Shown here: positions 1-64,000 of the stretch, piece by piece
How the letters are laid out: every line of letters starts with the position of its first letter
How positions within the stretch are numbered: the first letter of the stretch is position 1
Source of the DNA: Halorussus rarus
Lineage (GTDB): Archaea; Halobacteriota; Halobacteria; Halobacteriales; Haladaptataceae
DNA: 64,000 nt
Direction of reading: 5' to 3'
Assembly (NCBI RefSeq): GCF_003369835.1
Contig: NZ_QPMJ01000002.1
Span: forward strand, 1 to 64,000
Program-made: the position numbers and the translations under genes
Notes under the pieces: model-generated
What the model was told of the DNA's origin: nothing
Seen by the model: only the letters and a program-made list of their open reading frames with translations
The model's database searches: none

Positions 1-196
1 CGGGGCGTTTCTAGTTTCCCTCACTCCAGAGTGGAAACCGTATTCGAGATTAGCCTCAGTTTCCCGAGGTTGTCTCGATCCATAGGGTAGTTTGGCCACG
101 TGTTACTGAGCTATCTGCCACGGGTCTAAACCCGTGCGACTAGCATGGCTAAATCGGACTCCGATAGCAATGGCCTCCGGCAGGATCAACCGGAAT
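1..196 (-). rRNA. 16S rRNA, 5' end (partial, cut by window edge)
   Basis: Read on the minus strand, the segment begins with the canonical archaeal 16S 5' end (ATTCCGGTTGATCCTGCCGG, starting at 196). It continues with conserved blocks such as GCCATTGCTATCGG, GGCAGATAGCTCAGTAACACG and TGGCCAAACTACCC. Only about the first 196 nt are present; the rest lies beyond the left edge. The haloarchaeal assignment comes from the sequence itself plus the genomic context. Confidence 0.98.
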
Positions 197-438
197 GGTT
201 GCCGAGCTCGAAGAGCTCGGTGGGTCTCTGGCGGAAGCAACTGAATGCTATGGTTCCGTAGATTCGACGACACTGATCGTGTGACCGACCGAGTATCACC
301 GAACTACCAGGGCTAACATCAGATCCCATCGTGTACGGCGGACCGCAGGGGTGGGATCCTCATGGATGCGAGTGCCGGGCGAGTTGAACGCCCGGCCATC
401 ACGTCGAACGTCGCTTCGGATTCCAACGTAGGGGAGGA
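197..438 (-). other. 16S rRNA 5' leader (pre-rRNA spacer)
   Basis: This is the transcribed leader between the proximal rRNA promoter and the 16S 5' end. It holds an inverted repeat whose arms GATCCCA (about 324-330) and TGGGATC (about 353-359) can form a hairpin, and a second short repeat (GAGCTCGAAGAGCTC-like) close to the 16S start. In haloarchaea the leader forms the long 16S processing stem with the 16S 3' flank. That partner is outside the window, so the bulge-helix-bulge site cannot be placed. No protein gene is supported here. Confidence 0.6.
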
Positions 439-451
439 CCCTACTTAAGGG
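439..451 (-). promoter_or_regulatory. rRNA promoter P1 (proximal)
   Basis: The minus strand reads CCCTTAAGTAGGG. This matches the CCCTTAAGTA box known from rRNA promoters of Halobacterium and Haloferax. About 25 nt downstream it is followed by GTTGGAATCCGAAGC, resembling the usual initiation region of those promoters. The predicted transcription start is near 415-420. Confidence 0.7.
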
Positions 452-524
452 TTCGGAATCCGTGACGCCCCGAGTTCGCCGTCGAACCGGGGGGACGCCG
501 CGTACATCACTACGAATGCCCCGG

Positions 525-537
525 ACTAATTTAAGCC
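525..537 (-). promoter_or_regulatory. rRNA promoter P2 (distal)
   Basis: The minus strand reads GGGCTTAAATTAG preceded by CCGATTCGAC, and about 20 nt downstream GGGGCATTCGTAGTG. The arrangement resembles P1, so it is probably a second tandem rRNA promoter about 86 bp upstream. Haloarchaeal rrn operons commonly carry several tandem promoters. Confidence 0.6.
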
Positions 538-764
538 CGTCGAATCGGACCCGTAGTGCGGTGCGTTTGCACGCCCCGACTCCGTCGTCCTCCTGCGGTA
601 AGGCGAGCCTTACTTCGCGGGCGTACGCGTGCGAGCATAGAAGAGAAAGACGGCATTATGAAGACGGCGTTCGCGTGAATCGGAGCGCTCGCCGTCGAGC
701 GCGTCGTCTAGGTCCGACGACTGGCGGGCGTTGCTTGTCGAAGGGTGATACCCGACCGAAACGC
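538..764. other. Intergenic region upstream of rRNA promoters
   Basis: About 230 bp between the distal rRNA promoter and the 3' end of the regulator gene at 765. Short open frames here look like chance frames in GC-rich DNA. A weak AT-rich patch (TTCATAATGC on the minus strand, near 650-660) could be part of a further upstream rRNA promoter, but the evidence is thin. Confidence 0.3.
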
Positions 765-1562
765 CTAGTCGGGTGAGGCCGACTCGACGTGATCCGTCGG
801 GTCAGTGGCGGTCGTCCAGTACCGCTCGAACAGCCACCGACTCCACTCCCTGGCGGCGTCCGACTCCGCGATCACCTCGGTCCGCGAGTCGTACGAGCCG
901 TCGAGGCGGGGCAGTGACAGCAACGCGCAGTCGTCGGTCACGGTCAGCGCGAACGAGACCGGCCGGATGCGGACCGCTATCGATTCGGGCATCTCCTCGT
1001 ACGCGCCCTCGGTGTCGGACAGTTGGTCGACCACGGCGGTCCCCAGAACCAGGCGCGCCGACCCGTCGTCGACACCCGACCGGAGGGCAGCCACGTACTC
1101 GTCGTGGTAGATGGGCGCGAGGATGTCGACCGACTCGGCCGACTCGATGCGGCGCCGGACCTCCCGGACGACGCGGTTCGGGTCGGTGTCGGTCGCCCGG
1201 ACCACGTCGGCGTCCGCGAGCGCCGACAGCGAGGTCCGGAAGAGTTTCGGAAGCACAGTCGCGTCGTGGGTCTGCCAGTACTCGGGGTCGGCCCGGAGCA
1301 CCGATTCGGTCCGTCGCTGCTCCGCGATGAGTTCGCTGACGACCGCACCCGTCCCGGTCGGTTCCCACTCGTCGCCTCGGACCTTGCGAATCAGTTCGCG
1401 GTCCTCGAGTTCGGCGAGGGCGCCGTACACCGCCGACTCGCTCGCCGACACGCGGTCGAGAAACGCGGCCGTCGACCCCGTCCCGTCGGTCACCGCCGCC
1501 AGCACCTGCCTTCGGGCGGTCGACCCGGTGACGAACTCGACGACGCGGTCATCGTCGCTCAT
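765..1562 (-). CDS. Winged-helix regulator, TrmB/FilR1-like
   Basis: Predicted 265-residue cytosolic DNA-binding regulator. The N-terminal ~75 residues form a winged helix (the segment STAAFLDRVSASESAVYGAL is the likely HTH, followed by LIRKV and a wing). The C-terminal ~160 residues resemble the DUF1724/FilR1 middle domain often fused to archaeal HTH domains, including the motif VDILAPIYHDEY; this domain probably binds an effector. The ATG at 1562 (MSDDD) is chosen over an in-frame start 19 codons upstream, because the upstream stretch looks non-coding and an ATAACAAAG-type element lies about 21 bp before this ATG. Target genes are not evident. Confidence 0.8.
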   Translation of the reverse strand: MSDDDRVVEFVTGSTARRQVLAAVTDGTGSTAAFLDRVSASESAVYGALAELEDRELIRKVRGDEWEPTGTGAVVSELIAEQRRTESVLRADPEYWQTHDATVLPKLFRTSLSALADADVVRATDTDPNRVVREVRRRIESAESVDILAPIYHDEYVAALRSGVDDGSARLVLGTAVVDQLSDTEGAYEEMPESIAVRIRPVSFALTVTDDCALLSLPRLDGSYDSRTEVIAESDAAREWSRWLFERYWTTATDPTDHVESASPD

Positions 1563-1582
1563 ACGCCTACAACCGTATTGTA

Positions 1583-1592
1583 CCTTTGTTAC
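1583..1592 (-). promoter_or_regulatory. RTAACAAAG-type promoter element (site 1)
   Basis: The minus strand reads GTAACAAAGG, ending about 21 bp before the ATG of the regulator at 1562. This is where a TATA box lies for a leaderless haloarchaeal transcript. It is one of 12 copies in the window sharing gene-directed orientation. Confidence 0.5.
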
Positions 1593-1619
1593 CCTTGCTA
1601 CGTTCCCGGTTGGTTCCAC

Positions 1620-1930
1620 TTTGGCTGGATTTCTCCACTACTACTGGTGAAGTCCATACCGACTGGAAAATAACGTCACCACTGAGTTTTCACACGGCAA
1701 GCTTAGCGCAGATATATGTTGCTGCAGCCCGTGAAGAAAATCGTGGCCCTCCAGCGGCCCCGCCCCCTTTCGCCGCCCGAACGAGTCCCCGTTGTCGCGT
1801 TCTACAGTCGACTCGGAGCACAGTTTTTCGCACTCGAACTCGGCACAGCGCAGTCGAGCGTCGATAGTTTCGTCCCCTCGTCGGCCCCTCCGACCCGTTA
1901 CGTTCGAGAGTAGTCGCGGTTAGCAACCGT
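1620..1930. other. Intergenic region, no gene recognised
   Basis: About 310 bp between the promoter side of the regulator and the 3' end of the ABC permease. Small open frames exist on both strands but lack family resemblance. An AT-rich patch (GATATATG near 1709-1716) is the only promoter-like feature. Confidence 0.4.
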
Positions 1931-2797
1931 TCAGTAGTCACCGAGGACGCCGAGCCGCCGGGCCCGTCGGGTCGCGTACTCGAAGACGGCGTAGCCGAGC
2001 ACCACGTACCCGACGGCAGTGCCGACGAGGACCGCCAGGTCCGCCGGCGGGAACTCCCAGAGGCGAGTGCCGTCGACCATCGCCCGCTGGAGCATGGAGC
2101 TACCGAGCGCGAGCGGCAGGAACCTGGTCCAGCCGAGGCCGAACGCCGGCGCGGAGATGAGTATCACGAACCCGAACTGGAGCAGATTGAGCCAGCTCCC
2201 GATCCGCTTGTACAGCACCGTGACGCCGCCGGCCGCGAACCCGAGTCCCAGCACGGAGGCAACGCTGAGGACGGCGACCGGCACGACCGTCAGGACGTTG
2301 ATGCTGAGCGACGTCCCGGTCACGACCAGCATCGCCGCGAGGATGACCGTCGAGGTGATGAACGTCCGGACCAGCTTCGCGATCCCCTTGACGAAGGCGA
2401 CGGGCGCGAACCCGAACGGCGTCATCACGTGGCGCTCGAGGGTGCCCCACTGGACCTCGCTGCCGATGTCGTTGGAGATGGCCGAGTAGGCGCCGACCGA
2501 CAGCGTCCAGAGGAAGTAGCCGACGACGAGTCCCTCCATCGAGTCGGTCAGCGCCCGCCCGGCCACCATCCGCCCGCCGTAGAACAGCAGGCCGAAGAAG
2601 AACAGCGAGACGACGATGCCGCCGACAGCGTTAGCCGGGTAGCGGACGAAGACGAGGTACTCCCGGTAGAGCACGGCCCGCGCGAGCCGGAGGTAGCCCG
2701 CCCGCCGAGGGTCGTCGGCGTCGCCCCGCGACGCCTCGACCGAGTTCGACGTCGCGTCGGTCGGATTCGACGCGTCGACCGGTCGGCGGTCGGTCAT
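1931..2797 (-). CDS. ABC-2 type transporter permease
   Basis: Predicted 288-residue integral membrane permease with about six transmembrane segments after a ~50-residue acidic cytosolic N-terminus. The hydrophobic segments include GGIVVSLFFFGLLFYGG and VILAAMLVV, and an amphipathic QWGTLERHVMTPFG stretch typical of ABC-2 permeases (the QxGTLE motif). Its ATG overlaps the stop of the upstream ATPase gene (ATGA), so the two are co-transcribed and probably translationally coupled. The pair is likely an exporter for a drug, lipid or polysaccharide; the substrate cannot be told from sequence. Confidence 0.9.
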   Translation of the reverse strand: MTDRRPVDASNPTDATSNSVEASRGDADDPRRAGYLRLARAVLYREYLVFVRYPANAVGGIVVSLFFFGLLFYGGRMVAGRALTDSMEGLVVGYFLWTLSVGAYSAISNDIGSEVQWGTLERHVMTPFGFAPVAFVKGIAKLVRTFITSTVILAAMLVVTGTSLSINVLTVVPVAVLSVASVLGLGFAAGGVTVLYKRIGSWLNLLQFGFVILISAPAFGLGWTRFLPLALGSSMLQRAMVDGTRLWEFPPADLAVLVGTAVGYVVLGYAVFEYATRRARRLGVLGDY

Positions 2798-3813
2798 CGC
2801 GATTCGCCTCCAGTCAGTTCGACGAACGCCTCCTCCAGGTCGGGTTCGACGGTGTCGACCGCGTCGAGCGTGACGTCGCGCCCCCGGAGGTACGCCGCGA
2901 GGTCGTAGAACCCGTCGCTGTCGGTCGCCACCTCGACGCGCGTCCGCTCGCCGAACCGTTCGACGTCGGCCACGTCGAACCGGTCGCGGACGCCGGCCAG
3001 CACGCCCTCGTCGAGGTCCGGACTGGTGACGCGGTAGCCCCGCGTGTCGAAGCCCCGGAGGAGGTTCCCGACGGTGTCGTCGGCGACGACGCGGCCCTCG
3101 TTCATGATGACGACCCGGTCGCAGATGCCCTCGATGACGTCCATGTCGTGGCTGCTCACGACCACCGTGAGGTTGCGCTCGGCGACGATGCGCCGGAGCT
3201 CCCGGCGGAGCGTCAGCGAGCTCTCGACGTCGAGGCCGAGCGTCGGCTCGTCGAGGAAGACGACGTCGGCCCCGCCAGCGAGGACGCTGGCCAGCGACAC
3301 CTTCTGCTTCATCCCCCGCGAGAGGCTCCGGACCGGGACGTCGGCCTTCTCCGCGAGGCCGAGCTTGTCGAGCAGCCTGTCGTGGCGGCCGGCGATGGAG
3401 TCGGGGTCGACCCCACCGATGGTCGCGAAGTACCGGAGGTTTTCCCGGACGGTCAGCCGCCAATAATCGTTGCGCGCGCCTTCGAGCATCGCGTCCACGC
3501 GGGCGTACGCGTCGCGCGGGTTCTCGTACACGTCGACGCCGTGGATTCGGACGTCCCCCGCGTCGGGCAGCACCATCCCGAGGATCGACTTGATGGTCGT
3601 CGTCTTGCCCGCCCCGTTCGGGCCGAGCAGTCCGACGACCGAGCCCGCCTCGGCCGCGAACGAGACGTCGTCGACCGCGGTGACCGCGTCGGCGCCGCTC
3701 CCGAACCCCTTGCGGAGTCCCTCGACGGCGATGGCGGGCGGCGCCTCGTCGGGGGACGCGGCGGCCGTCTCGGCCGGCCGCTCGCGCTGCTCCCGGTTCT
3801 GCTGGAGCGTCAT
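2794..3813 (-). CDS. ABC transporter ATP-binding protein (ABC-2 exporter)
   Basis: Predicted 339-residue ATPase. Walker A GPNGAGKTTT lies near residues 64-73, the signature is of the LSRGMKQKV type typical of ABC-2 exporter ATPases (near 165), Walker B DVVFLDEPTLGLD is near 185, and the H-loop is in VVSSHDMD. A C-terminal ~100-residue extension (ending TVEPDLEEAFVELTGG) is the regulatory domain usual in this subfamily. It powers the permease encoded 4 bp overlapping downstream. The first ~25 residues are acidic and low-complexity, so the start could be slightly internal. Confidence 0.93.
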   Translation of the reverse strand: MTLQQNREQRERPAETAAASPDEAPPAIAVEGLRKGFGSGADAVTAVDDVSFAAEAGSVVGLLGPNGAGKTTTIKSILGMVLPDAGDVRIHGVDVYENPRDAYARVDAMLEGARNDYWRLTVRENLRYFATIGGVDPDSIAGRHDRLLDKLGLAEKADVPVRSLSRGMKQKVSLASVLAGGADVVFLDEPTLGLDVESSLTLRRELRRIVAERNLTVVVSSHDMDVIEGICDRVVIMNEGRVVADDTVGNLLRGFDTRGYRVTSPDLDEGVLAGVRDRFDVADVERFGERTRVEVATDSDGFYDLAAYLRGRDVTLDAVDTVEPDLEEAFVELTGGESR

Positions 3814-3933
3814 TACCGACCGTAGGGGCCTGGAGAGTAAAAGCGCAGTCCCGCACGAAGCGGACGCCCGGCCGTCGCGTTACGTATCAAAGCAGTCGAA
3901 AGGTGGCTGTCGAAACTGGTATCGCTCGGCGGG

Positions 3934-4866
3934 TCAGTCTCCGCCGAGCGCGTCCGAGAGGTCGTCGGCGACGTCCGCGATGGCCTCGCGCGTGCGGTCG
4001 ACGTCGCGGAGCGTCATGAAACCGTGGACCATGTCCTCGTAGTTCCGGTAGCGCGTGGGAACGCCGTCGCGGACGAGTTGCTCGGCGTACGCTTTCCCAC
4101 CGTCGCGAAGCGGGTCGTAGCCGGCGGTGACGAGAGTCGCGGGGGCGACCCCGGAGACGTCGTCGGCGTTCGTCGGGTCGGCGTACGGGTTGCGTTCGTG
4201 GATCTCGTTCACGTAGTAGCACTTCCGGAACCACTCGAGGTCTGTCTGGTCGAGGACGATTCCGCCGTGCTCTCTGACGGATCGCTGGTCCTCCTCGACG
4301 CCGACGCCCGGATAGAGCAGCGCCTGGTAGTCGATCTCGGGACCGTCGCGCTCGGCGGCCATGAGGGCGGCGACGGCCGCGAGATTCCCGCCCGCGGAGT
4401 CGCCCGCGACGGCGATCGCTCCGGTTCCGCGGACGGCGCCCGGATTCGCAGCTACCCACTCGACCGCGGCGTAGGCGTCCTCGACCGCCGCGGGGAAGGG
4501 GTGTTCGGGAGCGAGCCGGTAGTCGACCGAGAGCACGGCGCAGCGGCTCTCCCGAACGAGGTGGCGGCAGAGCCAGTCGTGGGTCTCGATGCTCCCGAGG
4601 ACGAACCCGCCGCCGTGGAAGAACACGACCGTGGGGAACGACCCTTCGTCCGGGAGGTAGAGGCGGGCGTCGAGGTCCCCAGCGGGACCGGGGATCGTTC
4701 GGTCGACGGTCGCGCCGACGCTCGGCGGGTTCCGGTTCTGTATCCACATCGCGGGCCGAGTGATGAGACGGAGGAGTTTCAGCCCCCGGCGACTGTGCGG
4801 AAGTGGAAACCGGTCCTGGCGTTCGACCGCCGCCCGGGCCTGCGGGTCGATCTCGTCGGCGTGCAT
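3934..4866 (-). CDS. Alpha/beta hydrolase, hormone-sensitive-lipase family esterase
   Basis: Predicted 310-residue cytosolic carboxylesterase. The HSL-family oxyanion motif HGGGF lies near residue 88. The nucleophile serine is in GDSAGG near 162. The catalytic Asp is in GYDPLRDGG and the catalytic His in MVHGF near the C-terminus. All three catalytic residues are present, so it should be active on short-chain acyl esters. The ATG at 4866 is preferred to the adjacent GTG at 4869. It is monocistronic. Confidence 0.92.
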   Translation of the reverse strand: MHADEIDPQARAAVERQDRFPLPHSRRGLKLLRLITRPAMWIQNRNPPSVGATVDRTIPGPAGDLDARLYLPDEGSFPTVVFFHGGGFVLGSIETHDWLCRHLVRESRCAVLSVDYRLAPEHPFPAAVEDAYAAVEWVAANPGAVRGTGAIAVAGDSAGGNLAAVAALMAAERDGPEIDYQALLYPGVGVEEDQRSVREHGGIVLDQTDLEWFRKCYYVNEIHERNPYADPTNADDVSGVAPATLVTAGYDPLRDGGKAYAEQLVRDGVPTRYRNYEDMVHGFMTLRDVDRTREAIADVADDLSDALGGD

Positions 4867-4869
4867 CAC

Positions 4870-5386
4870 CGACGGATTGGCCGGTCGTCACCAAACTACT
4901 TGTGCTCCGGAACTGGAGCTGTGGAACCGAACCGGGTCAGATCTGAAGCTACGAATTTTCGACTCGACGGAGAATTCGGTTCGTAGCGGTATCGAAATGT
5001 ACGCCCGGAACACTAACCTCCAGCGTCATCCCGAGGCGGCGCGCCGCGTCTGCTGGCAAACCCTCGTGCCGGGCGGTCACGTTGGGGCGTGACTGGCCAC
5101 TGGTCTGTCGCGTACCCGGGTTCTCCGCGCGGTCATCGCTCCCGAAGCGGGAGTGCTCGGGCGGGGACTTGAGGTACGCGTTCGTCAGTTGGCGCTCGCC
5201 ACGATTAAGCGTTTCCGACCTCCGGGGCCGGCACGGGCGGTGCGCGCGGAACGCCGGCCGTAACCTCGAATTACTCCGCTTACCACCGAGTTCGTCCGAG
5301 TAAAACCTCACCTATCTTACCGTTGTGACACTCCCTAATCGTTTAGGTACCGCGCTTTTTGTTCCGGAGTTTCGACTAGGTGGTGT
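4870..5386. other. Long intergenic region, possibly an unassigned RNA
   Basis: About 515 bp separates two divergently read genes. Open frames here (for example 4949-5311 on the minus strand) are basic and low-complexity, unlike the acidic proteome, so I do not call them genes. A short perfect hairpin with arms CTCCCG and CGGGAG (about 5139-5153, loop of 3 nt) lies in a GC-rich patch between 5090 and 5230. I looked for SRP RNA and RNase P RNA core motifs and did not find them. Promoter signals for the gene at 5387 should lie in the AT-richer last 80 bp. Confidence 0.35.
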
Positions 5387-5767
5387 ATGATGAACTCGAA
5401 CGCTCCGGACGTGACCGACGGCCGCGCCGGTGGGGGCCGCGGCGTCTCTCCCGCCCTCGACGCCGCGCTCGACCTGCTCTCGAACCGGCGGCGGCGGTAC
5501 GTCCTCTATCATCTCCGGAACCGAGACGGTGCCGTCACGCTCGACGAACTCGCCGAGCGGGTCGCCTCGTGGGAGGGTGACTCCGGCGAGTCAGGCGACG
5601 AGAGCCGCGTCCTCGCCGACCTCTACCACAGCCAGCTCCCCCGCCTCGCGGACGCGGGTGCGATCACGTTCGACGAGGAGGAGGGGTTCGTCACGCTGGC
5701 AGACGGCGACGACGCTCCGCTTGCGGAGTATCTGGACATCGCCGCCCGCGAGGAGAACGTCGCCTGA
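5387..5767 (+). CDS. DUF7344-type winged-helix protein
   Basis: Predicted 126-residue acidic protein with a haloarchaeal winged-helix domain: LDLLSNRRRRYVLYHLR, then DELAERVASWE, then YHSQLPRLADAGAITFDEEEGFVTL. A paralogous domain with the same three blocks occurs in the gene at 26745-27305, so I assign both to the same family (known to me as DUF7344). It probably acts as a small transcriptional regulator. Two adjacent ATG codons (5387 and 5390) are equally possible starts. Confidence 0.85.
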   Translation: MMNSNAPDVTDGRAGGGRGVSPALDAALDLLSNRRRRYVLYHLRNRDGAVTLDELAERVASWEGDSGESGDESRVLADLYHSQLPRLADAGAITFDEEEGFVTLADGDDAPLAEYLDIAAREENVA

Positions 5768-5963
5768 CGACGAGCGACGTAGTCACCCGTCCTCCCTTCG
5801 CGCGACCGCCGACCCTCACCACGACCGACGTCGGCCCGCTCTCCGCTGCGACCGTCGACCGCGTCCCGATCTCCGTCCCCGGGGTGCGTCCCCGGGACCG
5901 ACCCGCCGCTTCGGCCCTCCAGATCGCTCTTCTCCGACCGACCGGACGGCTCCGCTTCGGGTA

Positions 5964-6575
5964 CTACAGGTTCGTCACCTCGCCGACGCTCTCGGTGACG
6001 TCCTCGTCGGCCCGCCAGAGGTAGAGACTCGCGTAGCTCCGGTACGGCGCCCATCGCTCGGCCGCCTCGACCATCTCGGCCCGGGTCAGTTCGTCGTCGA
6101 ACAGCGCCTCCATCCCCTTCCGGACGCCCAGGTCGCCGACCGGGAAGACGTCCGGGCGGCCGAGCGAGAACATGAGCTGCATGTCCGCGGTCCACGCCCC
6201 GACGCCCGTGATGGACGTGAGCTCGGCCGCCACCTCCTCGTCGGTCATGTCGGCGAAGTACGCCCGCGAGTAGCCCTCCTCGAGGAACGCCTCGGCCACG
6301 TTCCGGACGTAGTCGGTCTTCTGCCGGGAGAGGCCGGCGTCGCGCAGCACCTCGGGGTCGGCCGCGAGGATCCCCTCCGGGGTCACCTCGACCGCCTCGA
6401 ACAGCCGCTCGCGGGTCGCCGCCGCCGACGCCATCGACACCTGCTGGCGCAGGATGGAGACGACGAATCGTTCGAAGAAGTCCTCGGCGGGGTCTATGGT
6501 CAGCGGCCCGTACTCCTCGACCAGGGATCCGAGGTAGGCGTCGGTCTCGAGTGCGGCGATCGCTTCGTCGGTCAT
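5964..6575 (-). CDS. DNA-3-methyladenine glycosylase, AlkA-like (HhH-GPD)
   Basis: Predicted 203-residue base-excision repair glycosylase that would remove alkylated purines. The helix-hairpin-helix is LTSITGVGAWTADM (near residues 125-140), followed by the catalytic Asp in PVGDLGVRKG. FERFVVSILRQQVS and the C-terminal RWAPYRSYASLYLWR segment match the AlkA/HhH-GPD fold. There is no four-cysteine iron-sulfur motif, as expected for AlkA. The ATG at 6575 (MTDEA) is chosen because the 17 codons upstream are basic and atypical. Confidence 0.92.
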   Translation of the reverse strand: MTDEAIAALETDAYLGSLVEEYGPLTIDPAEDFFERFVVSILRQQVSMASAAATRERLFEAVEVTPEGILAADPEVLRDAGLSRQKTDYVRNVAEAFLEEGYSRAYFADMTDEEVAAELTSITGVGAWTADMQLMFSLGRPDVFPVGDLGVRKGMEALFDDELTRAEMVEAAERWAPYRSYASLYLWRADEDVTESVGEVTNL

Positions 6576-6756
6576 CGGCCGAGGCGTAGGAGCCCCAATC
6601 AGATTAGCCTGCGGTTTGACCGGCATCCCACGGCCGGAGGCACTGCTCCACTGGCGGAGACAGTGATGTCATCGCACGCACGAACCCGCCGCGTAACGTT
6701 GCATTTCTGACTCAACTTCGGATTTCGCGTCAACGTCCCGAGGGAGGTGCAGCGGT

Positions 6757-7266
6757 TCAGTCGGCTACGACGCCGTAGAACGACTCGGCGACCCGCGGGA
6801 ACAGCGCCACCGAGAGCGCGCCGACGAAGAACGCACCGACCGCCGCCGCGACCGGCGACCACGCCGCGGCGACCCCGCGCCCGCCGTAGGCCGCCACCGC
6901 GAGCGTCGCGTTGTAGTACACGAGCCGGAGCGCGACCAGCCACGGCGTCACCGCCACCCAGCCGGGGGCGTCCGTGGCGAGCGGCGTGACCCATCCGCCG
7001 CGGACGAGCGCGGCGCCGGCGACCATCGTCAGCCACGCGACGAGCGCGAACGCCTTGAGCCCGAACCAGTCGGTGCCCGCGCCCACGAGCAGGCCGTACA
7101 GCACCGGAATGCTCGGGACCGAGACGTCGGCGAAGGCGTACGCCACGTCGTCGAGGAACACGCCCACGCCGTCCTTCTCGTCCACCCGGCCCTCGCCCCA
7201 CCCGGACCAGGACCGGCGCCGCCGGCTCGTCGCCGCGCGGGTCTGTCTGGCGGGACGGTCGCTCAT
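6757..7266 (-). CDS. Haloarchaeal membrane protein, function unknown
   Basis: Predicted 169-residue protein. An Arg-rich N-terminal ~25 residues (RQTRAATSRRRRS) precede three to four hydrophobic segments, for example SIPVLYGLLVGAG, ALVAWLTMVAGAALV and AVGAFFVGALSVALF. I do not recognise a named domain. The ATG at 7266 (MSDRPARQ) is chosen over an upstream TTG. Its 5' end faces the RimK gene's 3' end, and no operon partner is obvious. Confidence 0.75.
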   Translation of the reverse strand: MSDRPARQTRAATSRRRRSWSGWGEGRVDEKDGVGVFLDDVAYAFADVSVPSIPVLYGLLVGAGTDWFGLKAFALVAWLTMVAGAALVRGGWVTPLATDAPGWVAVTPWLVALRLVYYNATLAVAAYGGRGVAAAWSPVAAAVGAFFVGALSVALFPRVAESFYGVVAD

Positions 7267-7383
7267 GGTTGCCGAGAGCACGACGGCCGCCGGCAAAAAG
7301 TTACGGTTGGATGATTGATTCGTCCTCGTTCGCCGGCCGAATCGACCGCGTCACTCCTCTTGGGGCGCCATTCCGCCTCGGTG

Positions 7384-8739
7384 TCACTCCTGAGACTCTT
7401 CTTCTTCCTCTTCGGTCTCCTCCTCGGCGTCCACCCGCTTCTGGACGTTGACCTGGTAGTGCTTCAGGATGTCCCGACCGAGCAGCACCGGGTAGTCCAT
7501 GTGGCCGCGGTCTTCGATGCTCGCGGTCACCGTGTGGCGGTTCCCGCCGACGCCGACGACCACGTCGACGACCGGCCGCGACCGGCTGGACTTGCTGCTG
7601 CCCGACTTGACCCTCGCGATGCTCTTGATCGGGCCGGCGCCGATCTCGGCGGCCAGCTTGGTGTCGATGCTGGTCCGGGTCGCGCCGGTGTCGGACTTGG
7701 CGACCACCGTCTCCGAGCCGCTGGTGCCGCTCAGGATGACCTCCTCGGTGTAGCCGATGACGACGGGCTCGGTCGCGCCGGTCTCCTTCGGACGGGGCTT
7801 GCAGGCCGGCACCGAGTCGTCCAGCGAGACGGTCAGGTCCTCGACCCTCGCCTCGTCGACGGTGCCGCCCGCCCGCTCGATGGCCAACTGGGCGATGTAC
7901 GGCGCCGCGCTCAGGCCGGTCGCCTTGAACAGCCCCTTGAAGCCGGCGGTCGGGTTGACCTCGAGGACGTACCAGCCGTCGTGGCCCTCGATGAGGTCGA
8001 CGCCGGCGTAGTCGAGGCCGATGGTCTCGGCGGCGTCCCGGGCGATGCGGGCGACCTCCCGGGGAAGGTTGTCGGTCGCGTCCTCGACGTCACCGCCCAG
8101 CGCGACGTTGGTCCGCCAGTCGTTCTCCGGCGCGTAGCGGTTCATCGCGCCGACGATGCGGTCGCCGACCACGTACACCCGGAGGTCGCGGTGCTCGCCC
8201 TCGTCGCGCTCGATGAGCTCCTGGAGGAACGCCTGACGGTCGCCGACCCGGGGGTTGACCAGTTCGTCGGGGCCGACCTTCCAGGTCCCGCCGCCGTGGG
8301 TCCCGATGGCGGTCTTGTACACCGCCTCCTCGCCGAAGTCGCTCCGGCCGTCGTTGAGCCGGTCGTTCGACAGCGCGAGCAGGGCGTCGGGGACCTGGAT
8401 ACCGGCGTCGGCGAGCGCGGTCGCTGTCGAGAACTTGTGGATCGCGGTCATGACCGAGCTCGGATCGTTGAGCACCGGCAGCACCGAGTCGTAGGTCTTG
8501 GCCAGCCCGAGCGCCTCCGAGGGCTGCTCGGTGTTCGAGAGCAGCAGTCGGTTCGCGATGACGTCCACGTCGGGTTCGAGGCGGACCTCACCGTCCCGCA
8601 CCCGTATCGCCGTGTTCTCCTCGCGGAGCCAGAACGGCTCGTGCCCCAGATCCTCGATAGCGTTCAGAATAGCCTTCGTTTCCTTGCTGTTGTGGAGACT
8701 GAGAACTCCGACCCGCGCCGTTGACCCGTCTGCAGTCAT
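7384..8739 (-). CDS. RimK-type ATP-grasp ligase fused to RimB-like aspartyl-type protease domain
   Basis: Predicted 451-residue fusion. Residues ~5-300 form a RimK/LysX-type ATP-grasp ligase: an N-terminal VGVLSLHNSKETKAI strand-turn, a central FGEEAVYKTAIGTHGGGTW loop, and metal-binding DLIEGHDGWYVLEVNPTAGF. Residues ~320-435 match the RimB-type putative protease domain (PF05618), with the aspartyl-protease-like motif KSDTGATRTSI and GRDILKHYQVNVQ. The C-terminus is an encoded Glu-rich tail (DAEEETEEEEEESQE). ATP-grasp RimK enzymes add glutamate or similar amino acids to peptides; whether both halves are active here is inference. The gene is divergent from the AstE-like gene at 8915. ATG 8739 (MTADGS) is chosen because the 70 codons upstream cross the divergent promoter. 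Confidence 0.88.
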   Translation of the reverse strand: MTADGSTARVGVLSLHNSKETKAILNAIEDLGHEPFWLREENTAIRVRDGEVRLEPDVDVIANRLLLSNTEQPSEALGLAKTYDSVLPVLNDPSSVMTAIHKFSTATALADAGIQVPDALLALSNDRLNDGRSDFGEEAVYKTAIGTHGGGTWKVGPDELVNPRVGDRQAFLQELIERDEGEHRDLRVYVVGDRIVGAMNRYAPENDWRTNVALGGDVEDATDNLPREVARIARDAAETIGLDYAGVDLIEGHDGWYVLEVNPTAGFKGLFKATGLSAAPYIAQLAIERAGGTVDEARVEDLTVSLDDSVPACKPRPKETGATEPVVIGYTEEVILSGTSGSETVVAKSDTGATRTSIDTKLAAEIGAGPIKSIARVKSGSSKSSRSRPVVDVVVGVGGNRHTVTASIEDRGHMDYPVLLGRDILKHYQVNVQKRVDAEEETEEEEEESQE

Positions 8740-8881
8740 TGTGCTCTGTGGTACGTCGTCGCTCCTTAAAAAATGAGACACCGCGGGCCCGTCCGCGGAC
8801 CGGCGGTCGGGCACCGTCGGACTCGGGTCGGGCCGTCGGTCACCCGCGTCGGGATCTCCGACGTCTGTCGCCGTCTGCCGC

Positions 8882-8890
8882 GTCTTTATG
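8882..8890 (+). promoter_or_regulatory. TATA-like promoter for the AstE/AspA-type gene
   Basis: GTCTTTATG lies about 27-30 bp upstream of the ATG at 8915, the expected TATA position for a leaderless transcript. Confidence 0.45.
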
Positions 8891-8914
8891 TACGGCGGGG
8901 TCCGAGTGGGTGGC

Positions 8915-9985
8915 ATGACCGGTTCGGACGGAGACCCGGACGCGTTCACCTACAACGGCGGCATCGTCGAACCGGGCGAGACCCAGAACATCCGGTACGG
9001 CATCAGCGAGACGTACCTGGGTGATCCGGTCCGGATCCCGGTCACCATCGTCAACGGTGTCGAGCCCGGACCGACGGTGTTCCTCTCGGCGGCGGCCCAC
9101 GGCGACGAGCTCAACGGCATTGAGGTGGTCCGGGAGGTCGCCCACGAGTGGAACCACGACGACCTCTGCGGGACGCTGGTCTGCCTCCCGGTGCTCAACG
9201 TGCCGGGCTTCCTGGCCCAGGAGCGGTACCTCCCCATCTACGACCGGGACCTCAACCGGTCGTTTCCGGGTCGGGAGGGGTCGACCAGCGCCAAGCGGAT
9301 GGCCTACCAGATCTTCCGGAACTTCCTGGCGCCGTGCGACATCGGCCTGGACTTCCACACGTCGACGCGGGGCCGGACCAACATGCTCCACGTCCGGGCC
9401 GACATGGCCGACCCCGAGGTGACGCGCCTCGCCAAAGCGTTCGGGTCCAACGTGGTCATCTCCTCGGAGGGGCCGACGGGGACGCTCCGCCGCGAGGCGA
9501 CCGACTTCGGCATCCCGACCATCACCATCGAGATGGGCGAGGCCCACCGGTTCCAGCGCGAATTCATCGACCGGAGCCTCGAGGGCGTCGAGAGCGTCCT
9601 CGCGGAGTACGGCGTCCACCGGACCCAGGCGGTGAAGTGGCCGGGGTGGCGGACCGTCATCGACGACGACAAGGAGAAGACCTGGATCCGCGCCGACGCG
9701 GGCGGACTGGTCGACATGCACCACGATCGGGGGTCGCTGGTGTACGAGGGCGACACCATCTGCACGATCACCAATCCGTTCAAGACCGACAGCGAACCCG
9801 TCGAGGCGCCCTTCACCGGCCTGCTCGTCGGCGTGCTGGAGAACCCCGTCGTCTACCCCGGGAACCCGCTGTGCCACATGGTGGAACTCTCGGCGAAGAC
9901 CCGGCGGGCCCTCAAGCGCGACCGCGCCCGGAACGAGACCGCCGAGACGCCCACGCCGCCGCCCGCGAACCCGAGCGCGCGGTGA
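8915..9985 (+). CDS. Succinylglutamate desuccinylase/aspartoacylase family protein
   Basis: Predicted 356-residue zinc-dependent deacylase. Zinc ligands are visible as [11 protein letters not shown] (His and Glu) and LDFHTSTRG (His), with the substrate-binding [10 protein letters not shown] motif between them, matching the AstE/AspA superfamily. A C-terminal ~90-residue domain ([17 protein letters not shown] to [20 protein letters not shown]) looks like the biotinyl/lipoyl-like beta domain often found in this family. It is divergently adjacent to the RimK-RimB fusion, suggesting a linked role in modifying or trimming an acidic peptide or amino acid; that link is inference. The ATG at 8915 (MTGSDG) is chosen from TATA spacing. 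Confidence 0.9.
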
Positions 9986-10272
9986 CCCTCGAAGCGGACG
10001 TCGGGTCCCCTCATCTCCGCGCACTCGACCGGGACGCCGGGTCGTCCGCGTATCGTTCCTCCTCGAAACCCGGTCCAGACGTCTGTTTTCCGGTCGATCG
10101 TTCCTGTCGCTGTCAGTTTTCGTCGCCCCGGAGTTCGCGACCCGGCGCGACCGCCGAGACGCGACCGACGCGGGAGATATCAGATCAGAAACGAGTACAG
10201 GTACGGTCCTACGGGTCGGCAGTAGGTAGAAACTTCTATTTGCCCACAGTCCACAGTCCCGAACGGACAAGT

Positions 10273-10665
10273 ATGAGTCAATCGTACAATCGAGGCCTCG
10301 TCGAAGACTTCGGCCGGTGGCGGGAGTTCACGGCCGGGATGTGGGCCTGGATATTTCACAAGTTCACCGGGTGGGTGCTCATCGGCTACCTGTTCACGCA
10401 CATCGCCGTGCTGAGTACCTACATCTCCGGTTCGAACGCGTACACCGACACGATCCAGGGGCTCGAGAGCCTGCTCGTCGTCCGGGTGATGGAGGTCGGC
10501 CTGCTGGCGGTGGCCGTCTTCCACATCCTGAACGGCGTTCGCCTGCTGTTCGTCGACCTGGGTCTCGGTCTCGAGCAGCAGGACAAGAGCTTCTACGCGT
10601 CGCTGGTCGTCACCGGCGTCATCGTGCTGGCGTCCATTCCGACGTTCCTGGAGGGGGCGTTCTAG
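10273..10665 (+). CDS. sdhC: Succinate dehydrogenase cytochrome b subunit SdhC
   Basis: Predicted 130-residue membrane anchor subunit of succinate dehydrogenase (complex II). Three transmembrane helices are visible. His residues suited to heme b ligation occur in [22 protein letters not shown] and in [10 protein letters not shown]. It begins the operon sdhC-sdhD-sdhB-sdhA, with only one base between its stop and the sdhD start. Upstream (9986-10272) no gene is seen. Confidence 0.95.
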
Positions 10666-10666
10666 G

Positions 10667-11032
10667 ATGGCCGAGCGCTACTCCTCGTTCCGGAGCGGGA
10701 GCGCCTCGTGGTTCCTCCAGCGGGTGACGGCGGCGTTCCTCGTCGTGGTCCTGGCGTTCCACTTCTTCCTGCTCCACTTCGTCAACCACGCCTCCGAGGT
10801 GACGTTCGCCGGCACGACCGCCCGGATGGAACAGTGGGGCTATCTCGTCACGATGGTCCTGTTCCTGCTGACCGCGACGTTCCACGGCGTCAACGGCGTC
10901 TACGCCGCGCTGCTGAACCAGGGTCTGACGGGCACCAGGAAGACCGCAGTGAAGGGCGTTCTCGCCGTCGCCGGCCTCGCGCTGGCGGGCCAGGGCGTCT
11001 ACCTCGCGCTCGTCATGTCCGGAGTGATGTAA
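10667..11032 (+). CDS. sdhD: Succinate dehydrogenase membrane subunit SdhD
   Basis: Predicted 121-residue membrane protein with three helices: WFLQRVTAAFLVVVLAFHFFLLHFVNH, then MEQWGYLVTMVLFLLTATFHGVNGVY, then a C-terminal helix. It pairs with SdhC to anchor the catalytic subunits and form the heme/quinone site. The spacing (1 bp after sdhC, 4 bp before sdhB) indicates tight co-translation. Confidence 0.93.
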   Translation: MAERYSSFRSGSASWFLQRVTAAFLVVVLAFHFFLLHFVNHASEVTFAGTTARMEQWGYLVTMVLFLLTATFHGVNGVYAALLNQGLTGTRKTAVKGVLAVAGLALAGQGVYLALVMSGVM

Positions 11033-11036
11033 CACC

Positions 11037-11933
11037 ATGAGCACGCAAGTTCCAGAAGAGCAAGAGCAGAGCGAGACCGACGAACAGGTCGACGCCGAGA
11101 CCGAGGTCGAGATGGGCGGGGGCGCCTCGTACGGCGACCAGCGCCGTGCGGAGCGCGACGCCCAGCGCGAACAGTCGGTGTCGGGCGCGCCCGCGGACAT
11201 CGAGGGCGAGACCTTCCGGCTGAAGGTGTTCCGCTACGACCCCGAGGTCGAGGGGAAGATGGAGCCGCGGTTCGACGACTTCGCGGTGCCGCGCCAGAAG
11301 GGGATGACGGTCCTCGACGCGCTCATCTACGCCCGCGACCGCTACGACACCACGCTGACGTTCCGGCACTCCTGCCGGCAGGCGGTCTGCGGGTCGGACG
11401 CGCTGTTCATCAACGGCCGCCAGCGACTCGGCTGCCAGACCCAGATCTCGGACCTCGAGGAACCGGTCCGGGTCGAGCCGCTGCCCCACCAGGACGTTGT
11501 CAAGGATCTCGTCGTGGACATGGAGCACTTCTACGACCAGATGCACGCGGTCGAGCCGTTCTTCCAGCCCGACGAGGAGCCCGACGGCGACCTCGAGGAG
11601 TACCGACAGACCCGCGAGAACCGCGAGAAGATCAAGATGTCCACGCGGTGCATCTGGTGCGGCGCCTGCATGTCCTCGTGCAACATCGCGGCCGGGGACA
11701 ACCAGTACCTCGGACCGGCGGCCATCAACAAGGCCTACCGGTTCGCGATGGACGAGCGCGAGGGCGAGAACGTCAAGGAGCACCGGCTCAACGTGATGGA
11801 CCAGGAGCACGGCGTCTGGCGGTGCCAGACCCAGTTCTCCTGCACCAACGTCTGTCCGAAGGACATCCCGCTGACCGAGCACATCCAGGAGCTCAAGCGC
11901 GAAGCGGTGAAGCAGAACCTGAAATTCTGGTAG
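11037..11933 (+). CDS. sdhB: Succinate dehydrogenase iron-sulfur subunit SdhB
   Basis: Predicted 298-residue electron-transfer subunit. A haloarchaeal acidic N-terminal extension of ~55 residues precedes the ferredoxin-type 2Fe-2S domain, with ligands in CRQAVCG and the Cys of RLGCQ. The C-terminal helical domain carries the 4Fe-4S motif CIWCGACMSSC and a further set in CQTQFSCTNVCPKDIP. It passes electrons from the SdhA FAD to the membrane quinone. It is third in the sdhCDBA operon. Confidence 0.97.
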   Translation: MSTQVPEEQEQSETDEQVDAETEVEMGGGASYGDQRRAERDAQREQSVSGAPADIEGETFRLKVFRYDPEVEGKMEPRFDDFAVPRQKGMTVLDALIYARDRYDTTLTFRHSCRQAVCGSDALFINGRQRLGCQTQISDLEEPVRVEPLPHQDVVKDLVVDMEHFYDQMHAVEPFFQPDEEPDGDLEEYRQTRENREKIKMSTRCIWCGACMSSCNIAAGDNQYLGPAAINKAYRFAMDEREGENVKEHRLNVMDQEHGVWRCQTQFSCTNVCPKDIPLTEHIQELKREAVKQNLKFW

Positions 11934-11961
11934 CTCGAACACCAACTACTGAAACACAACC

Positions 11962-13902
11962 ATGCACGAACACGACGTTCTGGTAATCGGCGGCGGCGGC
12001 GCCGGCCTCCGGGCGGCCATCGCGGCCCACGAGGAGGGCGCGGACGTGGCCATCGTCACGAAGCTCCACCCCGTGCGGAGCCACACCGGCGCGGCCGAGG
12101 GCGGCATCAACGCGGCGCTCCGCGAGGGCGACGACTGGGAGCTCCACGCCTACGACACGATGAAGGGGTCGGACTACCTCGGCGACGCCCCCGCCATCGA
12201 GACGCTGGCGCAGGACAGCCCCGAGGAGACCATCCAGCTCGAGAACTGGGGGATGCCGTTCTCCCGCGAGGACGACGGCCGGGTCTCCCAGCGCCCGTTC
12301 GGCGGCCTCTCGTTCGCCCGGACGACCTACGCCGGGGCCGAGACCGGCCACCACATGCTCCACACGATGTACGAGCAGGTGGTCAAGCGCGGCATCCAGG
12401 TGTACGACGAGTGGTACGTCACGGACCTCGCGGTCACCGACCACGACGACCCCGAGGACCGCGAGTGCCACGGCGTGGTCGGCTACGACATCAAGACCGG
12501 CCAGATAGAGGGCTTCAAGGCGCGCAACGGCGTCATCCTCGCGACCGGCGGCCTCGGTCAGGTGTTCGACCACACCACCAACGCGGTGGCCAACACCGGC
12601 GACGGCGCCGCGATGGCCTACCGCGCGGGCGTCCCGCTGGAGGACATGGAGTTCGTCCAGTTCCACCCGACCACGCTCCCCTCGACCGGCGTCCTCATCT
12701 CCGAGGGCGTCCGCGGGGAAGGCGGCATCCTCTACAACGCCGAGGGCGAGCGGTTCATGTTCGAGTACGGCTACGCCAACAACGACGGCGAGCTCGCCTC
12801 CCGGGACGTGGTGTCGCGGGCCGAACTCACCGAGATCAACGCCGGCCGCGGCGTCGACGACGAGTACGTCTACCTCGACATGCGCCACCTCGGCGAGGAG
12901 CGCATCACCGACCGGCTCGAGAACATCCTCCACCTCGCCCGGGACTTCGAGGGCGTCGACGGGCTGGAGGAGCCGATGCCGGTCAAGCCCGGCCAGCACT
13001 ACGAGATGGGCGGCATCGAGACCGACGAGAACGGCCAGACGCTCATCGACGGCCTCTACGCCGCCGGCGAGTGCGCCTGCGTCTCGGTCCACGGCTCGAA
13101 CCGACTAGGCGGCAACGCGCTGCCCGAACTCATCGTCTTCGGCGCCCGGGCCGGCCGCCACGCCGCGGGCACCGACCTCGGCGAGCCCGAGATCACGACC
13201 GGCCGGACCGACGACAGCGAGCCCGAGGAGGACCTCGACACGCCGGTCGAACCCGGCGCGGTTTCGGCGGCCGACGAGGACGTCGCGGCCGACGGCGGTG
13301 AGCGAACCGACGATGAGCGCGAGCGCAGCGAGCGCAAATCCCGCCAGACCCCGTCTGGCGACGGTTCGCGATCCTCGTCAGACGTTGCGTCTGACGGTGG
13401 CGCCGCAGTCGTCGAACCCGACGAGACGGTCCGGCGCGCGGTCGAGCGCGAGCGCACCCGCGTCGAGCGCCTGATGGAGAAAGAGGAGGGCGTCCAGCAC
13501 GCTGAGCTCCGGGAGGACCTCCAGGTGTCGATGACCGAGAACGTCAACGTGTTCCGGAACGAGGAGGGCCTCAAGCAGGCCCTGCGCGACATCCGGGAGG
13601 TCCGCGAGGCCTACCAGGACGTCTACGTCAACGACCCCTCGCGGACGTTCAACACCGACCTCATCCACACCATCGAGACCCGCAACCTCATCGACCTCGC
13701 GGAGGCCATCACGCTCGGTGCGCTGGCCCGCGACGAGTTCCGCGGCGCCCACTGGCGCCAGGAGCACCAGGAGCGCAAGGACGACGAGTGGCTCAAGCAC
13801 ACGATGCTGTCGTGGGAGGACGGGAGCCCCGAACTCTGGTACAAGCCCGTCATCCTCGAGGGCGAGGACAAGACCTACGAGCCGAAGGAACGCTCGTACT
13901 AG
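11962..13902 (+). CDS. sdhA: Succinate dehydrogenase/fumarate reductase flavoprotein SdhA
   Basis: Predicted 646-residue catalytic subunit oxidising succinate to fumarate. The FAD-binding GGGGAGLRAAIAAHE is at residues ~10-24. The flavinylation His lies in VRSHTGAAEGGINAAL. The capping and catalytic region has FVQFHPTTLPSTG and EGVRGEGG, and the SVHGSNRLGGNALPELIVFG segment closes the FAD domain near residue 395. Residues ~415-485 form an acidic, low-complexity linker before the C-terminal helical domain. Part of that linker (about 13300-13398) consists of palindromic DNA that looks inserted. It ends the operon. Confidence 0.97.
   Translation: MHEHDVLVIGGGGAGLRAAIAAHEEGADVAIVTKLHPVRSHTGAAEGGINAALREGDDWELHAYDTMKGSDYLGDAPAIETLAQDSPEETIQLENWGMPFSREDDGRVSQRPFGGLSFARTTYAGAETGHHMLHTMYEQVVKRGIQVYDEWYVTDLAVTDHDDPEDRECHGVVGYDIKTGQIEGFKARNGVILATGGLGQVFDHTTNAVANTGDGAAMAYRAGVPLEDMEFVQFHPTTLPSTGVLISEGVRGEGGILYNAEGERFMFEYGYANNDGELASRDVVSRAELTEINAGRGVDDEYVYLDMRHLGEERITDRLENILHLARDFEGVDGLEEPMPVKPGQHYEMGGIETDENGQTLIDGLYAAGECACVSVHGSNRLGGNALPELIVFGARAGRHAAGTDLGEPEITTGRTDDSEPEEDLDTPVEPGAVSAADEDVAADGGERTDDERERSERKSRQTPSGDGSRSSSDVASDGGAAVVEPDETVRRAVERERTRVERLMEKEEGVQHAELREDLQVSMTENVNVFRNEEGLKQALRDIREVREAYQDVYVNDPSRTFNTDLIHTIETRNLIDLAEAITLGALARDEFRGAHWRQEHQERKDDEWLKHTMLSWEDGSPELWYKPVILEGEDKTYEPKERSY
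13342..13396. repeat. Paired palindromes inside sdhA linker
   Basis: Two near-adjacent hairpins lie within coding sequence. The first has 8-nt arms CGCCAGAC / GTCTGGCG with a CCC loop (13342-13360). The second has 9-nt arms CGTCAGACG / CGTCTGACG with a TTG loop (13376-13396). They follow a purine-rich stretch rich in GAGCGCGAGCGCAGCGAGCG. The reading frame stays open and encodes a Ser/Arg/Asp-rich linker. Short palindromic elements of this style are familiar between genes in haloarchaeal genomes; the in-gene position is the odd part. Confidence 0.7.
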
Positions 13903-14027
13903 CTGCGACCTCGTTTTACCTACCCCCGACCGCGCTTCGATTGCCTCCTGTTTCTCGGTTCTCCGACCCCGAGGACCGCCTCCTGCACCGCGTTCGCCGG
14001 TGCTCCTCACTGGCTGGAAATCAGCGT

Positions 14028-14471
14028 TCACGCCCGGACGACGTAGGTGCCGGCGATACCGTCGAAGACCCGTTGGTTGCGCTCGCTCATCGCTATCGCC
14101 GCCAGCGCCACCGCGCTGGTGAGCCAGCTGAACAGGACGACCGCCGGGAGGTTCCGCGCGAGCGCCTGTCCGAGCGACGGGTCCCGGCCTCGCCTGCTGA
14201 CGACCCTGATACCGGCCAGTCGCTTTCCGACGGTCTGGCCGTTCCACGTCCCCTCGAGTAGACCGCCGTACAACGGAAGGGTGAGGAAGCCCAGACCCAC
14301 GAGGCCGCGAGCCGCCGCTTCCCCTTCGGGGCGGAACAGGGAAGCCAGCGCGGCCGTCACGGCGAGGACCTGGACGAACTGGAGTATCAGGTCGACGACC
14401 TGGGCGCCGATGCGGGAACCGACGACGTCGGTCGAGTCCCGGTCCGGTCGACCGGAGATGCTGGAGGACAT
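14028..14471 (-). CDS. RDD family membrane protein
   Basis: Predicted 147-residue membrane protein. The RDD-domain signatures are visible: GSRIGAQVVDLILQF at the start (the Arg-Asp pattern), EGTWNGQTVGKRLAGIRVV in the middle (TxGKxxxGxxV), and RVFDGIAGTYVV at the end. Three hydrophobic helices are present. RDD proteins are of uncertain role, and some have been proposed to act in ion or osmolyte transport. It is convergent with sdhA. Confidence 0.88.
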   Translation of the reverse strand: MSSSISGRPDRDSTDVVGSRIGAQVVDLILQFVQVLAVTAALASLFRPEGEAAARGLVGLGFLTLPLYGGLLEGTWNGQTVGKRLAGIRVVSRRGRDPSLGQALARNLPAVVLFSWLTSAVALAAIAMSERNQRVFDGIAGTYVVRA

Positions 14472-14542
14472 CGACGTATCGGTAATACAGAATTGTTGAT
14501 AGTCCTACCGGCCGACGGGGTGCGCCGAAACTGGCGATTTGG

Positions 14543-14743
14543 CTACCCTGCCAGCCCCAGCAGCGACAACAGGTCGACGCCGGCGTCGAAGTACTCGACG
14601 GTCCTGTAGCCGAGATAGATGCCCACGATGCCGATTACGCCGGGGAGCCGCGGCGGCGCGGGCATCGGGATGCCGAGGAAGGTGAACAGCGCGCCCGTGA
14701 CGAACCCCGTCAGCAGGGCGAGGAAGGTGAGCGTGAGATTCAT
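14543..14743 (-). CDS. XapX domain-containing small membrane protein
   Basis: Predicted 66-residue protein with two hydrophobic segments. The central motif IPMPAPPRLPGVIGIVGIYLGY closely fits the XapX domain (DUF1427; pattern PxPAPPxxxGxxGIxGxxxGY). The function of XapX proteins is unknown; the name comes from the xanthosine-utilisation locus of E. coli. It is short but confident because the motif spans most of the protein. Confidence 0.9.
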   Translation of the reverse strand: MNLTLTFLALLTGFVTGALFTFLGIPMPAPPRLPGVIGIVGIYLGYRTVEYFDAGVDLLSLLGLAG

Positions 14744-14877
14744 ACCCGCCGACTTGCGCCCGGACTCAAATGCAGGTTCCGATTCGCGACGCCGCTCGGA
14801 GTCCAGGCATTGAATGACAATCCGCGAAGAAGAACGCGTGACCGCGAGGCCGTCGACCGGGAGGGTCGCTCAGCGGT

Positions 14878-14997
14878 TCAGCGCCACTGCGAGAGGGTGT
14901 GCGACTCCGCGAACGGCATCGCGAGGTACGCTTCGTCGTTCGAGACGTCCGCGATGACGGTCGTGCGCTCGTCGTCGCTCTCGTCGACCGCGAACAT
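14878..14997 (-). CDS. Small conserved haloarchaeal-type acidic protein, 5' end unresolved
   Basis: The minus frame reads acidic protein-like sequence, FEDGEVMFAVDESDDERTT followed by VIADVSNDEAYLAMPFAESH, ending TLSQWR. It resembles a short beta-rich haloarchaeal family I have seen but cannot name with certainty. The frame is open to about 15060, but the only ATG in it is the internal Met at 14997. No ATG, GTG or TTG occurs in the 21 codons upstream before a TGA. Either the gene is 39 residues long, or it uses a rare start such as CTG near 15054, or its 5' end has been lost. Confidence 0.5.
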   Translation of the reverse strand: MFAVDESDDERTTVIADVSNDEAYLAMPFAESHTLSQWR

Positions 14998-15122
14998 GAC
15001 TTCTCCGTCTTCGAACGATTCGTCCAGGTCGGTGGTGGGGATGGTCCAACTCAGGGTAGATCACCGTCGTTCGGTCTGCCGTATCCAGTTTTAGCCGCGG
15101 GACTCCCTTTAGTATACACCAC

Positions 15123-15143
15123 CCTCCCGTCCGTAACGGGAGG
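15123..15143 (-). terminator. Hairpin downstream of the PGF-CTERM surface protein gene
   Basis: Perfect 7-bp inverted repeat, CCTCCCG / CGGGAGG with a 7-nt loop, about 55-75 bp past the stop codon of the gene at 15198-17426. No long T run follows on the minus strand, so a terminator role is plausible rather than shown. Confidence 0.4.
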
Positions 15144-15197
15144 TTACCGGCTCGCTACCCCCGATAAAACGTTTGTAACGGGACCGTACCGGCGGGC

Positions 15198-17426
15198 TCA
15201 GTCCCGGACGCGGCCGGCCAGCAGCGCGGCCGCCAGCAGGGCGACCAGCGTCGCGCCGACGCCGAATCCGGGGACGCCGCCGTCCGCGTCGCCGGCCGAG
15301 GTCTCGGTCGTGGTCGCGCCGTCGTTCCGGCCGTCGACCGCGCTCACCTCGACCTGAACCGCTTTCGTCACCGTCGCGCCGTACTCGTCTTCGACCACCA
15401 CGGTGACGGTCTTGGTGCCCGCCGAGCCGAAGCTGTGCTCGACCGACGTCCCGGTGACGTTCCCGCCGTCGAACGCCCACGTCACGGTGACGTCGCCGAC
15501 CCGGTCGCTCACGTTCGCCGCGAAGGTAGCGGCCTTCCCGACCGTCGCGGCGTCGGGCGTTCGGACCGTCACCGCGGGCCGATCGTTGACCACCAGCGTC
15601 GCGGTCGCGGTGTCGGCCAGCCCGTTCGCGTCCGCGACGGTCAGGTTCACCGCGCGTTCGCCCGGCTCGTCGAAGCTGAACGTGGCGGTCTCGCCGGCGG
15701 CCGACCGCTCGCCGACCGACCACTCGTAGCTCGCCAGCGACCCGTTCTCGGCCATCGAGCCGCCGGCCGACAGCTCCACCGAGTCGCCGGCCATCACGAC
15801 CGTCTCCCCGTCGATGCTCGCGGTCGGCGCCGGCACCGCGGTCACGGCCAGCGTGCCGGCGCCCGCGGTGTCCGCAGCGAGGACGGCGGTGCCGTTCGCC
15901 TGCGAGACGACCTCGGTCCGCAGCACCGACCAGCCGTCACCCGTGCGCTCGGCGACCCGGACGTCCGAGAGGTCGGCTTCGACCGCGTCGGTCTGCACCG
16001 CGAACTCGACCGTCGCGGACTGGTTCGCGGCCACTGCCGAGCCGTCGAGCGAGACCGCGTACAGGGCGTCGCCCGGCGGCGAGAGGTCCGAGACGTCGGT
16101 GCGCTCGGCGACGGCGAGCACCCCCGAGACGTTCGCGTCGGTCAGCGTGACCGCCTGCACGGGCGAGTCCGCGAACCGGACCGTCGTCCCGGACCCGTTC
16201 GCGTCGGTGTCCGTCACGGCCGCCACCTGCGGACCGCCGATCCGGACGACCCAGCCGTCGCGGTTGTCGCCGTAGCTGGTCGACTCGCCGATGGCGAGGT
16301 AGCCGCCGCCGTGGCCCTCGACGACCGGCCAGAACTTGTCCCAGTAGTTCGCGCCGTAGGTCCGCTGCCAGTCGCGCTTCCCGGCGGCGTCGGTCTTGAC
16401 GACCCAGCCGTCCGCGCCCGCGTCGCCGGCGACGTGCTTGGTGCCCGAGACGACGTAGCCGCCGTCGGGGTCGTTGTGGATGCCGAAGAAGGCGTCGGCC
16501 TTGTCGGTGCCGTAGGTCCGCTCCCACCGCTTCTCGCCGTCGCCGTTGATCTTGAGCATCCAGCCGTCCTCCTCGCCCGCGCCCTCGCTGGCGGTCCGGC
16601 CGGCGAGCACGAACCCGCCGTTCGAGCCCGCGGTGGCGTCGTGGACCCGGTCGAGCTCGCCGCCGCCGTAGGTCTCGGCCCACTCGAGTTCGCCGCCGGC
16701 GTCGGCCCGCATCACCCACGCGTCGGCGGGGTCCGAACTGCTACCCATGGTTGTCCCGGTCAGCAGCAGGTCGCCGCTGTCGGTGACGAACACCGAGTTG
16801 ACGTACTCGTCGGAGCCCGACCGGAGCGTGTCGTAGGTCTCGCTCCACACCTGCGTCCCGTCGGACTGTAGCTCCATCAGCCACCCCTCGGCGGTGCCGC
16901 CCTCGTCGTGCCAGCCGCCGGCGTACACCGTCCCGTTCGAGCGCGTGAGCGACCACAGCTCCGAGGGCCCCTCACCCCCGTAGGTCCGTTCCCACTGCTT
17001 CTCGCCGTCGGGGCCGATCTTCATCACCCAGCCCGTCCACGGCTCGTCGGCGCTCGCCGACTCCATCCCCGCGACGAGGTAGCCGTCGCCGGACCGGATC
17101 ACGTCGAAGATGCGGTCGGTCCCCGGCCCGCCGTAGGTCTTCGACCACTCCGTCCGGCCGGTCCGGTCGAGCATCGCGACGTAGCCGTCGTGCTTGCCGT
17201 CGTCGGCCTCGCTGTTCGACCAGCCGACCACGAGGTAGCCGCCGTCGACCCGTAGTCCGGTCGCCAGCTTGTCGTCCTCGTCGCCGCCGACCGTCTCGGC
17301 CCACCGCTCTGACGGCCCCGACGCGTTGCCGGCGCGGTCCGGCGCGGTCGCCGCCACCGCCGCGCCGCTCAGGGGCGCTCCGACCACGAGCACCGCGAGT
17401 ACCGCGGCCAGAATCGTCCGTCTCAC
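15198..17426 (-). CDS. Secreted PGF-CTERM surface protein with seven propeller-like repeats and two PKD domains
   Basis: Predicted 742-residue exported protein. A Sec signal peptide (MRRTILAAVLAVLVVGAPLS...) is followed by seven repeats, each holding a W-x-x-T-Y/V-G-G-type motif, a D-GGY/GG-like strand and a DGW-V-like strand. Seven copies suggest a seven-bladed beta-propeller. After a beta-rich middle domain come two PKD domains (residues ~540-620 and ~620-700). The C-terminus has the PGF-CTERM pattern: PGFG, a hydrophobic helix, then RVRD. In haloarchaea this tail is processed by archaeosortase ArtA and linked to lipid, so the protein is probably displayed on the S-layer side. Its ligand is unknown. 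Confidence 0.88.
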   Translation of the reverse strand: MRRTILAAVLAVLVVGAPLSGAAVAATAPDRAGNASGPSERWAETVGGDEDDKLATGLRVDGGYLVVGWSNSEADDGKHDGYVAMLDRTGRTEWSKTYGGPGTDRIFDVIRSGDGYLVAGMESASADEPWTGWVMKIGPDGEKQWERTYGGEGPSELWSLTRSNGTVYAGGWHDEGGTAEGWLMELQSDGTQVWSETYDTLRSGSDEYVNSVFVTDSGDLLLTGTTMGSSSDPADAWVMRADAGGELEWAETYGGGELDRVHDATAGSNGGFVLAGRTASEGAGEEDGWMLKINGDGEKRWERTYGTDKADAFFGIHNDPDGGYVVSGTKHVAGDAGADGWVVKTDAAGKRDWQRTYGANYWDKFWPVVEGHGGGYLAIGESTSYGDNRDGWVVRIGGPQVAAVTDTDANGSGTTVRFADSPVQAVTLTDANVSGVLAVAERTDVSDLSPPGDALYAVSLDGSAVAANQSATVEFAVQTDAVEADLSDVRVAERTGDGWSVLRTEVVSQANGTAVLAADTAGAGTLAVTAVPAPTASIDGETVVMAGDSVELSAGGSMAENGSLASYEWSVGERSAAGETATFSFDEPGERAVNLTVADANGLADTATATLVVNDRPAVTVRTPDAATVGKAATFAANVSDRVGDVTVTWAFDGGNVTGTSVEHSFGSAGTKTVTVVVEDEYGATVTKAVQVEVSAVDGRNDGATTTETSAGDADGGVPGFGVGATLVALLAAALLAGRVRD

Positions 17427-17572
17427 GTTCCCTCCCTCCGTTCGAGTCGCACCGCGTTGTCGTTCCAGAACATCGTATCCAAACGTTTCGCTCCGTTATT
17501 CTGCCGTTGAATCGTCGTCGCCGGACGCGCGGCGTCCGGACGGACGTTACCGAGAACGTGCCGTCGTTCGGG

Positions 17573-17582
17573 CCTTTGTTAT
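17573..17582 (-). promoter_or_regulatory. RTAACAAAG element (site 2)
   Basis: The minus strand reads ATAACAAAGG, pointing toward the surface protein gene starting at 17426, about 147 bp away. It is divergent from site 3. The longer match ATAACAAAGGCC-GAACGAC is shared with site 5 at 24264. Confidence 0.45.
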
Positions 17583-17718
17583 GTGTCGGCTGACCCCGGC
17601 ACAGGCGGTTCCTGAAGCCTGCTCCACGGAATCGGCGGATCGCCCAACGGGGTCGACAAGGGACGTCGAAACGGAGTCCGGCGCCGGGTAACGTGCCGTT
17701 GTAGACCGACAGCCGGAT

Positions 17719-17728
17719 GATAACAAAG
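17719..17728 (+). promoter_or_regulatory. RTAACAAAG element (site 3)
   Basis: The plus strand reads GATAACAAAG followed by TGGCAA, pointing toward the DUF1616 gene at 17816 about 90 bp downstream. Together with site 2 it forms a divergent pair in a 390-bp intergenic region that otherwise shows no gene. Confidence 0.45.
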
Positions 17729-17815
17729 TGGCAATCGTGCGTTCCCCGGTGTAATGAGCCGTCGAACTGTCATCGGAACGCGCCGAAGGACCGTCGCCGC
17801 CGCACCGACCGCCGC

Positions 17816-18832
17816 ATGAGTCACGAAACGCCAGACGGGACGCTGGTCGACCGCCTCGCGCGACCCGCGCTCCCGCTCGACCTGCTCGCCGTGGTCGGCT
17901 ACGCCGTCGTCTCGGTCCTGTTGCTCTCCCGGCCCGGCGTCTACGGCACGCCGCTGGGCGCCGCGCTCGGCCTCCCGCTGGTGCTGTTCGCGCCCGGGTA
18001 CGCGCTCGTCTCGCTTTTGTTCCCCGGCGCGACGCCCGACGACGCCGCGACCGGCCGGACGCTGCCGGCGGTCCGCCAGCACGGGCTGGTCGGGACCGAG
18101 CGGGCGGCGCTGGGCTTCGGCATCAGCGTGGCCGTGATCCCCATCCTCGGGATCGCGCTCGCGGCCTCGCCGTGGTCGCTGACGCCGGGGACCGTCCTGC
18201 TGTCGGTCGCGGGGCTGTCGGTCGTCCTGTCGACGCTCGCCGGGGTCCGTCGGCTCCGCCGGCCGGCCGACCGGCGGTTCGTCCTCCCGGTCAGGTCGTG
18301 GCTCGACCGCGCGCGCGGCGCGTTCTCGACCGGGCCGACGCTCGACCGAGCGCTCAACGTCGGGCTCGCGGTCGCGGTCGTGGCGGCGGTCGCCACCGTC
18401 GGCTACGCGGTGGCCGCGCCGGGCGACGGTCAGGAGTTCACCGACGTCTCGCTGCTCTCCCGGGACGACACCGGCGAACTGGTCGCCGAGGACTACCCGC
18501 GGAACTTCACCCGCGGGGAGAGCCGCCCGCTGGTCGTCCAGCTGGACAACCACGAGGGCCAGCCCACCGACTACTCGGTCGTGGTCGAACTCCAGCGGGT
18601 CAGGCAGGCGGCCGACGGCGGCCCGAAGGTGGTCGAGGACCGGAAGCTGGCGACGTTCACGCCCACCGTGGGCGCGGGCGAGCGGTGGCGGACCACCCAC
18701 GAGGTGACGCCGACGATGACCGGCGAGAACCTCCGGCTGGAGTACCTCGTCTACAAGGGCGACCCGCCGGCGAACCCGTCGGCCGACAGCGCCTACCGCC
18801 ACGTCCACGTCTGGGTGAACGTGACGGCGTGA
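17816..18832 (+). CDS. DUF1616 domain membrane protein
   Basis: Predicted 338-residue protein. Four transmembrane helices lie in the first ~200 residues, including VLFAPGYALVSLLFPG, the characteristic FxPGYxLxxxLFP motif of DUF1616. An exported beta-rich domain follows (LDNHEGQPTDYSVVVELQ), with the NHE-type motif and C-terminal HVHVWVNV. DUF1616 proteins often sit in haloarchaeal glycosylation or exopolysaccharide clusters, as here; their biochemical role is not known to me. The ATG at 17816 (MSHETP) is chosen because the 33 codons upstream are basic and lie over the promoter. Confidence 0.88.
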   Translation: MSHETPDGTLVDRLARPALPLDLLAVVGYAVVSVLLLSRPGVYGTPLGAALGLPLVLFAPGYALVSLLFPGATPDDAATGRTLPAVRQHGLVGTERAALGFGISVAVIPILGIALAASPWSLTPGTVLLSVAGLSVVLSTLAGVRRLRRPADRRFVLPVRSWLDRARGAFSTGPTLDRALNVGLAVAVVAAVATVGYAVAAPGDGQEFTDVSLLSRDDTGELVAEDYPRNFTRGESRPLVVQLDNHEGQPTDYSVVVELQRVRQAADGGPKVVEDRKLATFTPTVGAGERWRTTHEVTPTMTGENLRLEYLVYKGDPPANPSADSAYRHVHVWVNVTA

Positions 18833-18965
18833 CCGACGCCCCGGCGTATCACGGACGGGACGCTCGCCCGACAGCTACCGACGGAAGACGGATCCGAGGA
18901 CACTAACGATACACATGTCGGAACACCACGCATCGACTCGCACGCGGAGGGACCGCTAACCGGCC

Positions 18966-19559
18966 ATGTGGCCCTGGGAACACCTCGCGGTCGGCTACCT
19001 CTGCTACTCGCTGCTGGTCCACCTGTTCGGCCGGCGCGCGCCCCGCGCGTGGCCGGCCGTCGCGCTCGCGGTGGGCACGCAGTTCCCGGACCTGGTCGAC
19101 AAACCGCTGGCGTGGACGTTCGGCGTCCTTCCCTCGGGCCACTCGCTGGCCCACTCGGCGTTCGCGGCGGTGCCGGCCGCGGCGCTCGCGGTGACGGTCG
19201 CCTGGGCGCTGGGCCGGCCGCGCGTCGGGGCGGCGTTCGGCTTCGGCTATCTGAGCCACCTCCCCGGCGACGTGATCTACCCGGTGCTCATCGGCGGCGA
19301 GGCCGACTACGGGTTCCTGTTCTGGCCGCTCGTCCCGGCCGAGGGAACCGACTCCGGCGTCGGGTTCCTCGAGATGGTGCGGTACCTGTTGGCCCGCTAC
19401 CGGACCGAACTGGCCCAGGGCGAGGTGGCGACGTACCTCGCCGTCGAGGTCGGCCTGATGGCCTCGGTGGCGCTCCTGTGGCTCTACGACGGGGCGCCGC
19501 CCCTAGGGTCGGTCTGGGCGCGGCTCCGGCTGGGGCGACCGGCCGAGGAGCCGCGCTGA
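18966..19559 (+). CDS. Membrane-bound metal-dependent hydrolase-like protein (YdjM/DUF457 type)
   Basis: Predicted 197-residue membrane protein. Metal-ligand-like residues match the DUF457 family: WEHLAVGYL at the start, TQFPDLVDKP, GHSLAHSAF, and YLSHLPGDVIYPV. About four transmembrane helices are present. The family is annotated as membrane-bound metal-dependent hydrolases and the substrate is unknown. It is transcribed in the same direction as the DUF1616 gene, 133 bp after it, at the edge of the surface-glycan region. Confidence 0.85.
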   Translation: MWPWEHLAVGYLCYSLLVHLFGRRAPRAWPAVALAVGTQFPDLVDKPLAWTFGVLPSGHSLAHSAFAAVPAAALAVTVAWALGRPRVGAAFGFGYLSHLPGDVIYPVLIGGEADYGFLFWPLVPAEGTDSGVGFLEMVRYLLARYRTELAQGEVATYLAVEVGLMASVALLWLYDGAPPLGSVWARLRLGRPAEEPR

Positions 19560-19693
19560 CGGCGAGCGTCGACCACCGCCTCGACGAGCGTCGACGGTCG
19601 CCGTCCACCCGTCTCGCCGTCTCCGTCCCGTTCGCGCCGGGCTACGGACCGCCTACGGGACCGAAGTGGTCGCGTAGACGGTTACAGGACGAC

Positions 19694-19703
19694 CATAACA
19701 ATA
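19694..19703 (+). promoter_or_regulatory. RTAACAAAG-like element (site 4, variant)
   Basis: The plus strand reads CATAACAATA, one base off the consensus, ending 24 bp before the GTG start at 19728. The position fits a TATA/BRE element of a leaderless mRNA. Confidence 0.4.
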
Positions 19704-19727
19704 GTATCGAGAGACGGACATAATCGC

Positions 19728-21143
19728 GTGACCGACGACGAGAGCTCGCTGACGCGGCGCGACGCCCTCCGGGCCGCCGGGGCGACCGTGGGCGCCGGGG
19801 CGCTCGCGGGGTGTGGCGGTCCCGATCCGGGGACCACCCGCGAGACGACCTCCGGCGCGACCCCGACGACCTCGCCCGGCACCGAGTCGACGACGACCGG
19901 CACCGAACCGACGACCCGGTCGGCGAACGACCTGGTCGACCCGACCGACTACGAGACGGTCGTCGACGTCGCCGAGGCCGGCGCCGACACCGACGGCGAG
20001 GAGCTGATAAACCCGGTCGTCGAGGAGCACGTCGGCGACGACACCCTGCTGTACTTCCCGACCGGGCGGTACCTGCTCGGCGGTTGGCGGGTGACCGACT
20101 ACCGGAACCTCGCGGTCGTCGGCGACGACGCCACCCTGGTCGCGCCGCCCGACGTGAACTACTGGCTGATGTGGGGCGGCCTCGAGGACCTGCTGTTCGC
20201 CGGGTTCACCATCGACTGCCGCGGCGAGAACGTCGCACCCATCGCCCACGTCGGCGTGACGCGGGGCGACAACGTCGTTCGGGACGTGACCGTGCGGGGG
20301 CACCGATACGCGCCGAAGACGGCCTTCGAGGTGGAGGTCACCGACCCCGACGGGTCGCTGCTGTTCGACGGGCTCTCGCTGCCCGACGGGTCGACGACCG
20401 GCCACTCGGTGTACGTCTTCCCCGAGAGCGTCGGCGAACTGACGTTCAGGGACTGCCGGATCGAGCACTGGAAGGAGGGGCTGTACGCCGCCTACCACCG
20501 CGGCCCGCTCCGCATCGAGGGCGGCTACTACGCCAACAACGGCATCGAGCAGGTCCGGGTCGGCGGCGGCACCGAGGGCGCGGTCGTCAAGGACGTGACG
20601 ATCCGCGTCGACAACCCGCGCCAGGCCCAGAACAAGCCAAACATGCGGGGCATCTGGGCCGAGGAGGGCGCCCACGTCCGGATCGAGAACTGCGACATCG
20701 CCATCACCGACCTCACGGGCACCTACTCCTCGGGCGGCATCGTCGTCGAGAAGCAGTTCGGCGAGGCGGTCGTGGAGAACACCCGCGTCCGGACCGACGT
20801 CGAGGCCTACGCGCTCAGCGTCCGGGACCCCATCGACAGCATGGAGGGCCAGACCGTCCCGAGCCTGGACAGTCTCCCGGAACGGACCCGGTTCAGCGCG
20901 AGCAACCTCCGCATCGAGGGGGCCGCGACGTCCGGCACCGCGATCCGGGTCAACCGCCGGGACGACTGCACGTTCGAGAACATCTGCGTCCAGCACCCGA
21001 AGGGCGACCGCGACGGGCTCCTCGTGGCCGAGGCCGACGGGTGTTCGGTCAGCGACTCCACCATCGACGTGAGCGGCGATGCCGTCGTCGTCGACGAGGC
21101 GACGGTGAAGACCGAGCGACTCCGGCGGAACGGCTCCTGCTAG
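19728..21143 (+). CDS. Tat-exported lipoprotein with right-handed parallel beta-helix
   Basis: Predicted 471-residue exported protein starting with GTG. The N-terminus has a twin-arginine signal with lipobox (TRRDALRAAGATVGAGALAGC), then a Thr/Gly-rich linker (~residues 30-65) typical of haloarchaeal lipoproteins. The rest contains repeated short beta strands with N/D turns (NLAVVGDDATLV, VVRDVTVRGHRY, VRIENCDIAIT, CTFENICVQHP), typical of a pectate-lyase-like parallel beta-helix. Such folds often bind or cleave polysaccharides; no catalytic residues can be assigned. It lies in the glycan region and could act on surface polysaccharide (inference). Confidence 0.87.
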   Translation: MTDDESSLTRRDALRAAGATVGAGALAGCGGPDPGTTRETTSGATPTTSPGTESTTTGTEPTTRSANDLVDPTDYETVVDVAEAGADTDGEELINPVVEEHVGDDTLLYFPTGRYLLGGWRVTDYRNLAVVGDDATLVAPPDVNYWLMWGGLEDLLFAGFTIDCRGENVAPIAHVGVTRGDNVVRDVTVRGHRYAPKTAFEVEVTDPDGSLLFDGLSLPDGSTTGHSVYVFPESVGELTFRDCRIEHWKEGLYAAYHRGPLRIEGGYYANNGIEQVRVGGGTEGAVVKDVTIRVDNPRQAQNKPNMRGIWAEEGAHVRIENCDIAITDLTGTYSSGGIVVEKQFGEAVVENTRVRTDVEAYALSVRDPIDSMEGQTVPSLDSLPERTRFSASNLRIEGAATSGTAIRVNRRDDCTFENICVQHPKGDRDGLLVAEADGCSVSDSTIDVSGDAVVVDEATVKTERLRRNGSC

Positions 21144-21242
21144 GCGAGTCCGACGGTGCGACGAGGACGACCGTTCCGATTTGTTCGGGCCGAACCCGAC
21201 TGGAGGGACAACTGAACGTCACCTCCTGAGAATCGCATCCTC

Positions 21243-21249
21243 GTTTTAT
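21243..21249 (+). promoter_or_regulatory. TATA-like element for the DUF3796-type gene
   Basis: TTTTATG-type sequence ends about 26 bp before the ATG at 21275, the usual leaderless TATA spacing. Confidence 0.4.
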
Positions 21250-21274
21250 GCAAGCGCGACCCGTCTCTCCGGAC

Positions 21275-21538
21275 ATGAGCGAACCAGTCAGCGGCGGCGC
21301 CCGCGAGGACGGAGCGACGAACGACCGGTCGTGGATGCTGGGATTCCTGGGGCTCCTCGGATTCGTGGGGTTCCAGGCGTTCGAGACGGGGGAGCCGCTG
21401 ACGCTGTTCTACTTCGGCTTCTTCGGCTTCCTCGGGTTCTTCCGGTACTTCCGGGAGGAGCTGAAGTTCCTCGGTCTGCTCGGAGTCCTCGGCGTCGTCG
21501 TGGCGCTGCTCGGCCTGACGGGCGTCATCCCGGTCTGA
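21275..21538 (+). CDS. DUF3796-like small membrane protein
   Basis: Predicted 87-residue protein with three to four hydrophobic segments made largely of G/F/L: MLGFLGLLGFVGFQAF, FYFGFFGFLGFFRYF and LGLLGVLGVVVALLGL. The repeated GFLGF pattern matches the DUF3796 family of small membrane proteins, whose function is unknown. It is convergent with the FemAB-like gene at 21582. The ATG at 21275 (MSEPVS) is chosen from TATA spacing. Confidence 0.78.
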   Translation: MSEPVSGGAREDGATNDRSWMLGFLGLLGFVGFQAFETGEPLTLFYFGFFGFLGFFRYFREELKFLGLLGVLGVVVALLGLTGVIPV

Positions 21539-21581
21539 GGAGGGACGGCCACTCGGCGAAAACAGTCGGGGCGGGGTCGGT

Positions 21582-22604
21582 TCAGCGCAGCTTCTGGTAG
21601 ACGCTCGACAGCGCGTTGGTGACCCGGGTCCCCTTCTGGATCGAGTAGTACGACCGGAGCTCGGGGCCGAACTTGGCCTTGTAGCCGCAGAGGCGCTCCT
21701 CGTTTGCGCCCACCAGGTCGTAATTCTCGACCCCGCGGTCCATCGCGTCGGTCATGATCGCCCAGTCGACCAGGTCGTTGACAGGGAGGTCCCGGTCGTG
21801 CTTGGCGCCGCCCTGCCACCGGTAGACCGTGTCGCCGAACTCCAGCGCGACCATCCCGCCCGCGAACTCGCCGTCGATCTCGCAAGCGTAGGGCCGGACC
21901 GCGCCGTCGGGGAGCCCCCGGTAGAGGTCGGTCACGAAGTCGGCGGTCACCCCGTAACTCTCGTCCTGCTCGTCGTGGCGCGACCGGACCTGCGAGATGA
22001 TCGCGGCGATCTCGTCGGGGCCGCCCTCGTACACCCGGTAGTCGCCGTCGGTCCGGATGTTGTTCCGGGCGTCGCTCGAGAACGACATCAGCACCTCGTC
22101 CTCGCCGGGCGTGAGGTCGACCGAGTAGGTGTGGCGCACGTCGACGTCGAAGTCGGCCCACTCGAAGGGGCGGACGTCCCGGTAGTCCGGGACGGGCCGG
22201 ACCTGCGTGAACCTGGGGCCGAGCCGAGCGTCGATCCAGTCGAGACACCCCCGGACGAACCGCTTGTTCCGGCGCTCGCGCTTGCGGCGCTTGAGCTTCC
22301 GGTGGTTCAGCAGCGCAGGCCCGAGGTACGACACCCAGAGGCCGGGCGCGGGCGAGAACGCCATCGTCATCCCGCCCTTCCGCTTCTCGAAGACGGGGAA
22401 GACGCCGACCGGCTCCTGGCCCTTGTACCCCACCAGCGGGTGGATCCGGGCGTCGGCGTGGTCGGCCTGGACTTCGAGGGACTCCCCGTAGTGGAAGACC
22501 CCCGCCTGGGGGGACCGCTCGACCAGGTCGTTCCAGTCGTGGTGGTCGAACTCCGTCGCGCGTCCGATTCTGATGCCGTCGTTTTCGATGATTGTCACGC
22601 TCAT
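21582..22604 (-). CDS. FemAB/GNAT-like transferase (lipid II-type aminoacyltransferase fold)
   Basis: Predicted 340-residue cytosolic protein. It has the layout of the GNAT-type PF13480 family related to FemAB: an N-terminal half with GYKGQEPVGVFPVFEK, and a C-terminal half with FSSDARNNIR, EIDGEFAGGMVALEFGDTVYRWQGGAK, and YDLVGANEERLCGYKAKFGPEL. The closing blocks are nearly shared with a paralog at 33979-35067 (YDLMGANTERLCRYKAKFGADL). Members act in exopolysaccharide and cell-surface gene clusters, probably adding acyl or aminoacyl groups; the donor is not known. It overlaps the upstream phosphatase-like gene by one base (TAATG). Confidence 0.85.
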   Translation of the reverse strand: MSVTIIENDGIRIGRATEFDHHDWNDLVERSPQAGVFHYGESLEVQADHADARIHPLVGYKGQEPVGVFPVFEKRKGGMTMAFSPAPGLWVSYLGPALLNHRKLKRRKRERRNKRFVRGCLDWIDARLGPRFTQVRPVPDYRDVRPFEWADFDVDVRHTYSVDLTPGEDEVLMSFSSDARNNIRTDGDYRVYEGGPDEIAAIISQVRSRHDEQDESYGVTADFVTDLYRGLPDGAVRPYACEIDGEFAGGMVALEFGDTVYRWQGGAKHDRDLPVNDLVDWAIMTDAMDRGVENYDLVGANEERLCGYKAKFGPELRSYYSIQKGTRVTNALSSVYQKLR

Positions 22605-24238
22605 TATTCGAGGTACCCGAGGTCCGCGAGCCGCGCCTCGACGTCGTCGTCGTCGGTCGCGACTTCTCCGCCCGCGTCGAACGCGGGGTACGATTCCGTG
22701 CCGACCGCCCCGACCGCGGGGAGCACCGACCCGTCCATCCGGTCGGCCGCCGGGACGCCCATCGTCGCCAGCACCGTGGGGGCCACGTCGAAGAGGTGGG
22801 CGTCCGAGAGGTCCGCGGTCGGGTCGACGCCGGCGCCCGACACCGCCACGATCCCGTCGCGCTTGTGGTTGTAGGGCTCGCTCGGCGGGGCGAACCGCCC
22901 GTCGCCGACGCGGGTCGAGAGGAACTCGTCGTACTCGCGCGGGATCGTGATGACGTCGGGCGCCTCCTCGACGTAGGGACCGGAGAACACCTCCTCGCGC
23001 CGGGCCACCCGCTCGAACACCGGCTCGCCGTCGGGGGTCTCGGCGCCCGAGAGCAGGTCGACGAGATCCTCGCAGAGCCGGTCGTACCGGCTTTCGGGCA
23101 CCACGCCGTCGGGCTCGCGGCCCTTGAGGTTCACGCGGACGCCGAGCTCGATGCGGTCGCGCATGTAGGCCCGCGAGGCCGGGAAGTCGACCTGCTCGGA
23201 GCCGGCCCGGGCCACGTCGGTCGGGACGCGCTCGGCCACGAACTCCGCGAGGCCGACCGCGTCGAGCGCGGCCCGGATGCGCTGGCTGGTGACGCCGACG
23301 CTCGCGAGGCCGGCCACGGCGCGCTCGAGCGGGGTCCGGTCGTCGTCGGCCTCGGCCTTCCCGGTCTCGCCGTCCTGCAACTGGTTGTCGGCGATGGTCG
23401 ACCAGGTGGGCATCCCCTCGCCCTCGGTCGTGGTCTCGACCAGGCCGCGCTCGCGCAGGAGCTCGTTGGGCCGGAACTCGTGGCCGGCGTACTCGCCCAT
23501 CCCGTGGTCGCTGGCGACGACCACGGTGTCGGGGTCGCACCGGTCCAGTATCTCGCCGACCTGGCGGTCGACCGCCTCGTAGACGGTCCGGACCTTCGCG
23601 TCGTCGCCGGGGAACTCGTGGAAGACGGTGTCGGTCTGCTGGAACTGGACGAAGCCGAACGCGGGGTCGAACCGGTCGGCGAGGTAGCGGAACGCCTCGC
23701 CCCGCATCGCGACGAGTCGCTCGTACCACTCTACCTTCTCGGCGCCGTCGGCGTCCCGGGGTGCGTACACGCGGTAGTCGCCGATCTCGTCGCGGACGTC
23801 GTCGAGCAGGCCGTCGGGGTGGCAGTCGGGGTCCTCGGGCGCGGTGTAGCCCGGCACCACCGCGCCGTCGAACTCGCGGGGCGGGTGGGTCACCGGCGCG
23901 TTGACCACGACGCTCGACTTGCCGCGCTCGTCGAGCAGCTCCCAGAGGGTCCGCTCGCGGACGCGGCTCGCGTTCACCACGTCCCAGTCGTAGCCGTCGA
24001 ACGCCAGGAAGCCGAACACGCCGTGCTTGCCCGGGTTGACGCCGGTGTACAGCGACGGCCACGCGCTGGGGGTCCAGGGCGGCACCTGGGACTCCAGCGG
24101 GCCGGCCGCGCCGGTCTCGAACAGCGACTCCAGATTCGGCACCGCGCCGGACTCGAAGAGGGGTTCGAGGACCGACCGACACCCCGCGTCCAACCCGACC
24201 AAGAGGGTCTCCATGCTGGTCTGCGGGCGGTCAGCCAT
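22604..24238 (-). CDS. Alkaline-phosphatase-superfamily phosphodiesterase/nucleotide pyrophosphatase-like protein
   Basis: Predicted 544-residue protein (or 537 if it starts at METLLVGLD). Superfamily features: LLVGLDAG with the first metal Asp, the nucleophile region PPWTPSAWPSLYTGVNPGKHG, VVVASDHGMGEYAG with metal Asp and His, and a late LFDVAPTVLATMG motif. No signal peptide is visible, so it is probably cytosolic. The superfamily hydrolyses phosphomonoesters, diesters or transfers phospho groups; in glycan clusters such proteins may modify sugars or lipid carriers (inference). It is co-transcribed with the FemAB-like gene, and an RTAACAAAG element lies 26 bp upstream. Confidence 0.87.
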   Translation of the reverse strand: MADRPQTSMETLLVGLDAGCRSVLEPLFESGAVPNLESLFETGAAGPLESQVPPWTPSAWPSLYTGVNPGKHGVFGFLAFDGYDWDVVNASRVRERTLWELLDERGKSSVVVNAPVTHPPREFDGAVVPGYTAPEDPDCHPDGLLDDVRDEIGDYRVYAPRDADGAEKVEWYERLVAMRGEAFRYLADRFDPAFGFVQFQQTDTVFHEFPGDDAKVRTVYEAVDRQVGEILDRCDPDTVVVASDHGMGEYAGHEFRPNELLRERGLVETTTEGEGMPTWSTIADNQLQDGETGKAEADDDRTPLERAVAGLASVGVTSQRIRAALDAVGLAEFVAERVPTDVARAGSEQVDFPASRAYMRDRIELGVRVNLKGREPDGVVPESRYDRLCEDLVDLLSGAETPDGEPVFERVARREEVFSGPYVEEAPDVITIPREYDEFLSTRVGDGRFAPPSEPYNHKRDGIVAVSGAGVDPTADLSDAHLFDVAPTVLATMGVPAADRMDGSVLPAVGAVGTESYPAFDAGGEVATDDDDVEARLADLGYLE

Positions 24239-24263
24239 GTAACCGGTATAACCGGTCGTTCGG

Positions 24264-24273
24264 CCTTTGTTAT
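24264..24273 (-). promoter_or_regulatory. RTAACAAAG element (site 5)
   Basis: The minus strand reads ATAACAAAGG, 26 bp upstream of the start at 24238. The spacing is that of a TATA box for a leaderless transcript. Confidence 0.55.
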
Positions 24274-24395
24274 GGGCCGTCTGTCACGAAGAAAACACGT
24301 CCTACGGCCCGATCGACCGGGTAAGCTCTCGTTAACACCGCCGCACCGTCTGTTTCGGATGTTCCGTCCCGACTGTTTCACCGGCGGCCGTTACA

Positions 24396-24482
24396 CTTAA
24401 ATAAGAAATCTCGTATTGAACTGAAGTCGGCACCTTTATGAATGGGCAGTCTCGCATTGAGAATTGCATGGCACGCGACGAG
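24396..24482 (+). repeat. Direct repeat copy A (promoter and gene-start segment)
   Basis: It matches copy B at 24890-24977 with a constant offset of 495 bp. The strongest blocks are ATTGAACTGAAGTCGG (B: ATTGAACGGATGTCGG) and TGCATGGCACGCGACGA, identical in both. The middle ~25 bp has diverged. In copy A the shared ATG is at 24468. Confidence 0.7.
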
Positions 24483-24611
24483 GCGGCGCGCGGGCGACCG
24501 CGACCGACCGGCGGTCGGCGCGCCCCTCGGCGGACGCGGCGGTCGCCTCGGCAGGCGAACGTGGCAGTGTGGCGACCGCGGCCCCCGACGCCGCTCCGGT
24601 CCCCGACCTGA
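24468..24611 (+). pseudogene. Possible degenerate copy of the 24963 gene start
   Basis: Starting from the repeated ATG, the frame reads MARDEAARGRPRPTGG, then becomes strongly basic (APRRTRRSPRQ) and stops after ~47 codons. The intact copy begins MARDETARDSESET. The shared first residues and divergent, un-acidic continuation suggest a decayed duplicate or a promoter-region duplication, not a functional gene. Confidence 0.35.
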
Positions 24612-24889
24612 CGCCCTCCCCCGTCGACGAACCCGGCTCTCCACCCGGCACGCGAGCGACTCCCGCACCGCGATCGGCCCCCGACGCGAACGTCCCTCCC
24701 CTCTGCGGCCTCGGCCGCTCCGCGTCCCCTGACTGTTCCCATCTCTCACGCTTCACGAACCGCTAGCAGCGGCGGAAAGGTCCCATTACCTGCGGACGCT
24801 GGCGCAGGGTGATTTATACTGACCGGACCCATCTACTCGGATACGGAAGCGAGAGAGTCGGAGACCGACGCCCGCAACAGAAGCTACAC

Positions 24890-24977
24890 TGATAAATTAA
24901 AGAACCGGCATTGAACGGATGTCGGTAGTTTTTTCAGACGGTAATGGAGGATTGAACACTGCATGGCACGCGACGAG
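24890..24977 (+). repeat. Direct repeat copy B (promoter and gene-start segment)
   Basis: Second copy of the segment described at 24396-24482. It includes an AT-rich block (GATAAATTAAAG) about 70 bp before the ATG at 24963. Confidence 0.7.
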
Positions 24978-25175
24978 ACGGCACGCGACTCCGAATCGGA
25001 AACGCCCCTCCCCGGCCCGCGCTCCCCCCGCTGGCGGGCCGGACCGCAGTCGATCACCGTCGCCGGGGCCGAGGCGGTCGGCGACGACACGGACTCACTC
25101 CCCCAGAGCGGGACGCCGGAACGGCCGGACGTCGGCGGTGGGCCGGCCGCGCCGGAGGTGGCCGATGGCCACTGA
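24963..25175 (+). CDS. Hypothetical small protein, Ser/Pro/Gly-rich
   Basis: Predicted 70-residue protein beginning MARDETARDSESET, low-complexity and acidic overall, with no recognisable domain. It starts inside direct repeat copy B and overlaps the next gene by 11 bp, which suggests translational coupling. It could be a real small haloarchaeal protein or a leader frame for the downstream gene. Confidence 0.4.
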   Translation: MARDETARDSESETPLPGPRSPRWRAGPQSITVAGAEAVGDDTDSLPQSGTPERPDVGGGPAAPEVADGH

Positions 25176-25392
25176 GAACGCGCAGGACGCGGGCGAACCC
25201 TGGCGGGACGTCCCCCGCGATCCGGAGCTGTCGGACCTCGGCTACGAGATGGACGACTGGGAGGTCATCCGGGCCCGGAAGGACGACCGGGGCCACCTGA
25301 TGTTCCTGCCCGAGAACGAGGAGATGCTCCGCGACGAGGCGTTCATCGTGGCCGACGCCTGTTCGGTCTGCGACGTGGTCGACCGCATCTAG
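25165..25392 (+). CDS. Conserved-looking small haloarchaeal protein, function unknown
   Basis: Predicted 75-residue acidic protein. Its composition is clearly protein-like (WRDVPRDPELSDLGYEMDDW, then VIRARKDDRGHLMFLPENEE), ending with a short Cys-containing tail DACSVCDVVDRI. The CSVC pair might bind metal, but one CxxC alone is weak evidence. I do not recognise the family. The ATG overlaps the stop of the preceding small frame. Confidence 0.65.
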   Translation: MATENAQDAGEPWRDVPRDPELSDLGYEMDDWEVIRARKDDRGHLMFLPENEEMLRDEAFIVADACSVCDVVDRI

Positions 25393-25414
25393 GGTCGCGC
25401 GTCGGCGAACCCAC

Positions 25415-26743
25415 CTACGGCCGCGCGTCCTCGACCAGCGAACGGGCCTCCGCGAACAGTTCGTCGGTCCGGGACTCGCTCCTGGCCTCCGCGGTCACCC
25501 GGACCAGCGGCTGGGTCCCGCTGGCCCGCACCAGGAACCAGCCGTCGTCGGTCCCCGCCCGCACCCCGTCGAGGGTCGTCACGTCGTCGTAGGCGTCGCG
25601 GACCCGCTCGCGGACGCACGCGACGATCTCCTCCTTCCGGTCGGTCTCGACGTTGCCCCGCCGGAGCGGGTAGCGCTCGACCTCGCCGACCAGCGCGTCG
25701 AGCGACCCCATCCGGGAGACCAGCCCCGCGAGTCGGCACGCAGCCAGCGGACCGTCCGGGCAGAGGGTCTCGCCAGGCCAGATCCACGCACCGCTGGGCT
25801 CGCCGCCGAAGGCGACGCCCGGGTCGGTCGCGCGCTCGGCCACGTACACGTCGCCCACGCGCGTGCGCGAGACCGACACGCCCTGGGTCTCGAGCAGGTC
25901 GGCGACCGCGAGGCTGGTGTCGACCGGGACCGCCACCTCGTCGCCCGCGCTCGCGGCCTCGCGGGCGAACAGCGCGAGCAGCAGGTCGCCGGCGACGAAC
26001 TCGCCGCGCTCCGTGACCGCCCGCATCCGGTCGGCGTCGCCGTCGTGGGCGATGCCGAGGTCGGCGTCGAAGCCGCCGTCCCCGCCGGCCGCCACGAACG
26101 CCGAGAGCGCCCGGCAGTTCTCGGCGGTCGGCTCGCTCGGCCGGGCCGGGAAGGAGCCGTCGGGCCGCTCGTTGAGCGTCTGGACGTCGTGGCCGAGCCG
26201 GCGGAGCGCCTCGGCCGTGACCTGACCGACGCCGTTGCCGACGTCGACGACGACGGAGAGGTCGCCGGGCGCGGCCGCCCGGGCCAGCGCCTCGGCGTGG
26301 CGCTCGGTCGCGCCGTCCCACTCGGTCGCGTCGCCGAGCTCGTCCCAGGGCCGGAGGTCGTAGTCGTCTTCGCGCACGCGCGAGGCGATGGTCTCGCGCT
26401 GGCGCTCGTCGAACGCCTGACCCGAGGGGTTCCAGAGCTTCAGCCCGTTGTCGGGCGCGGGGTTGTGGCTGGCGGTCACCACCAGCCCGGCGTCGGCGTC
26501 GCGCCAGCCGACGCTCCGGGCCACGGTGGGGGTCGCGGCCTCGCCCAGCCGGACGACGTCGGCGCCGCACTCCCGGAGGCCCGCGACCGCGGCGTCGGCC
26601 AGCATCCGGCCGCTCCCGCGGGCGTCCCGGCCGACCACCACCCGGTCGTACCCCTCGCTGGCGAGCGCGCGCCCGACCGAGAGCGCGAGGTCGCAGGTCA
26701 CCTCGTCGCCGACGCGTCCGCGGACGCCGCTGGTTCCGAACAT
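25415..26743 (-). CDS. glmM: Phosphoglucosamine mutase / phosphomannomutase, GlmM-like
   Basis: Predicted 442-residue alpha-D-phosphohexomutase. The N-terminal FGTSGVRGRV, the phosphoserine active site TASHNPAPDNG (near residue 90), the metal-binding DGDADR (near 220), the sugar-binding GGEPSG, and the C-terminal phosphate loop RASGTQPLVRV are all present. The length fits the archaeal GlmM/PMM family. Because GlmU- and GlmS-type genes lie at 48-52 kb, I infer glucosamine-6-P to glucosamine-1-P activity for UDP-GlcNAc synthesis; phosphomannomutase activity is the alternative. The upstream DUF7344-type gene ends 2 bp before its start, so they are probably co-transcribed. Confidence 0.88.
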   Translation of the reverse strand: MFGTSGVRGRVGDEVTCDLALSVGRALASEGYDRVVVGRDARGSGRMLADAAVAGLRECGADVVRLGEAATPTVARSVGWRDADAGLVVTASHNPAPDNGLKLWNPSGQAFDERQRETIASRVREDDYDLRPWDELGDATEWDGATERHAEALARAAAPGDLSVVVDVGNGVGQVTAEALRRLGHDVQTLNERPDGSFPARPSEPTAENCRALSAFVAAGGDGGFDADLGIAHDGDADRMRAVTERGEFVAGDLLLALFAREAASAGDEVAVPVDTSLAVADLLETQGVSVSRTRVGDVYVAERATDPGVAFGGEPSGAWIWPGETLCPDGPLAACRLAGLVSRMGSLDALVGEVERYPLRRGNVETDRKEEIVACVRERVRDAYDDVTTLDGVRAGTDDGWFLVRASGTQPLVRVTAEARSESRTDELFAEARSLVEDARP

Positions 26744-26744
26744 G

Positions 26745-27305
26745 CTAGTTCTCCTGGCCGTTCGCGCGGTGGAGCTCGGGCGGCGTGCCGACGTCGCCGC
26801 CGCGCCTGTACGACACGTAGTGGACGACCGCCGAGACGCCGAACACCGCGAGGATGGCGGTCGCGAGCACGAGTCCAGGGATGGCCCCGAACGGCGGGAT
26901 CTCGAGCCACACCGCCGCGACCAGGAGCGAGCTCACCGCGACCAGCCCGAGGTAGTACCGGTCCCACGGGAACTCCTCGCGGGAGACGTCGCCCAGATAG
27001 AGGTCGAGGTCCGACGCCCGGTCGCCGAGCCGGATGACGCCGGCGTCGCGGTCGTACTCGACGATGTTCGCCTCGTCGAGCTTGGGAAGGTGAGTCTGGT
27101 AGAGGGAGATGTACACGCGCTTGCGCTGCTCGGTCGAGAGGGCCGAGGGCGTGGTCTCGTTCTCCCACGCCGCGACCTGCTCGGTCAGGTCCGAGAGTTC
27201 GGACTCACCGCCCTCCTGGCGGAGGTAGTACAGCGCGTACCGGCGTCGTGGGCTCTTCAGGACCTCGAACACCTCGTCCTGAGAGAGCTGGTCAGCGCGA
27301 GACAT
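26745..27305 (-). CDS. DUF7344-type winged-helix protein with membrane anchor
   Basis: Predicted 186-residue protein. The N-terminal winged-helix domain (EVLKSPRRRYALYYLRQ, LTEQVAAWENE, YQTHLPKLDEANIVEYDRDA) is paralogous to the protein at 5387. Two hydrophobic helices follow (YYLGLVAVSSLLVAAVW and PGLVLATAILAVFGVSAVV). It is a probable membrane-tethered regulator, co-transcribed with glmM. The ATG at 27305 (MSRADQ) is chosen over 27356, whose 17 extra codons look non-coding. Confidence 0.85.
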   Translation of the reverse strand: MSRADQLSQDEVFEVLKSPRRRYALYYLRQEGGESELSDLTEQVAAWENETTPSALSTEQRKRVYISLYQTHLPKLDEANIVEYDRDAGVIRLGDRASDLDLYLGDVSREEFPWDRYYLGLVAVSSLLVAAVWLEIPPFGAIPGLVLATAILAVFGVSAVVHYVSYRRGGDVGTPPELHRANGQEN

Positions 27306-27416
27306 GCTCCCGGAGCTGTCGGCAGGTCGTCGGGGGCGATGCGCGTTCGGAGCCACCGGGTCGGGAGGATGTCCGCAGGTGAGACCGCCGCATACTCCCG
27401 ATATTACCGCGTTGGC

Positions 27417-27426
27417 ACTTTGTTAC
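27417..27426 (-). promoter_or_regulatory. RTAACAAAG element (site 6)
   Basis: The minus strand reads GTAACAAAGT followed by GCCAA, pointing to the regulator-glmM operon (start 27305, 111 bp away). It is divergent from site 7 across a 440-bp gene-free region (27306-27745) that shows no other feature. Confidence 0.45.
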
Positions 27427-27597
27427 CCAGTTGCTGTTCGGGGGTAATCCGACGGTACGACGGCGTTCGCCGGCGATACGGTCGAAGTAACGCCGCGAGA
27501 CAGGTCTGCGAGCGGAGGAGTTCGCTCAACCGCGTTGTTGGCGGAAATCAGCCGGTAGCAGCCCGATAGGACGCGTCTACCGCGGTTCAAGGCCCTA

Positions 27598-27607
27598 TAT
27601 AACAAAG
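27598..27607 (+). promoter_or_regulatory. RTAACAAAG element (site 7)
   Basis: The plus strand reads TATAACAAAG, pointing to the five-gene Wbp-type operon, with the first start about 140 bp downstream. Confidence 0.5.
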
Positions 27608-27745
27608 AGGAACACAGGTCATTGAGTCGATAACGCCCGGCCCCCGTCCGGCGGTACGGTCGGGCAACCGACTGAACGACTATGATTCCGTTATCGACCC
27701 CAACCGAGACGCAGCCTCCCCGCTCGTTGTCGGAGGTGAGCCACG

Positions 27746-28366
27746 GTGGCTAGCGCCGACGCCCGATCCGACCGGGACGACCGGCTCGCCGCCAGGCTCG
27801 GCGACGACTGCGAGGTCTCGCCCGACGCCACTGTCGGCCACCGCCACAGCGAGGACGCCACCCCGCCCGTGCTTGGCGACCGCGCGACGGTCCGCTCGGG
27901 CAGCATCGTCTACGCCGACGTCGAGATCGGCGACGACTTCACCACCGGTCACGACGTGCTCGTGCGCGAAGACACCACTATCGGCGACGACGTGGTGCTG
28001 GGCACCGACACGGTCGTCGACGGGACGACCACCATCGGCTCGCACGTCAGCGTCCAGACCGGCGTCTACGTCCCGACGAACACCACCATCGGCAGCGAGG
28101 TGTTCGTCGGCCCGCGGGCGGTGCTGACCAACGACCCCTATCCCATACGAGAGGACGTGGACCTGGAGGGGCCGACCCTCGAGGACCACGTCTCGGTCGG
28201 CGCGAACGCCACCCTGCTGCCCGGCGTGACCGTCGGCGAGGGGTCGTTCGTCGCGGCCGGCGCGGTCGTGACCGAGGACGTGCCCTCCGAGACGCTGGCG
28301 GTGGGCGCGCCCGCCGAGCACCGGGAGCTCCCCGACGAACTGGCGGGAGGGAACCGCATCGAATGA
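27746..28366 (+). CDS. Hexapeptide-repeat N-acetyltransferase, WbpD/WlbB-like
   Basis: Predicted 206-residue left-handed beta-helix acyltransferase with GTG start. Hexapeptide repeats run through most of the protein (VLGDRATVRSGSIVYADVEI, TTIGDDVVLGTDTVVDGTT, VSVGANATLLPGVTVGEGS), with GPRAVLTNDPYP and AAGAVVTEDVP typical of WbpD/WlbB. It probably acetylates the 3-amino group of UDP-GlcNAc3NA to give UDP-2,3-diacetamido-2,3-dideoxyglucuronate. Its stop overlaps the aminotransferase ATG (ATGA). Confidence 0.87.
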   Translation: MASADARSDRDDRLAARLGDDCEVSPDATVGHRHSEDATPPVLGDRATVRSGSIVYADVEIGDDFTTGHDVLVREDTTIGDDVVLGTDTVVDGTTTIGSHVSVQTGVYVPTNTTIGSEVFVGPRAVLTNDPYPIREDVDLEGPTLEDHVSVGANATLLPGVTVGEGSFVAAGAVVTEDVPSETLAVGAPAEHRELPDELAGGNRIE

Positions 28367-29451
28367 GCGACGTTCCCATCGCCGACCCCGAGCTGGGCGA
28401 GCGGGAGATCGCCCGGGTCCGCGAGGTCATGGAGTCGGGCCGCATCGCCGACGGCCCGGAGGTCCGGGAGTTCGAGCGGGAGTTCGCGGCGTTCTGCGGG
28501 GCGGACCGCGGAGTCGCGACCAGCAACGGGACGACCGCGCTCCACGCCGCCTTCGAGGCGCTCGGCGTCGGACCGGGGGACAAGGTGGTGACGACGCCCT
28601 ACTCGTTCGTGGCCAGCGCGAACGCGGTCCGGCTCGCCGGCGCCGAGCCGGTGTTCGCCGACGTCGACCCCGACACCTTCAATCTCGACCCCGACGCGGT
28701 CGAGGCGGTCGTCCGCGAGGACGACGACGTCGCCGCGGTCATGCCGGTCCACCTCTACGGCCTGGCCGCCGACATGGACCGGCTCCTCGATATCGCCGAC
28801 GACTACGGCCTCGCCGTCCTCGAGGACGCCTGCCAGGCCCACGGCGCGGAGTTCCGCGGCCGGCGGGTCGGGTCGCTCGGCGACGCGGCCTGCTTCTCGA
28901 TGTACCCGACCAAGAACATGACCACGGGCGAGGGCGGGATGATAACCACCGACCGCGCCGACGTGGCCGAGCGGGCCGAGAGCTTCGTCAACCACGGCCG
29001 GCCGCCCGAGGGCGGCTACGAGCACGTCAGACTCGGCCACAACTTCCGGATGACATCGCTGGCCGCGGCCATCGGTCGGGTCCAGCTCGACCGACTGGCC
29101 GACTACAACGCGGCCCGGCGGTCGAACGCCGCCTACCTCACCGACGCGCTGGCCGAGGCCGACGTGGTCACCCCGACCGAGCCCGACGACCGCCGGCACG
29201 TCTACCACCAGTACACCGTCCTGACCGACGACCGGGACGGGCTGGCCGATTACCTCGACGACGCGGGCGTGAGCACCGGCGTCTACTACCCGACGCCCAT
29301 CCACGAGCAGCCCGCCTACGAGGGCGTGGACCGCGACGCACCGGTCGCCGAGCGGACAGCCGACCGGGCGCTGTCGCTGCCGGTCCACCCGAACGTCACC
29401 GAACAGGACCTCCGAACCATCGCATCCACTATTCGAGAGTATGAACGCTGA
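28363..29451 (+). CDS. DegT/DnrJ/EryC1 sugar aminotransferase, WbpE-like
   Basis: Predicted 362-residue PLP enzyme. The PLP-lysine lies in SMYPTKNMTTGEGG, the PLP phosphate-contacting region in TSNGTTALHAAFEALG, and EDACQAHGAEFRGRRVG is typical of DegT enzymes. VFADVDPDTFNLDP and the C-terminal STGVYYPTPIHEQPAY are family signatures. In the context of WbpA-, WbpB- and WbpD-like neighbours it should transfer an amino group from glutamate to the 3-keto uronic acid nucleotide. It overlaps its neighbours by 4 and 11 bp. Confidence 0.92.
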   Translation: MSDVPIADPELGEREIARVREVMESGRIADGPEVREFEREFAAFCGADRGVATSNGTTALHAAFEALGVGPGDKVVTTPYSFVASANAVRLAGAEPVFADVDPDTFNLDPDAVEAVVREDDDVAAVMPVHLYGLAADMDRLLDIADDYGLAVLEDACQAHGAEFRGRRVGSLGDAACFSMYPTKNMTTGEGGMITTDRADVAERAESFVNHGRPPEGGYEHVRLGHNFRMTSLAAAIGRVQLDRLADYNAARRSNAAYLTDALAEADVVTPTEPDDRRHVYHQYTVLTDDRDGLADYLDDAGVSTGVYYPTPIHEQPAYEGVDRDAPVAERTADRALSLPVHPNVTEQDLRTIASTIREYER

Positions 29452-30433
29452 GCACCCCGACGCGACGAACGCCGCCGTCATCGGCGTCGGCAACATGGGT
29501 CGTCACCACGCGCGAGTGTACGGAGAACTGCCGGGCGTGAATCTGGTCGGCGTCTTCGACGTCGACGACGAGCGGGCCCGGGAGGTCGCCGAGGACAACG
29601 GCACCGTCGCGATGGAGATGGACGCGCTCCTGGAGGCCGCCGACGTGGCCTCCGTCGTGGTGCCGACCCGGTACCACGCCGACATCGCGCGCGACTGCAT
29701 CGACAACGACGTCGACGTGCTGGTCGAGAAGCCGTTCGTCGACGACCCCGAGGTCGGTCGGGAACTGCTCGACCGGGCCGACGAGGCCGGCGTGACGATC
29801 CAGGTCGGCCACGTCGAGCGGTTCAACCCCGCGGTCCGGGCGCTGGCCGACATCGTGGCCGACCTCGACATCATCGCGGTCGAGGCCCACCGGCTCGGTC
29901 CGCCGCCCGAGGGCCGCGGGGTCGACGAGAGCGCGGTGCTCGACCTGATGATCCACGACGTCGACGTGGTGCTGGCGATGCTGGGCGAGCGTCCCGAGAA
30001 CGTCACCGCCAGGGGCGCGAAGAACAACCAGTACGCCACCGCCACGCTGGAGTTCGGCGACGGGACGGTTGCCTCGCTCACCGCGAGCCGGGTGACCCAG
30101 CAGCGGGTCCGTACCCTCTCGATCACCGCCGAGGACTGCCGGGTCAACGTCGACTACATCGACCGGTCGGTCGAGATCCACCGCCACTCGCTGCCCGAGT
30201 ACATCGAGGACAACGGCGACGTGCGCTACCGCCACGAGAGCATCGTCGAGCGCCCGACCGTCGAGACGGGCGAGCCGCTCAAGAACGAACTCGAGTCGTT
30301 CGTCAACGCGGCCACCTCCGACGCCGAGCCGGTGGTCTCTGGCGAGGACGGCCTCCGGGTGCTAGAGGTGGTGCGCCGGATCGACGAGGTCGCGGGCGAG
30401 GAGCGACCCGAACCCGAGGTGACCGCGCAGTGA
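29441..30433 (+). CDS. Gfo/Idh/MocA oxidoreductase, WbpB-like
   Basis: Predicted 330-residue NAD-dependent dehydrogenase. The Rossmann motif AVIGVGNMGRHHARVYGEL is at residues ~12-30, with the DVLVEKPFVDDPEVG catalytic Lys motif and VGHVERFNPAVRAL (the E-R-F-N-P block of WbpB/WlbA types). It would oxidise the 3-OH of UDP-GlcNAcA to the 3-keto intermediate, coupled with 2-oxoglutarate recycling in the bacterial WlbA model. It is third in the overlapping operon. Confidence 0.9.
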   Translation: MNAEHPDATNAAVIGVGNMGRHHARVYGELPGVNLVGVFDVDDERAREVAEDNGTVAMEMDALLEAADVASVVVPTRYHADIARDCIDNDVDVLVEKPFVDDPEVGRELLDRADEAGVTIQVGHVERFNPAVRALADIVADLDIIAVEAHRLGPPPEGRGVDESAVLDLMIHDVDVVLAMLGERPENVTARGAKNNQYATATLEFGDGTVASLTASRVTQQRVRTLSITAEDCRVNVDYIDRSVEIHRHSLPEYIEDNGDVRYRHESIVERPTVETGEPLKNELESFVNAATSDAEPVVSGEDGLRVLEVVRRIDEVAGEERPEPEVTAQ

Positions 30434-31779
30434 GCCTGCGGGAGGCAGTCCACCTCTACGGCAGCGACGCCGTCGCGGCCGACCAGCGCGAGGCGTTCCG
30501 CTCCGGTCGGGTCCCGGTCGCTGTGTACGGCCTCGGCAAGATGGGGCTGCCCCTTGCCGCGGTGTACGCCGACGTCTCGGGCAACGTGGTCGGCGCCGAC
30601 GTCGACCCCGGCGTGGTCGAGACGGTCAACGCCGGCGACTGCCACGTCAAGCGCGAGCCCGGTCTACCGGAGCTCGTGGCCGAGACGGTCGCGGACGGCG
30701 CGCTCGAGGCCACCGAGGACCCGGCGGCCGCGGCCGACCGGGCCGCGGTCCACGTCGTCCTCGTGCCGACGCCAATCACCGACGACCACGAGGCAGACCT
30801 CTCCATCCTCCGGTCGGTCGCCGAGGACGTCGGAACGGGCCTCGACCCCGGCGACCAGGTCATCATCGAGTGCACGGTCCCTCCGCGGACCTGCTCGGAC
30901 CTGCTCGAACCGATGCTCGCCGAGGCGGCGGGCCACGACGAGTTCGGGCTGGCGTTCTGCCCCGAGCGGACCGCCAGCGGCCGGGCGCTCAAGGACATCC
31001 GGGGCGCCTACCCCAAGGTGGTCGGCGGCGTCGACGACGAGAGCACCCGGGTCGCCGAGCTGATCTACGGCGAGATCACCGACAACGACGTACTGGCGGT
31101 CTCGGACGCCACCACCGCTGAGGCGGTCAAGGTGTTCGAGGGGCTGTACCGCGACGTCAACATCGCGCTGGCCAACGAGCTCGCCACGCTGACCGACGAG
31201 CTGGGCGTCGACGTCAACGAGGCCATCGAGACGGCCAACACCCAGCCGTTCTGCGAGCTCCACGCGCCCGGACCGGGCGTGGGCGGCCACTGCATCCCCT
31301 ACTACCCGTACTTCGTCATCAACGGGTTCGACACCGACTCGCCGCTGCTGGAGACCGCCCGCGAGGTCAACGACGCGATGCCCGAGTTCGCGGTCGAGAC
31401 GCTGACCCGGGAGCTCGACGCCGCGGGGACCGACCCCGCCGACGCCACCGTGGCGGTCCTGGGCCTGACCTACCGGCCCGGCGTCGAGGAGACCCGCGCG
31501 ACGCCCGCCGGCCCCATCGCCGAGCGACTGACCGAGTTGGACGCGGAGGTGCTCGCGGTCGACCCCATGCTCGACGGCGCCGACGGGTTCGCGGCCGAGA
31601 TGGTACCGCAGGAGGAGCTATACGACCGCAACCTCGACGGCGCCGTGCTGGTGACGCCCCACGAAGAGTTCGACGGCATCGAGTGGGAGCGGTTCGACCC
31701 GCTGGCGGTCGTCGACGGCCGCCAGAGCCTCGACCTCGACCACACCGACCACCGAGTGTACACCATCGGGAGCGGATAA
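30430..31779 (+). CDS. UDP-N-acetylglucosamine/mannosamine 6-dehydrogenase, WbpA/WecC-like
   Basis: Predicted 449-residue UDP-sugar dehydrogenase with GTG start. The NAD site is VAVYGLGKMGLPLAAVYAD, with VVLVPTPITDDHEADLS and the catalytic Lys/Asn region FCPERTASGRALKDI. The catalytic Cys lies in GVGGHCIPYYPYF. It oxidises the C6 of UDP-GlcNAc (or UDP-ManNAc) to the uronic acid; given the neighbours, UDP-GlcNAc is the likely substrate. It overlaps the preceding stop by 4 bp. Confidence 0.92.
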   Translation: MSLREAVHLYGSDAVAADQREAFRSGRVPVAVYGLGKMGLPLAAVYADVSGNVVGADVDPGVVETVNAGDCHVKREPGLPELVAETVADGALEATEDPAAAADRAAVHVVLVPTPITDDHEADLSILRSVAEDVGTGLDPGDQVIIECTVPPRTCSDLLEPMLAEAAGHDEFGLAFCPERTASGRALKDIRGAYPKVVGGVDDESTRVAELIYGEITDNDVLAVSDATTAEAVKVFEGLYRDVNIALANELATLTDELGVDVNEAIETANTQPFCELHAPGPGVGGHCIPYYPYFVINGFDTDSPLLETAREVNDAMPEFAVETLTRELDAAGTDPADATVAVLGLTYRPGVEETRATPAGPIAERLTELDAEVLAVDPMLDGADGFAAEMVPQEELYDRNLDGAVLVTPHEEFDGIEWERFDPLAVVDGRQSLDLDHTDHRVYTIGSG

Positions 31780-31847
31780 GCAATGCTCACAACGCGCAGT
31801 ACGACGGACGGTAGCATCGACTCGGCCGACCGCCGGGAGGGACCGCG

Positions 31848-32909
31848 ATGAAGGTTCTGACCGTGGTCGGCGCGCGACCCCAGTTCGTGAAGGCCGCGGC
31901 GGTCTCGCGCGAGCTCCGCCGGGACCACGAGGAGGTGCTGGTCCACACCGGCCAGCACTACGACGAGGAGATGTCGGACGTGTTCTTCGAGGAACTGGGG
32001 ATCCCGGAGCCCGACGACAACCTCGGCGTGGGCTCGGACAGCCACGGCGCCCAGACCGCCGAGATGATCGTCGGGCTCGAAGAGCTCGTCGAGACCGAGG
32101 AGCCCGACGCGGTGCTCGTCTACGGCGACACCAACTCCACGCTCGCGGCGGCGGTGGCGGCCTCGAAGCTGGACACCGACCTCGCTCACGTCGAGGCCGG
32201 CCTCCGGAGCTTCAACCGCGAGATGCCCGAGGAGGTAAACCGGGTGCTGACCGACCACGCCGCCGACCTGCTGTTCGCGCCCTCCCGGCGCGCGGTCGAG
32301 AACCTCCGCGAGGAGTCGGTGCCGGGCGCCGTGCACGACACCGGCGACGTGATGTACGACGCGGTGCTGTGGGCCCGCGACCGGGCGGCCGACCACTCGA
32401 CGGTGCTCGACGAGCACGGCGTCGAGCCCGGCGAGTACGTGCTGGCGACCGTCCACCGCGCGGGCAACACCGACGACCCCAAGAAGCTGGCCGCCATCCT
32501 CGACGCGCTGGCCGGCGACCCCCGCGAGGTCGTCCTGCCCGCCCACCCCCGGACGGTCGACCGGATGAAGGAGTACGGGCTGTACGAAGAGGCCGAAGAG
32601 CGACTTACGCTGACCGACCCGGCGGGCTACCTCGACTTCGTTCGCCTGCAGGACTGCGCTGACGTGGTCGCGACCGACTCGGGCGGCGTCCAGAAGGAGG
32701 CGTTCTTCCTCGACACGCCGGTCGTGACCATGCGCGAGGAGACCGAGTGGCGCGAGACGGTCGAGGCCGGCTGGAACACCCTGGCGGGCGCCGACGAGGA
32801 GGCCATCCGGCGGGCGCTCGCGACCGCCGACCCGCCGGACGCGAAGCCCCGGCCCTACGGCGACGGCGACGCCGCGGCCGAGATCGCCCGGCTGCTGGAC
32901 GATGAGTGA
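31848..32909 (+). CDS. UDP-N-acetylglucosamine 2-epimerase family, WecB/WbpI-like
   Basis: Predicted 353-residue epimerase with a GT-B-like fold. Family blocks are visible: VGARPQFVKAAAVSREL, VHTGQHYDEEMSDVFF, VYGDTNSTLAAAVAA, HVEAGLRSFNREMPEEVNR, HPRT, and DSGGVQKEAFFLDTPVVTMRE-type residues with the UDP-contacting TEWRETVEAG. As the last gene of the Wbp-like set it probably converts UDP-GlcNAc(3NAc)A to UDP-ManNAc(3NAc)A; a plain UDP-GlcNAc 2-epimerase (WecB) is the alternative. It is 68 bp after the dehydrogenase gene and overlaps the deacetylase by 8 bp. Confidence 0.92.
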   Translation: MKVLTVVGARPQFVKAAAVSRELRRDHEEVLVHTGQHYDEEMSDVFFEELGIPEPDDNLGVGSDSHGAQTAEMIVGLEELVETEEPDAVLVYGDTNSTLAAAVAASKLDTDLAHVEAGLRSFNREMPEEVNRVLTDHAADLLFAPSRRAVENLREESVPGAVHDTGDVMYDAVLWARDRAADHSTVLDEHGVEPGEYVLATVHRAGNTDDPKKLAAILDALAGDPREVVLPAHPRTVDRMKEYGLYEEAEERLTLTDPAGYLDFVRLQDCADVVATDSGGVQKEAFFLDTPVVTMREETEWRETVEAGWNTLAGADEEAIRRALATADPPDAKPRPYGDGDAAAEIARLLDDE

Positions 32910-33975
32910 CCGACGCGCTCGCGATGACACCGGAACTGACCGCAGTAGCCGTCGCCCGGCCGACCCGGAAATCGCCGGGTCGCCGCCCGCGGTCGCCGAC
33001 GCCGAGTTCGCGCTCCTGCTGACCCACGACGTCGACCGGCCGTACAAGACGATCCAGTCGGTCTACCACGCGATAGAGCGGCGCGACCCCCGACAGCTCA
33101 AGGGGCTGCTGCCGGGCGTCAACCCCTGGTGGCAGTTCGACGACATCACGGCGCTCGAGGAGTCGCTGGGCGTCCGGTCGGCGTTCTACTTCCTGCGCGA
33201 GCAGCACATCCTCGAACGCTCGCCGTCCGACTGGCTCGACCCCTTCTACTGGGTCGAGCACCTGGGCCGGTACGACATCGAGACGCCGGAGCTGATCGAA
33301 CTGCTCGACCGGCTCGACTCGGGGGGCTGGGAGGTCGGGCTCCACGGCTCGTACGACTCCTACGACGACCCGGTCCGGCTCCGGATGGAGAAGACCCGGC
33401 TGGAGGCCGCGCTGGGCGACGACGTGGCCGGGGGTCGCCAGCACCACCTCAACCGCGGGCCGCGGACCTGGGCCCACCACCGCGCGGTCGGGCTCCGGTA
33501 CGACGCCAGCCCGGGGTCGAGCGAGACGGTCGGCTTCGACCACGGCCACCTCCCGCTTCGGCCCTTCGACGACGAGTTCGTGGTGTTCCCGCTGACGGTC
33601 ATGGAGTGCGCGCTCCCCGACCCCGGCGAGGACTTCGGGGCGGCGTGGGCCGAGTGCGAGCGCCTGCTCGACGAGGCCGCCGACGAGGGCGCGGTGATGT
33701 CGGCGCTGTGGCACCCCCGGCTGTTCACCGAGGCCGACTTCCCCGGCTACCGCCGGCTCTACCGCCGGCTGATCGAGCGGGCGCTGGAGCTGGGCGCGTG
33801 GGTCGGCCCGCCGGGCGACTACTACGACCTGATGGACCACCCCGGGACCGAGGAAAGCAGCTCCGTCGAATCGGGGACTCCGGAGGATGACGACCCCGAA
33901 TCTGGCCACAGGCGCGACGTACGCGGGGCGCAGGCGGAGGATAACAAAGTGAAAACCGGCGCCAACCGGGAGTAA
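32902..33975 (+). CDS. Polysaccharide deacetylase-like protein
   Basis: Predicted 357-residue protein. The core has NodB-like features: LLTHDVDRPYK near residue 40 (metal Asp), SAFYFLREQH, GGWEVGLHGSYDSYDD (metal His) and a late ALWHPRLF. About 40 residues at the N-terminus and the last ~45 (ESSSVESGTPEDDDPES...) are low-complexity. The tail contains the promoter element of the next gene, so the conserved domain effectively ends near residue 312. It probably deacetylates an N-acetyl sugar in a surface polymer or its precursor. Confidence 0.85.
   Translation: MSDRRARDDTGTDRSSRRPADPEIAGSPPAVADAEFALLLTHDVDRPYKTIQSVYHAIERRDPRQLKGLLPGVNPWWQFDDITALEESLGVRSAFYFLREQHILERSPSDWLDPFYWVEHLGRYDIETPELIELLDRLDSGGWEVGLHGSYDSYDDPVRLRMEKTRLEAALGDDVAGGRQHHLNRGPRTWAHHRAVGLRYDASPGSSETVGFDHGHLPLRPFDDEFVVFPLTVMECALPDPGEDFGAAWAECERLLDEAADEGAVMSALWHPRLFTEADFPGYRRLYRRLIERALELGAWVGPPGDYYDLMDHPGTEESSSVESGTPEDDDPESGHRRDVRGAQAEDNKVKTGANRE
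33940..33949 (+). promoter_or_regulatory. RTAACAAAG element (site 8), inside upstream gene tail
   Basis: The plus strand reads GATAACAAAG, starting 39 bp before the ATG at 33979. It lies within the last codons of the deacetylase gene, suggesting an internal promoter for the FemAB-like gene. Confidence 0.5.
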
Positions 33976-33978
33976 CGG

Positions 33979-35067
33979 ATGAGAGTCGAGCAACTCGAAC
34001 TCGAAGAGTGGGAGTCGGCGCTGCCGAGCGACGGATTCGAAGTGTTCCACCTGCCCGAGGCCCTGGAGGTGCTGGACCGCCACGCCGACGCCGAGATGCA
34101 GTTGTTCGGCGGGTTCAAGGGCCAGCAGCCAATCGCGCTCCTGCCGGTCTTCGTCCAGCAGAAGTCGGTCGGCACCGCGGTCACCTCGCCGCCGCCGGGC
34201 ATGGGCGTCCCCCGGCTCGGGCCGATCCTGATGCCGACCAGCCCGAAGCGCCGCAAGCAGGAGAAGGTCAACAACGAGTTCACCGAGAAAGTGCTCCAGC
34301 GGGTCGGCACCGACCTGGGCCTCGACCGGCGGCTCGCGGCGGCCGGCGTCGAGTCGCCGACGGCCGAGCGCGTGCTCGACCACCTCGACGTCGATTCCCG
34401 GCTGACGCTGTTCCGGATGGAGTGCAACGCGGCCTACGGCGACCCCCGACCGTACGCCTGGGGCAACCTCCAGGTCGAGCCCAACTTCACCTACTTCCTC
34501 GACGTCGAGGGCCGGAGCGCCGAGGAGGTCCGCAAGTCGTTCTCGAAGAGCCTCCGTCGGGATATCCGCGACGCCGAGGAGCTCGACGTGACCGTCGAGA
34601 CCGAGGGAGTTGAGGGCGCCCGCGCAGTGTACGAGGCGACCCAGCGGCGGTACGCCGAGCAGGACGAACCGTTCTCGCTGACGTGGTCGTACGTCCGGGA
34701 TCTGTTCGAGGCCCTCGCGGCGGACGACCGGGCGCGGGCCTACGTCGCCCGCGACGCCGACGGCGAGTACCTCTCGGGCATCACCGCCCTCTACTCGAAC
34801 GACCACGCCTACTTCTGGCAGGGCGGCGCGAAGGCCATCTACGAGGGCACCGCGGTCAACAGCCTCATCCACTGGCGACTTGTCGAGGACCTCATCGAGG
34901 AGCCGCCGGTCGAGTCGGTCACCGAGTACGACCTGATGGGCGCCAACACCGAGCGGCTCTGCCGCTACAAGGCCAAGTTCGGCGCCGATCTGGTGCCCTA
35001 CTACGTCGTGGAGTCGCCCGGCGCGGCGATGAACGTCGCCAAGCGGGCGTACAAGCTGGTCCAGTAG
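33979..35067 (+). CDS. FemAB/GNAT-like transferase, second paralog
   Basis: Predicted 362-residue protein, paralog of 21582-22604. It shares GGFKGQQPIALLPVF near the start, FSKSLRRDIRDAEE in the middle, and YFWQGGAKAIYEGTAVNSLIHW followed by YDLMGANTERLCRYKAKFG at the end. The N-terminal half differs more. It probably transfers an acyl or aminoacyl group to a surface-glycan precursor (inference). Likely transcribed from its own promoter as well as by read-through. Confidence 0.87.
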   Translation: MRVEQLELEEWESALPSDGFEVFHLPEALEVLDRHADAEMQLFGGFKGQQPIALLPVFVQQKSVGTAVTSPPPGMGVPRLGPILMPTSPKRRKQEKVNNEFTEKVLQRVGTDLGLDRRLAAAGVESPTAERVLDHLDVDSRLTLFRMECNAAYGDPRPYAWGNLQVEPNFTYFLDVEGRSAEEVRKSFSKSLRRDIRDAEELDVTVETEGVEGARAVYEATQRRYAEQDEPFSLTWSYVRDLFEALAADDRARAYVARDADGEYLSGITALYSNDHAYFWQGGAKAIYEGTAVNSLIHWRLVEDLIEEPPVESVTEYDLMGANTERLCRYKAKFGADLVPYYVVESPGAAMNVAKRAYKLVQ

Positions 35068-35253
35068 GACGGCCCGACGCGAACCGACGGCCCGTCGGCT
35101 CTCCGGCGGTCGTAGTGTATTTCCGGAGAAGAACTGCTTCTTTCGCGGCCCGGAGGTCGGCTTTCGCGCGCCGAACTTCGGACCGCCATCGCACCGCGCG
35201 ATAGCGCCTGCGCGACGGTGCACTGCTCCGTGCTCTCGAGGCTGGACTTCGAA

Positions 35254-35421
35254 CTACGCCATCTCGGCGACGTCGACCGCCGCGTCGGACTTGAGCCACG
35301 CGGCGCTGTTCTCGGTGTCGTAGACGATGGTGTCGCCGGCGCCGTCGCCGACCGCGGCGTAGCGTTCGGTCTCGAACTCCTCGTCCTCGCGGGCGTTCTC
35401 GCCGTCGTGTTGTTCGGTCAT
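35254..35421 (-). CDS. Small haloarchaeal acidic protein (DUF7331-like)
   Basis: Predicted 55-residue acidic protein. After an acidic leader comes RYAAVGDGAGDTIVYDTENS and AAWLKSDAAVDV. The pattern YxxxGDGxxxxIVYDxxNxxAWxxSD fits a small haloarchaeal family I know as DUF7331; role unknown. It stands alone on the minus strand within a plus-strand cluster. The gap 35422-35713 (about 290 bp) carries only promoter site 9. Confidence 0.72.
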   Translation of the reverse strand: MTEQHDGENAREDEEFETERYAAVGDGAGDTIVYDTENSAAWLKSDAAVDVAEMA

Positions 35422-35643
35422 TGTCCGTGTCCACTTGCGGGTGGTAAGTGGATTTCTACCGGTTAGTTGGCGCCGTACCCTGATAAGGGTTGGCGAACTC
35501 TCAGGGAGCGCCGCGCGGCGGAAGAAACGCGGGCCGAGATCGTGGCCGGAATCGAGACCGGCTCGGCGACCGGTCCGGCGTCCGGTCGACCGGCTCGGCG
35601 ACCTACGCCTCCGTTTTCGCGGCCTAAGGAGGCGCAGGCGGCC

Positions 35644-35653
35644 CATAACAAAG
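35644..35653 (+). promoter_or_regulatory. RTAACAAAG element (site 9)
   Basis: The plus strand reads CATAACAAAG, pointing to the membrane protein gene at 35714, 60 bp downstream. Confidence 0.5.
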
Positions 35654-35713
35654 CCCCGACGCGGGGACTGCAGGAAGTAACGACGCGTCCGGACGGGCGC
35701 GGTCTGCATACAC

Positions 35714-37516
35714 ATGGATACGGACACGCACACCTCCCAACGTCGGGAGAAAGGCGCTCTCATCGTCGGTTTCGCGTCGCTCGCCGCGGCGGTGCTCGTC
35801 GCGCACGGGTCGCCGCCGGAGACGTACGAGCTCTCCATCTACGCCGGGACGCCGGCGGGGTTCTGGGCCGGGACGGGGGTCGCGCTGCTGGTCGGGATCT
35901 TCGTGGGGCTGTACGGCGACGGAACCGAGCGGCGGCTCGCGCTCGTGCTCGCCGGCGTCGCCGGGTTCGCGGTGGCCTCGCTCCCGGTGCTCCGGTCGTA
36001 CCACTTCTTCGGCGCGGGCGACGCGCTGACCCACCTCGGGTGGGCCAAGGATATCGCCGCCGGAAAGATGTCAGTGCTGGACTTCCTCTACCCCGGCACC
36101 CACACCATCGCGGTCGTGCTGGCAGACGCGACCGGGATGGACCTCCACCGCGCGATGCTGGTGATGGTCGCGGCGTTCGTCGCGGTGTTCCTGCTGTTCG
36201 TCCCGCTGGCGACGTGGACCGTCACCCGCAACCGGCGGGCGACCGCCCTGGCCGCGCTGTCGGGGCTGCTGTTCCTCCCGATCAACAACATCAGCGCCTT
36301 CGACATGCCCCACCCGACCACGCAGGCCATCCTGTTCCTGCCGCTGATACTGTACCTGGCCGGCCGCTACCTCCTCCGGGCCGACCGCGAGGGGCTGGTC
36401 GTCGGCACCCCGACCGGGGCGCTGCTGGGCATCACCTCGGTCGCGGTCGTGCTGGTCCACCCCCAGCAGGCCGCGAACGTGCTCGTCGTCTTCGCCTCGA
36501 TACTTGGCCTCCAGCTCCTTGCCCGGTTCGTCGGCACCGCCGAGGTCGACCACGAGACGTTCGCGCTCCAGACGGTGTTCCTCGCCGCGGTGTTCGGGTT
36601 CTGGGCGCCCCGCCACGAGCGGGCGGCCGGGGCCACCTCCGCACTGCTGAACATGCTGACCAGCGGCCTGCAGGTCGCCGGCGAGACCACGCAGGCCGCG
36701 GGGTCGGTGTCGGCGGTCGGCGGCTCAATCGCGGTGCTGTTCCTCAAGCTGTTCGCCGTGAGCGTCGTCTTCTGCGCGCTCGCGGGCCTGCTGGTGCTCG
36801 GCGGCGTGCTCGGCCGGTTCGACGACCCGCCGGACCTCAACTCGTTCGCCCGGTACTTCGGGCTCGCGCTGGTCCCGCTGTTCGGGCTGTTCTTCGCCTA
36901 CTTCGTGGTGAGCTACGAAAAGCTCCACTTCCGCCAGCTCGGGTTCATCATGGTGCTGGTGACCATCCTGGGCGCGGTCGCGCTCGCCCGCGGGGTCGAC
37001 GCCCTCTCGACCCGGTTCTCGCCGGACAGCGCCCGGGCGGTCGTCGGCGTCGCGCTCGCGGTCATGCTCGCGGCGTCGCTGCTCACGGTCTACGCGTCGC
37101 CGTACATGTACCAGAGCTCCAGTCACGTCACGGAGGCCCAGATGAGCGGGTACGATACCGCGGTCGAGCACCTCGGGTCTGGCACGTTCCTCGGCATCCG
37201 AGGGACCGGCATCCGGTGGACCGACGGCGTGCTGGGCTACAACGAGAGCCGGGAGCGCGACCTGGCGGGCGGGAGCCTCTACATGAACGAGACGCACCCG
37301 GGGTACGGGGAGAACTTCACCGGGAGCTACGTCGCCCGCCACTACGAGGGCCAGTATCTGGCGTTCACCGACCGGTCGCGCGCGATCGACGTCCGGGTGT
37401 ACGACGGCTTCCGGTTCGACAGGCGGGGGTTCCGGTCGCTCGACGCGGCGCCCGGGCTGAACCGCGTCCAGTCGAACGGGGCCTTCCAGATGTACCGGGT
37501 GAACCGGACGGCCTGA
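35714..37516 (+). CDS. Multi-pass membrane protein, possible GT-C-type glycosyltransferase
   Basis: Predicted 600-residue protein with about 12 transmembrane helices and a C-terminal exported domain (~residues 455-600) with Asn sequons. The first large loop holds HFFGAGDALTHLGWAKDIA and then DFLYPGTHTIAVV. An acidic residue next to His in the first loop, followed by a helix, recalls GT-C glycosyltransferases such as the GT39 group, but the match is weak. Alternatives are an O-antigen-polymerase-like protein or a transporter. It is followed by a Wzx-type flippase, which supports a role in surface-glycan assembly. Confidence 0.7.
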   Translation: MDTDTHTSQRREKGALIVGFASLAAAVLVAHGSPPETYELSIYAGTPAGFWAGTGVALLVGIFVGLYGDGTERRLALVLAGVAGFAVASLPVLRSYHFFGAGDALTHLGWAKDIAAGKMSVLDFLYPGTHTIAVVLADATGMDLHRAMLVMVAAFVAVFLLFVPLATWTVTRNRRATALAALSGLLFLPINNISAFDMPHPTTQAILFLPLILYLAGRYLLRADREGLVVGTPTGALLGITSVAVVLVHPQQAANVLVVFASILGLQLLARFVGTAEVDHETFALQTVFLAAVFGFWAPRHERAAGATSALLNMLTSGLQVAGETTQAAGSVSAVGGSIAVLFLKLFAVSVVFCALAGLLVLGGVLGRFDDPPDLNSFARYFGLALVPLFGLFFAYFVVSYEKLHFRQLGFIMVLVTILGAVALARGVDALSTRFSPDSARAVVGVALAVMLAASLLTVYASPYMYQSSSHVTEAQMSGYDTAVEHLGSGTFLGIRGTGIRWTDGVLGYNESRERDLAGGSLYMNETHPGYGENFTGSYVARHYEGQYLAFTDRSRAIDVRVYDGFRFDRRGFRSLDAAPGLNRVQSNGAFQMYRVNRTA

Positions 37517-37582
37517 CGTGACGCGGACCCCCGTCGAATCGGCTCCGCACAGCCACGGACGTCAACTCGACTCCCCGTTCAC

Positions 37583-39049
37583 ATGGATCTGAAACGCTTC
37601 GCGCGGTCGTTCAAGGCGATGCTGAGCGCGCGCGCCCTCCACATGGCCGCGAGCGGCGTGCTGATGGTCGTGCTCGCCCGCGTCCTGCTCACCCAGGAGG
37701 AGTACGGACTCCTCGGGTCGGCGCTGGCGGTGCTGGGCGTCGTGCAGCTGTTCTCGGACCTCGGCTTCGCCAAGGCGGGCGCGCGCTACATCACGGAGTA
37801 CCGCGAGACGAAACCGGAGCAGGTGCCCCACGTCCTCCGGACCGCGGTCGGATACCGCATCGCGACCGTCGCGGTGGTTGGCGGCCTGTTCGCGCTGCTG
37901 GCCCCGCGGGTCGCCAGCGCGGTCGGCCAGCCCGAGATCGGTCCGCTGCTGGTCCTCGGGACCGGCTACGTCGTGGTCCACTCCTTCTTCACCTTCTCGC
38001 AGGTGATTTTCCAGGGGTACAACCAGATCACCTACAGCGCGGCCATCCGGGCGATCGGGTCGGTCGGCCGGCTCGCGCTCGCGGCGACGTTCGTCGTCTT
38101 CGTCGGCGGCGCGGTCGGCGCGCTCGCCGGCTACATCGCGGGCTACGGCGTCGGCGCGCTGGTCGGGCTCGGGCTGCTGTACGTCGAGTGCTACCGCGAC
38201 GCCGACCGCGACGAACCCCCGGAGGACGGGCTGACCCGCCGCGTCGCCGAGTACAGCGTCCCGCTGACCGCGACCAGGGGCGCCAACATCCTCGACAAGC
38301 GGGTCGACACCATCCTGGTCGGCTACTTCATGAACCCGGTGGCGGTTGGCTACTACTACCTCTCGAAGCAGATCGTCGGGTTCGTCCACTCGCCGGCGGC
38401 CTCGCTCGGGTTCACGCTCTCGCCGGCCTACGGCGAACACAAGGCCGAGGGCGAGACCGACCACGCCGCCAGCATCTACGAGACGACGCTGAAGTACATC
38501 CTGCTGCTGTACGTCCCGGCGGCCGCCGGCATGGTCATCGTGGCCGAGCCCGCGCTCCGGCTCGTCTTCGGCCCCGAGTGGGTCGACGCCGCGCCGGTCC
38601 TCCAGGTGTTCGCGGGCTACGTCGTGCTCCAGGCCGTTTCCTACGTCACCGGCGACGCCCTCGACTTCCTCGGTCGGGCGCGCGAGCGCGCCCTGGCCAA
38701 GGGCGGCGGCTCGGTCGGGAACTTCCTGCTCAACCTCGCGATGATCCCGGCGTTCGGCGTGGTCGGCGCGGCCGCCGCGACCGTCATCACCCACTCGGGG
38801 GTGCTGGCGGTCACCCTCTGGGTCATCCACGCCGAGCTCGACCTGGCGGTCGGCGAGCTGGTCCGGCACTTCCTCGCGGTGGTCGCGGTCACGGGCGCGA
38901 TGTCGCTGGCCGTGGTCGCGGTGCTCGCCCACGTCGGCGGTGCGGTCGCGCTCGTCGGCGCGATACTCGCGGGCGTGGTGGTCTGGGCCGGCCTGTCGGT
39001 CGTGAGCGGACTGCTCGACGTCCAGCGCGTCAGAACCATCCTCGCCTGA
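37583..39049 (+). CDS. Polysaccharide/oligosaccharide flippase, Wzx/AglR-type (MATE-like MOP superfamily)
   Basis: Predicted 488-residue membrane protein with about 14 helices. The N-terminal segment (ALHMAASGVLMVVLARVLLTQEEYGLLGSAL) and FSDLGFAKAGARYITEY fit the polysaccharide biosynthesis (PF01943/PF13440) flippases. NILDKRVDTILVGYFMNPVAVGYYY and the LVFGPEW-D-AAPVLQVFAG block are typical too. It probably moves lipid-linked glycan across the membrane. It starts 67 bp after the GT-C-like gene and is likely in the same operon. Confidence 0.9.
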   Translation: MDLKRFARSFKAMLSARALHMAASGVLMVVLARVLLTQEEYGLLGSALAVLGVVQLFSDLGFAKAGARYITEYRETKPEQVPHVLRTAVGYRIATVAVVGGLFALLAPRVASAVGQPEIGPLLVLGTGYVVVHSFFTFSQVIFQGYNQITYSAAIRAIGSVGRLALAATFVVFVGGAVGALAGYIAGYGVGALVGLGLLYVECYRDADRDEPPEDGLTRRVAEYSVPLTATRGANILDKRVDTILVGYFMNPVAVGYYYLSKQIVGFVHSPAASLGFTLSPAYGEHKAEGETDHAASIYETTLKYILLLYVPAAAGMVIVAEPALRLVFGPEWVDAAPVLQVFAGYVVLQAVSYVTGDALDFLGRARERALAKGGGSVGNFLLNLAMIPAFGVVGAAAATVITHSGVLAVTLWVIHAELDLAVGELVRHFLAVVAVTGAMSLAVVAVLAHVGGAVALVGAILAGVVVWAGLSVVSGLLDVQRVRTILA

Positions 39050-39129
39050 CTCATGCCGACAGTTCCATCTACCGCCACGGTGCGACCGAGACGCCCAGCT
39101 ATTTGTTCGACCGCGCCGAGGGTCGATTC

Positions 39130-40101
39130 ATGAACGACGACTCGCAGCCCCGGTCCCGAACCGGGGGCGTCGATCGCGCGCCCGACGTCGCCGGGCGGAC
39201 CGTGCTGATCACCGGCGGGGCCGGCTTCGTCGGCAGCCACCTGGCCGAGGCGCTGGTCGACGGCAACGAGGTGCGCGTGCTCGACGACCTCTCGGGCGGC
39301 GCGCGCGAGCACGTCCCCGACGGCGCGGAGCTCGTCGAGGGCGACGTCTGCGACGGCGAGACGGTCGCCGAGGCGATGGCCGACGTCGACCTGGTGTTCC
39401 ACGAGGCCGCGCTGGTGTCGGTCGAGGAGTCGGTAGCCGACCCGCCGAAGAGCAACCGGATCAACGCCGCCGCGACCGTCGACCTGCTGGAGCGGGCACG
39501 CGAGGAGGACGCCCGGGTCGTGCTCGCTTCGTCGGCCGCCGTCTACGGCCACCCCGAGTCGGTGCCGGTCGCGGAGGACGACGCCAAGGAGCCGACCTCG
39601 CCGTACGGCATCGACAAGCTGACGCTGGACCACTACGCCCGGCGGTACCACGACCTCTACGGCCTGGAGACGGTGCCGCTCCGGTACTTCAACGTCTACG
39701 GACCGCGCCAGAACCCCGAGTACAGCGCGGTGGTGAACGTCTTCTTCCAGCAGGCCGCCGACGGCGGCCCCCTGACCGTCGAGGGCGACGGCGAGCAGAC
39801 CCGCGACTTCGTCCACGTCAGCGACGTGGTCCAGGCGAACCTGCTTGCGGCGACCACCGACAGAGTCGGCGAACCGTTCAACGTCGGGACCGGCCGGAGC
39901 GTCACCGTCAACGAACTCGCCGAGACGGTGGTCGAGGCGGCCGACTCGGACGCCGAGATCACCCACGTCGACCCGCGGGCCGGCGACATCCGCCACAGCG
40001 AGGCCGACGTCTCGAAGGCCCGCGAGGAACTCGGCTACGAGCCGACCGTCTCGCTCCGCGATGGGCTCCGGGACCTGGCCGAGGCGAAGGGGCTCCGCTG
40101 A
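39130..40101 (+). CDS. NAD-dependent epimerase/dehydratase, GalE/WbpP-like
   Basis: Predicted 323-residue extended-SDR enzyme. The NAD motif is LITGGAGFVGSHLAEAL near residue 27. The catalytic Ser-Tyr-Lys set lies in LASSAAVYGH and SPYGIDKLTLDHY. YFNVYGPRQNPEYSAVV and the VEGDGEQTRDFVHVSDV block are typical of UDP-glucose/UDP-GlcNAc 4-epimerases. Predicted role: UDP-sugar C4 epimerisation for the surface glycan. The first ~20 residues are low-complexity. It is the last glycan gene of the plus-strand series. Confidence 0.9.
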   Translation: MNDDSQPRSRTGGVDRAPDVAGRTVLITGGAGFVGSHLAEALVDGNEVRVLDDLSGGAREHVPDGAELVEGDVCDGETVAEAMADVDLVFHEAALVSVEESVADPPKSNRINAAATVDLLERAREEDARVVLASSAAVYGHPESVPVAEDDAKEPTSPYGIDKLTLDHYARRYHDLYGLETVPLRYFNVYGPRQNPEYSAVVNVFFQQAADGGPLTVEGDGEQTRDFVHVSDVVQANLLAATTDRVGEPFNVGTGRSVTVNELAETVVEAADSDAEITHVDPRAGDIRHSEADVSKAREELGYEPTVSLRDGLRDLAEAKGLR

Positions 40102-40206
40102 GCCGCGTCGCTAGACGTCGCGGCACCGTCCCCGCTCGGTCGACTCTCCTCGGAGCCAGCGCGCGATTACTGCGCCGGAAGAAACTCTAATTTTAGATTA
40201 TTAATC

Positions 40207-40220
40207 AAAAATATATTTAG
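40207..40220 (+). promoter_or_regulatory. TATA-rich promoter of subtilase gene
   Basis: AAAAATATATTTAG lies in a strikingly AT-rich stretch (about 40187-40221) in otherwise GC-rich DNA. It sits 27-40 bp before the ATG at 40247, which fixes that ATG as the likely leaderless start. Confidence 0.65.
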
Positions 40221-40246
40221 TCATGGAGATAGTTGTTTGTCCCGTC

Positions 40247-41671
40247 ATGACAGACAACAGCAGGCGGACGTTCCTCCGGGCAGTTGGGGGTGCCGTCGGC
40301 AGCGCGGCGCTGGTGAGCGGAACGGCGAGCGCCGGCGAGGGCGGCAGAACGGACTCGCGGTTCCTGGTCGACCTGCAGGAGGTCTCGCGGAGCGAAGTGC
40401 CCGACTCCGTGACGGTCGTTCACGACATCTCCGAGATAGACCTGCTGGCGGCCCGGGGCGACCCGGACGACGTCCCCGGGTCGGCGTCCACGACCCCGGA
40501 CGTGACCGTCTACCGGGACGAGCGGACGGCCGACGGCGGTCCGGCGAAAGAACGCGCCGGGAAGGGCCCCGCCGGCAACGGTCCCGCCTGGGACAGCGGC
40601 GCGCCGACCAACACGGAACTCCAGTGGGACAAGCGCGACCAGCGCGTCGGCGACCTGACCGAGAACCCGGGGAACGGCCGGACCGTCCAGGACACCACGA
40701 AGGGCGACGACACTCGGGTCGCGGTCATCGATAGCGGCGTGTACGACGGCCACCCCGACCTCGCCGACGCGGTGAACGACGACCTGTCGGCGAACTTCAC
40801 GACCGACCCGTACGACTTCCGGCCGAACGGCGCGGGCGACCACGGGACGCACGTCGCGGGCATCATCGCCGCGACGAACGCGAACGGCGAGGGCGTGCTC
40901 GGCACCGCGCCCGAGACGGAAATCGTCGCCCACCGCGTGTTCTCCGGGGTCGAGGGCGCTACCGGGGACGTTCTCGCGGCCATCGTCGACGCCGCGAATG
41001 TGGGCTGCGACGCCGCGAACATCAGTCTGGGCTATCCGCCGCTCGACCCCGAGACGCCCGAGGTCGTCGCCATCAAGGAGGCGTACGAGGCGGCCGCCGC
41101 GTTCGCCCGTTCGCAGGGAACCGTCGTCGTCAATTCGGCGGGCAACGCCGGCGTCGACATGACGCCCGACGACGTCCTCAGCCTCCCCACGGAGGCCGAG
41201 GGCGTCTTCGGCGTCTCCGCGACCGGTCCCATCGGCTACCTCTGGGACGACAGTGAGCCGAGTCGCGAGGACAAGGGGCTGAAGAAGCTGGAGAAGGAGC
41301 CGACGTACCCCGCGGTGTACACCAACTACGGCACCGGCGTCGACGTGAGTGCCGCGGGCGGCAACTACGACCCCGAGGCGTACGAGAGAGGCGTCGAGGG
41401 CTGGTACTACGACCTGGTGTTCTCGACCGTCGTCGAGCGGGACGAAGAGGGCGACCCGGTTCCCGGGTACGGCTGGAAGGCGGGGACGTCGATGGCCGCC
41501 CCCCAGGTCACGGGCGCCGTGGCGCTCGCGCGCTCACTTCGACCCGACGCCGGTGCGGAGGAGGTCGAGTCGTTGATTCGGGAGACCGCCGCGGACGCGC
41601 CCGGCGGGGAACCGTACCACGGCGCAGGCCACCTCGACCTCCGGCGGCTCGTCAAGCGCGCCCGGAAGTAA
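40247..41671 (+). CDS. Tat-exported S8 family serine protease (halolysin-like subtilase)
   Basis: Predicted 474-residue secreted protease. The Tat signal NSRRTFLRAVGGAVGSAALVSG is at the N-terminus, then a propeptide of ~120 residues. The catalytic Asp is in RVAVIDSGVYDGHPD, the His in DHGTHVAGIIAA, the oxyanion Asn in VVNSAGNAG and the Ser in GTSMAAPQVTGA; all are present. It ends soon after the catalytic domain, so it lacks the C-terminal extension of classic halolysins. The ATG at 40247 is preferred over 40223 because of TATA spacing and Tat-signal length. Confidence 0.93.
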   Translation: MTDNSRRTFLRAVGGAVGSAALVSGTASAGEGGRTDSRFLVDLQEVSRSEVPDSVTVVHDISEIDLLAARGDPDDVPGSASTTPDVTVYRDERTADGGPAKERAGKGPAGNGPAWDSGAPTNTELQWDKRDQRVGDLTENPGNGRTVQDTTKGDDTRVAVIDSGVYDGHPDLADAVNDDLSANFTTDPYDFRPNGAGDHGTHVAGIIAATNANGEGVLGTAPETEIVAHRVFSGVEGATGDVLAAIVDAANVGCDAANISLGYPPLDPETPEVVAIKEAYEAAAAFARSQGTVVVNSAGNAGVDMTPDDVLSLPTEAEGVFGVSATGPIGYLWDDSEPSREDKGLKKLEKEPTYPAVYTNYGTGVDVSAAGGNYDPEAYERGVEGWYYDLVFSTVVERDEEGDPVPGYGWKAGTSMAAPQVTGAVALARSLRPDAGAEEVESLIRETAADAPGGEPYHGAGHLDLRRLVKRARK

Positions 41672-41770
41672 GAGGTCTTCGCACGTCGTTTCTCAGCCAC
41701 CGGGGCGAGATCGAAGGCGGTAACACCGCATCAAAAAGCGGAAGACTACGGGCCTTAGACCGCGGAATCG

Positions 41771-42640
41771 TCACTTCTCGTTGATAGACTCGCTGGCGAT
41801 GTTCCGCCCGCGGGTCTTCAGGCTCACCTCGCGCCGCTTGCGGACCTCCTCCAGCACGTCCACCTCGATGAGCCGCTCGAAGATGCGCTCGACCTCGTCG
41901 ACGTCCATGCCGAGAAAGTCCGGTATCTCGAACGACGAAACCCCCGAGTACAGCGCCATCAGGACCTCCTTTTCGGTCTCGTCGAGTTCGACGCCGCCCT
42001 CGTTCTTGCGCTCGCCCTTCCGGAACAGCGACTCCAGCAGGGTGGCCCGTCTGGTCTGGCCCGAGACGTACGTCTGGATGCTGGTATCGCCCTGCGTGTG
42101 CTCGACCTCGAGGACCGTGCGCTGCTCGCCCTCGACCGTCCGGGTCCCGCGCTCGACCGACCCGATGTCGTCGAGTTCGATGCCGACGAACGTGCCGCTG
42201 GCGATGGCGACGTTGACCATCCCCTCGGTCACCTTGACGCGGGCCTTCTCCCACTCGGTGTCCTGGACCACGCCCCCTTCGACCGCGGGGTGCTTGGTCA
42301 GGATCATCTTCTGGTTCAGCAGCGCGCCGTAGACGTCGGTCTCGAACTCCTCGATGTCCATGTTCGTCCCGAGGAGGACGACGTTGTTCTCGAACTCCAC
42401 GCTCAGGTAGTCCGAGACCGCCGCGACGGCCTGGTTCACGTCGTAGCGCCCCTTGATGCCGTTGACCTTGGACAGCGGGATCGACCGCTTGCCCTGGTTG
42501 CCGGCCAGCACGAGTCGCTTGTTCGAAAGCAGGATGCGGCCGCTGGTCCAGTCGGGGTCGTTGAGCTTGCGGCCGTTCTTCACGACCTGCAGGAACTTCC
42601 CCTGGGTGTCGGTTATCTTGTGCTCGCCTTCCTTGCTCAT
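41771..42640 (-). CDS. CheF family taxis protein (first paralog)
   Basis: Predicted 289-residue cytosolic protein of the archaea-specific CheF family (PF04283). Typical blocks: NDPDWTSGRILLSNKRLVLA, SKVNGIKGRYDVNQ, and a C-terminal winged-helix region LMALYSGVSSFEIPDFLGMDVDEVERIFERLIEVDVL. CheF links the chemotaxis signal (phosphorylated CheY) to the archaellum motor in Halobacterium. A second paralog lies at 55459. The neighbouring transducer and HEAT-repeat genes support the taxis role. Confidence 0.93.
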   Translation of the reverse strand: MSKEGEHKITDTQGKFLQVVKNGRKLNDPDWTSGRILLSNKRLVLAGNQGKRSIPLSKVNGIKGRYDVNQAVAAVSDYLSVEFENNVVLLGTNMDIEEFETDVYGALLNQKMILTKHPAVEGGVVQDTEWEKARVKVTEGMVNVAIASGTFVGIELDDIGSVERGTRTVEGEQRTVLEVEHTQGDTSIQTYVSGQTRRATLLESLFRKGERKNEGGVELDETEKEVLMALYSGVSSFEIPDFLGMDVDEVERIFERLIEVDVLEEVRKRREVSLKTRGRNIASESINEK

Positions 42641-42766
42641 GAGTCGTGTCCACGTTCTCGGCGGGCTCGCTCGCGTCGACCGGCCGTCGCCCTGCGGGCC
42701 GCCGGTGGGTGGGGTCTGTGTCGTCCGTCGGGGTTCGGTTCGGTCATGGCGGGGGTGTCCGTGGCG

Positions 42767-44728
42767 TCAGGCCCGGCCCCGCATGTCGTCGACGCGGGCC
42801 GACAGCTCCTCGATGGCCTCGGTCTGGGCGCGGGTCGCCGACACGATGTCGTCGGTCGCCTCGTCGACGTCCCGCGTGCTGTCGCGGACGTCCTCGACCG
42901 TGGCCATCACCTGCTCGATGTTGGCGGCCTGCTCGTCGTTGGCCTCCGCGACCTCGGTCACGCCGCTGGCGGCCTCCTCGACCGCGTCGGCGATCTCCTC
43001 GAGCGCCACCAGCGCGTCCTCGATCTCCTGGCCGGCGTGCTTGACCTGCTCGTTGGACTCCTCGACCGCGACGACGGTCTCGTTGGCCTGCGACTGGATC
43101 TCCTCGATGCGGGTCGCGATCTCCTCGGTGTGCTCGCGGGTCTCGTTGGCGAGCTGCTTGACCTCGTCGGCGACGACCTCGAAGCCGCTGCCGGCCTCGC
43201 CGGCCCGCGCCGCCTCGATGTTGGCGTTGAGCGCGAGCAGGTTGGTCTGGTCGGCGACCTCCGCGATGACCTCGACCACGTCCTCGATCTCGTTCATCTG
43301 GGACTCGAGTTCGGTCACTGTCCCCACCAGATCCTCGCTCATCTCGATGACCTCGTCGGTCGCCTCGCGGGCGCCCGTGCTCGACTCGAGGCCACTGTCG
43401 GCCGACGCCTTCGCCTGCTCGGCCGCCGAGGCCACCTGGTCGGAGCTCGCGGCGACCTCCTGCATGCTCGCCGAGAAGTTCTCCATCTGGGTGGCGACCT
43501 CCGTCAGCTGGTCGGTCTGCTCGTCGACCTGCTCGTCGATGGCGCGGGCCGACTCGGCCGCGTCCTCGACCGAGTCCTCCAGATTCCGGGCCTTCTCGCC
43601 GACCCGGTCGGTCAGAGTCTCGAACTGGTCGGCCATCTCGTTCACCTGGTCGACGACCTCCATGAGCGAGTCGTCGACGACGCCGTGTTCGTCGTGGAAC
43701 GAGGCCCGCGCCGAGAGGTCGCCGGACCCCATCGCCGCCATCGTCCCGCTGAGCTCCTCCACGAGCGCGGTGACGCCCCGCTGTCGGCGGACGTCCGCGG
43801 TCCGGTCGTGGACGGTCTCGACGACCGCGACGAGCTCGCCGTCCTCGAACACCGGTAGCGCCGAGAAGTCGATGTGGCGCTCGACGCCGTCGCGGGTGGT
43901 CATCGTGCTGCTGTCGCGGTAGAGCGTCCGCTCGGTGTCGGCCCGTTCGACGTCGAACTCCCGGTGGGCTGACTCGGGCGCCTCCGCGACCTTGTCGGCG
44001 AGGGTCTTGGCGCGCCGACCGTCGGGGTAGAACGCTTGGCTCGCGTGCTCCAGCCCCACCGCGTCCTCCGAATCGAAGCCGGTGAGGTCCGCGATTGCGT
44101 TGTTCCACGTCACCACTTCGCCCCGCTGGGTGTCGAGGATGAAGACGGGAACGTCGATGCCGTTGAGGAGGTCGTCGTCGTCCAGGTCGAACTCGTCGGC
44201 GGCCGGAGCGGCGCCGCCGCCGTTTCCGGCTGCTCCGCCTGCGCCGTAGGCGTCCAGACCCGACTGCATGTCGGCCAACGCCGCCGAAAGCGACGACTGG
44301 AGTTCGTCCTCCGCGCGCTGGAGTTCCTCGGCGACCGCCTCGTTGTCGGCACCGAGCCGGTGTTCGAGCCGCTCGAACGTCTCCGCGACCAGCTTCTCGA
44401 CGCCGACCTCGTAGGTCCCCGCGAACGTCGCGGCGCCCACGCCCGCGTCGACGTGCCGCCGCCCGAGGTCGGCCGCGTCGCCGACCGCGGACGCCGGGTC
44501 GTCGACGACCTGTCCGAGATGGACCGCCTGGGCCTGACGGAGGTCGTCGTTCGCGTCGCTGTTCCGGTAGGTCTCGGCGAGTTCCGACCGGGTCACGGTC
44601 CCGTCGGACGAGACGGACACGCTCCCCGTCTTCGTGCCACCGTCGAACGTCACGTTCCGCTGGCGCTCGGAGTGACTTTCGCCGTCACGTAGCCTCGTTA
44701 AAATTTTCGTTAGACTGTCCCTGACCAT
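42767..44728 (-). CDS. Soluble methyl-accepting chemotaxis transducer
   Basis: Predicted 653-residue transducer without transmembrane helices. After an N-terminal ~140-residue domain come a PAS-like domain (~residues 180-310, VPVFILDTQRGEVVTWNNAI), a HAMP-like helix, and the long coiled-coil signalling domain. The hairpin tip is conserved: DQTNLLALNANIEAARAGE followed by GFEVVADEVKQLA. Methylation-region glutamines and glutamates are plentiful. A proximal-His-like segment (GRRHVDAGVGAATFAGTYE) in the N-terminal domain recalls globin-coupled sensors, weakly. ATG 44728 (MVRDS) fits the TATA at 44757-44762. Confidence 0.93.
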   Translation of the reverse strand: MVRDSLTKILTRLRDGESHSERQRNVTFDGGTKTGSVSVSSDGTVTRSELAETYRNSDANDDLRQAQAVHLGQVVDDPASAVGDAADLGRRHVDAGVGAATFAGTYEVGVEKLVAETFERLEHRLGADNEAVAEELQRAEDELQSSLSAALADMQSGLDAYGAGGAAGNGGGAAPAADEFDLDDDDLLNGIDVPVFILDTQRGEVVTWNNAIADLTGFDSEDAVGLEHASQAFYPDGRRAKTLADKVAEAPESAHREFDVERADTERTLYRDSSTMTTRDGVERHIDFSALPVFEDGELVAVVETVHDRTADVRRQRGVTALVEELSGTMAAMGSGDLSARASFHDEHGVVDDSLMEVVDQVNEMADQFETLTDRVGEKARNLEDSVEDAAESARAIDEQVDEQTDQLTEVATQMENFSASMQEVAASSDQVASAAEQAKASADSGLESSTGAREATDEVIEMSEDLVGTVTELESQMNEIEDVVEVIAEVADQTNLLALNANIEAARAGEAGSGFEVVADEVKQLANETREHTEEIATRIEEIQSQANETVVAVEESNEQVKHAGQEIEDALVALEEIADAVEEAASGVTEVAEANDEQAANIEQVMATVEDVRDSTRDVDEATDDIVSATRAQTEAIEELSARVDDMRGRA

Positions 44729-44753
44729 CGTATGGCGGAAAGAGACACTAACC

Positions 44754-44765
44754 GGATATAAAGTT
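44754..44765 (-). promoter_or_regulatory. TATA box of transducer gene
   Basis: The minus strand reads AACTTTATATCC, with the TTTATA core about 29 bp before the ATG at 44728. Confidence 0.6.
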
Positions 44766-44842
44766 TTACGCAAATTTCACGCGCGATAACCCCCGTCGCG
44801 CCCGGCCCGATGGTGTGCCTCACGACCGGTCCTTCGACCGCG

Positions 44843-46063
44843 CTATCCGCGTCCGCCGAGCTTCGAGAGCGCCGAGAAGGCCCGCTTGCGGACCTGCTCG
44901 TCGTCGGTCGAGTCGATGAGGTCGTCGAGGCGCTGGCGGGCGCGTTCGCCACCGACCTTCCCGAGGGTGAACGCCGCCTTCGCCCGCGCGTCGCTGCCGA
45001 CCTCCGGGTCGTCGAGCACGTCGAGCAGGGCGTCCTCCGCCGGTTCCCCCCCGACCTCGGCGATGCTGGTCGCGGCGAACTGCGCCGTCATCCCGTCGTC
45101 GTCGTCCAGCACCGACGCCAACGCCTCGATCGCCGCCTCCCTGTTGCGGTCGCCGGCCACCCGTCCGAGCAGCCACGTCGCGTTCCGGCGCTGGTGGGGC
45201 TGTGTCCCCTGGTCCAGAATGTCGGTCAGCGAGTCCACCACGCTCCGGTGGTCCGTGGCACTCAGCTTCTCGACCATCCGCTCGCGCAGCTTGTGACTCT
45301 GCTGGCCCGGCGCGTTCGAGAGGAGTTCGATGAGCGAGAACACCGCCGCGCGCCGGACGGTCTCGCTCTCGTCGGACAGCAGCGAGATGAGCGCGTCCAG
45401 CGGCTTGGTGCTCGCGAAGTTCCCCAGCGACGTGGCCGCGATGCGCCGGACGGTCTCGCTCTCGTCGTCGAGCAGGTCCAGCAGCGCCGCGAGCGACTCC
45501 TCGCCGCCGATGCGGCCCAGCGAGTCGGCCGCCTCCCGCCGGACCTCGACGCTCTCGTCGCCGAGGCTCTGCCGGAGCGCCGAGACGGCGCGTGGGTCCT
45601 CGATACGACCGAGCGCGCGGGCCGCCCGCGCGCGGACGCGCTGGTCTGGGTCGCCGAGCCGGCCGACCAGCGCCTTCGTCCCGGCCTTGTTGCCGATGCG
45701 GCCCAGCGCGTTGGCCGACGCCATCCGGAGCTCCGGCTGATCGGCAGAGAGGGTCTCGACCAGCGCCTCCGCGCGCGCCCACTCGGCCCCTTCGGTCGGC
45801 ACCTCCTCGCCGGTGAGCGCGGAAACCAGCTTCTCGACGGCGTGGCGCTGGTCGAGGGCGTCGATGGCCGCCGCCCGCACGGCCTCGCTGTCGTCGCTCT
45901 GGGCGGCCTTCACCAGCGGGTCGAGCACCTGGTAGTCCTCGGCCTCGACCTCGCCGAGGATGTCGGCCGCGCGCCGTCGGACCGGCTCGCTGCTGCTGTT
46001 CGTCAGCAGCTGGGTGAGCTGGTCCACGTCCCCCGTCTTCTCCAGTTCGAACAGCGACGTCAC
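44843..46063 (-). CDS. HEAT-repeat (PBS-lyase-like) protein of the taxis locus
   Basis: Predicted 406-residue all-helical protein built of HEAT/PBS repeats of ~31 residues, for example DSVEV-type RREAADSLGRIGGEESLAAL and VRRIAATSLGNFASTKPLDAL, recurring at least nine times. In Halobacterium a HEAT_PBS protein (OE2401F) is encoded in the taxis-archaellum locus beside the CheF genes and is linked to taxis by interaction studies; this gene sits between a transducer and archaellin, so it is probably the counterpart. It likely acts as a protein-interaction scaffold. Confidence 0.85.
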   Translation of the reverse strand: MTSLFELEKTGDVDQLTQLLTNSSSEPVRRRAADILGEVEAEDYQVLDPLVKAAQSDDSEAVRAAAIDALDQRHAVEKLVSALTGEEVPTEGAEWARAEALVETLSADQPELRMASANALGRIGNKAGTKALVGRLGDPDQRVRARAARALGRIEDPRAVSALRQSLGDESVEVRREAADSLGRIGGEESLAALLDLLDDESETVRRIAATSLGNFASTKPLDALISLLSDESETVRRAAVFSLIELLSNAPGQQSHKLRERMVEKLSATDHRSVVDSLTDILDQGTQPHQRRNATWLLGRVAGDRNREAAIEALASVLDDDDGMTAQFAATSIAEVGGEPAEDALLDVLDDPEVGSDARAKAAFTLGKVGGERARQRLDDLIDSTDDEQVRKRAFSALSKLGGRG

Positions 46064-46148
46064 GACTGGTCGATTGCAGCGGTCCGATAAAAACGTGGGG
46101 GTACTCGATGAAGAATCGAGAGGAAGGTCGGTTAGTCGTCGATTCGCG

Positions 46149-46823
46149 TTAGACCGTGACGGCGCTCTCCTGCGAGAGCGACTGCGGGATGTTCGCGCGG
46201 TAGATGGTGACTGCGCCGTACTGGGTGGTCAGCTTGAGCTCGACCTCTTGGCCTTCACCGAGAGTGCCACCTTGCTCGTTACCCATGATAGCAGTGGTGT
46301 TTAACATAATCTTGAAGCGGTCATCCTGTTCGTCCAGGACTGGCACTGAATCCGACGGGTCCTTGATGGCACTGACGTTGAAGTAGTCGTGGTCACCGGC
46401 ACTGGGTGATTCGGTACTGTCCACAATTGCGTCACTGTTTCCATCACCACCATTTACGGTAGCACCATCGTCCGACTCCGGAACTGCCGTGAGCGTGGTG
46501 GCGCGAGTCGGACCAATCCACTCAACAGTCGCTGTCGAGAGGTTTATATCATCAGAACCGGAACCGCGCATCACAGTGAGGTTGAGGTAGTCGACCTCTT
46601 CGTTCGCGACGTTACCGAAACCACTCACGACCTGCACGCGGTTCGAGACCTGCGCACTACTTTCCTCGCCGGTCTGCTCACTCTTCGTCTGGAGGAACCC
46701 GGCCGTGTTGATGAGCACGCCCGCCGCGATCGCCGCGACCAGCACCATCGCGATGAACACGATGAGCGTACCGATACCCACTTGACCTCTGTCAGTCAAC
46801 CGCTCCTTGAGTTTCTCTTTCAT
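46149..46823 (-). CDS. Archaellin (archaellum filament protein)
   Basis: Predicted 224-residue filament subunit. The class III prepilin-like signal has a basic start and the cleavage context TDRG before [20 protein letters not shown], followed by the hydrophobic assembly helix and [14 protein letters not shown], conserved in archaellins. Mature filament residues include four N-glycosylation sequons (NLT, NLS, NVS, NTT). The signal is removed by the prepilin peptidase PibD/ArlK, not in this window. Base composition is less GC-rich than the neighbours in the variable middle region. The arlCE-J genes are about 11-17 kb away on the same strand. Confidence 0.95.
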
Positions 46824-46892
46824 TTTCTCACGTCCTGTCCGAGAGCCAATACGACATTGACTACGGACTCTACCCGCAACGAAACGAAGCTG

Positions 46893-46906
46893 CGTAATAA
46901 ATGTAA
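46893..46906 (-). promoter_or_regulatory. Putative archaellin promoter
   Basis: The minus strand reads CTTACATTTATTACG, with a TTTATTA core about 75 bp before the archaellin ATG. This allows a 5' UTR of about 45 nt. The region 46824-47015 is unusually AT-rich and shows no gene. Confidence 0.35.
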
Positions 46907-47015
46907 GGCCGCGATTATCACCTGTGATATTAACTCAATCGACAAGACAGAGAGAGTATATTTGTGGGAGAATCAAGTAGAACGGACGGATTTCAATCAT
47001 TTATTCAGGCTCCCC

Positions 47016-47297
47016 TCATCCGTCCGGGGTGATGCTATAGATGACAAACAGGTACCCGATCGTCGTGATGAGGTAGTTGACCGACAGCAGCGTACGGGTC
47101 TGTTCGAACTGGGTCAGGAACGCGCTGACCGTCGTGGCTATCGCCGCGGCGACGATGAGCGCGAAGCCGACCGAGAGGTGGAACATCGCGCGCCGCGACG
47201 TTCGATTGTAGGCGCGGATCGCGATGCCGACCATCGAGAGGCCGGCGGTCGCGAGCGTCAGGCTGAACGCGACGTACAGCAGTTCTATCGTTTGCAT
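47016..47297 (-). CDS. Three-helix haloarchaeal membrane protein (DUF7521-like)
   Basis: Predicted 93-residue membrane protein with three helices: LLYVAFSLTLATAGLSMVGIAI, MFHLSVGFALIVAAAIATTV, and LLSVNYLITTIGYLFVIYSI. The layout (AYxRTxxRxMxxLSxGFxLI) fits a small haloarchaeal family (DUF7521, I believe) that usually pairs with an upstream HTH gene, as here. Function unknown. Confidence 0.75.
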   Translation of the reverse strand: MQTIELLYVAFSLTLATAGLSMVGIAIRAYNRTSRRAMFHLSVGFALIVAAAIATTVSAFLTQFEQTRTLLSVNYLITTIGYLFVIYSITPDG

Positions 47298-47379
47298 GGT
47301 TTTCCTGCGCTGAGAGGCCGTCCGTCGGCTGGACGCGGTCGGGCCGGTCGAGTTCGGTCGTCTCCGGGGGTCGCTCGGG

Positions 47380-47718
47380 TCACTCCGCCTTGAGGTCGCG
47401 CCAGACGTCCGCCAGCGAGTTGTCCACGTCCGGTCGGTCCTCGGCCGTCACGTCGATGGCCTCGTTCTCGAACGAGACCTCGAGCGCGTCGACGTTGCGT
47501 CGGTAGACCTTCGTGCGTCGTCCCTCGTCGGAGAACTCCCGGCCCGAGAGCTCGAGCAGGTCGGCCTCGGTGAGTTCCTCGATCCGACGGTAGCTGGTCG
47601 CTATCGGGATCTCGAGTTCGTCGCTCAGCTCCTGGGCCGACTTGGCCTCGCTCGTGGCCCGGAGTATCTCGGCGTTGTACTTGTTGCCGAGCACTCGTAG
47701 GAGTTCCACGGCCTCCAT
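47380..47718 (-). CDS. ArsR-like HTH transcriptional regulator
   Basis: Predicted 112-residue winged-helix protein. EAVELLRVLGNKYNAEILRA and SAQELSDELEIPIATSYRRIEEL form the HTH, followed by the wing with LSGREFSDEGRRTKVYRR. The C-terminal ~30 residues are acidic. It probably forms an operon with the three-helix membrane protein 82 bp downstream, a common haloarchaeal pair in which the membrane protein may sense and the HTH regulate. Confidence 0.85.
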   Translation of the reverse strand: MEAVELLRVLGNKYNAEILRATSEAKSAQELSDELEIPIATSYRRIEELTEADLLELSGREFSDEGRRTKVYRRNVDALEVSFENEAIDVTAEDRPDVDNSLADVWRDLKAE

Positions 47719-47829
47719 CAGTTACCGCGTTTGAAAACGCGGGTTAAAAAGGTACCGTAGGCGACCCGTCAGACTCGGCGAGTAGTCGGCGTCGGAACAG
47801 TAAAGTGGTCCCCCCGGGACGCATCGGGT

Positions 47830-48240
47830 ATGTCAGAGACAGTCGGCGAAGTACAGGTCCTCGAATTCCGGCTCGAGGACCGGAAATACTGCATCGACAT
47901 CGCGCACGTGGACGAGATCGTGGACAAGGAAGAACTGACACCGCTTCCGAACTCCGCCCGACGTATCGAGGGAGTGATGGACCTGCGCGGGACCACGACG
48001 ACCATCGTGAATCCCAAGACCGTGCTCGGCCTGCAGGAGACCGAGTCCGGCGAGCGCGTCGTCGTCCTCGAGGGCGACGGCGGGGACCACGTCGGGTGGC
48101 TCATCGACGCCGTCAACCAGGTCGTCAGCATCGACACCGACGAGGTCGACGACAGCGTCGAGAGCGGGTCGGTTCGGGGTATCGTCCGACAGGACGGCGA
48201 CTTCGTGGTCTGGATCAAGCCCGACGAGATAAACGACTGA
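47830..48240 (+). CDS. cheW: Chemotaxis coupling protein CheW
   Basis: Predicted 136-residue CheW-domain protein: VLEFRLEDRKYCIDIAHVDEI, the core EGVMDLRGTTTTIVNPKTVLGL, then HVGWLIDAVNQVVSID and VRGIVRQDGDFVVWIKPDEI. It bridges transducers to the kinase CheA (not in this window). It is divergent from the ArsR-like gene and convergent with the glmU-like gene. Confidence 0.95.
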   Translation: MSETVGEVQVLEFRLEDRKYCIDIAHVDEIVDKEELTPLPNSARRIEGVMDLRGTTTTIVNPKTVLGLQETESGERVVVLEGDGGDHVGWLIDAVNQVVSIDTDEVDDSVESGSVRGIVRQDGDFVVWIKPDEIND

Positions 48241-48288
48241 CGCGAAGTCGCGGGCCCGGACAGGCCGTTACATCCTCGCGGTCTGATT

Positions 48289-49485
48289 CTACCGGTCGCG
48301 CGTGACCGTCTCGCCCGGCGGAATGCCGACGCCCGGCGAGAGCTTCGTTCCGACGTTGAGCGCGACGTTGATGCCCGTCTTCGCCTCGTCGCCGGCCACG
48401 ACGCCGAACTTCCGGCGTCCGGTCGAGATCCGCTCGCCCTTCACGGTGAACTCCACGGGACGGTCGTCGTGGCGGAGGTTGGCGACGTTGGTGCCCGCGC
48501 CGAAGTTGACGTCCCGGCCGAGCACGCTATCGCCGACGTAGCTCTGGTGGCCCACGGTCGCGCCCGGCATGAGCACGCTGTTCTTAATCTCGACGCTGTG
48601 ACCGACCTTCGCGTCCTCGTCGACGAGGGTCGCGCCGCGGACGTAGGCGTTCGGTCCCACGCTCGCGCCCGACCGAACGAGCGCCGGCCCCTCGATGACC
48701 ACGCCGGCGTCGACCGTCGCGCCCTCCTCCACCGCGACGGGTCCCCGGAGGTCGGCGTCCTCGTGGACCGACCCCTGGATGTCTCGGTCGAGTTCGGCGA
48801 GTTTCCACTCGTTGGCCTCCAGGAGCTCCCAGGGCCGCCCCACGTCGAGCCACCTGTCGAGTTCGACCGCCGACACGTCGAACTCCTCGATGGTTCGGGC
48901 GAGCACGTCCGTGATCTCGCGCTCGCCGCGCTCGCTCTCGGGGACGTCGAGCCACTCGCGGGCCGCCGCGGGGAAGACGTACGCCCCGGTGTTCGCGAGG
49001 TCAGTCGGCGGGTCGGCCGGCTTCTCGACGATGTCGGTGACGGCGTTGCGGTCGGTCGACAGCACCCCGTAGTTCGACGGGTCGTCGACCCGGTGGGCGC
49101 CGACCGCGGGGCCGGCCTCGAACAGCGCCGCCACGCCGTCGGGGTCGTAGAGGTTGTCGCCGTTGAGGACCGCGAACGGACCGTCCAGCAGGTCTCGGGC
49201 CGCTCGGACCGCGTCGGCGGTGCCGGCCTGGGACTCCTGGACCGCGTACCGGACCGGCACCCCGGCGTACTCCTCGCCGAAGTACTCCCGGACCGCGTCG
49301 GCCTCGTAGCCGACAACCAAGACGAGTTCGTCCGCGCCTGCGCGTACGGCCGCGTCGGCCGCGTGGGCGGCCATCGGTCTGTCGGCGACGGGCAGCATGG
49401 GTTTGGGGAGCGACGCCGACAGCGGTCGGATCCTGGTTCCCTCGCCGGCGGCGAGGACGACCGCCTGAATGCTCTCGGCTGTCAT
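48289..49485 (-). CDS. glmU: Bifunctional sugar-1-phosphate nucleotidylyltransferase/acetyltransferase, GlmU-like
   Basis: Predicted 398-residue two-domain enzyme. Residues 1-225 form a nucleotidyltransferase with AVVLAAGEGTRIRPLSASLPKPMLPVADRP, and VLNGDNLYD with the catalytic Asp. Residues ~240-398 form a left-handed beta-helix with hexapeptide repeats (VEEGATVDAGVVIEGPALV), as in archaeal GlmU-type proteins such as ST0452. With GlmM and GlmS also present it should make UDP-GlcNAc from GlcN-1-P; a glucose-1-P thymidylyltransferase role is the alternative. An RTAACAAAG element lies 24 bp upstream. Confidence 0.88.
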   Translation of the reverse strand: MTAESIQAVVLAAGEGTRIRPLSASLPKPMLPVADRPMAAHAADAAVRAGADELVLVVGYEADAVREYFGEEYAGVPVRYAVQESQAGTADAVRAARDLLDGPFAVLNGDNLYDPDGVAALFEAGPAVGAHRVDDPSNYGVLSTDRNAVTDIVEKPADPPTDLANTGAYVFPAAAREWLDVPESERGEREITDVLARTIEEFDVSAVELDRWLDVGRPWELLEANEWKLAELDRDIQGSVHEDADLRGPVAVEEGATVDAGVVIEGPALVRSGASVGPNAYVRGATLVDEDAKVGHSVEIKNSVLMPGATVGHQSYVGDSVLGRDVNFGAGTNVANLRHDDRPVEFTVKGERISTGRRKFGVVAGDEAKTGINVALNVGTKLSPGVGIPPGETVTRDR

Positions 49486-49508
49486 CGTGGGAACGACTCG
49501 CGGCGGAG

Positions 49509-49518
49509 ACTTTGTTAC
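49509..49518 (-). promoter_or_regulatory. RTAACAAAG element (site 10)
   Basis: The minus strand reads GTAACAAAGT, 24 bp before the glmU-like ATG at 49485, an ideal TATA position. It is divergent from site 11. Confidence 0.6.
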
Positions 49519-49696
49519 CACGTCCTTGCGTCCGAGTAAGTGTGAGGTACCGGACCGATGTCGCCGAGTTCTCCCGGAGAACGCCGCCCCGGAACCGGCG
49601 TTCCGAATCGGTAGGCGCAGGGAGAACGCCGCGGCCGGTAGGGATAAGTTCGGCCTACGAGGGCCGTATTTGCGCCCACCCGGCAATCAGCGAGCG

Positions 49697-49706
49697 TATA
49701 ACAAAG
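49697..49706 (+). promoter_or_regulatory. RTAACAAAG element (site 11)
   Basis: The plus strand reads TATAACAAAG, followed 9 bp later by GTGGCAATC, as after sites 3 and 6. It points to glmS, whose ATG is 214 bp downstream, implying an mRNA leader of ~190 nt if this is the promoter. Confidence 0.5.
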
Positions 49707-49866
49707 GGGTCAGGTGGCAATCTGTCGAACAGTACCCGCTTCAGTACGATGGGGCGGTCGGGCCGGTAAATGCGCGATGGACCGATCCGTGCAAACGATA
49801 GGCACAGGTTACGTCCCGGCGCACGACGCCGTCCCGAGCGAACGATCGCACTACGAACCTCTAACC

Positions 49867-49920
49867 ATGATAGCTACCAATCCGATGCCGACTACCGAGA
49901 CGCCGGAGGTGCGCCGCTGA
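49867..49920 (+). CDS. Possible leader peptide upstream of glmS
   Basis: A short frame reads MIATNPMPTTETPEVRR and stops with TGA, overlapping the glmS ATG by one base (TGATG). The arrangement would allow translational coupling. No other support is available; it may be a chance frame. Confidence 0.3.
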   Translation: MIATNPMPTTETPEVRR

Positions 49921-51743
49921 TGTGCGGAATCATCGCCCGAATCGGCGGCGACGACGACGGCGCCGTCGACGAACTGCTCACGGGACTCGAGAACCTCGAG
50001 TACCGCGGCTACGACTCGGCCGGACTCGCCGTCAAGAACGGCGGCGGCCCCGAAGTGTTCAAGCGCGAGGGCGAGATCTCGAACCTGAAGAGCGCGCTCG
50101 CGAACGAAGTGCCCGACGGCGGGCTCGGCATCGGGCACACCCGCTGGAGCACCCACGGTCCCCCGACCGACGCCAACGCCCACCCGCACACAGACTGCAC
50201 GGGCGACGTCGCCGTCGTCCACAACGGCATCATCGAAAACTACGACGAGCTCAAGGCCGAACTGCGGGCCCGCGGCCACGAGTTCGACAGCGACACCGAC
50301 ACCGAGGTCATCCCCCACCTCGTCGAGGAGGAACTGGCCGCCGGCGCCGACCCCGAGACCGCGTTCCGGACGACCCTCTCGAAGCTCTCGGGGAGCTACG
50401 CCGTGGCGATGATCACCGAGCGCGACCACGCGGTCTACGCCACCCGGCGCGGGTCGCCGCTCGTGCTTGGCGTCGACGACGGCGAGTACTTCCTCGCGAG
50501 CGACGTGCCCGCGTTCCTCGACTTCACCGACGACGTCATCTACCTCGACGACGGTGACGTGGTGGTCGTCGATCCCGACGGCCACCGAATCACGTCCGAC
50601 GACGGCGAGACGGTCGAGCGGTCGGTCCAGACGGTCGACTGGGACCCCGAGGACGCCGGCAAGGGCGGCTACGACCACTACATGCTCAAGGAGATCCACG
50701 AGCAGCCCGCCGCGCTCCGCCAGACCCTCCGGGGCCGGGCCGACCCCACCACCGGGGAGATCGATCTCGAGGACTTCCCGGCGGGCACCTTCGCGGACAT
50801 CGACCGGGTCCAGTTCGTGGCCTGCGGGACGAGCTATCACGCCGGTCTCGTCGGCGCCCAGTACCTCTCGAACGGCGGCGTCCCCGCCCAGACGTTCCTC
50901 GCGAGCGAGTACGCGACGTCCCAGCCGCCGGTCGACGAGAACACCCTCGTGGTCGGCGTGACCCAGAGCGGGGAGACCGCCGACACGCTGTCGGCGCTCC
51001 GGCGGGCCAACGCCTCGGGCGCGACCACGCTCGCGGTGACGAACGTCGTCGGGTCGACCGCGGCCCGGGAGTGCGACGACGCGCTGTTCATCCGGGCCGG
51101 CCCGGAGATCGGCGTGGCCGCGACCAAGACGTTCTCCTCGCAAGTGGTCTCGCTGGCGCTGCTGAGCGAGCGGCTGGTCCGCGACGTGACCGGATCGCGC
51201 AGCGACGACGCCCGCGAGCGACTCGAGGCGCTCTCGGACCTGCCGGGCCACGTCCAGCAGATACTCGACTACACCGGCGCCAGGCGGATCGCCGAGTCGT
51301 ACGGCGACAGCGACGCCTACTTCTTCATCGGTCGGGGGCTCGTCCGGTCGGTCGCGCTCGAGGGCGCGCTGAAGTTCAAGGAGATCTCCTACGAGCACGC
51401 CGAGGGGTTCGCGGCGGGCGAGCTCAAGCACGGCCCGCTCGCGCTGGTCACGCCCGAGACGCCGGTGTTCGCGGTGTTCACCGGCCGCGACGACGAGAAG
51501 ACCCTCGGCAACGTCAAGGAGGCCGAGGCCCGGGGCGCGCCCGTCGTCGCGGTGGCCAGCGACGGCCAGGACGCGGTCCACCAGTACGCCGACGAGGTGC
51601 TGACCATCCCCGACACCCACCCGGACGTGGCGGGCGTGCTGGCGAACGTCCAGCTCCAGCTGCTGTCGTACCACGCCGCCGACCTGCTCGACCGGGCCAT
51701 CGACAAGCCGAGAAACCTGGCCAAGAGCGTGACCGTCGAGTAG
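49920..51743 (+). CDS. glmS: Glutamine-fructose-6-phosphate aminotransferase (isomerizing) GlmS
   Basis: Predicted 607-residue enzyme making glucosamine-6-phosphate from fructose-6-P and glutamine. The N-terminal nucleophile Cys is MCGIIARIG, with GHTRWSTHGPPTDANAHPH and the NGIIENYDELKAEL block of the class II amidotransferase domain. Two SIS domains follow (FVACGTSYHAGLVGAQYL; TQSGETADTLSALR; FIGRGLVRSVALEGALKFKE), ending PRNLAKSVTVE, the typical C-terminus. It is the first step toward UDP-GlcNAc, together with GlmM (25415) and GlmU (48289). Confidence 0.97.
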   Translation: MCGIIARIGGDDDGAVDELLTGLENLEYRGYDSAGLAVKNGGGPEVFKREGEISNLKSALANEVPDGGLGIGHTRWSTHGPPTDANAHPHTDCTGDVAVVHNGIIENYDELKAELRARGHEFDSDTDTEVIPHLVEEELAAGADPETAFRTTLSKLSGSYAVAMITERDHAVYATRRGSPLVLGVDDGEYFLASDVPAFLDFTDDVIYLDDGDVVVVDPDGHRITSDDGETVERSVQTVDWDPEDAGKGGYDHYMLKEIHEQPAALRQTLRGRADPTTGEIDLEDFPAGTFADIDRVQFVACGTSYHAGLVGAQYLSNGGVPAQTFLASEYATSQPPVDENTLVVGVTQSGETADTLSALRRANASGATTLAVTNVVGSTAARECDDALFIRAGPEIGVAATKTFSSQVVSLALLSERLVRDVTGSRSDDARERLEALSDLPGHVQQILDYTGARRIAESYGDSDAYFFIGRGLVRSVALEGALKFKEISYEHAEGFAAGELKHGPLALVTPETPVFAVFTGRDDEKTLGNVKEAEARGAPVVAVASDGQDAVHQYADEVLTIPDTHPDVAGVLANVQLQLLSYHAADLLDRAIDKPRNLAKSVTVE

Positions 51744-51821
51744 AAACCCGCGATTACCGTGCAGAACGCTCCTGAACGGTCGGCCCGATTTACTCGCCGA
51801 CGCTTCGATAGCCACGATACG

Positions 51822-52772
51822 ATGGGTTCTGTCGTACTCTCCCTCGACGCCGAACTCGCGTGGGGGTTCCACGACTACGAGACGATGCCAGACGACCGGG
51901 TCGGGGAGGCCCGCGAATCGTGGCTCCGACTGCTCGAACTGTTCGACGACTACGGCGTGCCGGCGACGTGGGCTGTCGTCGGCCACCTGCTGCTCGACTC
52001 CTGCGACGGGGAGCACGCCGACCACCCCGCGGCCGAGGACGGCTGGTTCGAGCGCGACCCCGGCACCTGGGAGAGCCGGGACGACCAGTGGTACGGCGAG
52101 CAACTGGTCGACGCGATAGCGGACGCCGACGCCGATCACGAGCTGGGCAGCCACACCTTCTCGCACGTCGTGATGGACGGGGCCTCCCGGGAGGTCGCGT
52201 CGGCCGAGATCCGCGAGTGCGTCGAACTCGCCGAGAAGCGCGGGGACTCGCTCGACTCGGTGGTGTTCCCCCGGAACTACGTGGGCCACCGCGACGTGCT
52301 GGCGGCCTACGGCGTCAAGTGCTACCGCGGCAACCAGCCCCGGCGGTGGTACGACCGGGGGCTCGCCGGGTCGGCCGCCAAGCTCCTCGGGTGGCCGACC
52401 AAGGCGATCTCGCCCACGCTCGTCACGCCCGAGAAGGACGAGTACGGACTGGTGAACGTCCCGGCCTCGCTCTACCTGTTCTGCTTCGAGGGCCGGGCCC
52501 GGTCGGCCGTCGAGCGCGTGGCCGGCGACCCCATCGTCACCATGGCCAAGCGCGGCATCGACCGCGCCAGCGCCGAGCAGGGCGTGTTCCACATGTGGCT
52601 CCACCCGAACAACCTGACCGAGGAGCGGGACTTCCGGCGGATGGAGGCCATCCTCGAACACCTCGCGGAGGTTCGGGACACCACCCCGCTGACGGTCCGG
52701 ACGATGGGCTCCATCGCGGCGGACTTCAAGGACGACGAGCCGCTGCCGCGCGAACCGATCGGTCCGCGGTAG
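51822..52772 (+). CDS. Polysaccharide deacetylase (NodB-like), second in window
   Basis: Predicted 316-residue protein. NodB features: SVVLSLDAELAWGF at the start (metal Asp and Glu), VPATWAVVGHLLLD, the metal-binding HELGSHTFSHVVMD, and VVFPRNYVGHRDVL. The late FHMWLHPNNL carries the His of the final motif. It lacks a signal peptide and is probably cytosolic or peripheral, acting on N-acetylated glycan intermediates. The ATG at 51822 follows a GATTTACTC TATA-like element about 35 bp upstream. Confidence 0.87.
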   Translation: MGSVVLSLDAELAWGFHDYETMPDDRVGEARESWLRLLELFDDYGVPATWAVVGHLLLDSCDGEHADHPAAEDGWFERDPGTWESRDDQWYGEQLVDAIADADADHELGSHTFSHVVMDGASREVASAEIRECVELAEKRGDSLDSVVFPRNYVGHRDVLAAYGVKCYRGNQPRRWYDRGLAGSAAKLLGWPTKAISPTLVTPEKDEYGLVNVPASLYLFCFEGRARSAVERVAGDPIVTMAKRGIDRASAEQGVFHMWLHPNNLTEERDFRRMEAILEHLAEVRDTTPLTVRTMGSIAADFKDDEPLPREPIGPR

Positions 52773-52902
52773 GGCGAGAGTCGGATCGCCTCGTTCGCAT
52801 CCGCGGATTCGGACCTCTTCCTCCTCGACTCCGGCCGTCTCGCCGCTTCCCGCCGTAGCTGTCGCTCGGCGATAAAGCGCCTCGCAGGAGAACGGCGGGA
52901 TG

Positions 52903-52987
52903 TGGAAGGGGCGGGAGTCGAACCACGCGAAGCCTGAAAGGCTGCCACCGGTGTACCGGTGGTGCTCTCCCACTGAGCTACCCTTCC
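52903..52987 (-). tRNA. tRNA-like gene, atypical; amino acid not assignable
   Basis: The minus strand folds with a perfect 7-bp acceptor stem (GGAAGGG / CCCTTCC, discriminator A at 52903), a 4-bp D stem GCTC/GAGC with an 7-nt AGTGGGA loop, and a canonical T-loop TTCGACT. The T stem is perfect only if one T is bulged (GCG-T-GG / CCCGC). The middle arm is CCACC / GGTGG with an 8-nt loop that gives no convincing anticodon after a U33. A second hairpin AGCC/GGCT stands where a class II variable arm would be. Length is 85 nt. It could be a class II-like tRNA with indels, a pseudogene, or a tRNA-like RNA. Confidence 0.55.
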
Positions 52988-53012
52988 TCGTCCGGAACTC
53001 CGGTCGCCAGCG

Positions 53013-53022
53013 CCTTTGTTGT
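53013..53022 (-). promoter_or_regulatory. RTAACAAAG-like element (site 12)
   Basis: The minus strand reads ACAACAAAGG, 26 bp upstream of the tRNA-like 5' end at 52987, the standard TATA distance for an archaeal tRNA gene. One base differs from the consensus. Confidence 0.45.
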
Positions 53023-53066
53023 GTCGTTCGTGAACGCCAGCATTCGGTGCCTCCATCTCGGAGCGG

Positions 53067-55373
53067 TCACCGTCTCGCGGTCTCGTCGTTGTCGCGAGTG
53101 TCGACCCGAGAGAACTCGAAGCGGGCGCCGCCCGCTTCGCCCTCGGTCACCTCGACCGACCAGCCGTGGGCGTCGGCGATGGAGTCCACGATGGCGAGGC
53201 CGAACCCGGTGCCGTCCTCGTCGGTCGTGAACCCGTGGTCGAAGACCTCCTCGCGCGCGTCCGGTGGGATTCCGGGGCCGTCATCCGCGACGTAGAACCC
53301 CGTCCTGTCGTCGAGGACGCCGACCGCGACCCGCGACAGCGAGTCGTCGCGTTCCGCGGCGTCATCAGCTTTCGGCTGATTGCTTGTGGAGCTGTGCTCC
53401 ACAGCGTTCCGGAACAGGTTCTCCAGCAGTTCCCGGAACCGGGCCTCGTCGGCCTCGACCGCCGCGTCGTCGGTCACGGCCAGGCTCGCGTCGCCGGTGT
53501 CGACCGTCGCCCACGCCTCCTCGGCGGTAGCCGAGAGCGCGACCAGCTGCGGGTCGTCGACGACCTGGCCCCGCCGGGCCAGCGCGAGCAGGTTCTCGAC
53601 CAGCCCGTCCATCCGGTCGAGCGACCGGCCGATGGGGGCGAGGTGGTCGCTCTCGCACTCCTCGGCGAGCAGTTCGAACCGGCCGAGCGCGACGTTGAGG
53701 GGGTTGCGGAGGTCGTGGCTCACGACGCTCGCGAACTCCTCTAAGCGCTCGTTCTGGCGGGTGAGCTGGCGCTCGCGCTCCTTCTGCTCGGTGATGTCGA
53801 CGTAGATGGCGAACGCCTCCGACTCCTCGCCGGCCGCGGATGCGGTGTGGAGCAGGAAGTCCCGCGCGCCGTCACGGGTCATGCGGCTGACTTCCTCGCC
53901 CTCGATGCGCCGGCCCCGGCTGACCCGCTCGTTGAGCGACGCGCCCTCGCGCTCGCGGTCCGGCGGCAGGATGTAGTCGTCCACCGAGTCGCCGACGATG
54001 CCGTCCCGCTCCCAGCCGAACACGTCCTCGAAGGCCGGGTTCACCGACCGGCAGACCGCGTCGAGGTCGTCGATCTCGTAGCGGACCACGGCGTTCGGCA
54101 CGTTCTCGAACAGCGCGGCGAACCGGTCGCGCTCGGCCCGGAGTTCGGTCTCGGTCCGGATCCGCGCCAGCGCCTCCGAGACGTGCGCCGCCAGGAGTTC
54201 GGCCAGTTCGCGGTCGTCCTCGTCGAACCCGTCCGGCTCCTTCGAGACGGCCTGGAACACCGCGAAGTCGCCGATCGGGACGGACAGCGCCGACCGGTAC
54301 TCGCTCTCCGCCGGGACTACGTCGGTCTCGCGCAGGTCACGGACGAGCGACGACTCGCCCTCCCGGTACGCCCGGGCCGCGAGGTTGCCCTCGGTCTCGA
54401 CCGGCGTCACCTCGTAGTAGCCGTCGGTCGAGAGCACCTTCGAGACGGCCTTCGTTACGAGGACGCCGTCCTCGTGGGCGTCGACGGTCGAGAGGTCGAA
54501 CGCCAGGATGTCCTCGGCGGTCTCGATGGCGAGGTCGTAGACGGCCTGCTCGGTCTCGCAGGCGACCGCCCTGGCCGCGACGTCGTGGAGCGCCTCGATC
54601 TTCCGCTTGGCGTCGCGGAGTTCGGACTCCGCCTCGCGGCGCTCGGTGACGTTCCGGAAGTACACCGACAGGCCGTCCTCGGCGGGATAGACCCGGACCT
54701 CGAGCCACGTTCCGGGCCGAAGCAGCGACTCGGCCTCGACGGTGACCGGCTCCTGGGTTTCGAACGCCTTGCGGTAGGCCGCCATGAACGGCCCGCCGTC
54801 GTCGGTGTCGAACGCCTCGCGGATGTCCTCGCCGACGAGGTCGTCCGGGTCCCGACCCAGGAAGTCGGCCGCCCGCTCGTTGACGTAGCGGAACCGCCAG
54901 TCGTCGTCGAGGCCGAAGAACGCGTCGGTGATGCGCTCGAAGATGCGCCGTATCTGGCGGTCGGCCCGGGCGGCCTCGCGCTCGGCGCGGTACTGGGCCA
55001 CCGCGTTCTCGACCCGGTTGGCCAGCACCGCGTACTGGTCGGTGCCCGTCTCCTTCTGGAGGTAGTCGGTCACCCCCGCAGAGATGGCCTCGCTGGCGAT
55101 CTCCTCGCTTCCCTTCCCGGTGAACAGCACGAACGGCAGGTCGGGGTCGACCGCCCGGACCTCGTCGAGGAACTCGAGCCCGTCCGTCTCGGGCATCTCG
55201 TAGTCGCTGACCACGCAGTCGACCGCGCCGTCGGTGACGTGGACCAGCGCCTCGGTCGGATCGGTCTCGACGACCGTCTCGATGGCGTCGCTCGCGCGCT
55301 CGAGGTACGTCGCGGTCAGGTCCGCGATGGCCGAGTCGTCGTCCACCAGCAGGACGCGGATGGCGCTGTCCAT
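53067..55373 (-). CDS. Hybrid sensor histidine kinase: REC-PAS-GAF-PAS-HisKA-HATPase
   Basis: Predicted 768-residue soluble kinase. Order: receiver domain (residues 1-120; VLLVDDDSAI, phospho-Asp in VVSDYEMPETDG), PAS (~140-250), GAF-like (~265-420, SVPIGDFAVFQAVS), second PAS (~430-545), HisKA with VVSHDLRNPLNVAL, and HATPase (NLFRNAVEH N-box, DDGPGIPPDAREEVFDHG and GTGFGLAIV). Between the N-box and the next strand a ~20-residue loop (STSNQPKADDAAERDDS) is encoded in part by palindromic DNA. No output regulator is adjacent; the signal sensed is unknown. Confidence 0.92.
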   Translation of the reverse strand: MDSAIRVLLVDDDSAIADLTATYLERASDAIETVVETDPTEALVHVTDGAVDCVVSDYEMPETDGLEFLDEVRAVDPDLPFVLFTGKGSEEIASEAISAGVTDYLQKETGTDQYAVLANRVENAVAQYRAEREAARADRQIRRIFERITDAFFGLDDDWRFRYVNERAADFLGRDPDDLVGEDIREAFDTDDGGPFMAAYRKAFETQEPVTVEAESLLRPGTWLEVRVYPAEDGLSVYFRNVTERREAESELRDAKRKIEALHDVAARAVACETEQAVYDLAIETAEDILAFDLSTVDAHEDGVLVTKAVSKVLSTDGYYEVTPVETEGNLAARAYREGESSLVRDLRETDVVPAESEYRSALSVPIGDFAVFQAVSKEPDGFDEDDRELAELLAAHVSEALARIRTETELRAERDRFAALFENVPNAVVRYEIDDLDAVCRSVNPAFEDVFGWERDGIVGDSVDDYILPPDREREGASLNERVSRGRRIEGEEVSRMTRDGARDFLLHTASAAGEESEAFAIYVDITEQKERERQLTRQNERLEEFASVVSHDLRNPLNVALGRFELLAEECESDHLAPIGRSLDRMDGLVENLLALARRGQVVDDPQLVALSATAEEAWATVDTGDASLAVTDDAAVEADEARFRELLENLFRNAVEHSSTSNQPKADDAAERDDSLSRVAVGVLDDRTGFYVADDGPGIPPDAREEVFDHGFTTDEDGTGFGLAIVDSIADAHGWSVEVTEGEAGGARFEFSRVDTRDNDETARR
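53364..53403. repeat. Paired palindromes inside the sensor kinase gene
   Basis: Two adjacent hairpins within the HATPase coding region: arms ATCAGC/GCTGAT with a 5-nt loop (53364-53380) and arms TGTGGAGC/GCTCCACA with a TGT loop (53385-53403). Both sit in one flexible loop and keep the frame. The layout is like the pair in sdhA but with different sequence. Confidence 0.65.
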
Positions 55374-55458
55374 GCGATGGAGATGCGTACCGAGCAGGAG
55401 TATAAAAATCTACAGTATCGGAACGACGGTGTGTCCTCGCGTCGAAACGGCCGGACGG

Positions 55459-56313
55459 TCAGGTGTTGACCGTCTCGATGCGGTCGCTGACGAGCAGTTG
55501 ACCCTGTGCGGTCAGCGACAGCCCCTTCTGGCCCTCGTCGACCAGCCCCTTCTCGCGGAGGTCGTTGAGCAGCATCGTCACCCGACTGGAGTCGACGCCG
55601 AGCGTCCCGGCGAGGTCGCCGCTCCGGGCGCCCGAGTAGATGGCGACCAGCGCCTCCATCTCGTCCTCGGAGGTGGTCACGTCCTCGACCTCCTTGGCGA
55701 GTTCGGAGTACTCGAGGCGGAGGTACCGCCCGAGCAGGTTGAGCTTGCGGTCGCTCTCGAGCGCGAACTCCGAGGTCACCGACTGGCCCTGGTCGGCGTG
55801 GCGGACGACCAGGACCGCCCCGCCGTCGCGGTCCTCCTTCTGGAAGTACGTGACGTTGGCGAGGTTCACCGTCACCGGGTCGTCGCCGGCGAACCGGACC
55901 GCACCCGGACGGATCTTGAGCTTCGCCCTGCGGAACGACGAGTCGGTTACCCGGCCGCCGACGCGGGCCGGATGCTTGACCCTGGCCGCGGTCCCGTTGA
56001 GTTCGGCCTTGAACAGCACGGTCTTGAACCGGGAGACCTCCTCGCTGCCGGCCTCCACGACCGCGGTCCTGCGGCGGTCGCCCTCGCGGTACGCGATGGT
56101 GATGGTGTCCTGGAAGAACGCCTCCATCTCGCCGGGGACGTGACCGACGTTGACGTCGAAGATGGCCGCGAGCGGGACGGTCGTCTTCGACTCGTCGGTC
56201 GCCAGCACCAGACGCTTCTGGCTGAGGACGATCCGACCCTTGACCGGTTCGGGCGAATCGAACGAGTCGAGGCTGAACCGTGCGACGAAGTCGGCGATGA
56301 CCTTTTCGGACAT
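55459..56313 (-). CDS. CheF family taxis protein (second paralog)
   Basis: Predicted 284-residue paralog of the CheF protein at 41771. Shared blocks: PVKGRIVLSQKRLVLATDES, SRFKTVLFKAELNG, LLGRYLRLEYSELAKEVED and a C-terminal winged-helix region (LVAIYSGARSGDLAGTLGVDSSRVTMLLNDLREKGLVDEG). Halobacterium also has two CheF proteins with different partners. The position next to the arl genes fits a link to the archaellum switch. Confidence 0.92.
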   Translation of the reverse strand: MSEKVIADFVARFSLDSFDSPEPVKGRIVLSQKRLVLATDESKTTVPLAAIFDVNVGHVPGEMEAFFQDTITIAYREGDRRRTAVVEAGSEEVSRFKTVLFKAELNGTAARVKHPARVGGRVTDSSFRRAKLKIRPGAVRFAGDDPVTVNLANVTYFQKEDRDGGAVLVVRHADQGQSVTSEFALESDRKLNLLGRYLRLEYSELAKEVEDVTTSEDEMEALVAIYSGARSGDLAGTLGVDSSRVTMLLNDLREKGLVDEGQKGLSLTAQGQLLVSDRIETVNT

Positions 56314-56460
56314 GGTTGGCGAGCGACGCCTGCGGTCTCTCTACTCAGCAATTCTCAGTAGGGGTAAATATTTTTTCGGTCCCGAGGCCGGTCGCTGTCG
56401 AATCCGACCCGCACCGGCAGCCAAGAAGCCTAACTGTCTATCGCCCGTTTCGTGGTGTAG

Positions 56461-57489
56461 ATGTCGACCGAGACCTCCGGCGAGGTGTTCGACCGCCGCA
56501 CCACCCTCAAGGTCGTCGCGGGCTTCGCCGTCGCGGTGGTCCTCATGTACTTCTTCGGTCGGGTCATCGGGTGGGGCGAGATCGCCCGGACGTTCCGGGG
56601 CGCCAACCTCTGGTGGCTCGGACTGGCCTGCCTCTCGACGGTGGTCTCGCTGGTCGTCTGGGCCAAGTCGTGGGACGTCATTCTCGGCAGCGTCGACGTC
56701 GAAGTGCCCTTTAGGAAGATCGTGGTCACCTACTTGGCGGCCACGTTCGCCGACTACGCCACTCCGTTCGGCAAGGCCGGTGGCGGCCCGTTCATCGCCT
56801 ACGTCCTGGCGGCCGACACCGAGGCCAACTACCAGGACAGCCTCGCGAGCGTCGTGACCGCCGACCTGCTCAACCTGCTCCCGTTCTTCACGTTCGCCGG
56901 GCTCGGCACGGTCGTGCTCCTGATACAGGGCGCCGTGCCCAGACAGGCCGAGATTCTGGTCGCGGGCCTCGGGGGCATGGCCATCGTGCTGCCGGTGGTC
57001 ATCTACGGCTCGTACCGCTATCGGGACGTCGTCGAACGGTTCCTCATGAAGATAATCGGACCGATCGCCAAGCGCGTCGACCGAATCGACGCCGACAACA
57101 TCGGGGAGCGAGTCGACGAGTTCTACGACCTGATCGACCGAATCGCGGACAACCGCCGACAGCTCGCGTACACGCTGGTGTACGCGTACGTCGGGTGGCT
57201 GTTCTTCGCCGCACCGCTCTGGTTCGCGGGCCAGACGCTGGGCGTCGGCGGTCACGTCGGTCCCATGCTGGTGCTGTTCATCGTCCCCGCCAGCTCCATC
57301 GCTGGCGTCGTTCCCACGCCCGGCGGCGTGGGGGGCGTCGAGTTCGCGCTGGTCGGCCTCCTGGTCGCGCTGACCGCGCTCCAGACCGACGTCGCCGCGA
57401 GCGTGGCGCTGGTCTACCGGGTTGCCAGCTACTGGTTCGGGCTCGCGATCGGCGGCCTGGCCGCCTTCTTCGTCATCCACCGGACGTAG
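56461..57489 (+). CDS. Lysylphosphatidylglycerol synthase-type/UPF0104 membrane protein
   Basis: Predicted 342-residue membrane protein with about eight helices. Family motifs include AATFADYATPFGKAGGGPFIAYVL (the P-x-G-K/R-x-GGxP motif of the UPF0104/MprF flippase-like family) and GVVPTPGGVGGVEFALVG. Members are proposed to move lipids or lipid-linked sugars; the haloarchaeal AglD C-terminal domain belongs to this family. It stands alone on the plus strand between cheF and arlJ. Substrate unknown. Confidence 0.88.
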   Translation: MSTETSGEVFDRRTTLKVVAGFAVAVVLMYFFGRVIGWGEIARTFRGANLWWLGLACLSTVVSLVVWAKSWDVILGSVDVEVPFRKIVVTYLAATFADYATPFGKAGGGPFIAYVLAADTEANYQDSLASVVTADLLNLLPFFTFAGLGTVVLLIQGAVPRQAEILVAGLGGMAIVLPVVIYGSYRYRDVVERFLMKIIGPIAKRVDRIDADNIGERVDEFYDLIDRIADNRRQLAYTLVYAYVGWLFFAAPLWFAGQTLGVGGHVGPMLVLFIVPASSIAGVVPTPGGVGGVEFALVGLLVALTALQTDVAASVALVYRVASYWFGLAIGGLAAFFVIHRT

Positions 57490-57518
57490 GTCGCGCCGGA
57501 GGGAGACGGAACCGGATC

Positions 57519-59255
57519 TCAGACGTTGAGGAACGACCCGACGACGATCCTGGTGAACACCGCGATGGCGCTCGACATCCACGTCAGGAAGACGAAGTGC
57601 ATGTAGGAGTTGACCTTGTGGCCGCCGTCGGCGATGCGGACCATCAGCGCCGACAGCACCGCGTTGAGCAGAGTGATGATGATCAGCAGGTACTCGATGG
57701 TCGGGATGTCGTACACGTTGGTGTGGATGATGGTCGTGACGTCGAGCTGGCTGCTGTCGAGCCCGATGGACATGCCCGCCAGCACCTCGACGATCTCGAG
57801 GCCGATGAAGAACGCGAAGGTCGACGCCGCGGTGATACCGTAGAGGACGCCGATGAGCGTGACCGTCGACTGGGCGCGGCGCTCGCGGAGCTGGAGCACC
57901 TCGTTCATGTTGGCCGCGATGAGCTCGCCCAGCTGCTTAGGGTCCCCGCCCATCTGGCGGCCGACCAGGAACATCTCGGAGAACTTCTGGATGAGGTACG
58001 ACCGCGAGTCGGCGGTGAAGTGGCGCCACGCCATCGCCGGCTCGATGCGCATGTTGAGCCGCTTGTAGAGGTCGTCGACGTTCTCGGTCAGCGCGCCGAA
58101 GTTCTTGCCGCGCAGGCTCTCGAGGACCTTCGTGGTCGTGGACTGCTTGGCGGTCTCGGTCGCGCCGAGCGCGCGGATGAAGCTGGTGAACTCCTCGTCG
58201 CGCTCCTTGATCTGCTCTTCCTCCTTGCGCGCGACCAGACCGGGTATCAGCAACGGCGTCGACGGGATCGCGGCGTAGAACGGCAGGGGGATCGCGTTCG
58301 GGTCGATGCTCGTCCGACCCAGCAGGATCAGCAGGCACGCGCCAATCGCGAGGAACGTCAGCAGGATGCCGACCGCGACCGAGATGCGGATGCGCCACTC
58401 GGTGTCGGTGGTGGTCCCCTGGGGATGGTACCAGACCGGGTCGTACGGCGCCGTGGTCCGGATCATCACCAGGAACCCCGTCTGGACGAACGCGAACATC
58501 ACCACGACCGCGCTGACCGTCATCGTCGGGTTGGTACCGGTCAGGATGGGCAGCACGGTCGCGAACACCAGCGCGAACGTCACCGACAGCACCATCGAGA
58601 GGTAGAGGTCCTTCATCACCTCGAGGTTCTGGAGCGACCCCTCGTAGATGGTGACGTAGTTCTGGATGACCACGTCCTGCTCGCTCAGCAGGAAGTCCTG
58701 GATCTCCTGGCCGGCGTTGATGGTGTACGCGAGCCGGTCGAGGAAGTCGGCGAACGGCTTGCTCGGGGACTTGTTCGCCCGGATGCGCAGGGCGTCGTCG
58801 AGGCTCTGGTTCCACGTGTCGACCAGCTGCGTAATGCGGCGCATCTCCTCGGCCAGCGCGCCGTACTCCTCCTCCTCGCCGAGCGTCCGGAACACCTCCA
58901 CGCGGTCGATGTTCGCGGTCGAGAGGATAGTCATGTGGGTGATGAACAGGTGGAGGCTGTCCTCGATCTCCTTGCGCTTCTGGTCGCGCAGGATCTTGGG
59001 GTAGATGACCGCGACCCCGACCGCCAGCAGGCCGAGCAGCGGAATCGGTCCGCGGATGAGCAGCGGGAAGTCGGTCAGCAGGAAGGCGACGACCGTCAGC
59101 AGGAAGAAGACGGCCGCGGGGGCCACCACGAGGGTGAGGTACCGACCGACCGGCGTCTCCATGTGCCGGTAGGACTCGACGGTCGAGGACGCGAAGCTGG
59201 CGAGCAGGTCTTTCGCGTCCTTTGGGTTCTCACCCGATTGCTCGTTCGTCGCCAT
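57519..59255 (-). CDS. arlJ: Archaellum membrane platform protein ArlJ (FlaJ)
   Basis: Predicted 578-residue polytopic protein of the T2SF/GspF-like family, with two cytosolic T2SF-type domains (around residues 95-240 and 340-480) and about nine helices. Conserved parts include EEEYGALAEEMRRI, FLDRLAYTINAGQEIQDFL, and MFLVGRQMGGDPKQLGELI. It is the membrane base that works with the ATPase ArlI. A 281-bp gap separates it from arlI, longer than usual in archaellum operons. Confidence 0.96.
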   Translation of the reverse strand: MATNEQSGENPKDAKDLLASFASSTVESYRHMETPVGRYLTLVVAPAAVFFLLTVVAFLLTDFPLLIRGPIPLLGLLAVGVAVIYPKILRDQKRKEIEDSLHLFITHMTILSTANIDRVEVFRTLGEEEEYGALAEEMRRITQLVDTWNQSLDDALRIRANKSPSKPFADFLDRLAYTINAGQEIQDFLLSEQDVVIQNYVTIYEGSLQNLEVMKDLYLSMVLSVTFALVFATVLPILTGTNPTMTVSAVVVMFAFVQTGFLVMIRTTAPYDPVWYHPQGTTTDTEWRIRISVAVGILLTFLAIGACLLILLGRTSIDPNAIPLPFYAAIPSTPLLIPGLVARKEEEQIKERDEEFTSFIRALGATETAKQSTTTKVLESLRGKNFGALTENVDDLYKRLNMRIEPAMAWRHFTADSRSYLIQKFSEMFLVGRQMGGDPKQLGELIAANMNEVLQLRERRAQSTVTLIGVLYGITAASTFAFFIGLEIVEVLAGMSIGLDSSQLDVTTIIHTNVYDIPTIEYLLIIITLLNAVLSALMVRIADGGHKVNSYMHFVFLTWMSSAIAVFTRIVVGSFLNV

Positions 59256-59536
59256 GGTCGTCGGTCCGATAGCGGGTGTTCGCGGGGTTTTCGTCCCACC
59301 TTCATCTCTCTTTCCCTCGGAATATTATCATTGGTACTCGACTGACTTTTCGCGCCGCGCTCGGTTCCGGTTGGAGCCGGGCCGTTTCGGGTCCGCGAGA
59401 ACCCGCTCCTGTGAGAGAATAGAATGTTTCCCGGCACGGTCACGGGCAATACGCCACCGAGGGCAGAAACCGTACGTCGGCGGCCGATACGCGACGTAGG
59501 AGGTCGTCACGTGACACGGGGATTGCAGGCCGGTCG
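59256..59536. other. Gap between arlI and arlJ
   Basis: 281 bp with no gene supported. It holds an AT-rich patch (GATAATATT on the minus strand, near 59321-59330) about 70 bp before the arlJ start, which may be a separate arlJ promoter. Confidence 0.4.
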
Positions 59537-61321
59537 TCAGTCGAACGACCGGTGGATGTCGAACGGGAGCCCGTCGACCCCGTCGCGCTGGAACGCCTCG
59601 ATGGTCTCGTTGACCTCGTGGTAGCCCAGCACGTTCTCCTCGATCATCCGCTCGAACACCTCGGCGCGGAAGTCGAGTTCGTTGTAGATGTCGCGGGTGT
59701 TCTCGTAGCCCAGCAGGGTCGCGATCTGCTCTTCGAGCACGTAGGAGTTGTTCATCCCCTGGAAGACGATCTCGTCCTCGACCGGGTCCCAGTAGAACGA
59801 CTGGCGGGTCACGACGCCGCCCATCTCCTTGGAGTAGCCCTCGATCTCCTGGACCGAGGTCACCCGGCGCAGCACGTCGTCGCCCTGCTTGACCCGGTTC
59901 TGGAACAGCGCGACGTCGGCGTTGTCCATGAACGTCTCGGGGATGTTGATGGGGTCCCCGGTGAACCGCTGGATCATCGAGACGATGTCGCTCGCGTGGA
60001 ACGTCAGCATCACGGGGTGACCGGTCTGGGCCGCCTGGAACGCCATGCGACCCTCCTCCCCACGGACCTCGCCCACGATGATGTAGTCGGGGCGCGAACG
60101 CAGCGCGGCCGCGACCAGGTCGAACATGTCCACGTCCGAGGAGTCCTCGCCGCCGCCCTCCCGGGTCAGGAGCTGCTGCCAGGTGTCGTGGGGCGGCAGC
60201 ACCTCGGCGGTGTCCTCCGCGGTGTAGATCTTCGAGTCGCGGGGGATGAACGACATGATGCAGTTCAGCGTCGTGGTCTTGCCCGACGCCGTCTCCCCGA
60301 CCACGAACACGGTCTGCTCGTTCTCCAGACAGAGCCAGAGGTACGCCGCAAGCTTCGGGCTGAGCGTCCCCCACTTGGTAATCTGGGCCACGGAAAGCGG
60401 CGTCCCCTCGCCCTGACGGATGGTGAGGCTCGGCCCCTTCAGGCTCACGTCGTCGGAGTAGATGATGTTGATACGCGAGCCGTCCGGCAGGGTGGAGTCG
60501 ACGATGGGGTCGGAGTCGCTCACCGGGTCGCCGATGCGCTCGCCCATGTTTCGCAGCCAGTTGTCGAACCGGTCGGGCGACCCGAAGTCCACGCTCGTCC
60601 CCAGCATCCCGTAGGTGCCGTGGTCGACGTACGTCTCGTGGGGGCCGATGACGTGGATGTCCTCGTTGGCCGGGTCGCGCATGATGGGCTCGAGCGGCCC
60701 GAACCCGACGATGTCGCGGTTCAGCCGGTACCGGATGTTCTCGTAGGTCTGCTCGGACACCTCGTAGGTGCCGACGTTCGTGTAGTCCTTGACGACGCGG
60801 ACGATGTCGTCGGTCGAGAACGTCCGGACGCCCTGCTTGAAGTCGTTGTACGAGACGTTCTTGATCCAGTTCAGGATCTGGTCGGCCGAGAGGTTCCGGA
60901 GGTTGGCCTTCCCGCCACCGCCGTCGCCGTCGTTGACTAGCACGGTGTCGTCGAGCAGTTCCTCGATGCGGTCGTCGTACTCGGCCTCGTCCTGGGGCGC
61001 CGGCTTCTTGACGCTCTTCTCCAGGATCTCGCCCCGGACCTTCCCGAACAGCTCCTGTTCGGTGCCCGAGAGCTCGGGCTCGACCGCGTAGTACTCGGTG
61101 TCCTGGCCCACGTCGCCGTAGACGTGGCAGTAGATGGGACCGCCGACCGGGTAGATGACGTTGGGCTTGTCGGCCTCCCAGTCGCCGCTCGGCTCGTCGA
61201 TGAGCCGCGGGAACTCCCCGGTGAACTGCTTGAACCGCTTGAGGTAGTCCCGCAGGTGGGGGCGGCGCATCGCCACTTCCCGAAGGTCGTCCTGAATCTG
61301 TGCGGTCCCGTGTTCGGTCAT
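59537..61321 (-). CDS. arlI: Archaellum motor ATPase ArlI (FlaI)
   Basis: Predicted 594-residue type II/IV secretion-family ATPase driving archaellum assembly and rotation. The Walker A is GETASGKTTTLNC (near residue 345), the Asp box ...KIYTAEDTAEVLPP, Walker B RPDYIIVGEVRGEEG, and the His box TGHPVMLTFHASD. The N-terminal ~220 residues are the acidic haloarchaeal version of the FlaI N-domain. It starts 18 bp after arlH. Confidence 0.97.
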   Translation of the reverse strand: MTEHGTAQIQDDLREVAMRRPHLRDYLKRFKQFTGEFPRLIDEPSGDWEADKPNVIYPVGGPIYCHVYGDVGQDTEYYAVEPELSGTEQELFGKVRGEILEKSVKKPAPQDEAEYDDRIEELLDDTVLVNDGDGGGGKANLRNLSADQILNWIKNVSYNDFKQGVRTFSTDDIVRVVKDYTNVGTYEVSEQTYENIRYRLNRDIVGFGPLEPIMRDPANEDIHVIGPHETYVDHGTYGMLGTSVDFGSPDRFDNWLRNMGERIGDPVSDSDPIVDSTLPDGSRINIIYSDDVSLKGPSLTIRQGEGTPLSVAQITKWGTLSPKLAAYLWLCLENEQTVFVVGETASGKTTTLNCIMSFIPRDSKIYTAEDTAEVLPPHDTWQQLLTREGGGEDSSDVDMFDLVAAALRSRPDYIIVGEVRGEEGRMAFQAAQTGHPVMLTFHASDIVSMIQRFTGDPINIPETFMDNADVALFQNRVKQGDDVLRRVTSVQEIEGYSKEMGGVVTRQSFYWDPVEDEIVFQGMNNSYVLEEQIATLLGYENTRDIYNELDFRAEVFERMIEENVLGYHEVNETIEAFQRDGVDGLPFDIHRSFD

Positions 61322-61339
61322 AGTGGGTGTGAGCGGTCG

Positions 61340-62107
61340 TCAGGCGACGCTGCGGCTCTCGATGACGATCCCGGCGTCGGCGCGCACCGAGAACCCGATG
61401 GTGTCGCCGACCTGTTCGCCCATCCCGGCGAACCGCTTGACCGAGATGTTCCGGCGCACGTCGTTGCCGACCTCGACCATCTGGAGCTCCATGAACACGT
61501 CGGCGATGGCGCGGAACGGCCCGATGGCCTCCTCGTCGACGGTCGACGGGTCGACCGTGAGCACGATGACCTGCCCCTGCGAGACCAGGTCGCGGAAGAA
61601 CGAGATGATCTCGAGGGCCGCCTGGCGCTCCTCGTTCTGGCGGATGAGCGCCTCGAACATGGGGTCGTTGCGGAGGATGGCGTCGAAGGTGTCGATGACG
61701 ATGACGTCGGCGTTCCACATCGCCTCGGCGTTCATCAGCCGGTTGAGCAGCTCCTTGCGGTTGCCGTCGTCGTCCTCGCTCGGCTTGGTGAGCCGCCGAC
61801 CGCTCCCGGTGTCCACGTCGGCGTGGAGGAACAGCAGCCGTTCGTCGAGCAGGTGGTCCTCCACGCTGTACGACAGCGAGTGCATCTGGTCGATGAATCC
61901 CCCGATGGTGAGTTCCGTCGACAGCAGCGTGACGCTGTGGTCGGTCTCGCACAGCCCGTAGCTGAACCGCTGGCTGATCGCCGACTTGCCGGCGCCGTAG
62001 TCGCCCTCGATGAGGACGATGGAACCCCGGGGGATGCCGCCCCCGAGCTCCTGGTTCAGTCGGTCGTGGTCTTCGAGGCCGAGCGAGTAGAGGTTGTCTC
62101 GTGTCAT
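61340..62107 (-). CDS. arlH: Archaellum ATP-binding protein ArlH (FlaH)
   Basis: Predicted 255-residue RecA/KaiC-like protein. Walker [14 protein letters not shown] is near residue 32, and the Walker B-like strand [16 protein letters not shown] near 130. It forms a ring on the ArlI motor in other archaea, binding ATP without strong hydrolysis. It follows arlG by 2 bp. Confidence 0.96.
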
Positions 62108-62109
62108 GG

Positions 62110-62565
62110 TTATTGGATTCTGAACCGCAACGTCTCCTCGTCGCCGTTGACGATGACCGTCACCCGGTGGTCGCCGGGTTCGAGGGATTTGGTAATGGTC
62201 AGTCTGGCAACGTTCCCGACCATCCAGGTGTCGCCGTCCGCAACTTCCACTGTCACGTCCGTCTGTAGCCGTCCGTCGACCAGTACGTCTATCTGTCCGC
62301 TGTCCGCGTCGAGGTTCAGCGACCCGGTGTTCTTCACCAGCACCGTCAGGCTCCCTTCACCGCTGTCATCGTAAATCGCGTCGACGCTCCCGGGGTCGCT
62401 GATAATCTCGATGTCCGTCCGGACGTCCTTCGCGACGTCGAGGCTCCTATCGCCGAGCGCCGACGAGAGCCGCTGGACGCCCTGGGTGAACGTCCCCGCC
62501 ACGCTCGCGGCGATGAGCAGGCTGGCGATGAACAGGATGAGGTGGGAACTGGAGACGCTCGCCAC
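62110..62565 (-). CDS. arlG: Archaellum stator protein ArlG (FlaG)
   Basis: Predicted 151-residue protein with GTG start directly abutting the arlF stop. One N-terminal helix ([21 protein letters not shown]) is followed by a beta-rich exported domain ([20 protein letters not shown]). Together with ArlF it forms the stator contacting the S-layer in other archaea. Confidence 0.93.
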
Positions 62566-63033
62566 TCAGCTCACCTCCTCAACCTCGGCCGCCGCGGAGA
62601 CACCGGAATCGGTCACGACCTTCACGCGGGTAGGAGCATTAGTGAAGTCGGAATCAGACCCGTAGTCGTACACGAAGTAGAGGGTTTCACCGGGCAACCA
62701 GAGACCGGTCGTGTCGTTGCCGTCGACTTCCAGCGTCTCCATACTATCATGAGACGTGTAAGTGCCATTAATAAGGATGTCGGTGTCCGTAATCGAAAGC
62801 GTCGAGGAGCCCGTGTTCTCCACGGACACGTTCAAAGTGTCCGAGGCGGTGTTGGCAACGGCACTGCCGATAGTGATACCGGTGTTCTGTCGGGAGAGTT
62901 CCTTGTCAGTGCTGTCCTGATAGGCGTCGTTGACGGCTTCGACGCCGTTGTTCACCGCGGCGTGGGCGATTCCGAAGCTGATGACGATGCCGAGGAACAG
63001 GACCACCGTCGCGCCGCTAACGCTGAATCCCAT
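62566..63033 (-). CDS. arlF: Archaellum stator protein ArlF (FlaF)
   Basis: Predicted 155-residue protein. The N-terminal helix (FSVSGATVVLFLGIVISFGIAHAAV) is followed by a beta-sandwich domain (NTASDTLNVSVENTGSSTLS). ATG 63033 (MGFSV) is chosen over the upstream GTG at 63042 because family members begin with MGFSxS. It overlaps the end of the arlCE gene by about 17 bp. Confidence 0.93.
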   Translation of the reverse strand: MGFSVSGATVVLFLGIVISFGIAHAAVNNGVEAVNDAYQDSTDKELSRQNTGITIGSAVANTASDTLNVSVENTGSSTLSITDTDILINGTYTSHDSMETLEVDGNDTTGLWLPGETLYFVYDYGSDSDFTNAPTRVKVVTDSGVSAAAEVEEVS

Positions 63034-64000
63034 CGCGCCCACCTCGGATCTGCGCGCAGTGTTCGACGATCTTCCGTTGGACGGCGTCGCCGGTCAGCTG
63101 GCTCAGGAAGGTGAGGCTCTGGATGTGGTCGTCGACCTCGAGCGTCGCGGGCCCGGTCTCCTCCGCGTCGACCGCGTCCACGTCGGCGAATCCCCTCACG
63201 AACGCCAGCAGTTCCTCCTCGACCGACTCGCTGATCCACCCGATGTCGCCGTAGTACTCGACGGTCCGGACCGCGTCCTCGGGGCCGAACTCCGTGACGA
63301 GGAACTCGAGCCACTCCATCACGACGAGGTCCGAGACGTAGCCGTTCGGCAGTTCCGCGAGGTAGGGCTTGCCGCCCCGCCCGGCGGTCCTGGCGGTCCC
63401 GGCCGGTTCCGCTGTCTCGGTCGTCGCGGGTTCGGTGTCGTCGGGCTCCTCGAACTCGAAGTCGCCGTCCCCGGGCTCGTCGGTGGCGGTCTCGGGCTCG
63501 ACGGCCGGCTCGGGGTCGACCTCGTCGTCCGGGGGCGACTCGCCGTCCTCCTCGGCCCACTCGGCGTCGCCGGACTCGTACTCCTCCTTGAGCTCCGCGA
63601 ACGTCGACCCGCCGGCCTGCCCGCCTCCGGCGTCCTCCCCGTCGTCCTCCGGGGCGTCCATCGCGGCGTCTTCGTCGTCGAGCGCCTCGTCTGGCGAGTC
63701 GAAGCCGAGGTCGGCGGCGTCGTCGTCGAAGTCGTCGTCTTCCTCGAAGTCGTCGTCCCCTTCGAAGTCGTCCTCGAGGTCCTCCTCCTCGTCGAAGTCG
63801 TCGTCGAAGAAGCTCTCGGCTTCGGCGTCGGCGACGTCGGAGTCGAGGTCCTCCTCCTCTTCCTCTTCCTCCTCGTCGCCGTCGAACAGGCCGAACCCGC
63901 CGCCGCCCTCGCCGAGGGCCTCGCCGCCGCCCATGCCCCCCTGCTGGACGTCGTCGACGAACGGGTTGACGCCGCGCGTCACCATCTCGTAGATCTCGAG
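63017..64000 (-). CDS. arlCE: Archaellum protein ArlCE (FlaC/FlaE fusion), 5' end beyond window
   Basis: The frame stays open to the window edge, reading LEIYEMVTRGVNPFV, which is the typical end of a FlaC-type domain (xxYExVxxxxNPFV). A ~200-residue acidic, low-complexity linker (runs of E and D) follows, then the FlaD/E domain (PYLAELPNGYVSDLVVMEWL and FVTEFGPEDAVRTVEYYGDIGWIS). These adaptors link the motor to the taxis switch (CheF/CheY) in haloarchaea. The internal Met at 63985 is not the true start; the gene begins outside this window. Confidence 0.94.
   Translation of the reverse strand, partial: LEIYEMVTRGVNPFVDDVQQGGMGGGEALGEGGGGFGLFDGDEEEEEEEEDLDSDVADAEAESFFDDDFDEEEDLEDDFEGDDDFEEDDDFDDDAADLGFDSPDEALDDEDAAMDAPEDDGEDAGGGQAGGSTFAELKEEYESGDAEWAEEDGESPPDDEVDPEPAVEPETATDEPGDGDFEFEEPDDTEPATTETAEPAGTARTAGRGGKPYLAELPNGYVSDLVVMEWLEFLVTEFGPEDAVRTVEYYGDIGWISESVEEELLAFVRGFADVDAVDAEETGPATLEVDDHIQSLTFLSQLTGDAVQRKIVEHCAQIRGGRDGIQR

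Follow-up and report, generated by a model that had tools for sequence, protein, structure and literature searches.

The 85-nt gene that runs from 52987 to 52903 on the minus strand of the window (the whole 64,000-nt stretch of DNA analysed here) very probably specifies a conserved tRNA-like RNA that does not decode. Because the code-reading part of the molecule is replaced by a variable hairpin, its job almost certainly lies outside protein synthesis and is almost certainly one that has not been described previously. Judged from the sequences, it is on balance probably a stand-alone non-coding RNA of tRNA origin that no longer serves translation and that selection maintains in many Halobacteriales, an estimate that blends the class of the RNA with the amino-acid donor mechanism proposed below.

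ARAGORN called the element tRNA-??? at 52902-52987 and gave it no isotype, rather than a normal one with a good score. The Rfam model RF00005 matched all 85 nt (52903-52987, minus strand) at 42.0 bits with an E value of 1.2e-7, exceeding the gathering threshold of 29, and no Rfam family beyond this general tRNA model matched the interval. The fast mode of Rfam applied to the whole window missed the element. In the minimum free energy fold the acceptor, D and middle stems have 7, 4 and 7 bp, the variable arm forms a hairpin, and a single base bulges from the T stem; the energy of this fold is -41.7 kcal/mol (z = -3.64), and none of 200 shuffled sequences folded as well. From 5' to 3' the RNA reads GGAAGGG UA GCUC AGUGGGA GAGC A CCACCGGUACACCGGUGG C AGCCUUUCAGGCU UC GCG[U]GG UUCGACU CCCGC CCCUUCC A, and its parts are as follows.

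52903-52987, minus strand: tRNA-like RNA gene without an anticodon, 85 nt (ARAGORN tRNA-???; Rfam RF00005, 42 bits; homologues)
52981-52987, minus strand: 5' strand of the acceptor stem, GGAAGGG, positions 1-7 (identical in 52 of the 53 aligned sequences)
52964-52978, minus strand: D arm GCUC-AGUGGGA-GAGC, with A14, G15, G18, G19 and A21 kept (alignment)
52945-52962, minus strand: hairpin CCACCGGUACACCGGUGG replacing the anticodon arm, with no conserved anticodon (length and sequence vary among homologues; the stem covaries)
52931-52943, minus strand: variable-arm hairpin AGCC(UUUCA)GGCU, followed by unpaired UC (52930-52929) as in tRNA-Ser (fold; layout of host tRNA-Ser)
52911-52928, minus strand: T arm GCG[U]GG-UUCGACU-CCCGC (few positions vary, the rest are invariant)
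52925, minus strand: bulged U of the T stem, conserved; in family f8 the bulge is a C and lies at another position (alignment)
52904-52910, minus strand: 3' strand of the acceptor stem, CCCUUCC (alignment)
52903, minus strand: discriminator base, A in the window copy (G in 58, A in 15 and C in 1 of 74 homologues)

The original prediction of a tRNA-like structure at this site, which left the strand unstated, is borne out by the ARAGORN call, the RF00005 match and the fold. Its near-canonical acceptor stem, D stem and T loop reappear and are nearly invariant in homologues, and the one-base bulge of the T stem and the extra hairpin in the variable region are both found in the fold. The prediction also described a palindromic middle arm with an 8-nt loop; this can be drawn with a 5-bp stem (CCACC-GGUACACC-GGUGG), but for this copy both the computed fold and the relatives speak for 7 bp and a 4-nt loop.

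The collected set of homologues comprises 74 distinct sequences, and the alignment and covariance model were built from 53 sequences. A DNA search matched 47 of 99 relatives, including nearly all of the host's family. At a threshold of E <= 1e-6, the covariance model matched 162 of the 293 Halobacteriales genomes sampled; nine weak matches were read individually and seven of them, being ordinary sub-threshold tRNAs or a second tRNA-like type (TLS2, described below), were removed, which left approximately 155. The usual copy number is one per genome. Named records with homologues belong to Halorussus, Haladaptatus, Halomicrococcus, Halogranum, Halobium, Halegenticoccus and Halorientalis. The model matches fall in families f1, f4, f5, f7, f8 and f15, to which the DNA search adds one in f17, and no copy was accepted with the covariance model among the sampled genomes of f6, f10, f11 and f13. 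Model matches outside the order reached at most 52 bits; two of them were read, and both are ordinary tRNAs. In two Halorussus species (G001 and G013) no copy was found by the covariance model and none was seen beside the conserved deacetylase gene, and thus the RNA is dispensable in some species.

A viral or plasmid origin was considered and rejected, as no match occurred in phages or viral contigs and only one on a plasmid. This plasmid copy (NZ_CP019069.1, 58771-58860, Halorientalis sp. IM1011) exists besides a chromosomal one. Two genomes (G049 and G085) carry two copies each, one after sdhA and one in a glycan cluster, with differing middle arms.

The acceptor stem deviates at a single base in one of the 53 aligned sequences. 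U8, A14, G15, G18, G19, A21, C48 and most T-loop positions are invariant or nearly so in alignment A1, as in the elbow of decoding tRNAs, and the L-shaped elbow should therefore form. The uninterrupted 5-bp T stem of a decoding tRNA is not present, since every aligned sequence has a single bulged base there; the position of the bulge moved once, from GCG[U]GG to GUGG[C]G in f8, and the bulge never vanished in the collected set. Folding of six representatives gave the tRNA-like body with the bulge, with energy z values from -1.65 to -4.33. Two divergent copies (L205 and L206) retain the acceptor and T half with a degenerate D arm, and the discriminator of L206 is U. Among the other tRNAs found in the host genome, none begins with GGA or shares this acceptor.

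The middle arm is the fastest-evolving part of the molecule and differs by genus. Total homologue length ranges from 78 to 106 nt, the middle hairpins differ in length and sequence, and several are capped by UUCG-like tetraloops. The middle stem covaries, with double changes at 4 of its pairs in f8 (0 of 500 shuffles) and covariation at 3 pairs in f1 (3 of 500 shuffles). The 74 homologues share neither U33 nor an anticodon, and their middle loops vary in length and sequence rather than keeping to the 7 nt of a decoding tRNA, in agreement with the predicted lack of a readable anticodon. ARAGORN called 33 of the 74, with many unrelated anticodons or none; the labels given include Glu, Arg, Lys, Gly and others, and some "extra" haloarchaeal tRNAs in databases may consequently be this anticodon-less RNA. 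The Ser-type variable arm is present in f1, f8 and part of f7, and is not formed in f4, f15, part of f5 and part of f7.

The surroundings of the gene in the window include the following features.

53014-53023, minus strand: TATA-like promoter element CACAACAAAG, approximately 27-36 nt upstream of the 5' end (A/T peak in 74 homologues)
53067-55373, minus strand: response-regulator/PAS/histidine-kinase gene, upstream on the same strand in the Halorussus context (ORF, synteny)
51758-52771, plus strand: polysaccharide deacetylase gene, convergent, in the f1 context (ORF, synteny)

An A/T peak at -35 to -28 recurs across the 74 homologues, with CCATAACAAAG at the promoter position in most Haladaptatus and several Halorussus, which makes the previously proposed promoter-like element plausible. 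The base after the discriminator (N74) is a pyrimidine in all 74 copies, as it is in 30 of 30 host tRNAs checked. With this pyrimidine and the A/T peak, the copies look like independently transcribed genes that are processed as tRNAs. The deacetylase and the sensor kinase are neighbours as described in the prediction, and its placement of the gene in a glycan/motility interval is true of this lineage; the interval gives no clue to function, as other families have the gene after sdhA. In f4, f5, f7 and f15 it commonly lies downstream of sdhA, often directly and on the same strand, in f8 it adjoins genes read as NMD3-like, Trm5-like and helicase, and in Haladaptatus it lies within a glycan cluster. 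Since the neighbours change between families, they do not define the function.

These data bear on several explanations that leave the RNA without an amino-acid donor role. The original prediction had offered a recently decayed tRNA beside maintenance as an RNA, and the missing readable anticodon and the mismatch to a standard T stem would fit decay. Neither relaxed conservation nor a normal tRNA at orthologous loci was seen among the relatives compared; they retain the form without an anticodon, and those in Halorussus retain it at this very locus. With this form recurring across several families, and with covarying stems, a conserved promoter signal and usually one copy per genome, recent decay is refuted, the probability of a pseudogene is negligible, and there is strong support for maintenance as an RNA. 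It is extremely unlikely that the RNA decodes through an unusual anticodon loop or after removal of a hidden intron. The window copy, if only 5 bp are paired, would expose an 8-nt loop containing UAC, but neither an anticodon nor U33 is conserved, and 4-nt loops such as that of L027 (CCACC-UUCG-GGUGG) leave no room for an anticodon or an intron, so that decoding is refuted for the short forms. The frequent position after sdhA on the same strand could suit a t-element, a signal directing tRNase Z or RNase P to cut a neighbouring transcript, and Haloferax volcanii, likewise a haloarchaeon, offers a precedent in a tRNA-like element that lies ahead of 5S rRNA and signals cleavage by tRNase Z, as cited in PMC4326828 (Hoelzle et al., 2012). 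Such a role is decidedly improbable here: the window contains no 5S rRNA gene match, the RNA has its own promoter signal, and its neighbours change between families while its body remains constant. The promoter signal and the unrelated loci set the RNA apart from the 5S-upstream t-element alone, the one covered by that citation. It is also improbable that the tRNA body is a scaffold presenting the middle hairpin as a lineage-specific small regulatory RNA. The fast, genus-specific evolution of the middle arm would be expected of such an RNA, but many middle arms are minimal and their tetraloop caps make them look structural, and the sequence constraint lies on the body.

The mechanism that we tentatively prefer is that of an amino-acid donor. 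The RNA would be transcribed from its own A/T-rich promoter, trimmed and CCA-tailed like a tRNA, and folded into an L shape whose upper half (acceptor and T arm) would be recognised by a partner. Aminoacylation may fall to a synthetase whose recognition does not involve the anticodon; for copies with a Ser-like variable arm the best candidate is SerRS. The T-stem bulge would keep the charged RNA off aEF1A, so that the amino acid would go to a non-ribosomal acceptor. EF-Tu/EF1A has a preference for charged tRNA. The bulge is always kept and yet movable, which suggests selection against a regular T stem, and it is from this selection and the preference of EF1A for charged tRNA that we infer the donor model; the bulge itself suggests weak EF-Tu/EF1A binding. 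A donor mechanism barred from aEF1A by the bulge is plausible but falls short of an even chance, and a dedicated aminoacyl carrier for a non-ribosomal reaction throughout the order, barred from the ribosome by both the loss of the anticodon and the bulge, is a more tentative proposal. Against the donor model, the discriminator is variable (G, A and C, with U in L206), unusually so for an RNA that a synthetase charges; the D arms of L205 and L206 are degenerate; the Ser-like variable arm is absent in several families; the shift of the bulge is a single event; and no partner enzyme tracks the RNA. Taken alone, an aminoacylation-independent tRNA mimic is doubtful, and it is nearly as likely as the donor mechanism. 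By occupying a protein that binds the upper half of tRNA, be it a synthetase, RNase P, a regulator or an enzyme that modifies tRNA, the mimic would tune that protein's activity. Strict conservation only in the acceptor/T half, a varying discriminator and middle arm, a D arm that can degenerate and the failure to find a charging partner all favour it. An uncharged RNA need not avoid EF1A, and the mimic must therefore explain the conserved bulge otherwise, as a specific contact, even though its position moved.

The donor model can be compared with known tRNAs that act outside translation. The pseudo-tRNA tRNA-Other of Bacillus cereus is found off polysomes, and its deletion alters other physiology (PMC3399842). 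The haloarchaeal RNA would likewise be a tRNA-like gene kept outside translation; tRNA-Other, however, carries an anticodon for Trp and in some Bacilli borders a genomic island, whereas the haloarchaeal RNA is anticodon-less, has a T-stem bulge and is spread through an archaeal order. Weakened T-stem pairs are believed to let the non-proteinogenic tRNA-Gly of Staphylococcus aureus evade EF-Tu (PMC4052509), and this tRNA shares with the donor model T-stem features thought to weaken EF-Tu binding and an amino acid destined for non-ribosomal use. It differs in that the S. aureus molecules are anticodon-bearing glycine isoacceptors with changed T-stem pairs and G18/G19, while the haloarchaeal RNA is anticodon-less, keeps G18/G19 and has an inserted base. 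Haloarchaeal tRNA-Ser resembles the RNA in having a variable-arm hairpin that UC separates from the T stem and in G73, which most copies have (58 of 74) and the window copy, with A, does not; the RNA differs in the lack of an anticodon, another acceptor, the T-stem bulge and a variable arm that is unformed in some families. The known non-decoding tRNAs compared keep an anticodon and belong to particular bacteria. Literature searches, with subscription papers outside their scope, returned no published description of the RNA. An anticodon-less tRNA kept in roughly half of an archaeal order would constitute a new RNA family; it would be a sign that archaea have either an aminoacyl-tRNA-dependent reaction not yet known or a regulator that mimics tRNA.

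The acceptor of tRNA-Pyl starts with GGAA and ends with UUCC-G73. The RNA acceptor also starts with GGAA and usually ends with UUCC-G73, but the RNA has no CUA anticodon, and a search with PF01409 for the PylRS-like partner suggested by this likeness yielded nothing PylRS-like in the 26 genomes examined. The PF01409 matches were PheS, weak nearby matches taken for PheT, and one weak 23-bit match in G082. Duplication of SerRS was rejected likewise, since 25 of the 26 genomes have one true SerRS and a second occurs only in G027, a Haladaptatus genome (full-length SerRS-like gene at C4:124646-125884). A FemX-like transferase, suggested by the Haladaptatus glycan cluster, occurs in RNA-negative genomes and is absent in the RNA-positive G046. 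Thus, among the three protein families compared (PylRS-like, SerRS and FemX-like), no partner tracks the RNA. Two genes related to the FemX-like transferase lie in the glycan region of the window (33979-35064 and 21585-22553).

The decoding tRNA set of the host genome is near complete; tRNA-Trp is not among the matches, presumably through an intron. Outside the window, a truncated tRNA-Arg(UCG) copy (C1:836521-836591) lies approximately 5.7 kb from the intact gene (C1:830748-830822) on the same strand, a pair that resembles what an integrated element would leave. The second tRNA-like type, TLS2, has no clear anticodon and a regular T stem, and was observed in L201 (1501-1585), L202, L204 and L208 and also in L243. 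Its sequence is GAAAGGG...CCCUUUCG in most, with GAACGGG in L208. In L201, L202 and L204 an unusual tRNA-Gly-like gene follows it in tandem, a few nucleotides downstream.
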